Of a stretch of DNA of 49,902 nt, positions 1 to 49,902 are shown piece by piece (within the stretch, counting starts at the first letter, position 1; each line of letters begins with the position of its first letter). The notes below the pieces were generated by a model. The model was not told the origin of the DNA. It did not search any database and saw nothing but the letters and a program-made list of their open reading frames with translations. The stretch is from IMG/VR virus record IMGVR_UViG_3300048027_000408, positions 1 through 49,902 of that record; one strand, written 5' to 3'. The position numbers and the translations under genes were made by a program. Origin of the DNA: a virus.

Positions 1-452
1 ATAATATCCCGTGATGCTCTATAGGTTTCATTTGCATCCTCTGTAAATTTAACCGATTTTTGCATTTCCTCGTCAAGTCTTTCCGAGAGTTCATCTATCT
101 GAGCCTGTAAAAGTTTTTGTTCATCTAGTTCCTCGTCAACTTCTTCCAGTAAAGTTATATCCTCTGTTGTAGTAATACCAGAATCTAAATCAGGATTATC
201 CACGATTGTTTGAAATTCACTAATTGATGTGTCGTAAAATGTTTCTACTTGTTCTTTTATTAATTTTTTTTTACCAATAGGAACTGTTAAAATATAGTCA
301 CTTATCAACGAATCTTCGGATATTTCTTCAGTTTTGAGAATGATATTTCCAAAATTGTCACGATTGTTATTAAGTTTTCCGGTACTTAATAAATCAGAAA
401 GTTGTTCTTGGTTAAATTTGTTTTTGGATAGATACGATGGAAAGTTATTCAT
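1..452 (-). CDS. Coiled-coil protein downstream of baseplate genes (partial)
   Basis: The frame is open from an ATG at 452 to the window edge, so about 150 residues of the N-terminal part are seen and the C-terminus is missing. It begins MNNFPSYLSKNKFN. The second half (about residues 105-150) is very rich in Glu, Asp, Leu and Lys with heptad-like spacing, which suggests a coiled coil. The start lies 4 bases after the stop of the upstream gene at 457, so it is the last visible member of the minus-strand baseplate run. Its place after the gp6-like gene suggests a virion or baseplate accessory protein, but no family was recognised. Confidence 0.7.
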   Translation of the reverse strand, partial: MNNFPSYLSKNKFNQEQLSDLLSTGKLNNNRDNFGNIILKTEEISEDSLISDYILTVPIGKKKLIKEQVETFYDTSISEFQTIVDNPDLDSGITTTEDITLLEEVDEELDEQKLLQAQIDELSERLDEEMQKSVKFTEDANETYRASRDI

Positions 453-456
453 ATTA

Positions 457-1893
457 CTAGACCCTTACAATAAATCTTCGTTTATCTTCGTGTAAAAAAT
501 CGCCATACTCAGACTCAATTAGAATTAAGAACTTATATACTCTACCAGTCGCAAGGCAACTAAAGTCAAAATTAAAAAAATGTCCTTCTGAATCACAACT
601 GATTTTAGAATACTCATCAAATTCAATTAGTGTTTCTTCTGTTTCTGCATCTCTAACTGAATACTTTAGTGTGTCAGTTGTAAAATTACTTGACGAATAA
701 TCTGATTTGCTTGAAAATGATTTTTGTGGATATTTTTCACGCAACCCCACAGAAATTCTTTCTCTAGAAAAAGATCTATATTCTTTTTTAAGTCTTTTTA
801 TGGTTGGTATTAGGTCCGACCCGTAAACCTGCTTTAGTGTGTTTGGATGAGTTATCGATTCGATTTCATAGTCCGTTGGAGAATTACTTATATTTTCATC
901 TAAATGACACTCCGTGAAAATAAGATTTTCCATATCATAACCGAGTTCTTCTTTTTTTACACTATCTTCGTTGAAAATTGTATTTTCAACAAATTCATCA
1001 GTTTCTTCAACGGTTCCTGAATTGTATGAACCTGACTCTAATACACCTGAGTCAATTGTACCTGAGTAAAGTGTTCCGGAGCACAATGTACCCGAGTTTA
1101 TGGTTCCTGAGCAAATTGTACCAGACGAAAAGGTTGGAGTGGGGGTTGGGGTTGGTTCTTTGGTACAAATTATTTTTTTAAAGGTAACTTGTTTACATGG
1201 ATCAAAAATAAAATCAGTGTACTTAATTTGAATGAAAGGTGAATAAATTGTATTTGTATCACTTGAATAAAATTTTACATTTCCACTTCCCGAGGTTGAT
1301 TCATTTTCAAATTTTATTATGATTCCGTGGTTTGGTATATTGCCCTCTAAATAGAAATTTATTATTTTGGTAATGTCAATCTTTACATCCGAGAAATTTT
1401 TCTGAAATTGGTAAAGGCAATTAATTTTTGTCGGTTCTCCGTCTGTATCAACACATATAGTTGAGTCGTACCAATCACCCCCACCAGATGAATCGTAATG
1501 AGACCCACTTACCCACATTTCTTCTTCCCCATCTGTGTATTTCCAGTTTGCACCTTTGCTATATTTTTTTGCATCGGATGAAGGTATAAATCTACCTACA
1601 CCCTCCACCCATGATTTTTTAAGAGGGTATGCTGATATTATGTCGTGTTCTTCTAATTCGGATGAAGACATTATTTTTAAATTTAAAATATATTTTGCAC
1701 TTTTTAAATTAAAATCTTGTTTAGTAATGTTCTCTAAATTAAACTTTAATAAAATTCTACTTACATCATGACCAGTTGCTTCGTCAAACAGATTTGTAAG
1801 TTCAATTACTTCGTCAATACCAGAATTTAATAGTCTAAGTTTTTTTTGCTTATATATTGTAGTATCTTTTTCTGGATAAATAAAAAAATTCAC
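457..1893 (-). CDS. Baseplate-associated structural protein with pentapeptide-like repeats
   Basis: 478 residues, GTG start that touches the stop of the gp6-like gene; a GGGAGGG ribosome-binding site lies just upstream. The N-terminal ~230 residues look like a beta-rich DNRLRE-type domain (SAYPLKKSWVEGVG then GANW, WYDS), a fold found in surface and fibre proteins. A short PTPTPTPT linker (about residue 250) follows, then eight consecutive five-residue repeats of the form SGT(I/L)x, then a Glu-rich stretch and a C-terminal beta-rich domain. Direct coupling to the gp6-like gene points to the virion baseplate or a fibre attached to it. The family assignment is by motif reading only. Confidence 0.75.
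   Translation of the reverse strand: MNFFIYPEKDTTIYKQKKLRLLNSGIDEVIELTNLFDEATGHDVSRILLKFNLENITKQDFNLKSAKYILNLKIMSSSELEEHDIISAYPLKKSWVEGVGRFIPSSDAKKYSKGANWKYTDGEEEMWVSGSHYDSSGGGDWYDSTICVDTDGEPTKINCLYQFQKNFSDVKIDITKIINFYLEGNIPNHGIIIKFENESTSGSGNVKFYSSDTNTIYSPFIQIKYTDFIFDPCKQVTFKKIICTKEPTPTPTPTFSSGTICSGTINSGTLCSGTLYSGTIDSGVLESGSYNSGTVEETDEFVENTIFNEDSVKKEELGYDMENLIFTECHLDENISNSPTDYEIESITHPNTLKQVYGSDLIPTIKRLKKEYRSFSRERISVGLREKYPQKSFSSKSDYSSSNFTTDTLKYSVRDAETEETLIEFDEYSKISCDSEGHFFNFDFSCLATGRVYKFLILIESEYGDFLHEDKRRFIVRV
1006..1125 (-). repeat. Eight tandem 15-bp units encoding SGT(I/L)x
   Basis: Within the 478-residue protein, eight in-frame units read SGTIC, SGTIN, SGTLC, SGTLY, SGTID, SGVLE, SGSYN and SGTVE. 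The five-residue period with a hydrophobic residue at position 4 is like pentapeptide-repeat right-handed beta-helices, but with Ser-Gly-Thr in place of the usual A(D/N)LxX. Two units carry Cys at the variable fifth position. Confidence 0.85.
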
Positions 1894-3848
1894 TAAACTA
1901 CCCTCCCTATTATATCTTTATTTGGATATTTTAATTCAAAAATAGATGGGTCCATTGATGGATACAATGTCTTATTTATAGTAGCACCGTCTATATCATA
2001 TTCGTTTTCAGAATAGTCTCCATCCTTGATAGTCAAGTTTTTAATCAGAAATGAAGAAATAGAACGGACTCCATTTACTTTTGATATCTCTAGCTCAACA
2101 CTTCCAATTTCAATTGGTTGAGATATTTGCCATCTGTCAATTGAAAAATAACTTTGTAAAGATTCGATAGTTTCTTTTAACACATCCTTCTTATTAAAAT
2201 TATTTAAAACAGAAATCTCAAACTCAATGCCAATATTTATGATAAAGGCATTAGTGATGTTGACACCGTCTGTTAATAACCTATATTGTGATATGTAAGA
2301 TTTTAAATTTTTATAGACCAACTCATTTGGTCTTATGAGTTTTTTATTTTCGTCATAACTAAGTATGTATAAATTTATAGCAAACGGATTGTTAATTTCA
2401 CCATAAACTGAATTTAATCCGTCAGGAGAAATAGTATTATCTATTTCATTTGTCATTTTAATTACATCAAGTTGTGATTTTACATCCAAAATTCCATCTT
2501 TAGTTACAAATGCCTTTGCTATACTTCCATACTTTGACGGCATTGAATATGCTCTAATTACATAATCATCACGTGTAACTGCACGATTTTGTGAAGAAAA
2601 TGTTGCCAAACCTTTTATTCTTATTTCATCAGTTGTTTCTTCATCTCTACCACCCAGTGCTGGATCTGGATTTACAACTTGCAAACTATTTTTAATATTA
2701 TCTAAGATTGCTTGTTCCGAGTCGTTAAGGAATGTATCCATATCTGAATATCTTACTGTGGATATATTTGTCAATGTATTTGATTTTACATTAGAACTAA
2801 ACCCACCACCTACGTAATATTGTATTGTTAATACAGTATTTGACGGAGTAGACCCATATGAGTCTGTTTTTAAGAAATTAGATGGATCATATGGGATATC
2901 AAATCCTCTTATTGTATCAATATATTTTCCTACATTATTTAATGATGGAGAAATTATTTCATCGTCCAATCTATCCCGTCCCTGTCCAAATTCAAGAGTG
3001 GTTGTATTGTCAGAATTTACTAGCAATGTAAACCTCCTTGATGTTTTTACATATCTCAATACATATGGTACATTTGCGGAATATTGACTTGTTATTGGAT
3101 TGTATTTTTCAGAATTTGGTTCGTCAATTAAAACTAAGTCTTGTGATAAATAAGGCACTTCGTACCATTTATTGCCCATTGAGTCCGTGCATGATAATAT
3201 TTCTAAAACATTTTTTTCAGGTAGTTCTATTTCAAAAAACTCTTCAGCCTCACCGACACTTACTTCAATTGTCATTAATTGTCCTGCTGATGCACTTACT
3301 GATTTTTTTAACAAATAAAAAGTGGGTTGGCCGTTTGCATCTCGTTGAAATACTTGTATTTTAGTTGGATTTGTTGTTGATTTGTCTGCAAAGTTTATTG
3401 TGTCTGTTGTTCTAAAGGCAACATTGGAATCGGAGTTTGATAGAATTTGCATCCCCTCTTGTATGTTAAGGGCATATTTCATATCAGGTACATTTCTACC
3501 AGACTCATCTATCTTTGACGGAACTAAATGCATTATATCAAGTTGTGTGGTTGCGGATGTAACCGGTTTTGTTTTGTATCCTAAATAATTTGCAAGTGCA
3601 ACTACATTTTTTCTCTCACTTGCATATTGCATAAATCCTTCTTTAAATTGATAATCAATGTAGTAAGATAATACATCTCCAACATAACTGGCCAGTTCAA
3701 TAAACATCATTCCAGTAGAATTTTCACTGAAATCCTTGTATGTACCTGGAAAGTAATTTTTTACGTATTCAACTAAATTGGATTTGAATGAATCAAAATC
3801 TTTACTTAGATAATTAATATCTCTTGCATTTGTTAAATTATTATCCAT
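1893..3848 (-). CDS. 6: Baseplate wedge subunit, T4 gp6-like
   Basis: 651 residues, close to T4 gp6 (660). The N-terminal region reads like the gp6/baseplate J family: INYLSKDFDSFKSNLVEYVK, then FSENSTGMMFIELASYVGDV, then YYIDYQFKEGFMQYASERKN. In T4, gp6 forms the inner ring of the baseplate wedges and joins neighbouring wedges. The ATG start has GGAAG upstream. It lies 2 bases after the gp25-like gene, the same neighbour as in many T4-like phages, and its stop overlaps the next start. No truncation is visible. Confidence 0.92.
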   Translation of the reverse strand: MDNNLTNARDINYLSKDFDSFKSNLVEYVKNYFPGTYKDFSENSTGMMFIELASYVGDVLSYYIDYQFKEGFMQYASERKNVVALANYLGYKTKPVTSATTQLDIMHLVPSKIDESGRNVPDMKYALNIQEGMQILSNSDSNVAFRTTDTINFADKSTTNPTKIQVFQRDANGQPTFYLLKKSVSASAGQLMTIEVSVGEAEEFFEIELPEKNVLEILSCTDSMGNKWYEVPYLSQDLVLIDEPNSEKYNPITSQYSANVPYVLRYVKTSRRFTLLVNSDNTTTLEFGQGRDRLDDEIISPSLNNVGKYIDTIRGFDIPYDPSNFLKTDSYGSTPSNTVLTIQYYVGGGFSSNVKSNTLTNISTVRYSDMDTFLNDSEQAILDNIKNSLQVVNPDPALGGRDEETTDEIRIKGLATFSSQNRAVTRDDYVIRAYSMPSKYGSIAKAFVTKDGILDVKSQLDVIKMTNEIDNTISPDGLNSVYGEINNPFAINLYILSYDENKKLIRPNELVYKNLKSYISQYRLLTDGVNITNAFIINIGIEFEISVLNNFNKKDVLKETIESLQSYFSIDRWQISQPIEIGSVELEISKVNGVRSISSFLIKNLTIKDGDYSENEYDIDGATINKTLYPSMDPSIFELKYPNKDIIGRVV

Positions 3849-3850
3849 TT

Positions 3851-4246
3851 CTACACTTCCACGATAATGTTAATTGTTTGTTCTGAGTCTGGTATTATGC
3901 TTATTGAAAAAGTTATTTCTATTGATGCGGTATATGGATTATTTTCCAAGTCTCTATCGGTTTTTACATTCTCTATGATAACTTCCGGCATCCATATTTC
4001 AGAAGCATCTTTTATTGCATCTTCTATAATTTCATCTAAAAAATCTTCTGTATTGGGACTAAATATAATTGATCTAAGGTCACTGCCATATGTAGGCATC
4101 ATTGGTCTCTCCCCTTTTGATGTTAGTAATAAAAAGGATAGATTTGTTTTTGCTCTTTCAAGCAAAGAATAAGTTTGCTTAAAAAAACCATCTTGTTCAC
4201 CCCGTGTATATGGAATGGTTATGCCGACTGGTACTTCATTTGCCAA
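3851..4246 (-). CDS. 25: Baseplate wedge protein, GPW/gp25 family
   Basis: 131 residues, matching the usual length of gp25 (132 in T4). Family signs: TKGERPMMPTYGSDLR-like segment (here TSKGERPMMPTYGSDLRSII), then FLDEIIEDAIKDA and a C-terminal beta segment. gp25-like proteins sit at the inner baseplate and help trigger sheath contraction. The start is TTG, overlapping the end of the upstream 140-residue gene by 11 bases, so translation is probably coupled. Confidence 0.92.
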   Translation of the reverse strand: MANEVPVGITIPYTRGEQDGFFKQTYSLLERAKTNLSFLLLTSKGERPMMPTYGSDLRSIIFSPNTEDFLDEIIEDAIKDASEIWMPEVIIENVKTDRDLENNPYTASIEITFSISIIPDSEQTINIIVEV

Positions 4247-4658
4247 GTGTGTTTACTCCTTTCTTTTTGTTTACTGCTTTTATAAGATCACTATAATCTC
4301 TATTTAAGGCACTTGACACATGATCAGGTAGTTCAGAAACTGAATGGGTGTTCCCGTTGAAATCAGTAATTTGGTTTGCTTCTTCGTACCCAGAAACTAA
4401 GTTTCCTTCGTGTGGAACTCCACCAATAGTTTCATTAAGTGCTTGATTTAAAAGTGGGTTTTTAGATAAAGTCTTTAATGGTTTTTTGTTACTTGTTACC
4501 GATGCTTCTCTTTTTAAAACCTTCTTCGTTATACTTACAGGATCAGTATTGGTGTTATCAATTTTTTTTACAACTTCACCAATTATCTTGGGAAGTGATT
4601 CACTTAATTCTAATCTCACTGCTTTTCTAATAACTTCTATAAGTTCACTCTTTTTCAT
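4236..4658 (-). CDS. Unknown protein between hub and gp25-like genes
   Basis: 140 residues, ATG start with a GAAAGGA ribosome-binding site. The first 40 residues (MKKSELIEVIRKAVRLELSE) look amphipathic helical; the rest is polar, with low-complexity Lys/Asn/Ser stretches and a possible small folded part near NQITDFNGNTHSVSELPDHV. It overlaps the gp25-like gene and follows the hub gene, so a role in baseplate assembly (chaperone or minor wedge part) is an inference from position only. No family recognised. Confidence 0.75.
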   Translation of the reverse strand: MKKSELIEVIRKAVRLELSESLPKIIGEVVKKIDNTNTDPVSITKKVLKREASVTSNKKPLKTLSKNPLLNQALNETIGGVPHEGNLVSGYEEANQITDFNGNTHSVSELPDHVSSALNRDYSDLIKAVNKKKGVNTLGK

Positions 4659-4679
4659 TTTTTCCTTTCATATATATAT

Positions 4680-7640
4680 TTACCCAGCTATAAATACTCT
4701 GGTACTTAATAATGTTGGCAATCTTGCCCGTAAACCTGCCAATTGTCCTTGTTGGGCAGGCTTTGATGTAGTAATATATGGATCGTTGTGTACATGACCT
4801 GATAACCAACCGCATAATCCTGATAACCATGCCACTGCCACATCACCTTTTAATACTGGATGTCTAAATGTTAAGTATTCACCGAGATGAATAGTCGGAG
4901 ATACCATTGATGTGTGAGTAGCAGTAACAGTAACAAGTCGTTGAACTGCATTTATTGTAAATTCGTTATCAGTTGATAATCCGAACTTTCCCTTTCCATA
5001 TAAAATTAATTCTTTTGTCTTTGCGGATAAAATTAATCTCTCTGAATTGATAACCACCTGATTACCGTCAAGTCTTGAAATTGGGTTTCCGAACATAACA
5101 TTTCCGTTACCTGCCTCCTTTTCAACTTCTTCTTCAACTTTATCCATGTTTTTATTAAAATTATTTTCTTTTACTTTTTTTGCTTTTTCAATTTCATTAT
5201 TGACACTTTTCGTATCCTTCAAAACATTCAGATCGTCAGGATGTAGAAGAGATACGGCATTAAGATCAGCATTTTCTAAATGAGTTCCTTTTAGTGATTC
5301 TCTTGTTATTTCTTCACCACTATGAAAGTTATTTACTGATTCGGTTTGGTCCTTTGAATTAGTTGTTGGTGTAGTTTGTTGTTGATTTAGTGGTAAGCTC
5401 GCAGATGGTATTGATTCTGCGTTGTTAGAAGTTGGGTTTGTGTTTGTAAAAGTTTTATTATCATTAAGTTGGGAACTTGATGTTGTTTGGCCATTAAAAG
5501 ATATTCCGTTTGTGTCTGGTTCGAACTTAATCGTTCCTGTGTTTGCAACAGTTGTAGGAGAAGTTTGTTCAGTTTCTGTGTCATTTGTTGGAGTTGATTC
5601 ACGATATAGTCCTGAAATTGGGTCAAATGACATAGTTGCTACTTGATTGTTTCCCTTTTGCAGTGAAATGTCAGTTTGACCAAAATTTGATGCCGATCCT
5701 CCAAGTGAACCAAGATCACTTAAAATAGACTTGTATTGATAATCAAAATCTTGATTTCCACGTGCATACGCATCGTATGTTCCTTCATTTTTATATTTAT
5801 TTCCGGCAAATAAAGTGAGTTGCTTATCATCCATTAATTTAGTAGCCTCACCCTTTAAAGTATCCGTTAGACTTGAACCATACTCAATTTGATTTATCCA
5901 ACCACACAAATCATTTAAAATATTATCCAAATCAAATCCTGCAAATGCTCCGAAATTAAATTTTAAATTTCTTAACTTAGCAAATATACTTGCAAGTAGG
6001 TTTAAAAGTTCTAAATTTATACCAATCGATAGCATCCAACCAAGTGTATTTTCTGTCTTTGAATTTTGGGGTTTGTTCTTGAGTCCAGAGCATATTGATT
6101 GAATTCCAAATGATGCTAACTTAAATATTTTAAACATAGGGCTGTCGTCTGGTGTCATACCCATTTCTTCTGCGCCAGGTATCATCATACCAAGTGAGTT
6201 AGCCGCTGATATCGCCTGACCCTGTGGTGTTTTAAGTAAAGCACTTTTACCGGCAGACATACCTGATTTTGTTGCCGATACCAGTCCCTTCTCGAATGTA
6301 GAATTTAAGTTAAAATTTCCTTTTCCTATATTTGAAAAGAAACTTGAATCCGTTGAATTGTCAGGTGTTTCAATTACTTTTTTTGCCGTTGATTGTGGCA
6401 TACTTTCAAACCTTTTACCGGCTGCCTTTCCATTAGATGACCCCATAGCTGCACTCATTGATGCTGTCATTGCACCTCCTAAGTCTTTTTTAGCTGCATA
6501 TTTTGCTGTTTCTTTTTGGGGTTGATATACAGTGGTGTCATAGTTTTTATTACCAGATGAATCTGTTGGGTTTTGTGATCTTGTCATATCAACGGTTGGT
6601 TCAGAAGACGATTTTATCGAACCCGTTCCAACTGAAGATTTTGATATTCCTGATAAACCCTCGAAGTTTTTTTTAATTTTCTTTTTCTTTTCCTGTGTAT
6701 TTGGTGGAGGAGGTCCTACCAATGAATGTTGAAATTTTGACAAAGTTTTACCAGAAGTTATATGAATAGAAGAACCGTCTGAATTAATATCCTCTTCGAT
6801 AGTGTGTTGGAATATTTCTTCATCGTTTGCATCCTGCGTTGTATTGTTTCGTCTTTGTAGAGGTCGTTGACGATTTCTTATCAAAATACTTGGGTTTCCC
6901 CTATTTTCATCGTATCGTTCACCGTGTCCTACAAGTGTACCCACATCAAACTCAGGATCATCTTCGTAACAACCAAACCTAACACTCGATCCGAATCTAC
7001 TTTCAATTATTAAATCACCTTCATAGTGTTTCAGTGGTCGTATTAAATCATTTGCCTTAAAATAATTTCCCAAATATGAATTTTGCATATTAATATCAGA
7101 ACCTAAGTCGGATTTTACTTTTGCTCTTTTTAAAGAATTGGTTTTATTTTTTGTCAGTGGTCCCATTCCACCATATCTAGTTTCCCATCTATAATCAGCC
7201 GAGTTATTAATAAAGTTTCTTGAGTTTATTCTTCTTTGATAATACCAACTATCCAAATATTTTACTATTATAACCATTTCGTTTACCAGTGGGTATTCTT
7301 TGATACTATGATCAATAGGTATAAACCATATTAATTCATCAGTAGGAGCATTTTCACTACTAAACACGGGTCTTGCTTTAATCCTACCTATGTAAGAATA
7401 ATCGGGTTTATCTGGATTGGCGTAGTTGGTTGGCCATTCTGTTTTAACAATTTTGGGAGTATTCCCACTCTTAAAAATGGGATGAGTTTCATCTCGTATA
7501 ACATCAAGAACTACCGCAGGCTCGTATTCATAAAACTGAATTGTGTCTGGTTTATCAAGCTTCTGCTTCCTTAGAGATGATAGTGTTTGGCTATTTAATT
7601 CTCTCTTTGAATTTTTTTTAATGTATGTTGTATATGCCAT
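4680..7640 (-). CDS. 5: Baseplate hub/central spike protein, gp5-like
   Basis: 986 residues. An N-terminal OB-fold-like region (about residues 40-330) contains GDLIIESRFGSSVRFG, GNPSILIRNRQRP and EDINSDGSSIHITSG, typical of gp5/VgrG-type hub proteins of T4-like marine phages. A long Ser/Thr/Asn/Lys-rich low-complexity region follows (about 330-850), interrupted by a more ordered hydrophobic stretch near 500-620. The C-terminal ~130 residues (SERLILSAKTKELILYGKGK then HVHNDPYITT) resemble the start of the gp5 beta-helix and its tip. No lysozyme domain like that of T4 gp5 is apparent. It should form the trimeric cell-puncturing device. Confidence 0.82.
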   Translation of the reverse strand: MAYTTYIKKNSKRELNSQTLSSLRKQKLDKPDTIQFYEYEPAVVLDVIRDETHPIFKSGNTPKIVKTEWPTNYANPDKPDYSYIGRIKARPVFSSENAPTDELIWFIPIDHSIKEYPLVNEMVIIVKYLDSWYYQRRINSRNFINNSADYRWETRYGGMGPLTKNKTNSLKRAKVKSDLGSDINMQNSYLGNYFKANDLIRPLKHYEGDLIIESRFGSSVRFGCYEDDPEFDVGTLVGHGERYDENRGNPSILIRNRQRPLQRRNNTTQDANDEEIFQHTIEEDINSDGSSIHITSGKTLSKFQHSLVGPPPPNTQEKKKKIKKNFEGLSGISKSSVGTGSIKSSSEPTVDMTRSQNPTDSSGNKNYDTTVYQPQKETAKYAAKKDLGGAMTASMSAAMGSSNGKAAGKRFESMPQSTAKKVIETPDNSTDSSFFSNIGKGNFNLNSTFEKGLVSATKSGMSAGKSALLKTPQGQAISAANSLGMMIPGAEEMGMTPDDSPMFKIFKLASFGIQSICSGLKNKPQNSKTENTLGWMLSIGINLELLNLLASIFAKLRNLKFNFGAFAGFDLDNILNDLCGWINQIEYGSSLTDTLKGEATKLMDDKQLTLFAGNKYKNEGTYDAYARGNQDFDYQYKSILSDLGSLGGSASNFGQTDISLQKGNNQVATMSFDPISGLYRESTPTNDTETEQTSPTTVANTGTIKFEPDTNGISFNGQTTSSSQLNDNKTFTNTNPTSNNAESIPSASLPLNQQQTTPTTNSKDQTESVNNFHSGEEITRESLKGTHLENADLNAVSLLHPDDLNVLKDTKSVNNEIEKAKKVKENNFNKNMDKVEEEVEKEAGNGNVMFGNPISRLDGNQVVINSERLILSAKTKELILYGKGKFGLSTDNEFTINAVQRLVTVTATHTSMVSPTIHLGEYLTFRHPVLKGDVAVAWLSGLCGWLSGHVHNDPYITTSKPAQQGQLAGLRARLPTLLSTRVFIAG

Positions 7641-7649
7641 TACAAAAAT

Positions 7650-8072
7650 TCATTTTCCATTTTTAAGTTTATTTTCAACATTCTCTTCAAGAATTTCAAG
7701 TTCTTTATCAATAATGGTTTCTTGTTTCTTTGAAGATTCCATTTCAGTTCTAACATTGTTTAATAGTTCCTCTTTTTCAGAATCTGATAATAAACCCCCT
7801 CCTTCAGAAGAATCCGAGGAATTGGTGTTAGATAAAAACCTCTGAAGAACTGCTGATAATTTTACTAACTGATCATCATTTTTTATACCAACATCTAGAT
7901 AATCTTTTATCATAGGTGCTATGACTGTGGCAGACCCCACATCTTTTACCATTGTGTGTAAATCTTTGATAAGTTGATTAATTTGATCTTTCTTGTGAGA
8001 TGAATTAAAATATATATCTTTTGCAAGTGAAGAAAATGTTTTTCCGTTAAATATTTCTGGGTCAGATTCCAT
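7650..8072 (-). CDS. Unknown late protein with C-terminal coiled coil
   Basis: 140 residues. The N-terminal part (to about residue 85) is helical with hydrophobic heptads; a Ser-rich spacer (SNTNSSDSSEGGG) separates it from a highly charged C-terminal helix rich in Glu and Lys. A TATATTTAT box ends 5 bases before the ATG, so the gene probably has its own promoter and a very short or absent leader. It sits 10 bases upstream of the hub gene and may be co-transcribed with it. Function unknown; a tail or baseplate assembly factor is possible. Confidence 0.75.
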   Translation of the reverse strand: MESDPEIFNGKTFSSLAKDIYFNSSHKKDQINQLIKDLHTMVKDVGSATVIAPMIKDYLDVGIKNDDQLVKLSAVLQRFLSNTNSSDSSEGGGLLSDSEKEELLNNVRTEMESSKKQETIIDKELEILEENVENKLKNGK

Positions 8073-8077
8073 AATAC

Positions 8078-8086
8078 ATAAATATA
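8078..8086 (-). promoter_or_regulatory. TATATTTAT box (putative late promoter)
   Basis: Exact TATATTTAT on the coding strand, 5 bases before the ATG at 8072. One of nine exact copies found upstream of genes in this window. If it is a -10 element, the transcript would start at or beside the start codon. Confidence 0.55.
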
Positions 8087-8115
8087 AATGTATATATGTT
8101 TTTTTAAAATATCAA

Positions 8116-8832
8116 CTAATCAAGTTTACCTTCACTAAGATATTTTTTGTAAATTGAAGATTGTGTATCCTTCATCTTGTTAACAACTTTAGTAATGTTT
8201 TGAGTTTTACAATCTGTCATTTCTCGGATGTAGAGATATAATGCTTTTTTATTAAAATTTTCTATTCCCTCTCGTTTCCTAAAAATTTCAATAACCGCAG
8301 CTGCTATTCGGATGTCCTGTTCTTTTTTGAAATGTCTTTCTAAATTTTCATCCCAATAATCAATCATTAATGAAATAAATTCATCTAACTCTTTCTTTTT
8401 AATATCACTCTTTGGGTTATGAGTAAGTTCTTTTTGTTCATATACATTTTCATCATCATCTACACTGGTGTGTCGTTTAAATTTTTTATAGTTTCCGTTG
8501 TTATATAAAATTAGAAAGTTTTTTGCTATAATACTAAAATACGAAAATGCCTTTCCATTTTCTTGTTTGTATTTATGAATATTACTTACAAGATTACTAA
8601 CCGTTTCTAATTGAACTTCTTCGTGACTACATTGGAAGTACGAAAATTTAAATGTATTTAATATGTTTTCTGCCAATTTTTCAAATGGATATTTTATAAA
8701 ATCATTATATATATTATTTCTTTCAATTACATCTTCAGAGTTATTATATTTAATTATTGCGTCCTCAGTTTCCTGAGTAAAATACATTTTGTTTTTCTTG
8801 GTTCTTGGTTTTCTTTTTCTTTTTAATGCCAC
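8116..8832 (-). CDS. 55: Late-transcription sigma factor, gp55-like
   Basis: 238 residues (T4 gp55 is 185). The middle section, KAFSYFSIIAKNFLILYNNG followed by NYKKFKRHTSVDDD, matches the sigma region-2-like core of gp55 proteins from T4-like phages, and KYPFEKLAENILNTFKF matches their N-terminal part. The start is GTG with GAGGA upstream; the first 16 residues are strongly basic. gp55 directs host RNA polymerase to late promoters with an extended -10 only. It lies among late virion genes, and a recurrent TATATTTAT box in the window is its likely target. Confidence 0.85.
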   Translation of the reverse strand: MALKRKRKPRTKKNKMYFTQETEDAIIKYNNSEDVIERNNIYNDFIKYPFEKLAENILNTFKFSYFQCSHEEVQLETVSNLVSNIHKYKQENGKAFSYFSIIAKNFLILYNNGNYKKFKRHTSVDDDENVYEQKELTHNPKSDIKKKELDEFISLMIDYWDENLERHFKKEQDIRIAAAVIEIFRKREGIENFNKKALYLYIREMTDCKTQNITKVVNKMKDTQSSIYKKYLSEGKLD

Positions 8833-8834
8833 TG

Positions 8835-9104
8835 CTATTCCTCGTTTATTTTTTTATCTAGGTCGGATATAATTTCGTTTATAGATGAAAAGGTCACACC
8901 AACATCGTCATCTGACTCAAATAAATTTCGTGAATCCACATCACTTAATTGTGCTTTTGTTTTTCCAACTTCGTCCTTTATTTCTAATATCCAATTTTCA
9001 TATATACTGTTTTTAACATATAAATTTTTAATTATAAAAATTAAAATAAAAACTACTACTATAAGTGCAGTGGTAATAATATACCAAAAAAAAGTATCTA
9101 TCAT
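8835..9104 (-). CDS. Single-span membrane protein with coiled coil
   Basis: 89 residues when started at the ATG at 9104 (MIDTFFWYIITTALIVVVF); an upstream TTG at 9140 is possible but lies inside the promoter-like sequence. One strong hydrophobic segment (about residues 6-28) is followed by KNLYVKNS and a charged helical tail with likely coiled-coil character. N-out/C-in topology is not decidable. It directly precedes the gp55-like gene (2-base gap). No family recognised; small phage membrane proteins here could be lysis or membrane-remodelling factors. Confidence 0.7.
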   Translation of the reverse strand: MIDTFFWYIITTALIVVVFILIFIIKNLYVKNSIYENWILEIKDEVGKTKAQLSDVDSRNLFESDDDVGVTFSSINEIISDLDKKINEE

Positions 9105-9111
9105 GTAAGAA

Positions 9112-9140
9112 CAATTAACAAATATATTTATATATGTCAA
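9112..9140 (-). promoter_or_regulatory. Promoter region with TATAAATA and TTGACA
   Basis: On the minus strand a perfect TTGACA (9140-9135) is followed 17 bases later by a weak -10 (TAATTG), 7 bases before the ATG at 9104. The same stretch holds TATAAATA, the canonical T4 late box, at 9132-9125. Either could drive the membrane protein and the late sigma factor gene. Confidence 0.4.
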
Positions 9141-9171
9141 TAAAATATTTTTTTAGTATATATTTTTTATA

Positions 9172-10098
9172 TCATTTATCTGATTTTTTATCATCAGTTG
9201 GTATATTTCCAAGTGTACTTCCTGGTATATATTTTCTATCTCGTTTGTACCTCTTTCTTAGTGTATATTCGTTATATGCTTCCATTGAAGTCTCTTTCCA
9301 CGGAACATAATAAGGTCCTTTGTTGTTAGGTGAGGGTGTATCATATAATGGTGTCGAGGATACATTTTCATCTGATATTTCTTTCTTTATACTTCTATGT
9401 GTTGGAGTAGGAGTTGGTGTTGGAGTAGGTGTTGGAGTAGGTGTTGGAGTAGGTGTCGGAGTAGGTGTCGGGGTTGGTGTGGGAGTTGGTGTGGGAGTAG
9501 GTGTTGGAGTAGGTGTCGGGGTTGGTGTGGGAGTTGGGGTTGGTGTGGGAGTTGGTGTTGGTGTTGGAGTAGGTGTCGGAGTTGGTGTGGGAGTTGGGGT
9601 TGGTGTGGGAGTAGGTGTTGGAGTTGGGGTTGGTGTGGGAGTTGGAGTTGGGGTTGGTGTGGGAGTTGGAGTTGGGGTTGGTGTGGGAGTTGGAGTTGGT
9701 GTTGGTGTTGGAGTTGGAGTAGGTGTCGGAGTTGGTGTGGGTGTAGGTGTTGGTGTTGGAGTTGGGGTTGGTGTGGGAGTTGGTGTTGGAGTTGGAGTAG
9801 GTTTCGGAGTTGGTGTGGGTGTAGGTGTTGGTGTTGGAGTTGGGGTTGGGGTTGGTGTGGGTGTCGGAGTTGGGGTTGGGGTTGGTGTGGGAGTTGGCGT
9901 AGGAGTTTCTTCGACTATGTTTTCTATAAAATCACCTTCTTCTTGAAACCTATCAGCAAATGGTAAGTTATCTATCCAATTTTTTTTTTCGGTAACTCTT
10001 CTCCGAGAGTCATTCTTCCACCCACCATGATATTGTATGCCAACACAAGTGCGACTGCGACAGGATCGAATACCAAAACAATTACAATAATAAACCAC
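9172..10098 (-). CDS. Thr-Pro repeat protein, probable -1 frameshift extension
   Basis: Open frame of 308 codons whose only usual start codon is a GTG at 10098, deep inside the upstream membrane-protein gene. The first ~34 residues from that GTG are Cys/Arg-rich and look like an out-of-frame reading of the overlapping gene. No ATG, GTG or TTG exists in this frame between there and the Thr-Pro tract. The frame joins the membrane-protein frame by a -1 shift at a run of ten A (9980-9989), so the real product is probably a fusion. Visible parts are [16 protein letters not shown], a 169-residue (TP)n tract with one Lys, and a ~75-residue polar, basic tail ending DDKKSDK. Independent initiation at the GTG, or a homopolymer sequencing error, are the alternatives. 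Confidence 0.6.
9400..9906 (-). repeat. Hexanucleotide minisatellite encoding (Thr-Pro)84
   Basis: 507 bases, about 84 copies of a degenerate six-base unit (coding strand ACNCCN) in perfect frame, with a single Thr-to-Lys change near 9801-9803. Codon choice varies (CCA/CCT/CCC, ACT/ACA/ACC), and longer sub-blocks are repeated, which indicates expansion by recombination or slippage with selection for the peptide. The plus strand is G-rich with many GGG runs. The unit has no spacer, so it is not a CRISPR array. Confidence 0.97.
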
Positions 10099-11066
10099 TT
10101 TACAACCTGATCTACTGGCATTCCAAATGATTCTGCAATAAAACGAAAACTACCAATATCGGTTGCACGAATTCCTTCTTTTTCTTTTAATATCTCTGCT
10201 TGGTTTTCTTTTATTTTGTCGTATTTGTCTTCTATAATAGTCACATTATCCAAATCGTTTGTTGTGTCACGAAGACCATTTACTTTTTCCACAAATTTGT
10301 CGTATTCACTTGAAATCTGATCATCAATTTTTGCAAGAGAATCGTTATAGGATTTTGTTGCGGAAGTTTCTTCTTCTGTTATTGCTGATAATGATTTTGT
10401 AATAGAATCTCTTTCAGGTTGTTGTGCTACTCTTAATTCTTCTATTTTCTTTTTGTTGTTACTAAACAATCCACCACCTTTTGATTCTAATTCACTTTTA
10501 GATTTATCCAATACAGCAAGACGATCCAATAATTGTTGTCTACGGAGTCCTCTTGCTTCTGTGTCTGTTTTGTTTCTATTAGCAAGTGCTTCTTGTCTTT
10601 TTCGTCCATCTGCTACAAAATCATCATATATCTTTTGGAAACCTGCTATTGTTTCGGTTTTTTTATCTTCTACCGTAACATCTGTATTTTTAAGTGTTTC
10701 AATCTCTGTTTCAATAACTAGTATTTCTTTATTAAGTGTTTCTATGTTATTTTCATGCATTTCCACTCTTGATCGTGTGTCATCATAAGCATCACTTAAA
10801 AATCCATAAATACCCAACGAGGTAATTCCGATTAAAACTACAACTGCAATTGTGCAATACCATTTTAACATCCTCGGAATTCTTTCCCAATAACGATATA
10901 AAAATGAAGTCATTGCAAGTTTTCCTGCCTCTAGAACTCCCGCCATAACCATGGCTGCAATGGCCGCACCTGCAAATAATAATCCAATCCCTCGCACCGA
11001 AAAGAAGGCAGCTGTTCCTGCGACTGCGAGTGCCAATCCCCCTATAATAGCAGTAAATAACTTCAT
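9972..11066 (-). CDS. Four-helix membrane protein with central coiled coil
   Basis: 364 residues from the ATG at 11066, chosen because AAGGAG lies 13 bases upstream; a longer frame to 11102 has no such signal. Hydrophobic helices lie near residues 2-22, 26-48 and 70-95, then a ~200-residue Glu/Lys-rich coiled coil, then a last helix ([19 protein letters not shown]). The coding frame ends a few codons after a run of ten A, with an internal GGAG about 13 bases before the run; a -1 slip there would add the Thr-Pro frame. Topology suggests a membrane-anchored spacer or sensor with the coil on one side. Family not recognised; a role in lysis, superinfection exclusion or host-surface display is open. 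Confidence 0.78.
9978..10006 (-). promoter_or_regulatory. Candidate -1 ribosomal frameshift signal
   Basis: The minus strand reads CCG AAA AAA AAA ATT in the membrane-protein frame, containing the heptamer A-AAA-AAA. A GGAGAAGAG stretch sits about 7-15 bases upstream, the position of the Shine-Dalgarno-like stimulator in dnaX-type -1 frameshifting. Slipping back one base gives AAT TGG ATA GAT and continues into the Thr-Pro frame instead of stopping at the TAG at 9972. Transcriptional slippage on the A run would have the same outcome. Confidence 0.5.
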
Positions 11067-11113
11067 ATCAATACATATCTCCTTCTTTAATTTTAGTAAC
11101 ACTCGTCACTTAC

Positions 11114-11122
11114 ATAAATATA
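11114..11122 (-). promoter_or_regulatory. TATATTTAT box (putative late promoter)
   Basis: Exact coding-strand match upstream of the membrane-protein gene, immediately after the hsp20 terminator. Start codon 47 bases downstream, with a normal leader and AAGGAG site. Confidence 0.5.
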
Positions 11123-11130
11123 ATATAATT

Positions 11131-11165
11131 ATAAAAAAAGAGGGTAAATTTTATTCACCCTCTTT
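11131..11165 (-). terminator. Rho-independent terminator after hsp20
   Basis: On the minus strand AAAGAGGGT and ACCCTCTTT form a perfect 9-bp stem with an 11-base loop, followed by a run of T. It lies 25 bases beyond the hsp20 stop and just before the promoter box of the next gene. Confidence 0.88.
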
Positions 11166-11189
11166 AAATAAAGTTTATATTATTCTATT

Positions 11190-11684
11190 TTAAAGAATTT
11201 TAACTTTTTTTGCTTTTGTTTCAATTACTTCTTTTTTTGGAATAGTGACATTTAGAATTCCGTTATCAAACTTTGCGGAAATCTTATTAACATTTAAAGT
11301 TGCTTTATCAACCTTAAATGATCTTTTAAACGAAGATCGTTTGAGTTCCTTGTAAACATACTTAACGTCCGGGTCTTCTATTTCAGTTTTTTTGTCACCA
11401 GAAATTGTGAGCATACCATCTTCGTATTCAACTGATACGTCTTCTTTTCCAAGACCTGCAATTTCTGCTTCAATACGTACTTCCTTGCTGGTATCAGCTA
11501 CATTTACTCTTGGGTATGAACTATTTCCAAAAAAGTTTACTCCGAACTCTTGTCCGAAGTTTGGAAATGCTTGGTTGACCATTTTGTCAAATATAGAGTC
11601 GAACGGAGTTAAAAATTCGTCTCTTAAATTTGGAACGTGTTTATTAAGTCCTGTTCCAGTCGACTTGTAATTATAGTTTTTCAT
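11190..11684 (-). CDS. hsp20: Small heat shock protein, Hsp20/alpha-crystallin
   Basis: 164 residues. The alpha-crystallin domain spans about residues 58-150, with PRVNVADTSKEVRIEAEIAG near its start and the signature NGILNVTIPK near its end; the N-terminal arm contains DSIFDKMVNQAF. It is an ATP-independent holdase that binds unfolding proteins. Hsp20 genes are common in T4-like phages of aquatic bacteria and may aid capsid or scaffold folding. The ATG has AAGGAA 11 bases upstream. The gene forms its own transcription unit, with a TATATTTAT box, a structured leader and an intrinsic terminator. Confidence 0.95.
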   Translation of the reverse strand: MKNYNYKSTGTGLNKHVPNLRDEFLTPFDSIFDKMVNQAFPNFGQEFGVNFFGNSSYPRVNVADTSKEVRIEAEIAGLGKEDVSVEYEDGMLTISGDKKTEIEDPDVKYVYKELKRSSFKRSFKVDKATLNVNKISAKFDNGILNVTIPKKEVIETKAKKVKIL

Positions 11685-11703
11685 GTATTATTTCCTTTTT
11701 TTT

Positions 11704-11750
11704 GTTACGAATCCCAGTTGGGCATCCGTTGAATAACCTCAGTTGAGCAT
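11704..11750 (-). promoter_or_regulatory. Structured hsp20 leader with two AACU-loop hairpins
   Basis: The leader RNA contains CUCAACUGAG and CCCAACUGGG, two hairpins with the same AACU loop, each preceded by AUG C. The second is extended by GGAU/AUUC and GUUA/UAAC pairs. The leader would begin right after the TATATTTAT box at 11761-11769. A cis-regulatory or thermosensing role is only inferred from placement before a heat shock gene. Confidence 0.5.
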
Positions 11751-11760
11751 TATTCTTAAT

Positions 11761-11769
11761 ATAAATATA
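11761..11769 (-). promoter_or_regulatory. TATATTTAT box (putative late promoter)
   Basis: Exact coding-strand match about 77 bases upstream of hsp20. The predicted start of transcription falls just before the two leader hairpins. Confidence 0.5.
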
Positions 11770-11783
11770 TTGAATTTATTTAA

Positions 11784-12452
11784 TTAATCAAATTTAAAGT
11801 TTTGTTCTGTCAATGACTTTTCAAGAACACACGCCATATGATCTGCCCAATGAAGAACCCTTGGAAGTTCTGTTTTTAATCCGTTTCCAGGATTATGGGT
11901 TTTTAGATAATCTATGTTTGCATCATCGTACATACCATCGGACAATTTTATAGCAAGCCATTCTTTTTGGTTGTATTTGATGTCAAAGTGTTGTAATAAA
12001 AACAATGATCTATCAGTAACACCCATCCAATGAATGTCGGTGTTCATTTTGTAAACCTTGCCTTGATTTTTTACGTGCCAGTCACTATCGTTGGGTTGGT
12101 ATTGCTCCCCATCAAGTGATCCCAATTTTCCGAGGTCATGATTAAGTGCCGAAAACATAAGTTCATCGTCAGTAAAGTCAATTCTTGCACCAAGACTTTG
12201 GAGTAGCACTTTTTGTCCTCTAGCTGCCTTGCATACATTCATCACGTGGTCAATGTATCCACCATCATAGCAATTGTGGTAGTGAATAGTACCACTTGCA
12301 GGTGCTATAAGTGCTCGTAGTCCAAGACATCCATCGTCTGTTCCATACATATAAAGTAGTTTCTCTTGTCGTTCTCCTTCAAATGTATCTTCTATGAATT
12401 TAAGGAATGCTTTGTAATTTTCTTCTAGTTCGGTTTCTGTATATTTTTTCAT
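11784..12452 (-). CDS. HD-domain phosphohydrolase-like protein
   Basis: 222 residues. HD-superfamily metal-binding motifs are visible: HYHN (57-60), H69 in GGYIDHVMNV, and the HD pair at 105-106 in ALNHDLGKLG, with further Asp residues near LSDGMYDD. These proteins usually hydrolyse nucleotides or other phosphoesters; the substrate cannot be told. Similar stand-alone HD proteins occur in large phages. A sigma70-type promoter places its -10 only 9 bases before the ATG, and no clear ribosome-binding site is present. The gene is separated from hsp20 by about 100 bases. Confidence 0.8.
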   Translation of the reverse strand: MKKYTETELEENYKAFLKFIEDTFEGERQEKLLYMYGTDDGCLGLRALIAPASGTIHYHNCYDGGYIDHVMNVCKAARGQKVLLQSLGARIDFTDDELMFSALNHDLGKLGSLDGEQYQPNDSDWHVKNQGKVYKMNTDIHWMGVTDRSLFLLQHFDIKYNQKEWLAIKLSDGMYDDANIDYLKTHNPGNGLKTELPRVLHWADHMACVLEKSLTEQNFKFD

Positions 12453-12461
12453 TTACAATAT

Positions 12462-12490
12462 ATAATATATTTTTTCATTATATACGTCAA
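12462..12490 (-). promoter_or_regulatory. Sigma70-type promoter, near-leaderless
   Basis: Minus strand TTGACG (12490-12485), 17-base spacer, TATTAT (12467-12462), then 9 bases to the ATG at 12452. Initiation 6-7 bases after the -10 would leave a leader of only 2-3 bases. Confidence 0.6.
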
Positions 12491-12498
12491 TATTGTTT

Positions 12499-13173
12499 TT
12501 AAGAATAATATAATTGCTTATTTCTAGAATAAGTATGTGACTTAGAAACAGAATGGTATAGGTGAGCAGTATTAATTTTAATAGATTTGGTATTTTTTGC
12601 ATTCAACCTTTTCTTGACAAAATCCAAATCTTGAAACCCCCACCCTACATAGTTTTCATTATACCCATTACATAATTTTGCTAAATTAGTTTTAAATGCC
12701 ACCGAAAATTTACCAAGTGCTTTGTTATAGTTTTTTCTTCCACTAAGGCATATAAATCCACAATCACAACATAAATCAGATTCTTGCTTGTCAAGTAAAA
12801 TTACTTTTTCAAATGGTTTTATTAAATCAGCATTTGTTTTTTTTAAATAATTTTCAATTTTATTATAATTAGCAAAAAAATCAGAATCTATAATCCAAAC
12901 ATAGTCTGTATTTACCTGATCAATTAGTTTGTTAATAATTTTTGATTTGTTAAATTCTTTACCAAAATTGTATTTGCGATAAATTATTTTTTTTTTAAAT
13001 TTTTCAATAACTTTGTCTTCTAAATTATTGTTTGAATTCTGCTCAAAGACATATACTTGAGACTCGGTTATTTGTTTTATTAAATTAGTCAAAACAAACA
13101 TAAAATTTCTAAGTCTGTCTGACTTAAGATCAAATACAGGGACTAAAATACTAATTGAATTTATTTTACTCAA
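12499..13173 (-). CDS. Glycosyltransferase-like protein, GT2/GT7 type
   Basis: 224 residues, TTG start next to the stop of the upstream tail protein. N-terminal ISILVPVFDLKSDRLRNF is a GT-A beta-strand start, YVWIIDSDFF (about residue 94) is the DxD nucleotide-sugar/metal site, and NYVGWGFQDLDFVKKRL near the C-terminus is like the GWGxED acceptor motif of GT7/chondroitin-type enzymes. It probably transfers a sugar to virion, DNA or host glycan. It is the only glycosyltransferase on the minus strand, encoded among tail genes, so it may modify tail fibres. Confidence 0.8.
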   Translation of the reverse strand: MSKINSISILVPVFDLKSDRLRNFMFVLTNLIKQITESQVYVFEQNSNNNLEDKVIEKFKKKIIYRKYNFGKEFNKSKIINKLIDQVNTDYVWIIDSDFFANYNKIENYLKKTNADLIKPFEKVILLDKQESDLCCDCGFICLSGRKNYNKALGKFSVAFKTNLAKLCNGYNENYVGWGFQDLDFVKKRLNAKNTKSIKINTAHLYHSVSKSHTYSRNKQLYYS

Positions 13174-13174
13174 C

Positions 13175-15244
13175 CTAACAAGCCTGTGAACAACCTATTG
13201 TTGAATTATTTAAGTAACCAAGTTCACACAATTCTTGTATTGTATAATGCGTTCCTTCAGGTGATCCATTAAACCTTATAGAGTAACAACACTCAGTTCT
13301 CAGTGTTGACTTGTTTAGGGTGAGCTTTATGAGTTCACCGTTAAGGGTTTCATTTGCTCCAATTTCTGCAATTATATATCTCGGATCATATTCAAACTGA
13401 TCCTGTGTTTGACCTTGTGTAAACCTTCTTGCTTCATTGGCATAGATTGTCATGAATGCAGGCTCTGAACCACTTTTAATTGTTGCAGGATAACAAATCT
13501 GTACATCTTCTCTAACATTTTTCCACGAAACCAACAATGAGTCTTTTGGACGTGAACCTTGAGGCCATACTATATTACTGGTCTCGTCCATTGTATATAG
13601 TCTTGCACCTTCTATGTTGTTAAATAATAATGAATCTGTATCAAGTAACTCACTTATAGATACACCCGAACCACTATTTGGTTGAATAATTGCACGATTA
13701 CCCCCACAACAAATGTCATCGTCACATATAATAGGATATGTATTAGATGCCAAATATTGAGCCCAATGAGTATTTGCAATAGGATCACCGGTTGATGTAA
13801 CAAATCTAAGTGTAACTTCTTTTTCTATAATTCCCAAATTATTGCTATCCACAGGAAATAATTCAACGGCTGTATCATTGTCCGAACTTGGTAATATAAA
13901 GTTAGTCCTTACTTTTTTAGTTACTTTTTCAGAATTCTCAGTTTCTTCCCAACTCATTTCTACGTATAAGTCGTTTGCCATTTCAATTGAAAATCCAAGT
14001 GGTACTTCGTTTGATTCACCACCAACACCTTCTACTAATTTGAACTCATACAATGCACCTTCGGTTAGGTCAATATTACTAACTTCACCACCCTCTCCTG
14101 CGAATTTATCTTTAATACTCGGTTGTTCTTGTTGGACACAACTTGGTGAAACAACTAGGTTTGGAACAGACCTTACTACATCACTTGTTGCAAGTGGTGT
14201 TTGGTTTGCAACTGAACCTGCTCCGTTGGTTGTTTTTAGTCTTACGTACAAACTACCAACTCCGTTTATACCTCGTTCTCTTGTTATTGAATCTCCAGCT
14301 GCAATTCCAAACTCTGTTGAAAATTTTGTTGCATCAAATGAATACTTGTTGGAATTGTCGCCTTGTATAATTGCTTGCTCTTTACTAGATAGTCCATGTG
14401 GAAGGTTGTGATACATAACAAAATCGTCACCCCCAAGTAAACGGTTATAATGTAATTCTGCGACCAATGGGAATCTGTTGGACATATTTCCGATATTTTC
14501 AATATCAACTGTCCAGCCACCGTTTACTAAAGTAAGTTTTATATCATATCTTGCTATTTCTGTTTGACCTCCAGATGACGATCCTGTCAATGCACGGTAA
14601 TGGAGGACTATTCCGGAAGATGCATCCTTTGCAAATAAAACAGGTTTACTTATAGTTGGTTCTTTTTTAGATAAATTGCTACCAAACGATACATCGTCCG
14701 TAAAGGTGCGATCCCACAAAAAATAGGTCAAACCTTCTTCAAGTTGAGAATTTTCTAAATCTGTATTTTTAAAGTTAATATGTCCAAACATTACTATAGT
14801 TGCATTTGTTGAAACTCCGGTGGGGTTTGTTGCTTCTCCACTACAACTTGTGTCAACACTTTCAACCACACCAATTACTTCGGTTAAATGTTCTGGATCG
14901 TGTATATTTGGTGTAAGATCAAGTTTTGCGTATGCTCTTTCGTACCTTTTATTTTCTCTATCCCACCTCACTACATCACCAACTTTAGGGCAATCGTATG
15001 ACAGGGTTACATTAAAAGCAATACGGCTACTGTCTATTCCGTTTGATCTTACATGGTTGTCAATGCTTGATCCTATTGAGTTTCTTAATAACTCTTCTGC
15101 TTTATTTGCTATTGCTAGTGCGGTTTCTTCTGTACTCCCTATTTCTTCCGAGGGAACTCTTACAGTTAATCCACACCCACCTCCGCCAGAAGCGGAGCCT
15201 CCTAAACTTGAACAATTTTTTAAATTAAATGTAGAACCTGCCAT
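13175..15244 (-). CDS. Tail fibre/virion surface protein
   Basis: 689 residues from the ATG at 15244, with GGAAA upstream; an upstream TTG at 15259 is less likely. After a Gly/Ser-rich N-terminus, about residues 80-225 hold a module that starts KVGDVVRWDRENKRYERAYA and contains EVIGVV, GHINF, GLTYFLWD, SKPVLFA and GIVLHYRAL. This module recurs twice in the neighbouring 613-residue protein. The rest is beta-rich, with several Cys near the C-terminus (CDDDICCGGN, CSQAC). Position among tail genes and the shared module support a fibre or decoration protein. Confidence 0.75.
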   Translation of the reverse strand: MAGSTFNLKNCSSLGGSASGGGGCGLTVRVPSEEIGSTEETALAIANKAEELLRNSIGSSIDNHVRSNGIDSSRIAFNVTLSYDCPKVGDVVRWDRENKRYERAYAKLDLTPNIHDPEHLTEVIGVVESVDTSCSGEATNPTGVSTNATIVMFGHINFKNTDLENSQLEEGLTYFLWDRTFTDDVSFGSNLSKKEPTISKPVLFAKDASSGIVLHYRALTGSSSGGQTEIARYDIKLTLVNGGWTVDIENIGNMSNRFPLVAELHYNRLLGGDDFVMYHNLPHGLSSKEQAIIQGDNSNKYSFDATKFSTEFGIAAGDSITRERGINGVGSLYVRLKTTNGAGSVANQTPLATSDVVRSVPNLVVSPSCVQQEQPSIKDKFAGEGGEVSNIDLTEGALYEFKLVEGVGGESNEVPLGFSIEMANDLYVEMSWEETENSEKVTKKVRTNFILPSSDNDTAVELFPVDSNNLGIIEKEVTLRFVTSTGDPIANTHWAQYLASNTYPIICDDDICCGGNRAIIQPNSGSGVSISELLDTDSLLFNNIEGARLYTMDETSNIVWPQGSRPKDSLLVSWKNVREDVQICYPATIKSGSEPAFMTIYANEARRFTQGQTQDQFEYDPRYIIAEIGANETLNGELIKLTLNKSTLRTECCYSIRFNGSPEGTHYTIQELCELGYLNNSTIGCSQAC

Positions 15245-15264
15245 GTTATTTATTTCCAATCATG

Positions 15265-15723
15265 TTAAATGTTTTCTAAATTACTGACGTCAGAATAGTC
15301 ACCTGGATTTACCGACTTAATAGGTTGTAATGCAAGCATCCATCTTGGTGGTATACCAGGATCTGTTGTTGTTCTACGGAACACATAAATATTCTCTATG
15401 TTTATTTTGCCATCAGTTGGTTGCTTTATGTAAGTAATATATGCAGTATCATCTTCTGCATTATATCCAAAAATAGCATCAAGTGGCCAAACCGAATCGA
15501 GAAAACTTGAGAGTTCGTTGATTAAAGAGATATATGCGGTGTCGTGTTCTGCCTTCTTGATGTTATAATACTCAAGTTTTTCAGCATCAGTCACATACTC
15601 AGGTGGGTACTCTGTTACTCCTGGAAAACTTTCACTTTGTGGTGTATAATCACTTCCATCCCCTCGGGTATAGAATGTAAAATGCTTATATCTCATGTTT
15701 CCTATGTCATACAAAGATCCCAT
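15265..15723 (-). CDS. Small tail-associated protein
   Basis: 152 residues. Begins MGSLYDIGNMRYKHFTFYTR and has a central acidic helix (DAEKLEYYNIKKAEHDTAY) with beta-type flanks ending RWMLALQPIKSVNPG. It starts at the base where the upstream fibre gene ends (one-base overlap) and is followed by the second fibre gene, so it is translated as part of the tail-fibre operon. A fibre chaperone, connector or minor fibre part is an inference; no family was recognised. Confidence 0.72.
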   Translation of the reverse strand: MGSLYDIGNMRYKHFTFYTRGDGSDYTPQSESFPGVTEYPPEYVTDAEKLEYYNIKKAEHDTAYISLINELSSFLDSVWPLDAIFGYNAEDDTAYITYIKQPTDGKINIENIYVFRRTTTDPGIPPRWMLALQPIKSVNPGDYSDVSNLENI

Positions 15724-17564
15724 TATATTCCTCCTGTAATGTTATTCCAAACTGCTTTACCATTTTTAGTGGATGCGTTTATCGGAAGATACCACCTCTG
15801 TCTTAAATAATTTTTCTCAACTTGATCGTATTCGTTTGTTTCTACGTTTAGTTTCCAACCTTGATGGACTATTACAACCTCATCACCTTCTAGTGCATTT
15901 GGAAATGATGCGTGTAAAAATATATTTGCATCTTCACTGTTATAGGGTGCTTCGAGTGTAGTCAGATAAATTTCTTGCTTCTTTGAACTACATCCTGTTG
16001 TTTCATTAGTTATCGGATTTACAGCATTACATTGATCAATCGGTGAAGGGTATGCAGGATGATCTAATAGTAAAATTTGGTTATCACTTACTGCATAAAA
16101 TACTGGTTTTTGATAAACAGTAACATTTCCTGTACTATCATCACGTGTAAATGGATTATGGATTGTTGAATTTCTAAAAGGAGATTCTCCGTTAATCACT
16201 TTTTCCATATCTGCATCTGAGTAATTGCCTTCACCTGCATCTACAAACTGAGATGTATTATAGTCGTATATTGTCTGCGAGAGACGAGGTCTGCTGAATT
16301 CTGTATTTAAGTTTTCAGGATCAAATCCAGAAAGATAATATGTGTATCCTTGTTTAAACATTGATCCCGTACCGTTAGCATCTTCCAACCCACTTGGTTT
16401 TTCAAATTTAATCATTCCTCTTGTTTGCACCTGAAAGTAATCCTTATTAGAACTTATAACCATACCTAAAACATCTGAATAATATGTTCTGTCTTGTTCC
16501 GCAATTGTATCTGAATAAGTTGCTCTTGCGTTGGATAGTGTATAATCTCCATCAGGAACTACATCAAGGTATGCAGGATATATTCCTTCAAGTTCTTCTC
16601 CAAATTGATTTGTTCCAGAAATTCCAAAAGAATTGTCCTGATTTCTGCGGATTTTGCGTTTTACTCTAATAATATCACCAACCTTTACATTTGTACACGA
16701 TGCTATAATTTCTAAAACAAATTTATGTGGTTCATCACCACTTTCACAAACAAGACCACGATAATTTACAAGAACACCAGATGTTTCGGATGTTGCTACA
16801 ATCATTGGTTTTGATACGTGTGTTACAGAATCAGAAAAAGAATTGGCAGGATCAGATAAACTCAGAAGTCCGTCTGATTGTAATAAATTATCCGAAGATA
16901 TAAAATATGTCTTACCATCTATTAAAGGAGTTGGTTCTACGACATTACCTGCTGAGTTATATCCAACAGGGGATGTTGCTGATCCGTCAGCTTTTTGAAA
17001 TTCAATATGACCACCAAATGCTACATTTATGTGAGTAATTGTAGAATTTTCATCGGATGGAATTTCTCTTTTTAACTTTCTTATTATACCGACTACTTCT
17101 TGTTCAATTTCTTCGTTAGTATTTCTAAATACAGATGTTGCCTTTTGATACTTTCCATTTTTTCGTGTAAGTATGTTTCCTACTTTATATGTATCATGCA
17201 GTGTTTCATTCGTATCTACATGAAAGTTGCTTACTCCGTTTATATTAAAAACTGGTATTGATAATTCAGCTGCACCAGGTGAGTCTGTAAAAACCACACC
17301 GTCTTCGGTCTCATTAATCTGCAAGTATCCACCTGACCATCCAGAATATGAATTTGGTACATCTGATAATGCAGGTAAACTAATTCCCACATCTCCTTGT
17401 TGTATTTCTGCCAATTGACCTGCAAGTGTACCTGCTTCAATTGCCATAGTTTCACCAGTAGGTGAACCCGATATACCGTTTGCACTTGTATCTACTACTA
17501 CAAGTAAATCACTTTTTGCAAGTTTTTGCAAACGACTTAAATCTGTTATTTTTTGGTTGGCCAT
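15723..17564 (-). CDS. Tail fibre protein with duplicated module
   Basis: 613 residues. The N-terminus, MANQKITDLSRLQKLAKSDL followed by LVVVDTS, is the common KITDL opening of phage fibre and tail-spike proteins. Two copies of a ~150-220-residue module follow (from about residues 125 and 290), each with KVGnIL/KVGDII, an (E/D)V(V/L)GxV strand, GhIeF/GMIKF, G(K/Y)TYY/FxS and (S/Q)KPxxxA. The ATG has AAGGA 5 bases upstream, and a TATATTTAT box lies 23 bases upstream. Likely a host-recognition or adaptor fibre. Confidence 0.8.
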   Translation of the reverse strand: MANQKITDLSRLQKLAKSDLLVVVDTSANGISGSPTGETMAIEAGTLAGQLAEIQQGDVGISLPALSDVPNSYSGWSGGYLQINETEDGVVFTDSPGAAELSIPVFNINGVSNFHVDTNETLHDTYKVGNILTRKNGKYQKATSVFRNTNEEIEQEVVGIIRKLKREIPSDENSTITHINVAFGGHIEFQKADGSATSPVGYNSAGNVVEPTPLIDGKTYFISSDNLLQSDGLLSLSDPANSFSDSVTHVSKPMIVATSETSGVLVNYRGLVCESGDEPHKFVLEIIASCTNVKVGDIIRVKRKIRRNQDNSFGISGTNQFGEELEGIYPAYLDVVPDGDYTLSNARATYSDTIAEQDRTYYSDVLGMVISSNKDYFQVQTRGMIKFEKPSGLEDANGTGSMFKQGYTYYLSGFDPENLNTEFSRPRLSQTIYDYNTSQFVDAGEGNYSDADMEKVINGESPFRNSTIHNPFTRDDSTGNVTVYQKPVFYAVSDNQILLLDHPAYPSPIDQCNAVNPITNETTGCSSKKQEIYLTTLEAPYNSEDANIFLHASFPNALEGDEVVIVHQGWKLNVETNEYDQVEKNYLRQRWYLPINASTKNGKAVWNNITGGI

Positions 17565-17587
17565 TCCTTTTTAATTATTCAATATAA

Positions 17588-17596
17588 ATAAATATA
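17588..17596 (-). promoter_or_regulatory. TATATTTAT box (putative late promoter)
   Basis: Exact coding-strand match 23 bases before the tail-fibre ATG at 17564; the leader would keep the AAGGA site. Confidence 0.5.
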
Positions 17597-17625
17597 CATA
17601 TATTTTTATATTTTCATAAATATTT

Positions 17626-18378
17626 TCATCTTAAACTTTTTATCTTCTTTACTATAAATTTTACTAATTCTGAACGAAGAATATCATCTTCTGTAAATTC
17701 AAAGTTATATATACCCATATTTTTTGATGCTTCATCTGAAAATAAGTTGATAATATTTTTAAATCCACTTTTGCTTCCTATATCACTTTGCATTGCATCT
17801 CCACATATAAATATTTTTGAATTTTCTCCAATTCTAGTTATTGTAGTTATAAGTTCTTTCTCTGTCAAGTTTTGTGCTTCGTCCACTAATATAAATTTTT
17901 GTTCGTAACTTGCACCTCTTAAAAACCCAACAGGTATTCCGTATATTCTTTCATCTTCTTGTAAATATCTCACATCCACCGGTGAAAGAAGTTCTTCAAG
18001 TTTATCCTTAAATGGTTCGAGGTATGGAGCCATTTTATCATCCTGTGCACCGGGTAAAAAACCAAGTCTTTGGTCTGATGACTCCACCGCACTTCTTATA
18101 TATACAAGTTCATTTATTTTGTTGTCAGATAGAAGTTCAAGTCCACAATATGTAGCTAAATAAGTTTTAGCACATCCAGCTGGCCCTTGTACAAAAATCA
18201 TTTTTACATCTTTATTTAAAGCAAGATCAATAAATTCTTTTTGTTTATTTGTAAATTTTTTGTGTTTTATCTTTAAAGGACGAACATTCGTATCCAGTTG
18301 GTTACCAATGAGGTTACTTTCTAGGTGACAATCTCTTAGTAAATTTCGTGTTGCACTTCGTGTTTTTTTACTTGACAT
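17626..18378 (-). CDS. phoH: PhoH-like ATPase
   Basis: 250 residues, the length expected for phage PhoH. Walker A is GPAGCAKT (residues 65-72), Walker B ILVDEAQNLT (about 163-172), and the segment YIRSAVESSDQRLGFLPG is typical of the family. AAAGGAG lies 9 bases before the ATG. PhoH proteins are NTPases related to superfamily-1 helicases; in marine phages they are common, and their role (RNA metabolism or response to phosphate limitation) is not settled. It opens the minus-strand late block here, followed by the fibre genes. Confidence 0.95.
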   Translation of the reverse strand: MSSKKTRSATRNLLRDCHLESNLIGNQLDTNVRPLKIKHKKFTNKQKEFIDLALNKDVKMIFVQGPAGCAKTYLATYCGLELLSDNKINELVYIRSAVESSDQRLGFLPGAQDDKMAPYLEPFKDKLEELLSPVDVRYLQEDERIYGIPVGFLRGASYEQKFILVDEAQNLTEKELITTITRIGENSKIFICGDAMQSDIGSKSGFKNIINLFSDEASKNMGIYNFEFTEDDILRSELVKFIVKKIKSLR

Positions 18379-18429
18379 ACCAATTTCTCCTTTTATCTTA
18401 TACTGTGGTTATTACCTGTTTAAAAGTCT

Positions 18430-18738
18430 TTAAGAACTCATATCTACTATTTTTTTTATAATATCTTTTATAATAGAACATTTTTCATATTCCTCTTCTT
18501 TTATATAATAGTCTTGTAAGTTTTCAAGTGATTTAACATAACTTTTTTTCAAAACTATTACCTCAAGATTAGTTTTGTCAAACTTAAATAGTGACATTTT
18601 GGCTGGTATTTGTTCTTCACGAATAATCTTTTTGAACTGAAATAGAATATGATCCATATATTGTAACTTCTTTTGCTTTAATTCCGTTTCCAATTGTAAG
18701 TTATCGGCCGGTATGGTTAAAATTTCCGTGTCCATCAT
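18430..18738 (-). CDS. Unknown small charged protein
   Basis: 102 residues. Two start codons lie in tandem (ATG ATG). Mostly helical and charged; the C-terminal half (SYVKSLENLQDYYIKEEEYE then KCSIIKDIIKKI) resembles UvrB/UvrC-type short helical hairpins, but the match is weak. The gene is divergent from the zinc-finger-like gene at 18783, with a 44-base shared upstream region. Followed by phoH after about 50 bases. Function unknown. Confidence 0.68.
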   Translation of the reverse strand: MMDTEILTIPADNLQLETELKQKKLQYMDHILFQFKKIIREEQIPAKMSLFKFDKTNLEVIVLKKSYVKSLENLQDYYIKEEEYEKCSIIKDIIKKIVDMSS

Positions 18739-18782
18739 ATATAAGTATCGGTAATAATTTAATTTTTGAAAGGATTTGACAA

Positions 18783-19145
18783 ATGGGTAATATTTTTAAA
18801 AGATACCTTAGAAATGGAAAACAATCAAACCAAGATAGTGGTAAAAATAAAAATAATGAAATCAAAGAAGATTCGAAATCAACACACGTGGGTAATACCA
18901 CCGGTTATGTGGGAATGGCAAAAAACTTAGCTAAATCTTTAGTTGAGTGGCAACGAGCAGGAAGACCAGTTGTATCAAAAGAGCAATGGAACAAAAGAAT
19001 TACGATATGCAGAGGGTGTGAATTTTGGCAGGAGGTTGGTGAATCACAAATTGCAAGGTGTAGAAAATGTGGATGTAGTAGTGGAAAGTTACTATTAAGC
19101 ACAAGTAGATGCCCTCTTAATCCACCTAAGTGGAATTCACTATAA
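18783..19145 (+). CDS. Zinc-ribbon-like small protein
   Basis: 120 residues. A polar, Lys/Asn-rich N-terminus is followed by a conserved-looking helix (GMAKNLAKSLVEWQRAGRP) and a Cys cluster: CRGCEFW, ARCRKCGCSSGKLLL and SRCPLNPPKW. The CxxC...CxxCxC pattern fits a zinc ribbon. Similar small proteins are widespread in T4-like phages, with no known function; nucleic-acid or protein binding is likely. GAAAGGA lies 8-13 bases before the ATG. It starts the plus-strand block that leads into the glycosyltransferases. Confidence 0.8.
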   Translation: MGNIFKRYLRNGKQSNQDSGKNKNNEIKEDSKSTHVGNTTGYVGMAKNLAKSLVEWQRAGRPVVSKEQWNKRITICRGCEFWQEVGESQIARCRKCGCSSGKLLLSTSRCPLNPPKWNSL

Positions 19146-19197
19146 TTATAAAAAATTATAAAAATTACTATTTAATAGACGAAAAGTATTTTGGATA

Positions 19198-19206
19198 TAT
19201 ATTTAA
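19198..19206 (+). promoter_or_regulatory. Late-box variant TATATTTAA
   Basis: One mismatch from TATATTTAT, 6 bases before the ATG at 19213. Confidence 0.4.
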
Positions 19207-19212
19207 TAATAC

Positions 19213-19410
19213 ATGAATGATGCAAATTACAAATTGACTACTGTTAAGGTTTTGTCTGAAAACTACTCCGAATTTAAAATGAAAACTTTAAATTCAGATA
19301 TGACTTTACAAAAACTTGTAAACCGTGCGATACATCTGTATTTAAAGGAAGAAGACTTTAAAAAACAACTAGATGAATCAAATCCAATTGTAAATAATAA
19401 GAAATATTAG
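19213..19410 (+). CDS. Ribbon-helix-helix-like regulator
   Basis: 65 residues. The pattern TTVKVLSENYSEFKMKTLNS then MTLQKLVNRAIHLYLKEEDF fits an Arc/CopG-type ribbon-helix-helix: one strand, then two helices with an LVNRA turn region. These proteins bind DNA as dimers. It lies alone between the zinc-ribbon gene and the glycosyltransferase operon, so it may control one of them. A near match to the late box (TATATTTAA, 19198-19206) ends 6 bases before the ATG, so its mRNA may lack a leader. Confidence 0.72.
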   Translation: MNDANYKLTTVKVLSENYSEFKMKTLNSDMTLQKLVNRAIHLYLKEEDFKKQLDESNPIVNNKKY

Positions 19411-19438
19411 TTGACTTTTAATCTATGGTGTTTATATT
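19411..19438 (+). promoter_or_regulatory. Sigma70-type promoter, near-leaderless
   Basis: TTGACT (19411-19416), 16-base spacer, TATATT (19433-19438), then 7 bases to the ATG at 19446. Predicted initiation is at or beside the start codon. It would drive the glycosyltransferase run. Confidence 0.6.
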
Positions 19439-19445
19439 ACCATAG

Positions 19446-20705
19446 ATGAAGAAAAAAAAGATACTACTACTAGGTGATGATATACGAGTTGTATCTGGTG
19501 TTTCCATTATATGTAGGAATTTAATACTAAGAGGGGCATCTGAGTTCGAATGGGTTCAATTGGCAGCCCAAACAAACAATCCTGACAATAATCAAATAAT
19601 AGATGTATCTGATTCGGTGAATAAAATTACAAATTGTAAAGACTCATATGTAAGACTTTATTGTTCATCTGGTTACGGAAATCAGGAAGTAGTAAGAAGA
19701 ATCATAAATCAAGAAAACATAGATTGTATACTTCACATAACTGATCCAAGAAGATGGACTTGGTTATATAAAATGGAACATGAGATACGAAAAAAAATAC
19801 CTTTATGCTATTATCATGTATGGGATAATTATCCAATTCCAAAATATAATAAAACTTTTTATGATAGTTGTGACTTTATTGGTTGTATTAGCAAACTAAC
19901 ATATGATTGCGTGGGAGAAGTTTCACCGAATGTAGAATCAAAGTATATACCACACGGTGTAGACACAGAAGTCTTTAATAAAATAGAAAACGAAATATCA
20001 ACTAAGTGTAAAACAAATATATTGCCAATTGGATGTGATTTTTTGGTTTTTTGTAACAATGCCAATATACCAAGAAAGCAACTTCCATTGCTCATACAGT
20101 CGTTTGCTTTATTTTGTGATAAAATTGGAAAAGTAAAATCCAAAAAAACAGCATTAATGATTCACACCAATCCCACTAACAATGCAGGAACAAATTTATT
20201 AAAATTGGTTGACGACTTATATAAAGAATATAATATATTATTTTCAAATAGTGTAGTTGAGAATACAACATTATGTCAAATGTACAACACAGCAGATGTT
20301 ACCATAAACATATCTAGTAACGAAGGGTTTGGTTTATCCACCGCTGAGTCATTATCATGTGGCACACCTGTAATCGTAAACGACACAGGTGGGTTGAGTG
20401 AACAAGTAGATGACAACAATACATGGGGAATAAAAATAAAACCATGCTACACCAACTTAATAGGAAGTATAAGCTCTCCGTATGTAAATGAGTCTCTGTG
20501 TTCTAGAGAAGATATATCTGACGCAATTTTTGCTATATACTCAAAAACATCAGACGAAAGAAATACTATGGGCATTGCGGGACGAGAATATATACAAAAA
20601 AATTACAATATTAATCAAATGTGCAATAATTTGTATGAAGGTTTAAATGATACCATGAGTAAATTTATTCCCAAAGAAGCATTTTCATTCACTAAAATTA
20701 TCTAA
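19446..20705 (+). CDS. Glycosyltransferase, family 4 type
   Basis: 419 residues. GT-B architecture: an N-terminal Rossmann half (MKKKKILLLGDDIRVVSGVS), a middle CYYHVWDNYPIP and IPHGVDTEVF, and a C-terminal nucleotide-sugar half with TADVTINISSNEGFGLSTAE followed by SLSCGTPVIVNDTGG, the EGFGL...E signature of GT4 enzymes. Likely transfers an activated sugar in building a glycan. It is first in a run of glycosyltransferases on this strand, behind a near-leaderless sigma70-type promoter, and overlaps the next gene by one base. Confidence 0.92.
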   Translation: MKKKKILLLGDDIRVVSGVSIICRNLILRGASEFEWVQLAAQTNNPDNNQIIDVSDSVNKITNCKDSYVRLYCSSGYGNQEVVRRIINQENIDCILHITDPRRWTWLYKMEHEIRKKIPLCYYHVWDNYPIPKYNKTFYDSCDFIGCISKLTYDCVGEVSPNVESKYIPHGVDTEVFNKIENEISTKCKTNILPIGCDFLVFCNNANIPRKQLPLLIQSFALFCDKIGKVKSKKTALMIHTNPTNNAGTNLLKLVDDLYKEYNILFSNSVVENTTLCQMYNTADVTINISSNEGFGLSTAESLSCGTPVIVNDTGGLSEQVDDNNTWGIKIKPCYTNLIGSISSPYVNESLCSREDISDAIFAIYSKTSDERNTMGIAGREYIQKNYNINQMCNNLYEGLNDTMSKFIPKEAFSFTKII

Positions 20706-21925
20706 TGGAAAATAACAAAATATTATTTATATCTCCATTACAATCACGGAGTGGATATGGAGAACACGCAAGAGAACTAGCAGAAGTTTTAATCAACTAC
20801 GACACGGACTTCTATTGTACAGGTTGGGGTAGCAATTCAGAGACTCCTTATCTATCTGACAATCCTGCAATTTTTAAAAAAGTTGTAAATAATATTGACA
20901 AGAGCAAGTATGATGTGTGTATCCAACTTGGAATGCCAAACGAATTTAAATCAATAGGAAAATATAATATTGGCATAACAGCTGGGGTTGAAACTGATGT
21001 ATGTCCTCAATCATTTATTCATGGTTACAATAAAATGGATTTAATAATTGTACCTTCAAGTTTTACCAAAAACACTATAACTAATTCTCAATATATATTA
21101 AGTGACGGAAACAAGCTTGAATGTTATACAGATATCGAGGTAATACCAGAATATTCTAGTTCTGAGTTTTTCGAACCCACACTTAGTAGTACAAAAATTT
21201 CAGACATACTTGACACTATAAAAGAAGATTTTTGTTTTTTATTTACAGGTCAGTGGGTATCATCAAGCACAGATGATGGTGGACGTAAAAATGTGTCTTC
21301 GTTACTTAAAACATTTTGTTCAACTTTTAATAAAAATGAAAATATTGCACTTATATTGAAAACAAATGGCCCTGACTTTTCTATTTCAGACCAAATAGAT
21401 ATAACTTATCGTATAGAGGAGATATGCAATGAATATGAAAATCCACCTTCTATTTATTTAGTTCACGGTGAATTAAGTTTACAGGAAATGTCTTCTTTAT
21501 TTAATCACACAAAAGTAAAATGCCACATATCACATACCAGAGGAGAGGGATTTGGACGACCCTTACTTGAAGCATCGTTTACTGGGAAACCAATTATAGC
21601 ACCAAAGTGGTCGGGTCATTTAGACTTTTTAAATAAAAAAAATTCACTTTTAATACCAGGTAAACTTAATAAAGTTGGAGTCGTTAATCAATATTTTTGT
21701 GAAGATGCAATGTGGTTTGATGTAGACGAATCAAAAAGTTCAGAACATATGAAAGAAGTATACACAAATTATGAAAAGTACATTACGAAAGCAAAAAAAC
21801 TACAAACACAGAATGTTAGCAGTTTTTCTAAGGAAACAATAAATAAATTATACAAATCTATACTTCAGAAACGCATTCCACCAAAAATAACTAATGTTGA
21901 GTTTAAGTTACCGTCTTTGTCGTAG
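20705..21925 (+). CDS. Glycosyltransferase, family 4 type
   Basis: 406 residues, GT-B fold. The N-terminus ILFISPLQSRSGYGEHAREL is the donor-half opening loop seen in GT4 proteins, and the C-terminal half has HISHTRGEGFGRPLLEASFT then GKPIIAPKWSGHLDFL, the EGFGxPxxE signature. The ATG overlaps the stop of the previous gene (TAATG type), indicating translational coupling. Together with its neighbour it probably adds successive sugars. The substrate is unknown. Confidence 0.92.
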   Translation: MENNKILFISPLQSRSGYGEHARELAEVLINYDTDFYCTGWGSNSETPYLSDNPAIFKKVVNNIDKSKYDVCIQLGMPNEFKSIGKYNIGITAGVETDVCPQSFIHGYNKMDLIIVPSSFTKNTITNSQYILSDGNKLECYTDIEVIPEYSSSEFFEPTLSSTKISDILDTIKEDFCFLFTGQWVSSSTDDGGRKNVSSLLKTFCSTFNKNENIALILKTNGPDFSISDQIDITYRIEEICNEYENPPSIYLVHGELSLQEMSSLFNHTKVKCHISHTRGEGFGRPLLEASFTGKPIIAPKWSGHLDFLNKKNSLLIPGKLNKVGVVNQYFCEDAMWFDVDESKSSEHMKEVYTNYEKYITKAKKLQTQNVSSFSKETINKLYKSILQKRIPPKITNVEFKLPSLS

Positions 21926-21936
21926 TAGTTATTATT

Positions 21937-22671
21937 ATGTCTTATATACGAAATTATCAACGAAAACTTGTTGGTGGGAAACTCGTTCCTACTTCCATAA
22001 ATAAAATAAGAAGAGGTCAGATTGTTTCATTTAACTACCCTATTACTGATCGAAATGAGTCTTACATAAACCGAGGGGCTATACCTAGGCTCGTTTTTGT
22101 CTTGAATATTTATAGGTCTTCTGGTGGAAGGGTCATACATGGAATAAATCTAAATAAAGTTCCGTGGATTTCTTATAGAACCTTTATGAAAAAACTCATC
22201 ACACAAGATACGTTGACACTTATTAAAAGAAAATATGAAATAGTTCCTCCGATAAATGATCTCATTAATCGACCAATTTCGTTTTACAATAATTACATAA
22301 AAAGACATCTTGAAGAATTTAGGTGCTATAGAACTTATTTAATAACAAAGATAAAACAACCAAAGCTTGGTGTACTAAATTATAAAACATTGTTTAGTCC
22401 AGATAATGTAAAGGTTAGAAATTTTGTAATAAACAAAAATAACAGCATTAAAGAAATTCAACTTGAACATAAATTACTAGAAAAATTCCTAAAAGTAAAA
22501 ACAATAAGATTGAAAGATAAAGCATTTAGTGACCTTGTTTTGGCTAGATTTGGGACAATTGAAAATTTTGTTGATGCAGTAGAAGATTTAGATGCATATA
22601 TAGATGAAAACTATATAGATGAACCTTTGGGAGAAATGGATCAAACATTTGATTCAAATGAAGATAAATGA
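21937..22671 (+). CDS. Unknown basic protein within the glycosyltransferase run
   Basis: 244 residues. The N-terminal ~90 residues (INKIRRGQIVSFNYPITDRN, then RLVFVLNIYRSSGGRVIHG and INLNKVPWISYRTFMKK) have an SH3-like, beta-rich, basic character with an RGQIV start; the middle is basic and helical and the C-terminal 50 residues are acidic. It shows no glycosyltransferase motif. It follows the second GT4 gene by 11 bases and overlaps the next gene by 4. Similar proteins occur in large phages without known function, so placement here may be chance or virion-related. Confidence 0.72.
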   Translation: MSYIRNYQRKLVGGKLVPTSINKIRRGQIVSFNYPITDRNESYINRGAIPRLVFVLNIYRSSGGRVIHGINLNKVPWISYRTFMKKLITQDTLTLIKRKYEIVPPINDLINRPISFYNNYIKRHLEEFRCYRTYLITKIKQPKLGVLNYKTLFSPDNVKVRNFVINKNNSIKEIQLEHKLLEKFLKVKTIRLKDKAFSDLVLARFGTIENFVDAVEDLDAYIDENYIDEPLGEMDQTFDSNEDK

Positions 22672-23297
22672 AAATAAGTTTTGCAATTACTACTCATAAT
22701 GAAACTACTCCATTAAGTGAGTTAGTGAAATCGGTAAAAAAATATAAAAGCAAAGAAGATGAAATTGTAATACTTGATGATTTTTCTACAAACGAACTCA
22801 CAAAGCAAGTATTAAAAGAAAATGAAAATGTGTTTTATAGAAGATTTTGTGGAGACTATTCTAAACATAAAAATTACATTTCATCCAAGTGCAAAGGAGA
22901 ATATATATTTCAAATAGACGGAGATGAAACATTATCAGAAAAACTTATTAAAAACATTAAAACCATTATATTAAACAACAAAGTGGATTTATTTTGGATA
23001 CCGAGAGTAAATGTAGTAAACGGAATTGAGAGACATCATCTCAAAAAATGGAAATGGTCAATAGACACCAAAGACCGAATTAATTATCCGGACTTCCAAG
23101 GTAGAATATATAAAAATAATAATGACATAAAATGGAACAGAGCTGTACACGAAGTCATATATGGACATAAATCACAAACTCAAATCCCACCAAATGCAGA
23201 ACTGGATATAATCCACATTAAAGATATTCAATCGCAAATAAACAGCAATTTTAGATACGACACAAAATATAATTCAGATGGAACTCAAAAAAAATGA
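22668..23297 (+). CDS. Glycosyltransferase, family 2 type
   Basis: 209 residues. The GT-A start ISFAITTHNETTPLSELVKS, DEIVILDDFSTNE and YIFQIDGDETLSE (the DxD-type metal site, near residue 86) are clear GT2 signs. The C-terminal part (NYPDFQGRIYKNNNDIKWNR, AVHEVIYG) resembles GT2 proteins of the WaaE/SunS-like branch. The ATG overlaps the stop of the preceding gene by 4 bases, and its own end overlaps the next gene by 20 bases. Confidence 0.9.
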   Translation: MKISFAITTHNETTPLSELVKSVKKYKSKEDEIVILDDFSTNELTKQVLKENENVFYRRFCGDYSKHKNYISSKCKGEYIFQIDGDETLSEKLIKNIKTIILNNKVDLFWIPRVNVVNGIERHHLKKWKWSIDTKDRINYPDFQGRIYKNNNDIKWNRAVHEVIYGHKSQTQIPPNAELDIIHIKDIQSQINSNFRYDTKYNSDGTQKK

Positions 23298-25044
23298 TAA
23301 ACCAAAAGATAAACTTGGTGTAGTCTGTGTTTACTTTAATCCGTGTAATTATTTATCAAGATTTATAAATTTTAACTATTTCTATGAAAATATTAAAACA
23401 AATAAAAACATAGAATTGATTGTTATTGAACAATATGCAGATAACTCCAGGTATAGAATAAATAATATACACAAGAATACATACTCATTTCACTCCAATG
23501 AAACCTATTGGATGAAAGAGCAACTGATTAATATAGGTTTTCAGAAACTAATAAATGAAAATTATGAATATATATGCTGGTTAGATTGTGATATAAAATT
23601 TAAAGATGATGATTGGGCTATTAAGGTAATAAATGAACTACGAGAAAACTTTATATGTCAAGTGTTCAGAACTTGTATCAAAACAAACCCAAACGGACAA
23701 TCATCTAAATCTTATTCATTTAGTGTTCACTCTGTTAATTATGAAAATGAATCAATTGAAACATTGTTAAAAAGACAAGGTGAACCTGGATTCGGATTTG
23801 CATACAACGCCAAATACATATCAGACAGCAAACTATACGAATATGCAATTTGTGGCTCGGGTGACTTTCTAAACATTCTTGGTTATTTATTTGATGTAAG
23901 TGATTTGGAAAAAAAATTAAAAAGTGATAGATTTTTCAGGAACAATTCATTAGACTTTTTAAACCATTTCTTGTCATGGGCATATTCTATAAAAAGTAGA
24001 GTAAAAAAAATACCATGTGTAAATAATACCATAATAGTAGATTATCACGGAAGTATAAAAAATAGAAAATATGTTGACCGAGAGACAATATTAACCCGTA
24101 ATAAATTTAATCCAATCACAGACTTGGATGGTCACAATGATTTATTTAAGTTAAAGAATAAAAAAATAAAACAACAAATTGAAAATTATTTCTTAAACAG
24201 AAACGAAGATAATTTTATTGGAGAGTTGAAAAATAATAAATATATTAAATCAAAACTATTATACATACACAGAAAAAGAAATAAGTTATATTCACCAAAT
24301 CATACTATTGAAGAAGACATCAAAAATTTAAATAATAAACAAACTACCAAACTTAATTTATTTAATTTAATTCACAAACCTTGTAATAAAGATGCAATGG
24401 TAATTTCAAAAACAAATACTGACTCGGTAAAAACAAACTCAGTTTCTTTTGATAAAATTATCATAGATAAATCAAAGCAAAAACAAAAACATAGCATACA
24501 TAACAAAAACAAAAATGGAGATGCAGAGAGTTATTTAAATTATATAATTTCAAATTACGAAAACCTTAATGATAAATTACTATTTACATCAGACTCTGTT
24601 CTAAAAAAGGATAATACTAAAAATTTTAGAAAAAGCATTTTTAAAAAAGAAGAAAATTTTATCTATCTTTACGATGTTAAAAAAATCAAGACTGATAGTA
24701 ATAATCATTTTTTAAAAACAATTGAAAAAAACTATAAAACACGTGATTACATAAATAAATTTAAAGACAGTGAAATCAATTTTACAGAATGGGTATATAT
24801 GGTTCTTGGGATCAAACTTGACTCAAAGCGGACTTCATTTAAAAATAAAACATTTCACACCCATTCAATCAATGATGAACCATTAAAATACTCACTGTCT
24901 AATTCTTTTTTGGTTAATAAGGAACTTATATTACAAAAACCAAAAGAGTTTTATATAAAAATATATGACAGACTACAACTTCACGCTTGGAACGAAGAAA
25001 TGTTTTACATAAACTTATCATGGGAACTTATTTTTAAATGTTAA
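23278..25044 (+). CDS. Glycosyltransferase with extra C-terminal domain
   Basis: 588 residues. The first ~300 residues form a GT-A-like unit: KLGVVCVYFNPCNYLSRFIN, ELIVIEQYADNS, EYICWLDCDIKFKDDDW (DxD site near residue 103) and AICGSGDFLNI. The next ~290 residues are Lys/Asn-rich with no recognised family. There is a basic spacer around residues 300-420, then a more ordered end (INFTEWVYMVLGIKL, FYIKIYDRLQLHAWNEEMFY). The gene starts 20 bases inside the previous one and overlaps the next by 7, so it is in the same operon. Confidence 0.8.
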   Translation: MELKKNDKPKDKLGVVCVYFNPCNYLSRFINFNYFYENIKTNKNIELIVIEQYADNSRYRINNIHKNTYSFHSNETYWMKEQLINIGFQKLINENYEYICWLDCDIKFKDDDWAIKVINELRENFICQVFRTCIKTNPNGQSSKSYSFSVHSVNYENESIETLLKRQGEPGFGFAYNAKYISDSKLYEYAICGSGDFLNILGYLFDVSDLEKKLKSDRFFRNNSLDFLNHFLSWAYSIKSRVKKIPCVNNTIIVDYHGSIKNRKYVDRETILTRNKFNPITDLDGHNDLFKLKNKKIKQQIENYFLNRNEDNFIGELKNNKYIKSKLLYIHRKRNKLYSPNHTIEEDIKNLNNKQTTKLNLFNLIHKPCNKDAMVISKTNTDSVKTNSVSFDKIIIDKSKQKQKHSIHNKNKNGDAESYLNYIISNYENLNDKLLFTSDSVLKKDNTKNFRKSIFKKEENFIYLYDVKKIKTDSNNHFLKTIEKNYKTRDYINKFKDSEINFTEWVYMVLGIKLDSKRTSFKNKTFHTHSINDEPLKYSLSNSFLVNKELILQKPKEFYIKIYDRLQLHAWNEEMFYINLSWELIFKC

Positions 25045-25925
25045 TCATTTCAATACATCTATTTCCACATGAAATAAAAAATTTTCAACGCATCGTTGAA
25101 AATTTAAATAATGCCATAAAACTTGTAAGTAATAAAGACGAAATAATACTAAATGTTTCGTTGAATAACAATCCTAGTGTTGTTGATGCAAACGTGGTTG
25201 ATATGCCGAATCTGACACGTATTTTCTACGAGTGTGAATCTATGTCAAAAATAAAACCAAATTTTAAAATAATTTGTGATACAAATTTTTTAGGAGTAAA
25301 CGAACATCGCAGAAGCACAATTGCAGAATCAAATAATTCGGATTATATAATTTTTCTTGATTGTGACTTATACTTTGACAACAAAATACTTGCACATCAA
25401 CTTAACGCACTCAAAATAGCAAGGCAAAATCATGATCTTTTTATTATATCACCGCAGATTGTAAAACTATGGGATAATACATGGGATTGTATTGTCAACG
25501 AACAATACCTAAACGAATCACACCAATACCATAAACAAGTTGATCCCAACAAAATCATAGAAAAAAATCACGGAGAAGTATCACTAACTTCATGTGATGA
25601 CTTTAAGTGGGGAGGGGGGTGGTTTAACGTAATATCTGCCAATTTACTAAAACAAACAGGAATCCCTAAGTCATTTATAGGATATGGTCCGGATGATACA
25701 TTTACAATGGAGTGTTGCAAACATATGAAATTAAAAAATATAAATGTACAACAATATATTCTAAAGAACATGATTGTCGTTGAAGACAGATTCTATCGGA
25801 AACCCAAATCATCGTTAAGAAAAGACATAATAAATTTCAGAGAAAATGCAAATAAACACTTTTATACAGAACTTAGTTTTTTTAAAAAAAAGATAAACGA
25901 CAATATATATAATCATGGATTATAG
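25038..25925 (+). CDS. Glycosyltransferase, family 2/GT-A type
   Basis: 295 residues. GT-A signs: MLIISIHLFPHEIKNFQRIV at the N-terminus, DYIIFLDCDLYFDNKIL (DxD near residue 112) and a late GWFNVI...IGYGPDDTFTMECC, which looks like the acceptor-side (G/W)GxxDxxF motif of processive and GT7-like enzymes. Part of the overlapping chain of glycosyltransferases; its end overlaps the next gene by 11 bases. The nature of the glycan (DNA, virion or host envelope) is not shown by the sequence. Confidence 0.85.
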   Translation: MLIISIHLFPHEIKNFQRIVENLNNAIKLVSNKDEIILNVSLNNNPSVVDANVVDMPNLTRIFYECESMSKIKPNFKIICDTNFLGVNEHRRSTIAESNNSDYIIFLDCDLYFDNKILAHQLNALKIARQNHDLFIISPQIVKLWDNTWDCIVNEQYLNESHQYHKQVDPNKIIEKNHGEVSLTSCDDFKWGGGWFNVISANLLKQTGIPKSFIGYGPDDTFTMECCKHMKLKNINVQQYILKNMIVVEDRFYRKPKSSLRKDIINFRENANKHFYTELSFFKKKINDNIYNHGL

Positions 25926-26724
25926 GAAAATTGTTGTTACATTCTCGGTCTTTGTATTATTATTTTTTACAAGTGGTTGTTTTACAATTTCAAATTGGGG
26001 ACTTAAGCAGGATCGCCAAGAAATTGCAGGAGAAATATCAAAAAAAGAATCAGAACTTGATCGCCACACAAGTGCATATATATCAGGTGCAGTTGACGCA
26101 CTATCTTTATCAGAAAACAAATCAAAAGAGGATTTAGTTGCACTTGATCTTACGAGAAAGGCACAGGAAATCGTAGGTCTTCCGCAACCAGGAGATAAAA
26201 TTCACATCAAAGATGTTGTAAACGAAAATGAAATAGCAGTAAAAAATTTAACAGACCGTAATGCAGACGTAATAAAACTTACACGAAGAAAACAAATGCT
26301 CGGCCACGACTTAAAAGATACAGAAGAAAAGCTAATTAGTTTAGGGGAATTAAAAGCAAAAGAACAAAAAGAAGGATTTTTTGATTCTTTGTGGGGATGG
26401 CTGACCGCAACTTTTGGAATCGTAGGTGCAATTGCAGTTTTAGTAATCGCAGGACCTGCTACTCTACCAATAATAGCACAAATAATGGGGTGGTTGGTTA
26501 GTAAAATACCAGGATTGATTACATGGTTGGGAATTACCAGTAGTCAAATGACGTCAAATATCATAAAAGGTGTACATGATGCAAAAGAAAGAATTCGTTC
26601 ATCGGATGATGAGAAAAAATTTAGCAAGAATGAAATTTTAAAAATATTTGGGTCATCGTTAGGAAATTCCACAAATATTTCCGACAAAAATGCAATAGAC
26701 AGAATCAAAAGAAAATTCAAGTAA
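25915..26724 (+). CDS. Lipoprotein with membrane segments
   Basis: 269 residues. The N-terminus is a lipoprotein signal: a basic start, hydrophobic VVTFSVFVLLFFTSGC with the lipobox Cys at residue 22. Residues 30-150 are charged and helical, and a second hydrophobic block (GWLTATFGIVGAIAVLVIAG then PATLPIIAQIMGWLV) at about 160-205 is likely one or two membrane spans. An acylated N-terminus together with an internal membrane segment could bridge two membranes. This would fit lysis (spanin-like), envelope modification or virion entry, but no family was recognised. It overlaps the glycosyltransferase gene by 11 bases and ends the operon. Confidence 0.75.
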   Translation: MDYRKIVVTFSVFVLLFFTSGCFTISNWGLKQDRQEIAGEISKKESELDRHTSAYISGAVDALSLSENKSKEDLVALDLTRKAQEIVGLPQPGDKIHIKDVVNENEIAVKNLTDRNADVIKLTRRKQMLGHDLKDTEEKLISLGELKAKEQKEGFFDSLWGWLTATFGIVGAIAVLVIAGPATLPIIAQIMGWLVSKIPGLITWLGITSSQMTSNIIKGVHDAKERIRSSDDEKKFSKNEILKIFGSSLGNSTNISDKNAIDRIKRKFK

Positions 26725-26737
26725 TAATTCCTTTTGT

Positions 26738-26746
26738 TATATTTAT
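26738..26746 (+). promoter_or_regulatory. TATATTTAT box (putative late promoter)
   Basis: Exact match 44 bases before the ATG at 26791; the leader would contain a GGAG site. Confidence 0.45.
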
Positions 26747-26790
26747 TATAAAAGGTTATATCGCACTTAAATTTATGGAGATTGCGTTAT

Positions 26791-27633
26791 ATGAAGATTG
26801 GAGTAGTTGGTAATGGTTTCGTGGGTCATGCAATGACATTGCTTAGACCACACGTAGAAGTATTAGTATGGGATGTAGTTCCCGAAAAGAGAGATCCTAA
26901 AACATTGGATATTGAAACATTTGTAGAGGAGTCCGAAATTATTTTCGTTGCAGTTCCAACACCTATGAATAAAGATGGAAGTGCAAATCTTGATATTGTT
27001 CGTTCAGTATGCGAAGAAATACAAGAAATAGATGATAGCAAATATATCGTGTTACGTTCTACGGTTCCACCTGGAACAAGTGAAGAACTTGATGTTAATT
27101 TTATGCCGGAATTTCTTACCGAGAAAAATTGGGAAGACGATTTTAAGAATTGTGATCAATGGATACTTGGTTCTACTGATCCGTTTTTATATGAAAAAAT
27201 GAAACGTATGTTTGAGTTGGCTTACAACGGAGGAACAGGTTCGGTTGTCAACAAGCAAGTAATTCAATGCAAACCAAGTGAAGCAGAAATGATAAAGTAT
27301 TTAAAGAATGTGTTTCTTAGTGTTAAGGTTGGATTCTTCAACGAACTTGAAAGCATTTGTTCAGAACTTGATATTGATTACGAAAATGTTCGTTGCATTG
27401 CAACACAGGATACAAGAATTGGAACAGGTCATACCAAAGTTCCTGGACACGATGGTAAACGTGGATTCGGAGGAACTTGTTTTCCGAAAGACACAAACGC
27501 ATTAGCAAACTTTGCAAAAGATAACGGAATTGAATCTCCTATTTTAGATGCGGTTATTAAAAGAAACGAAGAAATAGATCGTCCTGAGCAAGACTGGAAA
27601 TCAGATAAAGGTCGTGCAGTAGCAGAGGACTAA
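26791..27633 (+). CDS. Short UDP-glucose/GDP-mannose dehydrogenase
   Basis: 280 residues from the ATG at 26791 (GGAG upstream; a TTG 9 bases earlier is possible). The N-terminal Rossmann domain starts MKIGVVGNGFVGHAMTLL; VAVPTPM and STVPPGT are family motifs. The central region has SEAEMIKYLKNVFLSVKVGF and the catalytic Cys in GFGGTCFPKDTNAL (about residue 226). The family is usually 390-450 residues; the C-terminal UDP-binding domain is missing here. It should oxidise a nucleotide hexose to the uronate, though substrate binding without that domain is uncertain. First gene of a sugar-nucleotide cassette. Confidence 0.9.
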   Translation: MKIGVVGNGFVGHAMTLLRPHVEVLVWDVVPEKRDPKTLDIETFVEESEIIFVAVPTPMNKDGSANLDIVRSVCEEIQEIDDSKYIVLRSTVPPGTSEELDVNFMPEFLTEKNWEDDFKNCDQWILGSTDPFLYEKMKRMFELAYNGGTGSVVNKQVIQCKPSEAEMIKYLKNVFLSVKVGFFNELESICSELDIDYENVRCIATQDTRIGTGHTKVPGHDGKRGFGGTCFPKDTNALANFAKDNGIESPILDAVIKRNEEIDRPEQDWKSDKGRAVAED

Positions 27634-27634
27634 A

Positions 27635-28588
27635 ATGAAGTATTACGATTTCTTTAACGGAGATGCAGATGGAATTATTAGCCTACATCAATATCGTTTA
27701 CAATTTCCACAACAAAGTGAAGTTTTCACAGGAGTCAAACGAGATGTAAAACTTCTACGACACGCAGTTGATATTAAAAACTCAACTCTTACTGTTTTTG
27801 ATATTTCATTGTTGTCTAATAAAGACTATATAGGTGAGGTACTAAATAACAACAATCGTGTAACTTGGTTTGATCACCACGAACCGGGTGAAATTGATCT
27901 CGGTGAAAACTTTTCAATAAAGGTAGACGCAGACCCAAATTGTTGCACAAACATTTTAGTTGATAAATATGTAGATGGATTACACAGACCGTGGACTATA
28001 TGTGGAGCATACGGAGATAATTTACACGAACAAGCAGAAAAACTTAATCCTAAGTTCAGTGAAACGATAATGTCGGAACTTAAAGAAATTGGTGAAACAT
28101 TAAACTATAATGGATATGGAAACGAATTATCAGATTTGACCGTTGATCCAAAAGAAGTGTATCTTGATTTGCATCAATATGTATCTCCATTTCAATACAG
28201 AAAAAAATCGGAAATCTACAACAAGATTCACACACAGATGATTTCGGATAAATCAGAACTAAGTTCTTCCGAAATTTTACATGATACCAACACAGGTAAA
28301 GTGATATTACTTCCTAACACCAAAGCATCAGTTCGTTATTCAGGTATATATAGCAACCAGCAAACAACCGATGATTCAGATAAAGCATTTGCTATATTAA
28401 CATCAATAGACAAAGAAAACTATCGTGTAAGCATTCGTTCACCAAAAACAAATCCATACGGAGCAAGCAAACTTGCATTGCAGTTTCCAACCGGAGGAGG
28501 AAGAGAAAAAGCAGCTGGTGTTAATGAATTACCAAAGTCGGAGTTGAATAACTTTATTGAAAAGTTTGAAGGAGTTTATGGAAAATGA
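27635..28588 (+). CDS. DHH-family phosphoesterase
   Basis: 317 residues. Motifs: NGDADGI (residues 8-14), VFDISLL, the name-giving FDHHEPG (near residue 79), and a C-terminal DHHA1-type GGGREKAAGV (about 287-296). DHH/DHHA1 enzymes include RecJ exonucleases, oligoribonucleases (NrnA) and cyclic-dinucleotide phosphodiesterases. The length fits a NrnA/cyclic-nucleotide type rather than RecJ. It starts one base after the dehydrogenase and overlaps the next small frame, so it is translated with the sugar genes even though its chemistry is different. Nanorna recycling or turnover of a host signalling dinucleotide are both possible. Confidence 0.88.
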   Translation: MKYYDFFNGDADGIISLHQYRLQFPQQSEVFTGVKRDVKLLRHAVDIKNSTLTVFDISLLSNKDYIGEVLNNNNRVTWFDHHEPGEIDLGENFSIKVDADPNCCTNILVDKYVDGLHRPWTICGAYGDNLHEQAEKLNPKFSETIMSELKEIGETLNYNGYGNELSDLTVDPKEVYLDLHQYVSPFQYRKKSEIYNKIHTQMISDKSELSSSEILHDTNTGKVILLPNTKASVRYSGIYSNQQTTDDSDKAFAILTSIDKENYRVSIRSPKTNPYGASKLALQFPTGGGREKAAGVNELPKSELNNFIEKFEGVYGK

Positions 28589-28713
28589 AAATTAACTTTA
28601 CTAAAATTATTAAAAATAGTACAATAATTTTACCGAATAAATTAAAAATTATTAAACAAAATAAAAACAACAATCAAATATCTGCACAAGATTTAGCAGA
28701 TAGGTGGGGATAA
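28585..28713 (+). CDS. 42-residue basic peptide
   Basis: The ATG overlaps the stop of the DHH gene (ATGA), giving coupled translation. The peptide begins MKINFTKIIKNSTIILPNKL, is rich in Lys, Ile and Asn and ends AQDLADRWG. It fills the only gap in this tightly packed operon. No family is recognisable at this size. It may be a real small gene or a leader-like spacer that keeps ribosomes moving to the cupin gene 5 bases downstream. Confidence 0.5.
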   Translation: MKINFTKIIKNSTIILPNKLKIIKQNKNNNQISAQDLADRWG

Positions 28714-28718
28714 AAATT

Positions 28719-29090
28719 ATGAGCAAAACAGACGAAAGCATTAGACCTTGGGGAAATTATGAAATACTTTTAGATGCAGATTATTGCAAAGTTAAACGCA
28801 TCTTTGTGAAACCAGGACAAAGACTTAGTTACCAGTATCACCACAAACGACAAGAAGCATGGACAGTTGTTAGTGGTGTTGCGAGAATAACCTTGGATGA
28901 TGTCACGGAAGATTACAAACCAGGTGAAACCGTGTTGATTCCACTTGGAGCAAAACATAGAATGGCAAACCCAAGTGATTCAGAGGATATGATTTTGGTG
29001 GAAGTTCAAACTGGAACTTATTTTGGTGAAGATGACATTGTTAGAGTTCAAGATGATTATGATCGTCCAGAAAAACACAAATCGGAGTAA
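28719..29090 (+). CDS. Cupin, mannose-6-phosphate isomerase type II
   Basis: 123 residues from the ATG at 28719 (AGGTGGGG upstream). The sequence RPWGNYEILLDADYCKVKRI, GQRLSYQYHHKRQEAWTVVS and GETVLIPLGAKHRMANPSD matches the C-terminal cupin domain of ManC/type II phosphomannose isomerases (PF01050). Metal-binding His/Glu are in YHHKRQE and the late KHRM. It would interconvert mannose-6-phosphate and fructose-6-phosphate or epimerise a related sugar. Lies between the DHH phosphoesterase and the cytidylyltransferase. Confidence 0.92.
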   Translation: MSKTDESIRPWGNYEILLDADYCKVKRIFVKPGQRLSYQYHHKRQEAWTVVSGVARITLDDVTEDYKPGETVLIPLGAKHRMANPSDSEDMILVEVQTGTYFGEDDIVRVQDDYDRPEKHKSE

Positions 29091-29094
29091 CACT

Positions 29095-29502
29095 ATGAAA
29101 ACAGTAGCAGTCAGTGGATACTTTGATCCTATTCATGTAGGACATTTAGAATATTTAGAAATGGCAAAGAAACTTGGTGATCGTCTTGTTGTAATCGTAA
29201 ACAACAATCATCAGTGTATTCTTAAAAAAGGCAAACCATTTATGGACGAAGCAGACCGTGTTAAAATCGTAGATGCACTTGGTATCGTAGATGAAGTTTT
29301 TCTCAGCATTGATCAAGACAAAAGTGTGTGTGCGTCTTTGGATGCAATCAAACCAGACATTTTTGCAAACGGAGGGGATAGAAGTGTGGGTGAAGTACCA
29401 GAAAGTATGGTTTGCAAGAAACATGAAATAGAAATGATTGATGGTCTTGGAGACAAAATTAGAAGTTCATCTGACCTGACTGGGTTAAAAGAAAAGAAGT
29501 AG
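29095..29502 (+). CDS. Cytidylyltransferase-like protein
   Basis: 135 residues from the ATG at 29095 (CGGAG upstream); longer readings lack a ribosome-binding site. Motifs of the nucleotidyltransferase HIGH superfamily: VSGYFDPIHVGHLEYL (HxGH) and the C-terminal IRSSS (ISSSxxR-like), with DEVFLSID and FANGGDR between. The size fits TagD/glycerol-3-phosphate cytidylyltransferase or the RfaE C-terminal domain. It would activate a sugar or polyol phosphate with CTP or ATP. A GDPD enzyme elsewhere in the window could release glycerol-3-phosphate, but that link is speculative. Confidence 0.9.
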   Translation: MKTVAVSGYFDPIHVGHLEYLEMAKKLGDRLVVIVNNNHQCILKKGKPFMDEADRVKIVDALGIVDEVFLSIDQDKSVCASLDAIKPDIFANGGDRSVGEVPESMVCKKHEIEMIDGLGDKIRSSSDLTGLKEKK

Positions 29503-29508
29503 TTCCTA

Positions 29509-29517
29509 TCTATTTAT
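29509..29517 (+). promoter_or_regulatory. Late-box variant TCTATTTAT
   Basis: One mismatch from TATATTTAT, 4 bases before the ATG at 29522. Confidence 0.35.
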
Positions 29518-29521
29518 TTAT

Positions 29522-30427
29522 ATGAATAAAGTCTTAATAACAGGTGGTGCGGGTTTTATTGGAACTGCACTTATACGCAAACTTATACGGAAATATAAGA
29601 ACATTCAGATTGTCAGTATTGACAATTATAGTAGTGGTTTTGAAAGTAATCATATAAAAAGCAAAAAAGTAACTTATCTTAATAAGGATACTCAGACTTT
29701 GATTCCAAAAGAAATTGATGTAAACAATACCAAGATGGATATTGCAGATGCCTTCGAACCAGATGTTGTTTTCCACTTCGGTGAGTTCTCACGGATCGTA
29801 ACGAGTTTTGATGGATTTGATAATTGTTGGGACTATAATATGCAAGGAACTAAAATGGTTCTTGATTATTGTGTAGCAAAAAAGGCAAAGTTAATTTATA
29901 GTGCAAGTTCAAGTAAATTTGGAAATGATGGCAAAGACGAAAATCTTTCTCCATATGCGTGGATGAAAGCAAAAATGGTTGAACTTATTAAAAACTACTC
30001 GGACTGGTTTGATTTAAAATATGAAATAACATACTTTTACAATGCGTACGGTCCAGGACAAGTAAGAACAGGAGATTACGCAACCGTTATAGGAATATTT
30101 GAAGAGCAGTATTCCAAAGGAGAACCACTTACAGTTGTAGAACCAGGTAAACAATCAAGAGATTTTACCCATGTTGATGATATTGTGGGTGGTGTAATGT
30201 TAGCAGCTGTCAAAGGTCGACAATGTGAGTATCCACTTGGAACAGGAATTCCACACAAAATAATTGATGTTGCTAAGATGTTCAATCATAAACATATTAT
30301 GATACCAGAAAGACGTGGAGAAAGGTTCTATGGAAAAGCAATTCCCTCGTTGACTTATCAACATCTAGGTTGGAACGCAAAAATTAAACTAGAAGATTAT
30401 ATCAAAAAAATAGTTGACGCCAAATAA
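29522..30427 (+). CDS. NAD-dependent epimerase/dehydratase (SDR)
   Basis: 301 residues. The N-terminal nucleotide-binding motif VLITGGAGFIGTALIRKL is the extended-SDR TGxxGxxG pattern. VVFHFGEFSRI and the Ser of SASSSKFGND follow. The usual YxxxK is seen as YAWMKAK (near residues 149-155), and the C-terminal half has RDFTHVDDIVGGVM. This fits UDP-glucose 4-epimerase or dTDP/GDP-sugar dehydratase types. The last gene of the sugar-nucleotide cassette, 19 bases after the cytidylyltransferase. Confidence 0.92.
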   Translation: MNKVLITGGAGFIGTALIRKLIRKYKNIQIVSIDNYSSGFESNHIKSKKVTYLNKDTQTLIPKEIDVNNTKMDIADAFEPDVVFHFGEFSRIVTSFDGFDNCWDYNMQGTKMVLDYCVAKKAKLIYSASSSKFGNDGKDENLSPYAWMKAKMVELIKNYSDWFDLKYEITYFYNAYGPGQVRTGDYATVIGIFEEQYSKGEPLTVVEPGKQSRDFTHVDDIVGGVMLAAVKGRQCEYPLGTGIPHKIIDVAKMFNHKHIMIPERRGERFYGKAIPSLTYQHLGWNAKIKLEDYIKKIVDAK

Positions 30428-30442
30428 ATTTGTTTATATAAT
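30414..30442 (+). promoter_or_regulatory. Sigma70-type promoter, leaderless
   Basis: TTGACG (30414-30419), 17-base spacer, perfect TATAAT (30437-30442), then only 6 bases to the ATG at 30449. The -35 lies inside the end of the epimerase gene. The clearest case of a promoter predicted to start transcription on the start codon. Confidence 0.7.
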
Positions 30443-30448
30443 ATATAG

Positions 30449-31735
30449 ATGAATTTTAGAAATGTTGAACTTGAATATCCTAAGCCGTTTCACAACGGAA
30501 AGAAGTGGGTCTATGAGGATAGTCCAATTTACGACAACCTATTAAATTGCTTTTGGGAAACACAACATCCAGAAGACTCGTATAAAGATTCACCTAGATT
30601 GCGTGATCCGTTTAGAAAAATAAATAATATGACGAATCAGAAACTTCTTGGTCATAAAGAAGATACATACGAAAAAGTTGATTGGGTGGAAGATAAAAAT
30701 GGAATTATTCGTGCTTGTATTTTATATTTTGATATTCCAAAAATGCACTCCAAGAAAAAGAAGATCGTAAGTTTTACGGGTCGTGAAATTACTTTAAGTT
30801 CAAATGATGCTTATATTCAAGAAGTTGCTTGTTATCCTGGTTACGAAGAATGGTTAGGTAAACTAATTGAAAAGCACGAAGCAAAAGGAAACTTCTTTGA
30901 AGAAGGAGTTACAATCATTGAATGTGATATGCAACTCAAAAGAATTCGTGAACTTCTTGCGTCTATTGGTTATACACGGAAAGATAATCTTATCAGCAGT
31001 TTCGCAGATATGTATGGATTTTGGTTTAAAGGTGGTGAACACTCACAAATAGATCCTGCACAAGAAATTGCATTACAAAGATTAGCAATGCCAGGTGTTC
31101 CCAATCCTAAGAAAATAATGGAACAATTAAATAAAGTAAGTTCCGAGTTTTCAAATCATTATTCAAATTACAATAAAAGTGATTCGTGGTCAGGAGTAAC
31201 AGTATCTGGTTACGGAGGTGAGTGGGATTTCATTATTAAACCAAGTGAAATGAACAACAAGTGGAAAAAGAATAATCCAGAAAAAATAAAATGGAAAGTA
31301 GAAGATACTCCACTTCGTGCAAAACTACCAGCAGTAGAAGAATATTTAAAACTTCTTCCTTATGAATTTGAAAGAATCAGAATTCTTAAACTTGCTGGTG
31401 GTGAAGGGGAGTTACAACGTCACACAGATCGTCAAGACAAAGAAGCAGGTATTTCGGATAATCAATGGGCAAGAGTTCACTTTCCAATTCAAACCAATCC
31501 AAAAGTACAATTCACACTTTGGAACACAGATGGAACAAAAACGGTTGACAAAATGAAAGAAGGAGAATTGTGGTATCTTGATATGAGGAAACCACATACT
31601 GCATTCAATGGTGGGTCGCAAGATCGTTATCACCTGGTTGTTGATTTAAAAGCAAATCAAAACTTTAGAGATTGGTTAGTTGAAAGTAGTACATTGTATC
31701 CACCCACCAAAGATGTCGACGATTATATTGAATGA
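30449..31735 (+). CDS. 2-oxoglutarate hydroxylase-like two-domain protein
   Basis: 428 residues. The C-terminal ~170 residues resemble the Asp/Asn beta-hydroxylase family (PF05118): LKLAGGEGELQRHTDRQD (HxD, about residue 325), RVHFPIQTNP, VQFTLWN, GELWYLDMRKPHTAFNGG (distal His near 382) and DRYHLVVDL. This gives the HxD...H iron triad plus an Arg for 2-oxoglutarate. The N-terminal ~220 residues may be a degenerate GNAT-like fold (QEVACYPGYEEWLGKLIEKH, LASIGYTRKDN), which is weak. It opens an operon with a YunG-like, a PLP-like and a methyltransferase gene. The target, protein or nucleotide, is unknown. Confidence 0.8.
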   Translation: MNFRNVELEYPKPFHNGKKWVYEDSPIYDNLLNCFWETQHPEDSYKDSPRLRDPFRKINNMTNQKLLGHKEDTYEKVDWVEDKNGIIRACILYFDIPKMHSKKKKIVSFTGREITLSSNDAYIQEVACYPGYEEWLGKLIEKHEAKGNFFEEGVTIIECDMQLKRIRELLASIGYTRKDNLISSFADMYGFWFKGGEHSQIDPAQEIALQRLAMPGVPNPKKIMEQLNKVSSEFSNHYSNYNKSDSWSGVTVSGYGGEWDFIIKPSEMNNKWKKNNPEKIKWKVEDTPLRAKLPAVEEYLKLLPYEFERIRILKLAGGEGELQRHTDRQDKEAGISDNQWARVHFPIQTNPKVQFTLWNTDGTKTVDKMKEGELWYLDMRKPHTAFNGGSQDRYHLVVDLKANQNFRDWLVESSTLYPPTKDVDDYIE

Positions 31736-32202
31736 AAATTTCAGAAGAACGACTGCAAACTATGTATGAGTTAGCAGGTGTCAATAAACAAACTTTACAC
31801 GATGCACTTCGTGTTATGGGAAAAGAGCATCTAAAAACAAAGTTAATGAAAGAAGGATGGACACACGACAATCCAACTAAAAACTATTGTTATGTAATTG
31901 CAGAATTTGTTTATTATTATTTATCACCAAGAGGGTCTAAACCATATAAGTTACCTGGCATACCCGGAGACGATGGATTGCATAGGTTTATTATGTGGCC
32001 AGATTATTCTGTTGTTGATTTGGCAGTTGATCAATTTCCCAATTTTGAAGATGTGGATTATACAAAAGCAAAAAAATGCTATTTTATGGTGAATACATTC
32101 GGAGTACCTGGACCATCAAAACGAACGAGAATTTTAGCAGAACTCATGGGATATGAGTTATCAGAAGAACGAGCAATTAAAGTAAATACAAAATCATGGT
32201 AA
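31732..32202 (+). CDS. YunG-like protein
   Basis: 156 residues. The pattern NYCYVIAEFVYYYLSPRGSK, then LHRFIMWPDYSVVDLAVDQF, then VDYTKAKKCYFM and PSKRTRILAELMG is like the YunG family (a Cys near the N-terminus, a His, and an Asp of DLTADQF type), which suggests a papain/transglutaminase-like arrangement. No catalytic role is proven for the family. The ATG overlaps the stop of the hydroxylase gene by 4 bases, and its stop overlaps the next ATG (TAATG), so the three proteins are made together. Confidence 0.72.
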   Translation: MKISEERLQTMYELAGVNKQTLHDALRVMGKEHLKTKLMKEGWTHDNPTKNYCYVIAEFVYYYLSPRGSKPYKLPGIPGDDGLHRFIMWPDYSVVDLAVDQFPNFEDVDYTKAKKCYFMVNTFGVPGPSKRTRILAELMGYELSEERAIKVNTKSW

Positions 32203-33023
32203 TGTTATCAAAATTTATAGAATCAGTATACGAAGACAACACAGGTAATATGTGGAGTGAAGATCAATTGTTAGATTTGGTTAAAGATTGGGAAGACCCA
32301 AATCCAAAACCTATTATTATGAACTACGAAGGAGTCGATGTAGTTAGAGATGATCTACTAAACCACGGAAGTAAAATTCGTTTCGTAGATAAACTCATTC
32401 GTGAGACTTCCGCAAAAGAAATTGTATTTGGATGTTGCCCTGCAACGGGTTACGCACAAATATCTTTACCGGCAGTTGCACAGAAATACAACAAAAAAGT
32501 TGTATTGTTTATGGCAAAACGCAATCCAGAAAACTATCATGAATATCAAAAAAGAGGAATGGACTTGGGTGCTATATACGAGTGGGTGAGTATGGGAATG
32601 TTATCAGTTACTAAATCAAGAGCAAAAAAATATGTAGCAGAAGATCCAGAAAATAGAATGGAATTTCCAATCGGATTAGAACACCCAACGGTTGTAGCAA
32701 GTATTATTAAAGTTGCAAGAAATGCTTTATCCGAAAACCCACCAAGTGAAATTTGGAGTGTTGGATCAAGTGGAACGATTAGTCGTGGTTTACAACTTGC
32801 TTTTCCTGAGATACCTGTTAATGTAGTATCTGTTGGACATAAAATGAATGAAAGAGAAATAGGACGAGCAAAATATTACAGATCGGAATATCAGTTTGAT
32901 AAGGCAATAAAAGAAAATGAAATGCCACCATTTCCATCTGCCCCAACATATGATGCCAAAGCATGGAAGTTTGTAAAAGAATATGCAAAAGAAGGTGCTT
33001 TGTTTTGGAATGTAGGTGCATAA
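32202..33023 (+). CDS. PLP-dependent enzyme-like protein, fold type II
   Basis: 273 residues from the ATG in TAATG; an ATG two codons earlier is possible. GVDVVRDDLLNHGSKIRFVD matches the DDLL-GGNK-R segment of 1-aminocyclopropane-1-carboxylate deaminase/D-cysteine desulfhydrase enzymes, with Lys about residue 57 as the cofactor Lys. GCCPATGYAQIS and VGSSGTISRGL (a phosphate-binding Ser/Gly/Thr loop) fit the tryptophan-synthase-beta fold. The length is shorter than the usual 320-340. A desulfhydrase, deaminase or amine-transfer reaction is possible. Such enzymes also act in phage base hypermodification, but that link is inferred. Confidence 0.7.
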   Translation: MLSKFIESVYEDNTGNMWSEDQLLDLVKDWEDPNPKPIIMNYEGVDVVRDDLLNHGSKIRFVDKLIRETSAKEIVFGCCPATGYAQISLPAVAQKYNKKVVLFMAKRNPENYHEYQKRGMDLGAIYEWVSMGMLSVTKSRAKKYVAEDPENRMEFPIGLEHPTVVASIIKVARNALSENPPSEIWSVGSSGTISRGLQLAFPEIPVNVVSVGHKMNEREIGRAKYYRSEYQFDKAIKENEMPPFPSAPTYDAKAWKFVKEYAKEGALFWNVGA

Positions 33024-33024
33024 T

Positions 33025-34614
33025 ATGAAAAAATATTTCTACGAAAAAAACAATTTAGCAGAATGTAAAGTCAATATAACATTCCACGAACTGCTACAAA
33101 AGAACGGTGCGGAGTTGGAACTGTGGATTGATGAACTTAGAAATTATATTGTAGAAACATGGGACACCGAAGGTCTTCCACCAAGAACAGGTAAAAACGA
33201 AAAAGACATCATAGCAAATTTAAATAAGTTATCAGGATACAATGTATATAAGTTTCAACACACAGACGAAATGGATGGAACAAATACCATCGTCAAAAAT
33301 TTTAACAAGTTCGCAACCGTAGTTGATCAGTTTTTTCCAACAATGCTTAAAACTAAAATAGGTTCAAGTAAGCATACGTCTTGGAGTGTTTATGATTGCT
33401 TTGCTAATCCAGAGAAACGAGAAAGTTTTCATACTTGTATGAGACGAACGGTACGAAGAGATTCGTTTTATGCTCACGGGCGAACAATCAAGAAAAATGA
33501 TTATGACGTTCCGTGTCCAACTGAAAACGCAGAAGAGTGGGTTCGTAATTTCGTCAAAGAGAAACACCTGCACCCACACAACGACTTTTGGATTATTGAG
33601 TTGTTTACCGAAAAGAAGTTTGATTCATACGAAGAAAGTAGTTTGATGCTTACTGCAAAGCAAATTAGAAAACTGCACAAAGAAGGTTTACTTGAAATAA
33701 ACAACATTAGAAATTTAGAAAGAACTGCTAACTTTGGTGATGATATAGAAAATATAAATGATGTAATTATAGAAGACGAAAAAGAAGTAGAGTTTCGTTT
33801 CAGTCTTCGTTACTACGACAAGAACTCAAGAATATTTCCATCAGCAATGGAAGCATTCAAGTTGGGGTTGAGTCAACCAGCAGTAAACTTTCCTCCGTTG
33901 ACTGCAAAGTATATATACCAGAAGTATACAGACCACATTCAAGATAAAAGTAATCTTCATATATATGATCCAAGTGCAGGCTGGGGTGGTCGCATTCTTG
34001 GTGCTATGTCAGTACACGATAGGCAAATTCATTATATAGGAACTGATCCAAACACAGACAATTATATTGATGAACTTGGAAAAAGTCGTTATGAATATCT
34101 TGCCGATTTCTTTAATGACAAAACAAACGGAGGTAATCCGTTCTTCGGTCATCGTAACACTTATGATGTTTATCAGAATGGAAGTGAAGAAATTCACAAG
34201 AATCCAAGTTTTCAAAAATACAAAGGCAAACTTGATTTAGTTTTTACAAGTCCACCATATTTTAATCGTGAACAATATTCAGCAGATGAATCTCAGAGTT
34301 TCAAAAAGTTTCCAGAGTATGAAGATTGGAGAGACAACTTTCTTCGTCCTACTTTGAAGACGGCTGCCGAGTATTTGAAGAACGATAGATATCTACTTTG
34401 GAATATCGCAGACATCGCAGACGGAGACGGATTTATGCCATTAGAAAAAGATAGTCGTGATATTCTTGCGGAATACGGACTTGAGTATGTTGAAACTCTT
34501 AAAATGCTTATGACAACAATGCGTGGTGTTAAAGCAGAAACGGTTAAGAATTGTTGCAAGATAAACGGAGAGTTGCAAAAGTATGAACCTATCTTTGTGT
34601 TTTACAAGAAGTAA
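33025..34614 (+). CDS. DNA methyltransferase with large N-terminal domain
   Basis: 529 residues from the ATG one base after the previous stop. The C-terminal half is a SAM-dependent methyltransferase: motif I IYDPSAGWGGRILGA (near residue 314), YIGTDPN, and motif IV FTSPPYFNREQYS (near 407), the SPPY type used for N4-cytosine or N6-adenine, or by enzymes acting on base-like substrates. The N-terminal ~290 residues contain FHTCMRRTVRRDSFYAHGR and have no family I recognise. The catalytic core resembles that of the methyltransferase at 42667. It ends against a convergent gene with no terminator. Confidence 0.85.
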   Translation: MKKYFYEKNNLAECKVNITFHELLQKNGAELELWIDELRNYIVETWDTEGLPPRTGKNEKDIIANLNKLSGYNVYKFQHTDEMDGTNTIVKNFNKFATVVDQFFPTMLKTKIGSSKHTSWSVYDCFANPEKRESFHTCMRRTVRRDSFYAHGRTIKKNDYDVPCPTENAEEWVRNFVKEKHLHPHNDFWIIELFTEKKFDSYEESSLMLTAKQIRKLHKEGLLEINNIRNLERTANFGDDIENINDVIIEDEKEVEFRFSLRYYDKNSRIFPSAMEAFKLGLSQPAVNFPPLTAKYIYQKYTDHIQDKSNLHIYDPSAGWGGRILGAMSVHDRQIHYIGTDPNTDNYIDELGKSRYEYLADFFNDKTNGGNPFFGHRNTYDVYQNGSEEIHKNPSFQKYKGKLDLVFTSPPYFNREQYSADESQSFKKFPEYEDWRDNFLRPTLKTAAEYLKNDRYLLWNIADIADGDGFMPLEKDSRDILAEYGLEYVETLKMLMTTMRGVKAETVKNCCKINGELQKYEPIFVFYKK

Positions 34615-36360
34615 TTAAATAGAACTTGAAAAATCTACTCGGTCTACATCAACTCCGAAAAATTTCATAAGTAGTCTAATTGCTTTTTTACCTTGTGCTA
34701 CTATAAAGTCAAATGCAGCGGATATAGCATCTGACACCCATTTCCATGCTTTTTTCAAAACTTCCATAGTTGAATCTTTAAGTTTCTTGAATCCACCTTT
34801 TACGTTATCGACACCCTTTTTTAATAAATCAGTTGCATCACTAAAAAAACCTTCACACATCAATAACCTAAGAGAGTTAAACAATTGCATTTCATTTAGA
34901 TTTTGGAAATTTTCATTTAATACTTTATTTCCACCATCCACTTTATTAAATGCTTCTTTCATGATTGTAGAAAACGTTGGTATATATTTTACTCCATCCT
35001 TTTCCTCGGCAAGTCGGTTCACGGCAGACTCAGCTGCTTTCTTTGCAGTATCAGCTGCTTTCATAATATTACCACGCAGAGCAATATATGGAGTTGATCC
35101 AGAACCTGTTTTAAACGAAGCATAAAAGTGACACTTTGATGTCAAATCACTTAATCCTGCTTCGATATCAAAATACTTAGTAACTTTACCAGAGGGAGGA
35201 TCAAATTCTACAATCGTATCAGCACGTGAATCAGATGCAGTACCGAACTTAACATCACCCGAAGCAGCCTCAAACACAAATGCTTCTTTTAATTTAGGAT
35301 TACTACTAAACTCTTGATTCAAATTCAACGTAATTACATTTCCTGCCTGTGTTGCATCTTCAACATCTTTTATTTGGTTTTGCATATCTTCAAGTTCTTT
35401 TAAAGCTTGTGGTGATCCATCGTCTTTTAGTTTTTTTACTTTATCTTTGAATGCATCAATCGTTCCTTTATATCCTGATTTGCTTGTATCAAGCACCCCC
35501 GTTTTCAAAGTATTAAAAACTTTTTTTAGTTCTGAACTTTCGTTTTCCCCAAATTTTTGGAAAGCAACCTCAAGTGTAGCAAATGCTTCAATTCTTTTGG
35601 CACTCATAATTTGAGAACCACCTTTCTTTTTCAATGAAATTCGTTGACCACGATCACCCTTAACATCAGTTTTGGGAGTTTTACTTGGTTTATCTTTTTT
35701 ACCTGCATCTGTGAATATTTTTGACCACTCGGAACTAACAGGAGCACCTCCCTTTCCACCTCCAATTTGTTGTAAAGCTCCTATTCCCTCTTTAAGAAAT
35801 GCGTCTGCGAGGTTATTTGCCTGATCTCTAAGACCAGCCGAACCCCAAAATCCTTTATCGTTAATGCGTTTCCATTCATCTGCATATTCACCACTTGATA
35901 AATCTGCATTTTTGTTTTTCTTAAACGCAAGAGCAACTGCAATCATTGCTTCCCAATCTTCACCAGAAGGTTTCTTTGCACCCTTTACGGTTGACAGATC
36001 ATTGAATGCTTTTCCTATGTATGCAGGAACTACACCGAACAGTTGATTTATCTTTCCTTTTTTATTACCCCAATCAACCAGATCATCTTTGTTGTTTGCT
36101 TTTAAAAGTTCTGCTTTCATTTGTTTCCACAACTTTTTATCTTTAATCTTTAACTTTTTGTTTTTGTTATCTCTAAGATCATTTGAATCTACTTTTGAAA
36201 TAAACATTTTCTTGTTATCTCTATGAGAATCAATAGTAAACAGAGTTGCCAATCCACCAAGACCACCATTTTTATCAGATGCTTCGTTTAGTAACTCGGC
36301 AAAACCTGTCGGAATCTCAACCAAAGATGAATTTTTTATATAATGTTCTATAATGTCCAC
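34615..36360 (-). CDS. Probable virion protein
   Basis: 581 residues, GTG start. Ala/Lys-rich helices alternate with a beta-rich middle (LKEAFVFEAASGDVKFGTAS, then TIVEFDPPSGKVTKYFDIEA and KCHFYASFKTGSGSTPYIAL). The last ~100 residues hold two amphipathic-to-hydrophobic helices (FKKLKDSTMEVLKKAWKWVS and AISAAFDFIVAQGKKAIRLL). Similar proteins occur as large structural or head-internal proteins of T4-like phages, but I cannot name one. A TATATTTAT box ends 4 bases before the GTG, which supports late expression. It converges with the methyltransferase gene, with the two stops directly adjoining. Confidence 0.7.
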   Translation of the reverse strand: MDIIEHYIKNSSLVEIPTGFAELLNEASDKNGGLGGLATLFTIDSHRDNKKMFISKVDSNDLRDNKNKKLKIKDKKLWKQMKAELLKANNKDDLVDWGNKKGKINQLFGVVPAYIGKAFNDLSTVKGAKKPSGEDWEAMIAVALAFKKNKNADLSSGEYADEWKRINDKGFWGSAGLRDQANNLADAFLKEGIGALQQIGGGKGGAPVSSEWSKIFTDAGKKDKPSKTPKTDVKGDRGQRISLKKKGGSQIMSAKRIEAFATLEVAFQKFGENESSELKKVFNTLKTGVLDTSKSGYKGTIDAFKDKVKKLKDDGSPQALKELEDMQNQIKDVEDATQAGNVITLNLNQEFSSNPKLKEAFVFEAASGDVKFGTASDSRADTIVEFDPPSGKVTKYFDIEAGLSDLTSKCHFYASFKTGSGSTPYIALRGNIMKAADTAKKAAESAVNRLAEEKDGVKYIPTFSTIMKEAFNKVDGGNKVLNENFQNLNEMQLFNSLRLLMCEGFFSDATDLLKKGVDNVKGGFKKLKDSTMEVLKKAWKWVSDAISAAFDFIVAQGKKAIRLLMKFFGVDVDRVDFSSSI

Positions 36361-36364
36361 GACA

Positions 36365-36373
36365 ATAAATATA
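36365..36373 (-). promoter_or_regulatory. TATATTTAT box (putative late promoter)
   Basis: Exact coding-strand match, 4 bases before the GTG start at 36360; predicted leaderless. Confidence 0.55.
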
Positions 36374-36386
36374 TATCAAAGTGGAT

Positions 36387-37943
36387 TTATTGTATTCTTT
36401 CGGGATAATCTGTAAATACACCATTTACACCCAACTCACGCAAATATCTAATAGCACGAAGTTCATTCACGGTATATACATATATTTTCATGTTATTTTC
36501 ATTACAATACTCAACGATGGGTGGTGTAATATCTTCTATATACAAATTTACAGAATATATATTTTTTTCAAAGTAGTCTTTCTTAAAATTCTTTATGTCT
36601 CTCAGTATGACATTATCTTCGTGAAATAATTGGGACACATTAATATCGGAATCACTTCGTCTTATCAAATTGACGGTTGCACAACTAAACGAACTTAATA
36701 CAATATCAACATTCCTCCATTGTTTCTTTTTTTTATAATCTCTAACAATAGCAACAATATTAGTTGCAATGCTACTATCCTTAACTTCAATATTAACACC
36801 ACACCTTCCATTTATACAATCAAGTGCTTGTTGTAAAGTAGGAATTCTTTCACAATTAGCATAAATTAATTTATCAAATTCACCTGAATTTAAATCACTC
36901 ATTTTTTTATCTACACCAAACATTCTATTTGCAGTGTAATCGTGAAATACGCACAATTTTCTATCAATATACTGAACATCAAATTCAACCATATCGCAAT
37001 TATATTCAATTGCTTTTTCAAACGCAGAAAGTGTATTTTCCGTACAAGTGCCACTTGCACCACGGTGAGCAATATTAACAAACTTATGCTCTTCTATTTC
37101 CGAAAGAAATTGTTTTATTTTACAAAATACACTACATTCTAATCCTTTGTCGTAAATCGTAAGATGTGTATTTAATTTTGTTGTATATAATTTCTTATAT
37201 GTTGACGCAATCTTCTTGAAAGCACGAACACCACTACTATAAAAAACAGTTGGATCGTTATATTCTTGTATTTGAAACACAGGACATAGAATTCTATCTA
37301 ATATAGTTTTAGAAACATTAGACATTTTACGGAGTTCATTTGTTGCCGACAAATTAATTAATGGTTGATTTAGTTCAGGCATCTCACTATGATTCGTAAT
37401 ACACTCAAGCATTATTTTTTGTAGATTCAATTTCTTACAAATTTTATTGTAAATCATGACACCTGGTAAAAGTTTGTTGAATACATTCTTGACACCAAAC
37501 GGACAGTTAATTAATACCATACCAGAGAATCTAACAGTTTTTAAAGTAGACACATACGCACCCACACACCCACCGAGTGAAAATCCGATGAAGTAAATTT
37601 TATCACACTCCTTGGAAACTTTTTCATATTTACTTTTTACATCATCTACCCAATCATTCCAAGTTACTTTTGTAATATTATCAGAATCGTATCCGTGGCC
37701 ACTCAATTCTACCAAATGAGTTTCCCAACCAAAATTTTCAAAAACAAAATCACTAAGTGGGACCATTTGTTCGTGCTTTGATAAAAAACCATGACACAAA
37801 ATAACCCCAACTTTTTGAGTTGAGGTTTTTTTAATTTTCTTTGATGAAACACTTTTTTGCATTTCAATTTCCATGCACATATCGTTATGCTTGCAACTTA
37901 TTGGATATTTACATTTTTTTTGTGTGCATTTTTGTGACTCCAT
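36387..37943 (-). CDS. Alpha/beta hydrolase fused to GDPD phosphodiesterase
   Basis: 518 residues. A short Cys-rich N-terminus (four Cys in residues 6-22) is followed by an alpha/beta hydrolase (about 40-285): VGVILCHGFLSKHEQMVPLS, LVELSGHGYD, and nucleophile elbow FIGFSLGGCVG near residue 118, like monoacylglycerol lipases. From about residue 290 it is a glycerophosphodiester phosphodiesterase: NIAHRGASGTCTENTLSAFE, MVEFDVQ, FHDYT, VNIEVKD and NGVFTDYPERI. Together the domains could strip acyl chains from phospholipids and then cleave the headgroup to give glycerol-3-phosphate. A sigma70-type promoter ends 8 bases before the ATG. Confidence 0.9.
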   Translation of the reverse strand: MESQKCTQKKCKYPISCKHNDMCMEIEMQKSVSSKKIKKTSTQKVGVILCHGFLSKHEQMVPLSDFVFENFGWETHLVELSGHGYDSDNITKVTWNDWVDDVKSKYEKVSKECDKIYFIGFSLGGCVGAYVSTLKTVRFSGMVLINCPFGVKNVFNKLLPGVMIYNKICKKLNLQKIMLECITNHSEMPELNQPLINLSATNELRKMSNVSKTILDRILCPVFQIQEYNDPTVFYSSGVRAFKKIASTYKKLYTTKLNTHLTIYDKGLECSVFCKIKQFLSEIEEHKFVNIAHRGASGTCTENTLSAFEKAIEYNCDMVEFDVQYIDRKLCVFHDYTANRMFGVDKKMSDLNSGEFDKLIYANCERIPTLQQALDCINGRCGVNIEVKDSSIATNIVAIVRDYKKKKQWRNVDIVLSSFSCATVNLIRRSDSDINVSQLFHEDNVILRDIKNFKKDYFEKNIYSVNLYIEDITPPIVEYCNENNMKIYVYTVNELRAIRYLRELGVNGVFTDYPERIQ

Positions 37944-37951
37944 CCTAATAC

Positions 37952-37980
37952 AATATATATTGGATAGAATTCAAAATCAA
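37952..37980 (-). promoter_or_regulatory. Sigma70-type promoter, near-leaderless
   Basis: Minus strand TTGATT (37980-37975), 17-base spacer, TATATT (37957-37952), then 8 bases to the ATG at 37943. Confidence 0.6.
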
Positions 37981-38303
37981 TCCCAATTTCCTTGAGCAGG
38001 ATACATATCGTAGTTGGAATTAAGATGACTATCTTTTTGGTCAAGATATTCTTCATACATTTCCTTCTGACGATACTCAGTAAGTTTATCATTCATGCGT
38101 TTACCCATCCACAGTGCCTCTAATGCCAATTCACGAATTGCTCCGAGATTATATGCTTCATCTTGGGCATTTTCAAATATCAAACGAACTACATTACACA
38201 CGGTTCTTTTATCATCCATATTAGATGGAACAATGTCTTTTATTGCCTGTTCTCTATCTTCTCCAGAAAACGGTTTTCCTTTAAATTCTTTTTTATTTAC
38301 CAT
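37977..38303 (-). CDS. Unknown small helical protein
   Basis: 108 residues from the ATG at 38303 (MVNKKEFKGKPFSGEDREQA); a longer reading starts at 38342 but has no better signal. Mostly helical and charged: CNVVRLIFENAQDEAYNLGA, IRELALEALWMGKRMNDKL and an acidic end with DSHLNSNYDMY. A late-box variant (AATATTTAT, 38311-38319) lies 7 bases before this start. Its end overlaps the promoter of the lipase-GDPD gene. No family recognised. Confidence 0.68.
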   Translation of the reverse strand: MVNKKEFKGKPFSGEDREQAIKDIVPSNMDDKRTVCNVVRLIFENAQDEAYNLGAIRELALEALWMGKRMNDKLTEYRQKEMYEEYLDQKDSHLNSNYDMYPAQGNWD

Positions 38304-38317
38304 AGCATCTATAAATA

Positions 38318-38647
38318 TTATAAAAACTGACTTTTCTTCCAATTTTCTGAGTTTTCAATGTTAGCACAGATGTCTGTATTTTCATGAAAGTTAATTGTAA
38401 GTTCTTCACCGCACTTTACATCTTTGAGTGTAAACATATGCAAATCTTTGCCGACAATTTTATTAATACAATTATTTGTATTGCTATGATTTTGGAAGTT
38501 GCCTATATCGGTTGCTTCACCTGCAACAACTCGTTCGTTTATAAACCCAATCCCTATATGACTTAAACCAATATCAGTATTTGCTTTTATATCGTCGGTG
38601 GCAATTAAACCGTGTCCGTGAATGTTTGATTCACCTAATTTATACAT
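38318..38647 (-). CDS. SET-domain protein
   Basis: 109 residues. SET-family landmarks: SNIHGHGLIATDDIKANTDI (the HGxGLxA opening), GEATDIGNFQNHSNTNNCIN (the xFxNHSxxxNC SAM/lysine site) and VKCGEELTINFHENTD (GEELTxxY-like closing motif, with Phe in place of Tyr). This is a compact SET domain without pre- or post-SET parts. The family methylates protein lysines. The start coincides with the end of the upstream gene (one-base overlap). The Tyr-to-Phe change at the catalytic-region Tyr needs caution about activity. Confidence 0.75.
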   Translation of the reverse strand: MYKLGESNIHGHGLIATDDIKANTDIGLSHIGIGFINERVVAGEATDIGNFQNHSNTNNCINKIVGKDLHMFTLKDVKCGEELTINFHENTDICANIENSENWKKSQFL

Positions 38648-39570
38648 TATCTACCTGCAAAGTCATCCATCTTGAACTTTGTCTTGAACTTTTTATTAAT
38701 GTCATCAAGAAATTTTTGAGATTCTGGAGCAGTTACTTCGCCCCAATCCAAATCACCATCAAACGTTTCAAGACTTCCGTCACGATTCATAGCAACCGAC
38801 ATAAGATGTCCGTTGTCAACCATGAACGCAGCCCCATATTTTTCCATAGGAATCATTTTGCTTTTCTTTGCTTCGTTCATATTCAATTTATTTTTTAAAT
38901 AACCACGAACAAGTTCACGTAATTTAGTTTCTTGTTCTGCAAATACCTTACCACTATATTTATCAGATTTCAATTTATATTTCCTTACTATACTAGATAA
39001 TGCAGGTGCGTTGCCTGCAAAGTGTTTATTTGTTTCTTTGAAAAATGCTACAAGTGCCTCTTTGCCTTTTAAATCCATTTGACTTTTAAGGGCAGACTTA
39101 ATAGCATCTCCACCTTTGATTACTTGCAAACTTACTGGATTAGCATTAGAACCTGTGTTCTTTTTGATTTTGTCTAGCAAACCAGTAACGGTACTACCGA
39201 TTGCAACAATCAAAGCTTTCATTTCAAGGTCTTCTAAATTAGCAGGCAGAATACGAGCATTAAATTTTGCTTCTTTCATTGTATCTTGGAATATCTGCTC
39301 TTCCATAGAATACATTTTATATGCTCTCCATGTTTCAAATCGTCCGGCATCTTTTCCTTTAACTTCTCCTTTGGTTACCCAAGTAAATCTCATTGAGTTT
39401 TCTTCTGGATCAAGATCATCATATCTACTTTGTGCATCTTTAAGGTTTTTAAATACTTCTACTCCACTACCGTTACCAGTAATTTTTCCGTTTTTAACAC
39501 CAACAACTTGAACAGGCATATTAGGTTTATACCCTTTCCACTCCTCACAAACGATATTTTCGGACTTCAT
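38647..39570 (-). CDS. Unknown protein, possibly virion-associated
   Basis: 307 residues from the ATG at 39570 (MKSENIVCEEWKGY); a longer frame up to 39621 reads through the promoter box. The N-terminal ~95 residues look like a small alpha/beta domain (QVVGVKNGKITGNGSGVEVF, RFTWVTKG). The middle is Ala/Lys-rich helical, and the C-terminal ~60 residues (YGAAFMVDNGHLMSVAMNRD then GSLETFDGDLDWGEV) form a second compact alpha/beta unit. A TATATTTAT box ends 5 bases before the ATG. It overlaps the SET gene. No family recognised. Confidence 0.7.
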   Translation of the reverse strand: MKSENIVCEEWKGYKPNMPVQVVGVKNGKITGNGSGVEVFKNLKDAQSRYDDLDPEENSMRFTWVTKGEVKGKDAGRFETWRAYKMYSMEEQIFQDTMKEAKFNARILPANLEDLEMKALIVAIGSTVTGLLDKIKKNTGSNANPVSLQVIKGGDAIKSALKSQMDLKGKEALVAFFKETNKHFAGNAPALSSIVRKYKLKSDKYSGKVFAEQETKLRELVRGYLKNKLNMNEAKKSKMIPMEKYGAAFMVDNGHLMSVAMNRDGSLETFDGDLDWGEVTAPESQKFLDDINKKFKTKFKMDDFAGR

Positions 39571-39575
39571 GTATA

Positions 39576-39584
39576 ATAAATATA
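39576..39584 (-). promoter_or_regulatory. TATATTTAT box (putative late promoter)
   Basis: Exact coding-strand match, 5 bases before the ATG at 39570; predicted leaderless. Confidence 0.55.
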
Positions 39585-39601
39585 TATCTATAACAAAAAA
39601 G

Positions 39602-39787
39602 TTATGGTTTATAATAAACACTTGCAGTTACCATGAGTTGTTTTCCCTCATACGATTCAGTTGTAATGTTTCTTCCACTTGAACTTGCAATTATTTTTGT
39701 TTTACCACTTGCAGAATCTTTTGGTTCTTTTTCTATGGGTAAACGAATAATTACTTCGTTTGTTTCTTTATTTATTTCTACTTTCAT
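39602..39787 (-). CDS. Small conserved-looking protein
   Basis: 61 residues, ATG with AAAGGAG 9 bases upstream. The sequence VIIRLPIEKEPKDSASGKTK then IIASSSGRNITTESYEGKQL and VTASVYYKP is beta-rich, and similar short proteins are common in phages without a known role. It lies between the tRNA cluster and the 307-residue gene. Confidence 0.7.
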   Translation of the reverse strand: MKVEINKETNEVIIRLPIEKEPKDSASGKTKIIASSSGRNITTESYEGKQLMVTASVYYKP

Positions 39788-39806
39788 AACGATGCTCCTT
39801 TAAAAT

Positions 39807-39882
<76 letters not shown>

Positions 39883-39937
39883 ACAGAAAATATATGTATA
39901 TACGCATTTATATACATATACATATATATAAAAAATA

Positions 39938-40012
39938 TGGCTGCTCGGGTTGGATTCGAACCAACGACCAAGTGATTAACAGTCACCTGCTCTGCCACTG
40001 AGCTACCAAGCA
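39938..40012 (-). tRNA. tRNA-Asn (GTT)
   Basis: 75 bases, encoded CCA. Acceptor TGCTTGG/CCGAGCA, anticodon loop CTGTTAA (GTT), T-loop GGTTCGAATCC. The first base is U, unusual for Asn tRNAs of bacteria but seen in phages. Confidence 0.92.
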
Positions 40013-40031
40013 ACACAAATTTTAATAAAAT

Positions 40032-40108
40032 TGGTCGGGATAGCAGGATTTGAACCTGCGACCTCTTGCTCCCAAAGCAAGCGCGATACCAGGCTACGCT
40101 ATATCCCG
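40032..40108 (-). tRNA. tRNA-Pro (TGG)
   Basis: 77 bases, encoded CCA. Acceptor CGGGATA/TATCCCG with A73, the C1-G72 pair usual for proline; anticodon loop TTTGGGA (TGG); T-loop GGTTCAAATCC. Confidence 0.95.
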
Positions 40109-40119
40109 ACACAACAAAG

Positions 40120-40195
40120 TGGAGCCACCTGTCGGAATCGAACCGACGACATCCTGATTACAAATCAGGTGCTCTACCAGCTGAGCTAAGGTGGC
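40120..40195 (-). tRNA. tRNA-Thr (TGT)
   Basis: 76 bases, encoded CCA. Acceptor GCCACCT/AGGTGGC, D-arm TAGCTCAG, anticodon loop TTTGTAA (TGT), T-loop GGTTCGATTCC. Confidence 0.95.
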
Positions 40196-40208
40196 AATAA
40201 ATTGATTA

Positions 40209-40283
40209 TGGAGCATCGGACAGGATTCGAACCTGCATGGTAGGGATTTGCAGTCCCTTGCGTCACCATTCCGCCACCGATGC
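40209..40283 (-). tRNA. tRNA-Cys (GCA)
   Basis: 75 bases, encoded CCA with U73, as in cysteine tRNAs. Acceptor GCATCGG/CCGATGC, anticodon stem GGGA/TCCC with loop CTGCAAA (GCA), T-loop GGTTCGAATCC. First tRNA in the transcript. Confidence 0.93.
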
Positions 40284-40294
40284 GTAAAAGAAAC

Positions 40295-40366
40295 AGTTGC
40301 CCCTCTCGTTGAACGGTTTGGACACCCCTTATTGGACGTTGTGCCTGCGTTCCCTACACAGGAAGA
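40295..40366 (-). ncRNA. GC-rich structured RNA candidate upstream of tRNA-Cys
   Basis: About 72 bases of clearly higher GC than the surroundings, with no reading frame. On the minus strand CCUGUGU-AGGGA-ACGCAGG forms a 7-bp hairpin that pairs better in the minus-strand RNA (G-U) than in the plus (C-A mismatch). It is followed by two related units, CGTCCAATAAGGGG and CGTTCAACGAGAGGGG. It precedes the tRNAs in the same direction, a place where T4 encodes small stable RNAs. Not a recognisable tRNA. Confidence 0.45.
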
Positions 40367-40413
40367 CTTAATTATGTTAGTACACTATCTAAAACTTTAC
40401 TAAATGTCAAACA

Positions 40414-41079
40414 CTAAAATGAAGAATTCTTAAAAAGAAAAGGTTTCCATTCTTCACGAACAACATTTCCTACTTCATAAAAGGGTTTTGGAGGACTTGC
40501 TTTTAACAAATCACCCTTAAAATCATAGTATGGAAATATACTTCCTTTTCTTGAATTGCATTTTACACAGGTAAGTGTCAGATTAAAATAATCATTATCA
40601 CCACCTTTGCTTTTAGGTTTTATATGCTCAATTGTAAGTTTATTTTGTGGTAAATGCTTTCCACATATTTGACACCTACCTTCATATTTTTTATATAGAT
40701 ATTTTAGTGATGGTTTTCTTTTTGTATTATATGTAAAGTTTGCTGTAGTAAGAAGAATAGTAGGAACTGGTATTACATGATTAACTGACCTTATAAAGGG
40801 TTGATTTTTATAAAATCCATGTTTATATTCCAACCAGGTTTCCCAGTCACACGTATTTCCATCACTCGCAACGGCAACTACCTTCGGTCTTGTTTTATGA
40901 AATCTTTCCTGAGCACCCATTAGTTTCTTCAACCCCTCCTTCACAGAAGTTACATTTAAAGGAGTCCAGTAGTGCGTTAACAATAAAACAAGATTGTCAG
41001 AACTGCTTACATACTCATACATTTTAATTATTGTAGTTTTTTTTGAAGAAAAACTCAATAGTAAAATATAAGTTGACAT
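40414..41079 (-). CDS. HNH endonuclease
   Basis: 221 residues (a start at residue 20, coordinate 41022, is also possible). The N-terminal LVLLLTHYWTPLNVTSVKEG matches the N-terminal domain of a common HNH family, and the C-terminal zinc-HNH is CQICGKHLPQNKLTIEHIKP then KSKGGDNDYFNLTLTCVKCN and SRKG, with two CxxC pairs and the catalytic His in EHIKP. Such genes often behave as homing endonucleases in phage genomes. It sits just upstream of the tRNA cluster, a frequent place for them, and is divergent from the gene at 41109. Confidence 0.9.
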   Translation of the reverse strand: MSTYILLLSFSSKKTTIIKMYEYVSSSDNLVLLLTHYWTPLNVTSVKEGLKKLMGAQERFHKTRPKVVAVASDGNTCDWETWLEYKHGFYKNQPFIRSVNHVIPVPTILLTTANFTYNTKRKPSLKYLYKKYEGRCQICGKHLPQNKLTIEHIKPKSKGGDNDYFNLTLTCVKCNSRKGSIFPYYDFKGDLLKASPPKPFYEVGNVVREEWKPFLFKNSSF

Positions 41080-41102
41080 ATTATATTAAAAATGATTTTA
41101 TA
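41073..41102 (+). promoter_or_regulatory. Sigma70-like promoter candidate
   Basis: TTGACA (41073-41078) is followed after 18 bases by TTTATA (41097-41102), 6 bases before the ATG at 41109. The -35 overlaps the start of the divergent HNH gene. The -10 choice is uncertain (several overlapping T/A boxes). Confidence 0.4.
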
Positions 41103-41108
41103 TAAGTA

Positions 41109-41528
41109 ATGAAAAAAGAAGAAATATCATTTTACGGAATAATGATAATACTTGAATTGATACCAACTTCAAAAAAGTATTTAGATGCATACACAAAAGA
41201 ATTTCCAGAAAACGAGGGAGATGCACTGAGTTATTCAGTCGACACATCTTGTCAATGTAAAGATAATTTAATAAATCATTATAATTCAAATCCAGAGTTG
41301 GTAAATGATTTTAATTCATTGTTTATTGAAAATAATCCAAACGAGATTGACTGGATTGATTTTGTGAAAAGACATGAGGTTACCAATGTAGCAGGAACCT
41401 TTGTCAAAATTGAAAAGACACCAGACGCATATTATGAGTTGACAGAAAGAATGTCACGGGAACGATGGTATTTTAGACACATGAGTGTTACATCAGAATC
41501 AGATAATTATGTTGTATTTTTTGCATAA
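41109..41528 (+). CDS. Unknown small protein
   Basis: 139 residues. Begins MKKEEISFYGIMIILELIPT and has an acidic middle (SYSVDTSCQCKDNLINHYNS, NPNEIDWIDFVKRHEV) and a more basic end (ELTERMSRERWYFRHMSVTS). Probably a soluble alpha/beta protein. It starts a plus-strand early-type block and is followed after 72 bases by the histone-like gene. No family recognised. Confidence 0.7.
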   Translation: MKKEEISFYGIMIILELIPTSKKYLDAYTKEFPENEGDALSYSVDTSCQCKDNLINHYNSNPELVNDFNSLFIENNPNEIDWIDFVKRHEVTNVAGTFVKIEKTPDAYYELTERMSRERWYFRHMSVTSESDNYVVFFA

Positions 41529-41534
41529 TTGCTG

Positions 41535-41563
41535 TTTACAAACTTTAAAAAAAACTATATTAT
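41535..41563 (+). promoter_or_regulatory. Sigma70-type promoter for histone-like gene
   Basis: TTTACA (41535-41540), 17-base spacer, TATTAT (41558-41563). Unlike several other promoters here it leaves a leader of about 31 bases with an AAAGGA site. Confidence 0.5.
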
Positions 41564-41600
41564 ATTATTATTAATAAAAAAAATTAACCAAAGGAAAATT

Positions 41601-41789
41601 ATGAGTACCTCAAATGAATTGTTTGAACAAATTAAAGAATTGTTTTCTTCTTTTGAAGAAAACCACGAGAAAAGTACCGAAACCGGTGTAAAAGCAGCCG
41701 GAACACGTGCAAGAAAAGCAATTGGTGAGATTAAGAAACTTGCAACCGAATATCGTAAGGCTTCTGTTGCCGAATCCAAATCAAATTAA
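41601..41789 (+). CDS. Histone H1-like protein, Hc1 type
   Basis: 62 residues from the ATG at 41601 with AAAGGA 8 bases upstream. MSTSNELFEQIKELFSSFEE, then NHEKSTETGVKAAGTRARKA, then IGEIKKLATEYRKAS is closely like the short Hc1-family histone-like proteins of Bacteroidota and Chlamydiae, which share the GxKAAGTRxRKxxxxxKxLAxxxR core. It should bind DNA and may act on the compaction of phage or host DNA. It lacks the very Lys-rich tail of chlamydial Hc1. The match is from memory of the family. Confidence 0.62.
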   Translation: MSTSNELFEQIKELFSSFEENHEKSTETGVKAAGTRARKAIGEIKKLATEYRKASVAESKSN

Positions 41790-41801
41790 AAAACAAGTAA
41801 A

Positions 41802-42062
41802 ATGAGCAATATCAAAAAAGAAATAAAAGTAGAAACTACCGTTGAAACAGCAACAAGTAGAAAAAAAGAAAAGTTAGTTGTAAATTGGCCAAGTGGTAAA
41901 TTTAGCATTGCTGATTTAGAAAAGTCACATCCAACCGCCGTACCAATCACTCTAAGATTTAGAGTTAAAAAAGCACTTGAAAGTGGAACTATCAAGTCGG
42001 TTGGAAAAGTAGAAGGTGAAATAGGACGACCGACTTTATTATTTGAAAGAACTTCCAGTTAA
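41802..42062 (+). CDS. Small winged-helix-like protein
   Basis: 86 residues. A charged N-terminal 25 residues is followed by VNWPSGKFSIADLEKSHPTA, VPITLRFRVKKALESGTIKS and VGKVEGEIGRPTLLFERTS, which reads as helix-turn-helix plus a beta-wing, as in small DNA-binding proteins. It follows the histone-like gene after 12 bases, so both may be part of a DNA-packing or transcription-related pair. The assignment is tentative. Confidence 0.6.
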   Translation: MSNIKKEIKVETTVETATSRKKEKLVVNWPSGKFSIADLEKSHPTAVPITLRFRVKKALESGTIKSVGKVEGEIGRPTLLFERTSS

Positions 42063-42132
42063 TTGAATTCTACATCAGATTTTTTACGAAAGTAAAAATA
42101 TAATAAATATATACACATATATATAATGTATT

Positions 42133-42663
42133 ATGTCGTTTGAAAATATAGATGTTAACTTTGAAAAAGTTGCCGAGCAGAGATTAAAGTCTCAGCAAAA
42201 AAAAGTTGAACACGAAGAACAAGAAGAAAGTCAAGATAAAGAAAAGTACGAGTCTAAGATAAAAGAAAGTGCTTTAGGTGGACTGCTTCAGGTATTTCAA
42301 AATAAGTTAAATAATAAAAATTCACAATCAAACGCAGAGTCTAACAATAAGTCTGATTTTGAAACTATAAACTTTTCAAATAAAGACTTATATGTTAAAG
42401 AACAGGGTACTGAAAAAGTTTCAGAAGAAGAATTAAATAATCTAATAGGAGATAAAAAATTTGAAGTTCCAAACACTAAGTTGCGGTATGATCAAATAAA
42501 TACACCTATTAACAATCTTCCCTCTGCGAATGATATAAAACCTCTACAGACCACACAACCTTCCGATCAGAGCGTTGCACCAATTAGTCAAACTGAAGAT
42601 GTAAATCGTATGTCTGATGATCAAATAAAAGAAAAGATCGCAGAGCATAAAAAGAAAAAATAA
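42133..42663 (+). CDS. Unknown charged, low-complexity protein
   Basis: 176 residues. Rich in Glu, Lys, Gln, Ser and Asn, with a coiled-coil-like first third (VAEQRLKSQQKKVEHEEQEE) and a short helix ESALGGLLQVFQNKLNN. The rest is likely disordered and ends in KEKIAEHKKKK. The upstream region is AT-rich without a clear promoter box. It ends 3 bases before the methyltransferase gene and is probably translated with it. Function unknown. Confidence 0.68.
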   Translation: MSFENIDVNFEKVAEQRLKSQQKKVEHEEQEESQDKEKYESKIKESALGGLLQVFQNKLNNKNSQSNAESNNKSDFETINFSNKDLYVKEQGTEKVSEEELNNLIGDKKFEVPNTKLRYDQINTPINNLPSANDIKPLQTTQPSDQSVAPISQTEDVNRMSDDQIKEKIAEHKKKK

Positions 42664-42666
42664 AAG

Positions 42667-43899
42667 ATGCAACTTAATGCACCTTTAAATCAGTATTTCA
42701 AAAAGTTCTACAACATGAAACCATATCTTCTCATTAAAGAGGAAGAGTGGAAAAAAATCATGCAAAAGTATGAAAAAGAAGATGTTGTAGAAGAACTTGC
42801 TAAAGTGCTACATACATATCCTGCTCCGTTACCTGAAATTACCGACAAACAAACTCTTGATAGTTTAAACAAGTTAAAAGGAATAAAGCACAATGATGTC
42901 CTTGTAGAAAAAAAATGGTTTCCTCGTAACGAAAGAAAAAGTAATTATCATTTAAACTACAAAGGTTCTCAATATCTACTCAAAAGAAACAATTCAGGCA
43001 ACAATGCTTCTAATCCTTTTCACGTAGAAACTCGTTGGAAAGTAGATTGGACAAGAACTCCGAGTGGTTGGAAAACTTGGCAAACTATTAAAGGAATCAA
43101 AACAATCGTTCGTGCTTATTGGACATTGGATAAAGTTCTTAATCAAGTTGATGTCAATACTCTTCGTGTTGCTACAACTCTTCGTAAGTATGTCGCATCA
43201 CAATTCAAACCGGCAGTAGCAAAAGCATTTTACGATCACTTTCAAAGTAGAAATGTATTAGACTTTAGTGCAGGGTGGGGAGATAGATTGGCAGGATTTT
43301 ATACAGGTGAGACCACAGAGCATTATGTTGGAATTGATCCCAATATACTTAACCACCCCAATTATCAAAAGCAAATTAAGTTCTATGAAAAGTATTCAAC
43401 CTTTTTTGAACAAGATAGAAAAGCAGACTTAATTGAAAGTCCTGCCGAAGATGTGGATTACTCACAATACGAAAATTACTTTGATACGGTGTTTACAAGT
43501 CCACCATATTTTAATACAGAAAAGTATTCAGAAGATGATACGCAATCGTGGGTGCGATACAAAAAGATAGATGATTGGAACGAAAAGTTTCTCCACACTA
43601 CCCTTGGTAAGATAATTCCAACAATAAAGAAGGATGGTATTCTTGCTATCAACATAGCAGATGTATTTAATGCTCCTATCAACGACTATGTTGAAATTAC
43701 AAATCCAATGAATGACTTTATTAAATCCCAAGGACTTGAATATCAGGGTTGCATTGGAATGGAAATGACTAAGAGATTTAATTCAGGAGGTGCAGGTAAT
43801 GCCAAAAGTGAATATTTCTCAGATGACCTCAAAGAAATTACCGAAGAAAACAAAGATGTTGCATTTGCAGAACCTATTTGGATTTGGAAAAAGAATTGA
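42667..43899 (+). CDS. DNA methyltransferase, SPPY type
   Basis: 410 residues. C-terminal methyltransferase: motif I LDFSAGWGDRLAGFYTG (near residue 198), YVGIDPN, and motif IV FTSPPYFNTEKYSEDDTQS (near 277), then LAINIADVF. The core parallels the 529-residue protein at 33025 (AGWG(G/D)R, DPN, TSPPYFN(R/T)E(Q/K)YS, NIAD), so the two are paralogues with unrelated N-terminal parts. The N-terminal ~180 residues here (KTWQTIKGIKTIVRAYWTLD) may bind target DNA. Base specificity (N4-C or N6-A) cannot be told. Confidence 0.85.
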   Translation: MQLNAPLNQYFKKFYNMKPYLLIKEEEWKKIMQKYEKEDVVEELAKVLHTYPAPLPEITDKQTLDSLNKLKGIKHNDVLVEKKWFPRNERKSNYHLNYKGSQYLLKRNNSGNNASNPFHVETRWKVDWTRTPSGWKTWQTIKGIKTIVRAYWTLDKVLNQVDVNTLRVATTLRKYVASQFKPAVAKAFYDHFQSRNVLDFSAGWGDRLAGFYTGETTEHYVGIDPNILNHPNYQKQIKFYEKYSTFFEQDRKADLIESPAEDVDYSQYENYFDTVFTSPPYFNTEKYSEDDTQSWVRYKKIDDWNEKFLHTTLGKIIPTIKKDGILAINIADVFNAPINDYVEITNPMNDFIKSQGLEYQGCIGMEMTKRFNSGGAGNAKSEYFSDDLKEITEENKDVAFAEPIWIWKKN

Positions 43900-43917
43900 C
43901 AATATAAAATTATAATA

Positions 43918-43933
43918 TATATTTATATAAATA
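43918..43933 (+). promoter_or_regulatory. Overlapping TATATTTAT and TATAAATA boxes
   Basis: TATATTTAT (43918-43926) runs into TATAAATA (43926-43933), the T4 late consensus, 26 bases before the ATG at 43960. A TTGACA also lies upstream at about 43896. One of the few places with the canonical T4 late box. Confidence 0.5.
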
Positions 43934-43959
43934 CAAAACCTTAAGCAAAAATAGAAAAA

Positions 43960-44250
43960 ATGGATTCCGAAGAAAATAGAATTGAACAAGAGTCTCTTGA
44001 CTTTTTAACGACTTGCTCCACTGATGACTTTGTTGCATTATACGAGCATATGACATTATGTAAACTTGAAGAAGTTCAAGACGATAGTATTAACTTAACA
44101 TATAAAATTGTAGAGTCTGAAGGAGATCCAGACGAAGTAGGAGCAAAGTTATCATTTAATAAGATGGTGAACGGTGTTGAAGCAATATTTGGAATGACCT
44201 ACGATGATTTGAAGTTGTTGCACGAAAAAATTTGCGAAATAAAAAAATAA
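43960..44250 (+). CDS. Unknown acidic small protein
   Basis: 96 residues. Acidic and helical (ENRIEQESLDFLTTCSTDDF, CKLEEVQDDSINL), with a predicted beta section in the middle and a helical end (FGMTYDDLKLLHEKICEIKK). The upstream region carries late-type promoter boxes. It ends 4 bases before the next small membrane protein. No family recognised. Confidence 0.7.
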   Translation: MDSEENRIEQESLDFLTTCSTDDFVALYEHMTLCKLEEVQDDSINLTYKIVESEGDPDEVGAKLSFNKMVNGVEAIFGMTYDDLKLLHEKICEIKK

Positions 44251-44254
44251 TAAA

Positions 44255-44461
44255 ATGGAAATTAATACATCAAAAGCATCTCTAACAATAGTTGGTTTAT
44301 TAGGATTTGCATTATTACCACTCGGTTTAATTTGGTCATTAAATACATTATTTTTACTTAAAATTGAATATTCATTTTTTACATGGCTAAGTGCAATGTT
44401 TATGCAATTTTATTTACAGATATTAATAAAATCAGGTACAATTTCTTCTAAGGATAAATAA
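44255..44461 (+). CDS. Small two-span membrane protein
   Basis: 68 residues. Two hydrophobic stretches, LTIVGLLGFALLPLGLIWSL (about 10-29) and FFTWLSAMFMQFYLQILI (about 41-58), with a short turn (KIEYS) between. This size and topology would fit a holin or a small inner-membrane effector, but no marker motif is seen. Translated right after the 96-residue acidic protein. Confidence 0.65.
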   Translation: MEINTSKASLTIVGLLGFALLPLGLIWSLNTLFLLKIEYSFFTWLSAMFMQFYLQILIKSGTISSKDK

Positions 44462-44488
44462 AGACTTTACGTTTATTATTATTGTGTA

Positions 44489-44497
44489 TATATTTAT
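44489..44497 (+). promoter_or_regulatory. TATATTTAT box (putative late promoter)
   Basis: Exact match, 6 bases before the ATG at 44504; predicted leaderless. Confidence 0.55.
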
Positions 44498-44503
44498 GTA
44501 TAT

Positions 44504-44845
44504 ATGAAATATGATAATACAGCAAAATTCACATTTGATTATACTTGGAGAGATTCTGACGATAATCTTGTTTCAAGAACAAGACACACAACCGCAGATG
44601 AAACTCTCGGAGAAGTATTAAATGCATTTGAATTGTTTTTAAGAGGTGCGGGATTTCATTTTGATGGTCACCTTGAATTTGTTGATGAAAATAATAATCC
44701 AACAAATACAAGTTACGCAGATGTAAATCAACCAGAATTCCAAAATCAGCAATTAGAGTTTGATTTTGTAAAAGAATTATTCACCGACATAGAAAATTTT
44801 GATAAAGATACTGATATAGATTTGGATGACAAAAAAAGCAGTTAA
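44504..44845 (+). CDS. Unknown acidic protein
   Basis: 113 residues. The N-terminal ~70 residues are beta-rich then helical (AKFTFDYTWRDSDDNLVSRT, LGEVLNAFELFLRGAGFHFD). The tail is strongly acidic (FTDIENFDKDTDIDLDDKK). Small proteins of this shape are common in T4-like phages without known function. It overlaps the DUF4326 gene by 20 bases. Confidence 0.7.
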   Translation: MKYDNTAKFTFDYTWRDSDDNLVSRTRHTTADETLGEVLNAFELFLRGAGFHFDGHLEFVDENNNPTNTSYADVNQPEFQNQQLEFDFVKELFTDIENFDKDTDIDLDDKKSS

Positions 44846-45185
44846 TTTATCATTTTATTCTAACTTAGAAACGACAACAAATACAACGCAAGTAGTACAT
44901 TGCAAAAAGTCCGAATATGATGTTTATATTGGAAGGCCTTCTTTGTGGGGTAATCCGTATTCCTCAAAAAAAGAAACTCTTGCCAAGTATCTTGTTGGAA
45001 GCAAATCAGAAGCAATACAAAGTTACGAGGAATATTTAGAATCGTCTCCTAAACTATTAGAAGCACTTAAAGGATTAAAAGGAAAACGATTAGGATGCTG
45101 GTGCAAACCCAAACCGTGTCACGGAGATATTATCGTAAAATTAATAAACAAATATTATTCAGATGAAAATATTATCAGCAGTTAG
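44826..45185 (+). CDS. DUF4326 family protein
   Basis: 119 residues. The family core is clear: VVHCKKSEYDVYIGRPSLWG, NPY, AIQSYEEYL and KGKRLGCWCKPKPCHGDIIV with its conserved Cys-Trp-Cys and Cys-His, suggesting metal or iron-sulfur binding. These proteins are widespread in phages, with no firm function. The start is 20 bases inside the previous gene, and its end overlaps the next gene by 23 bases, so the set from 44504 is likely one operon. Confidence 0.88.
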   Translation: MTKKAVNLSFYSNLETTTNTTQVVHCKKSEYDVYIGRPSLWGNPYSSKKETLAKYLVGSKSEAIQSYEEYLESSPKLLEALKGLKGKRLGCWCKPKPCHGDIIVKLINKYYSDENIISS

Positions 45186-45639
45186 ACATTCAGGAAAAAC
45201 CTATCATAGTAAATCACTTAATTTCGTAGATTGTGATAAAATAATCGGAGAAGCAATTGGTTGGCCATCTCACTTTGACAAAAAAGAGTTTTCCGACAAA
45301 ATATATTCTTCATCTTTAATTGATGAACATGGTGTTGCAGTTCAATTTTCACGTGATTCTTGGAAAGTTCTTGAGAATTATACAAATGAAAATGATGTAA
45401 TTTTAAGCATACCCGAAGTGTGGAGTGCAAGAAGTTTTTGGGAATGGCCAATTAAACCCGATGTTCTTGTAACTATTGACGAAGAACGACATAAGCAAAA
45501 TTTGTTGGAAATAAATCAAAATCATATGTGGGTAACAATTAAATTTTGGAGACATATGCTTGAACACGAAGCAAAAGAAAATAATATTAAGGTTGTCAAT
45601 ACCTTTGAAGATGCAGTATTATATCTAAATGAAAATTAA
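45163..45639 (+). CDS. P-loop kinase-like protein
   Basis: 158 residues. MKILSAVRHSGKTYHSKSLN resembles the start of small phage nucleotide kinases (an S-G-K-T core after a strand, as in T4 gp1), but the full GxxGxGK(S/T) is not present. VDCDKIIGEAIGWPSHFD, VILSIPEVW and VLVTIDEERHKQNL follow in a kinase-like order. It could be a nucleotide or base-like kinase, or a diverged non-enzymatic relative. Placed between DUF4326 and dUTPase, overlapping both, which fits nucleotide metabolism. Confidence 0.6.
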   Translation: MKILSAVRHSGKTYHSKSLNFVDCDKIIGEAIGWPSHFDKKEFSDKIYSSSLIDEHGVAVQFSRDSWKVLENYTNENDVILSIPEVWSARSFWEWPIKPDVLVTIDEERHKQNLLEINQNHMWVTIKFWRHMLEHEAKENNIKVVNTFEDAVLYLNEN

Positions 45640-46156
45640 GATAAAAAATACTGGAACTATTGTACCAAAAAATTTAACGCAATATGATGTCGGTTATGAT
45701 TTAGTTGCATCATCACATCCAGCAATTTCTGGTGAATATGACGAAGAAGCACAGGCCTGGTCACGAATAGATTATATTCAGTACCACACAGATTTATATA
45801 TCGAACCATGTGTAGATGATAAAGTTTATCACACTAATATTTTTCCAAGAAGCAGTATCAGCAATAAAAATCTTATGCTTGCAAATTCAATCGGATTAAT
45901 TGATGCTGGTTATCGTGGAGAGTTACTTATTCGTTTTAAATATATTACTCAACCAGAAGATATTTATGCAAAAATTAAAGGTCATTGTACCCAAGTTCCA
46001 ATGCTAACCAATGTTAATATGGAAAAAATTTACAAAAAAGGTGAACGCATCGCACAACTTGTAATTGCAGAAACGCATAAAGTTGAATTTGAAATCGTAG
46101 AAGAGTTGTCAGAAACGGACCGAGGAAAAGGTGGATTCGGAAGCACAGGTGCTTGA
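45629..46156 (+). CDS. dut: dUTPase (trimeric dUTP pyrophosphatase-like)
   Basis: 175 residues. All five family motifs can be found: YDVGYDLVAS (19-28), PRSSIS (73-78), NSIGLIDAGYRGEL (86-99, with the catalytic Asp and Tyr), GERIAQLV (138-145) and RGKGGFGSTG (165-174). The enzyme cleaves dUTP to dUMP and pyrophosphate, which keeps uracil out of DNA and feeds dTMP synthesis; a dCTPase-type variant is possible. The ~25-residue insert between motifs 1 and 2 is longer than usual. It overlaps the upstream gene by 11 bases and lies 33 bases before the DNA polymerase. Confidence 0.92.
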   Translation: MKIKIKNTGTIVPKNLTQYDVGYDLVASSHPAISGEYDEEAQAWSRIDYIQYHTDLYIEPCVDDKVYHTNIFPRSSISNKNLMLANSIGLIDAGYRGELLIRFKYITQPEDIYAKIKGHCTQVPMLTNVNMEKIYKKGERIAQLVIAETHKVEFEIVEELSETDRGKGGFGSTGA

Positions 46157-46181
46157 CTTTTTATATAAAATAAGATACGAT
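46153..46181 (+). promoter_or_regulatory. Sigma70-type promoter, near-leaderless
   Basis: TTGACT (46153-46158) starts inside the last codons of dut; 17-base spacer, TACGAT (46176-46181), then 8 bases to the polymerase ATG at 46190. Confidence 0.55.
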
Positions 46182-46189
46182 AGTATTCA

Positions 46190-48697
46190 ATGTACCAAAA
46201 TATATTCGTAAGCAAAAAGGACAACACAATTTATTTGTGGGATGATAAACAAGGTTTAGTAACCTACAAAAACAAACCATACGCATACAAAAAGTCTCCG
46301 AACGGAATGTATCGTAGTATGTATGGTGACAAGTTAGAAAAGGTAACTAAGTATCGGTATGAAGATGCAGGTTTGTTTGAATCAGATGTTCCTATTGAAA
46401 CACGTAACTTAATTGACCTTTACGAAGATGACGATGAACCAAGTACAGGTCATTGTGTATTAAACTTCGATATTGAGGTTAGTATGGAAGGAGAGTTGCC
46501 TGACACAGAACGAGCAAACAATCCTATTACTTCCATTGCGTATCACGATAGTTGTTCTAATAACTATGTGGTTCTTGTTTTAGACAAAGAAGATAAAATC
46601 ACCGACTATTCTAATGATGAAGTTTCGGTTTATTCTTATGATACAGAACGAGCAATGCTTGAACACTTTCTTGATTTTTATCAAGAGATTAGTCCGACAA
46701 TATTGACCGGTTGGAACATTGATTACTTTGACGTTCCTTATTTGTATCGTAGACTCGCAAGAGTTTTAGGGCAAGGTGATGCAAATCGTTTGAGTCCTAT
46801 TGGACACGCATATTATCATCAGTTCAAGAAACGTATTGTTATTGCAGGTGTTAGTTGCTTGGATTATCTTGCGTTATACAAGAACTTTACATTTAGTGTT
46901 GAACCAAGTTATCGTTTGGATGCAATTGGTCGTAAAGAAGTTGGTATTGGTAAAGTTGAATACGAAGGTAATCTTGATGATTTGTTTTCACAAGATATTG
47001 AGAAGTTCATTGAATACAATTTGAACGACGTAAAGATTGTTGTTGAGATTGATAGAAAGATGGAACTCATTGAATTGACTCGTAGCATTTGTCACGTTGG
47101 ACACGTTCCGTATGAAGACATTTTATTTTCGTCTCGTTATCTTGAAGGTGCATTGCTTACTTATCTTCGCAGACACAATCTTGTCGCACCAAATAAAGAC
47201 CCAAATGGTCGTGAACGATTCAATGAAATTAAAGGTGACGAATCCAAGAAGTTTAGTGGAGCATATGTGGCTGCACCGACACCTGGCAAATACAAGTGGG
47301 TGTTTGACTTGGATTTAACTTCTCTATATCCATCTATTATTATGTCCACGAACATTTCACCAGAAACCAAAGTGGGTGTTGTTGATAATTGGAGTCCCGA
47401 GAAGTTTTGTGACGGAGAACAAACCGAAGTTGGATTTCGTGGAGAAACATATTCAGCAGATGAGTTCAAGGCATTTCTAAAAGATAACAATCTTTCTATC
47501 AGTAGCAACGGAGTTATGTATACCAAGAATAAGGTCGGACTTATTCCTGCGATTCTTGATCAATGGTTCAACCAACGTGTTGAGTTTAAGAACAAAATGA
47601 AAGAGTATGGTAACTCAGGTGACGATGCAAAGTATGTGTTCTATAAAAGACGTCAGCACGTGCAAAAGATTCTTCTTAATTCGTTGTATGGTGTTCTTGG
47701 TTTGCCTATCTTTCGGTTTTATGATGTGGACAATGCAGAAGCAGTTACGACCACAGGTGTGTCCGTGATTAAGTTTAGTCGCAAGATTGCGAATCACTAT
47801 TACAATAAAACACTTGGTGATACAGAAGATCATTGTATATACATTGATACCGACTCGGTTTTCTTTTCAGCATTGCCTATCGTAGAAAAAACGATGCCTC
47901 ACGTTGATGTAAAGAACGATGACGAAATGGCAACTGCAATTCTTGAAGTTGCGGGTGATGTACAAAACTTCATCAATAAAAGTTATGATGTTATGGCAAA
48001 ACGTTTCTTCAACATTGAAGAGCATCGTTATGACATTAAACAAGAAGTGATTGCCAAAGCAAGTATGTGGTTGGCAAAGAAACGATATGCACAATGGATT
48101 ATCAACAACAACGGTGTTACTTGTGACGAATTGGAAGTTAAAGGTCTTGATGTTGTGCGTAGTAGTTTTCCAACTCGGTTTCGTAAGTTTATGACGGAAA
48201 TCCTCAAAGATATTTTGAAGGATGTACCGAAAGAAGAAATTGATGAAAAGATTGTTACACTCAAAAAGCAAGTTAAGAACGAGTCGGTTGATGATATTGC
48301 AAAGACGAGTGCAGTTAAAAATATATCCAAGTATGTAAAGATGATGGATAAAGGTGCAGTTATGGGTGAGTGTGCAAAAAGTACACCCGCACACGTTAAA
48401 TCAAGTATCATTCACAATCAGTTTCTCAAAAAGTTTAAAATACAAAGTGAACCTATTCGTAATGGTGAAAAAATTAAGTGGATTTATTTGAAGAACAATG
48501 AACTTGGTTTAGATGCACTTGCGTTTCGTGGTTATGAAGACCCACCACAACTTATGGAGTTTATTGAGAAGTATGCAGATAAAGATAAATTGTTTGAACG
48601 AGAACTTGAAGGAAAGTTGCGTGACTTTTACGATGCACTTAGTTGGGACTTTGCAAGTGAGAATCTTGCAACTGCTCAAAAGTTTTTTGCTTTCTAA
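46190..48697 (+). CDS. 43: DNA polymerase, family B, gp43-like
   Basis: 835 residues, near the size of gp43 in marine T4-like phages. Proofreading exonuclease: FDIEVS (Asp94, Glu96), GWNIDYFDVPYL and YNLNDVKIV. Polymerase: motif A DLDLTSLYPSII (about 372-383), motif B KILLNSLYGVLG (about 492) and motif C YIDTDSVF (about 550). It replicates the phage genome. Its promoter is embedded in the end of dut with almost no leader, and its stop overlaps the next ATG (TAATG), which couples it to a methyltransferase. No intein or intron break is visible. Confidence 0.97.
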   Translation: MYQNIFVSKKDNTIYLWDDKQGLVTYKNKPYAYKKSPNGMYRSMYGDKLEKVTKYRYEDAGLFESDVPIETRNLIDLYEDDDEPSTGHCVLNFDIEVSMEGELPDTERANNPITSIAYHDSCSNNYVVLVLDKEDKITDYSNDEVSVYSYDTERAMLEHFLDFYQEISPTILTGWNIDYFDVPYLYRRLARVLGQGDANRLSPIGHAYYHQFKKRIVIAGVSCLDYLALYKNFTFSVEPSYRLDAIGRKEVGIGKVEYEGNLDDLFSQDIEKFIEYNLNDVKIVVEIDRKMELIELTRSICHVGHVPYEDILFSSRYLEGALLTYLRRHNLVAPNKDPNGRERFNEIKGDESKKFSGAYVAAPTPGKYKWVFDLDLTSLYPSIIMSTNISPETKVGVVDNWSPEKFCDGEQTEVGFRGETYSADEFKAFLKDNNLSISSNGVMYTKNKVGLIPAILDQWFNQRVEFKNKMKEYGNSGDDAKYVFYKRRQHVQKILLNSLYGVLGLPIFRFYDVDNAEAVTTTGVSVIKFSRKIANHYYNKTLGDTEDHCIYIDTDSVFFSALPIVEKTMPHVDVKNDDEMATAILEVAGDVQNFINKSYDVMAKRFFNIEEHRYDIKQEVIAKASMWLAKKRYAQWIINNNGVTCDELEVKGLDVVRSSFPTRFRKFMTEILKDILKDVPKEEIDEKIVTLKKQVKNESVDDIAKTSAVKNISKYVKMMDKGAVMGECAKSTPAHVKSSIIHNQFLKKFKIQSEPIRNGEKIKWIYLKNNELGLDALAFRGYEDPPQLMEFIEKYADKDKLFERELEGKLRDFYDALSWDFASENLATAQKFFAF

Positions 48698-49593
48698 TGG
48701 CAAACTATAATCAAATACTTCCAATCAGAAAAGATTGTAGAATTGACGAACAATTCGGTTGGTTGCCTTTGAGTGTATTAGAACCAAGTCGTGATCACCG
48801 TGAACAATGGCCGGAAGCATATCTTGATGATGGAATTCGTGAAACAAAAAGAAGTAAAGATGCAGAGAATCTTCCTGGTCTTAGATTCAGTGAGTTTCAC
48901 GCAGGATTAGCAGAGCAAATTCTTCGTTATTGGAGTATGCGTGGAAGTGTAATCGTAGACCCATTTTCAGGTCGTGCTACACGTGCTATGGTTGCAAGTA
49001 AACTTGGTCGTAACTATCAAGGTTACGAAGTATCAAAGCAAACATATGATCGTTGTATGAAACATTTTAAAAAGTTCAAGGTATCACCCAAACTTTTTAA
49101 TTGTGATGGAACAGAGATGTTATATACACGAAATGAAACTGCTGATTTGGTATTTACTTGTCCTCCGTATCACAATCTTGAAAAATACGAAACTGCAAAA
49201 AATCAATTAAGTGAATGTGAAACATACGAAGACTTTATGACTCAAATTCAAAAGTGTGGTAAAAATATAAATCGTGTTTTGAAACCAGGAGCATTTTGCG
49301 TATGGGTTGTTTCAGATTGGAGAGATATGACAGGTAGTGGTCTTCGTAGTTTTCATTCGGACTTGATTACTGCATTTGTAAACGAAGGAATGATTCACCA
49401 CGATACAATTATTATGAAGAATCTTAGTCCGTTTGCTTATGTTCAATGTGCGAAAGTAGCAAGCAAAAGATACACAAGTAAAATACACGAATATATTATG
49501 GTTTTTCGCAAAAAAGGTGAATATGAAATACCCGATTATTGTGAGCAAGACGAGCTTCGTGTTAACTCAAATAAGTTTTTTAGTTATGAATAA
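48697..49593 (+). CDS. SAM-dependent DNA methyltransferase-like protein
   Basis: 298 residues. Motif I IVDPFSGRATRAMVAS (near residue 86), YQGYEVS, and motif IV VFTCPPYHNLEKYE (near 153; CPPY in place of DPPY), then LKPGAFCVWVVSDWRD. This is a beta-to-gamma-type N4-cytosine/N6-adenine methyltransferase arrangement with FxG before PPY. The N-terminal ~60 residues (WLPLSVLEPSRDHREQWPEA) are typical of ParB-linked or phage orphan methyltransferases. Translationally coupled to the DNA polymerase, so it may act on newly made DNA. Confidence 0.85.
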   Translation: MANYNQILPIRKDCRIDEQFGWLPLSVLEPSRDHREQWPEAYLDDGIRETKRSKDAENLPGLRFSEFHAGLAEQILRYWSMRGSVIVDPFSGRATRAMVASKLGRNYQGYEVSKQTYDRCMKHFKKFKVSPKLFNCDGTEMLYTRNETADLVFTCPPYHNLEKYETAKNQLSECETYEDFMTQIQKCGKNINRVLKPGAFCVWVVSDWRDMTGSGLRSFHSDLITAFVNEGMIHHDTIIMKNLSPFAYVQCAKVASKRYTSKIHEYIMVFRKKGEYEIPDYCEQDELRVNSNKFFSYE

Positions 49594-49902
49594 AATAATC
49601 AATGGAGATAGTTTGAAAGTTCTCAAGAAACTTGAGGATGAATCGGTAGACTTGATCTGCACAGACCCACCTTATGGTTATTCGTTTATGAATCGTGATT
49701 GGGACAAAGCAGTTCCTGCATTAGAAATTTGGCAAGAGTGTCTACGAGTTTTGAAACCAGGAGGATTCTGCTTCGTTATGTCAGCACCTCGTTCAGATGT
49801 ACAAAGTCGTATGATGGTTCGTTTAGAAGATGCAGGATTCAATATCGGATTCACTCCGATTTATTGGACATACGCAACAGGATTTCCAAAAGCACATAAT
49901 GT
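49586..49902 (+). CDS. DNA methyltransferase, DPPY type (partial)
   Basis: The ATG at 49586 overlaps the end of the previous methyltransferase by 8 bases; the frame runs off the window after about 105 residues. MNKIINGDSLKVLKKLEDES then VDLICTDPPYGYSFMNRDWD and CLRVLKPGGFCFVMSAPRSD is the standard N-terminal part of a site-specific N6-adenine or N4-cytosine methyltransferase (PF01555). The SAM-binding FxGxG segment would be beyond the window. No partner restriction enzyme is visible. Confidence 0.92.
   Translation, partial: MNKIINGDSLKVLKKLEDESVDLICTDPPYGYSFMNRDWDKAVPALEIWQECLRVLKPGGFCFVMSAPRSDVQSRMMVRLEDAGFNIGFTPIYWTYATGFPKAHN

Follow-up and report, generated by a model that had tools for sequence, protein, structure and literature searches.

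Published work on the Hc1 domain, as far as the text available from the sources goes, concerns mostly the tailed chlamydial member of the family. The available part of Pennini 2010 (PMC2904774) states that NUE did not methylate full-length Hc1 and cites Murata 2007 for methylation of Hc1 fragments; the precedent invoked in a preliminary description of the DNA treated here, that a Chlamydia SET protein methylates Hc1, is contested. An Hc1 protein has been published for one lineage of jumbo phages: the accessible text of an Archives of Virology article (PMC12619734; 2025) records the Hc1 domain, PF07432, in moraphages (four complete genomes), with speculation about a role in packaging. This was the only article found with PF07432 as the literature term, and no title or abstract opening pointed to work on the bare domain of Bacteroidota or to an Hc1–SET pair in a phage, in searches that had subscription journals mostly outside their scope.

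The window considered here is the whole 49,902-nucleotide stretch of the IMG/VR virus record IMGVR_UViG_3300048027_000408. A six-frame search of the record identified a single Hc1 place, an open reading frame of 62 amino acids at 41601-41789 on the plus strand, running from an ATG at 41601 to a TAA at 41787-41789, as the preliminary description had it. The mechanical start of this frame is a TTG at 41529; the starts of its relatives align with the ATG at 41601. Its assignment to the Hc1 family was borne out by the profile search that had been proposed as a check (E 5.5e-21, 74.6 bits against a cut-off of 23.5), in which the frame covers positions 1-57 of the 57 in the PF07432 profile, the full domain. 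The KAAGTRARK core is read at the beginning of predicted helix 2, and both core and length are as in the Bacteroidota chromosomal members. Comparison with six relatives gives a pN/pS of about 0.19-0.30, the synonymous sites being almost saturated. The frame is a real gene under purifying selection, and a chance open reading frame is ruled out. No PHROG convincingly covers the protein (best value 0.045), and a sequence search of the PDB gave weak matches only (best E 0.021).

Upstream of the gene lie a possible ribosome-binding site, AAGGAAA (41591-41597, plus strand), recognized from the sequence only, and a promoter-like element, TTTACA-17-TATTAT (41535-41563, plus strand). A TTGC/TTTAC...TATA(A/T)T arrangement occupies the same upstream place in a ten-row alignment of the window clade. 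The sigma70-type promoter proposed earlier is less secure than the gene itself: sigma-70-like sites in the region are not in excess (12 found versus 8.3 +/- 2.9 in shuffles). A search with the exact element returned one site in the window against 0.12 expected, a circular comparison as the pattern was taken from the site itself; the TTGC form gave no site in the window search.

The AlphaFold2 model, made with 43 phage sequences, is a two-helix hairpin without strands (pLDDT 96.3), the predicted helices being residues 4-28 and 31-61. Charge is divided between them: helix 1 has a net charge of -5 and residues 31-53 of +6, for a total of +1. Foldseek comparison of the model with the PDB gave no match at E 0.001 and generic hairpins only. 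With NF051889, the NCBIfam HctA equivalog, the protein reaches 24 bits, far below the cut-off of 100; the match is limited to profile positions 7-58 of 121, and the protein ends at residue 62. We take the missing second half of the profile to be the Lys-rich C-terminal tail of HctA. Identity with chlamydial HctA was rejected on this score and on the absence of the second profile half and the tail, and identity with eukaryotic histone H1 was rejected on the predicted helical hairpin, with no winged helix and no Lys-rich tail. In the earlier name, 'Hc1-like histone H1 homologue', the Hc1 part stands; for a protein of net charge +1 that has neither the tail nor a predicted winged helix, 'histone H1 homologue' is a family label that says nothing of structure.

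Relatives of the protein are common in virus contigs, where 537 of 595 candidate stretches encode one, and this is new, as is the finding that at certain positions most of them have common residues unlike those of host Hc1. The best 80 of the 537 virus-contig hits and the best 80 of at least 416 in genome contigs were kept; the loci are redundant, with a single phage or near-identical ones contributing several, and the counts given here are accordingly not independent. Hc1 is also present in 28 of 40 virus records sampled by their family-B DNA polymerase (PolB) instead of by Hc1. (Record-wide searches covered 40 of the 80 PolB loci and 49 of the 80 Hc1 loci, mostly on longer contigs.) Two contigs, L055 (3230-3415 and 5959-6129) and likewise L056, carry two different Hc1 genes each. 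Among named phages, 22 records match the window protein in tblastn: 15 of Prevotella Lak phages, four of Flavobacterium phage immuto, two of uncultured huge phages and one of a marine single-cell virus. PF07432 is carried by 68 of 118 Bacteroidota genomes and, among 14 control genomes, by Bacteroides ihuae only. The suggestion that Hc1 hints at the host lineage is supported, with Bacteroidota as the lineage indicated; this assignment is based on Hc1 and on the named Hc1-bearing phages, which infect Flavobacterium and Prevotella, and PolB is not its basis.

Comparison of 48 phage with 80 bacterial rows places the strongest conservation on basic residues. K31, R38, K39 and K46 are invariant in both sets and R52 is present in 47 phage rows (the remaining one has K) and all bacterial rows, with the proviso that the bacterial rows are biased at residues 31-38 because KAAGTRAR was among the search patterns. 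Elsewhere the sets differ: phage rows have H22 (45/48), G42 (46/48), K45 (46/48), T49 (43/48) and Y51 (45/48), where bacterial rows have Ala (74/80), Leu (79/80), Glu (52/80), Lys (79/80) and Phe (78/80), respectively. The phylogeny with bacterial Hc1 proteins that had been called for, built on these 128 rows (fetched with the window sequence) and 60 columns, gave a mostly separate phage group, 45 phage rows being split from the 80 bacterial and three remaining phage rows, but the support for this split is only 35. Lak-C1 Hc1 is nested inside host sequences and LR756500 Hc1 pairs with Salinivenus (support 96); these placements imply that different acquisitions exist, and the starred branches of the tree force at least two changes of phage/host label. 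Although an alignment of 60 columns has little resolving power, the tree suggests one large phage group together with separate acquisitions. The best explanation is that the gene is of Bacteroidota ancestry and was probably acquired more than once by tailed phages, most of which would carry the phage subfamily.

In the window, 12 bp past the Hc1 stop, begins a gene for a basic protein of 86 amino acids (41802-42062, plus strand; pI 10.0), and the gap is 12-43 bp in the window-clade loci wherever the basic protein was found. AlphaFold2 and Foldseek predict a winged helix for it (pLDDT 70.8, residues 1-21 under 50; best hits mostly winged-helix regulators, probability 1.00, E 0.007 at best). Hc1 and this predicted winged-helix protein form a tight bicistron in the window clade. 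On the same strand a PolB gene, identified by tblastn to that of Microcystis phage Mel-JY01 (46190-48697), lies about 4.4 kb downstream of Hc1, a distance of about 4.4-4.7 kb across the clade, with a dUTPase (45629-46156, plus strand; PF00692, E 4e-17) between the two. The Mel-JY01 enzyme is the closest named-phage PolB (46.7%); tblastn found no Hc1 match in that phage. Also between Hc1 and PolB is a DUF4326 protein (44826-45185; PF14216, E 1.3e-25). Elsewhere in the window we noted an open reading frame with a very long Pro-Thr repeat (9172-10098), mirrored by a Gly-Val frame on the opposite strand, and one of 518 amino acids (36387-37943) in which, by eye only, an alpha/beta hydrolase-like half is followed by one resembling a glycerophosphodiester phosphodiesterase.

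Other phages place Hc1 in replication or recombination modules as well, and that differently derived copies do so in several phages is new. In relatives whose PolB is 53-54% identical, Hc1 lies between a DnaB-like helicase and ribonucleotide-reductase (RNR) genes, in the order exonuclease, DnaB-like helicase, Hc1, (SET), NrdB, NrdA, thioredoxin-like gene, with variants; the helicase is supported by a DnaB_C match and the exonuclease, Nrd and thioredoxin names were given by eye. In three further loci (L041, L042 and L054) Hc1 is 29 bp past a helicase and 1.6 kb before PolB, the order in L054 being gp32-like, UvsX-like, exonuclease, helicase, Hc1, PolB (gp32 and UvsX by eye). A UvsX-like recombinase is directly upstream of Hc1 in LR745206, exonuclease-, gp59- and gp32-like genes are near it in AG-345-O18, and PolA-GroES-GroEL precede it in Flavobacterium phage immuto, where it lies 22 bp past groEL. 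In LR756500 a dUTPase precedes Hc1 and a PolB piece follows; this Hc1, which on the tree appears separately derived, also reached a replication module. A PolB piece with an intein-splicing match (L305:7592-8362) was seen near the Hc1 of a 462-kb phage.

As a raw count, a helicase, exonuclease, PolB or NrdA gene accompanies Hc1 in 26 of 80 loci, always on the Hc1 strand. The other 54 showed none of the sought replication genes in the fetched stretch, some stretches being short, and the stretch scanned in Lak-C1 contained no recognizable replication gene near Hc1. The helicase, exonuclease, NrdA and NrdB profiles each drew on 3-4 sequences from a single clade, and a failure to match them elsewhere therefore counts for little. 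In L010 Hc1 is beside endolysin and baseplate genes and in L051 it is upstream of the major head protein. Of the loci in which no replication gene was detected, 16 were examined for their neighbours; the 86 proteins belong to scattered families, and the 25 commonest of the 53 families include tail sheath, major head protein, endolysin and DNA methyltransferase.

We consider that phage Hc1 may be a small protein of nucleoid type that phages employ in connection with the replication of their DNA, a reading to which we give a probability of about one half and in which DNA binding is deduced rather than observed. It is favoured by the PF07432 match, purifying selection, the invariant basic residues, the charge split and the replication-module contexts. 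The acidic first helix would pack against the basic second helix (K31, R36, R38, K39, K45, K46, R52). Hairpins probably associate with one another, and the basic face of the hairpin would bind DNA. Bound Hc1 might then organize replicating phage DNA or displace host Hc1 from it, presumably during the DNA-replication phase. Against this reading are the net charge of only +1, the lack of a Lys-rich tail, the 54 of 80 loci without the sought genes, some of them among structural and lysis genes, the absence of such genes in Lak-C1 and the support of only 35 for the phage/host split. T4-like genomes devote much space to replication, which counts against reading much into the proximity of Hc1 to replication genes.

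The same features can be read in other ways. The phage protein could be directed at the host, mixing with or displacing host Hc1 and so compacting or silencing the host nucleoid. A host partner is often present, given PF07432 in over half of the Bacteroidota genomes, and reduced synthesis in Escherichia coli expressing chlamydial Hc1 is cited in the available text of PMC12619734; these effects come from the tailed chlamydial protein, however, and the phage subfamily departs from its host counterparts at H22, G42, K45, T49 and Y51, and we regard a host-directed silencer as unlikely, though credible. The near-neutral charge, the conserved residues on both helices, including H22 and Y51, the generic hairpins that are all the PDB comparison yields and, in several phages, an adjoining gene for a helicase, UvsX or RNR would also suit a hairpin that is not a DNA protein but an adaptor, docked onto a component of replication, recombination or RNA polymerase. 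Contexts and partners vary and the family is homologous to DNA-binding members, which leaves an adaptor a small though real chance of being right. Condensation of DNA in the virion by Hc1 packaged with the genome, as proposed for moraphages in the accessible part of PMC12619734, would fit the L010 and L051 genes among structural and lysis genes; as the window clade, like several other lineages, has replication modules and not head genes around Hc1, and as the protein is nearly neutral, we judge it quite improbable.

The preliminary description further suggested that a SET protein of the phage and Hc1 make a possible writer/substrate pair. In such a pair the enzyme would methylate Hc1 and tune its DNA binding. 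The window does contain a SET-domain frame of 109 amino acids (38318-38647, minus strand; PF00856, E 2.5e-9, 37.9 bits against a cut-off of 22.4), but it is about 3 kb upstream of Hc1 on the opposite strand, with an HNH gene and five tRNA genes (Ala, Asn, Pro, Thr and Cys; 39807-40283, minus strand) between. Its last motif reads GEELTINF, with Phe at the expected Tyr in six of six distinct clade sequences; we take this Tyr to be the catalytic residue. It is kept in two other phage rows aligned and in the relatives of the window SET protein in P-SSM7, Kolga and P-RSM6 (two cyanophages and one pelagiphage), records in which tblastn found no Hc1 match; in P-SSM7 the SET gene is two genes past nrdB. 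The window SET gene shows no specific linkage to Hc1, and as a pair the two are weakly supported. A SET-like match was also seen in Marine virus AG-345-P14.

A better case is a second SET type in the 53-54% PolB relatives. Here a full-length SET gene lies past the Hc1 stop and on its strand. The gap, 6-16 bp in one arrangement and about 1.0 kb or 1.5-2.0 kb in others, varies with the position of NrdB and a methyltransferase-like gene; in L271:4984-5570, L261, L272 and L258 the two are 6-8 bp apart between the helicase and RNR genes. Hc1 is found in 69 of 80 loci fetched with this SET type and the C-terminal Tyr in all 15 rows aligned. Yet RNR genes are found in 70 of the 80, other arrangements have SET abutting NrdA (2 bp) or NrdB (4-45 bp) instead of Hc1, and in place of NHS the motif has NT, or NS in a single row. 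Three of the 11 loci without Hc1 end short upstream and eight come from records lacking an Hc1 match (this check covered 14 records). Across the 40 PolB-sampled records, with SET genes of any type counted, 17 have both genes, 11 Hc1 only, four SET only and eight neither (Fisher p 0.17, not significant at any length cut), and SET occurs in four of 49 Hc1-selected records. The evidence is mixed: operon-level proximity of Hc1 and SET is real in one clade, but is common to the RNR genes and indicates no specific link. With Phe in the window clade and the Tyr-keeping relatives in phages without an Hc1 match, methylation of phage Hc1 by a phage SET protein seems very improbable and, on present data, should not be carried forward for the window phage; the Hc1–SET operon of the relatives is the better place for a test. 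Two further SET-type regions were noted, one C-terminal to DUF6065 (L358:4149-5411; PF19541, E 1.7e-70), in a gene that immediately follows PolB and whose record lacks an Hc1 match, and a weak match (L365:4434-5423; E 0.0073) to which a methyltransferase-like domain is apparently fused.

The phage Hc1 gene is genuine, widespread and mildly surprising. A widespread phage subfamily, its genes often beside replication genes, offers a tractable way to learn the role of the bare Hc1 domain and could reveal if a nucleoid protein of the host is replaced or hijacked by phages. For uncultivated phages it may also serve to indicate the host. With the Hc1–SET operon of the relatives, the question of protein methylation during phage infection has a concrete case that can be tested. 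It is conceivable, though we think it probably wrong, that Bacteroidota phages have a chromatin module of their own, an Hc1 subfamily working with the replisome, a methylating SET protein in some clades and a winged-helix partner in the window clade; if true, bacteria would harbour a chromatin system that is encoded by viruses and open to modification.

Set against the known proteins, the window Hc1 has only the family label in common with eukaryotic linker histone H1, which has a winged-helix globular domain and a Lys-rich tail where the window protein has neither. To HctA it aligns over NF051889 positions 7-58, but the Lys-rich tail belongs to the chlamydial protein. The moraphage histone H1-like protein, as the available text of PMC12619734 presents it, shares PF07432, large phages and predicted Bacteroidota hosts; the moraphages are represented by four complete jumbo-phage genomes, whereas the window is from a phage with a T4-type PolB. 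The Bacteroidota chromosomal Hc1 proteins, mostly of 57-58 amino acids, resemble it in length, whole-domain match, KAAGTRARK core, conserved basic residues and lack of a tail, with 38-56% identity among the 80 best bacterial hits. These host genes have no common neighbourhood (the largest neighbour cluster occurs in 13 of 80 loci), whereas the phage Hc1 genes are found in gene clusters.
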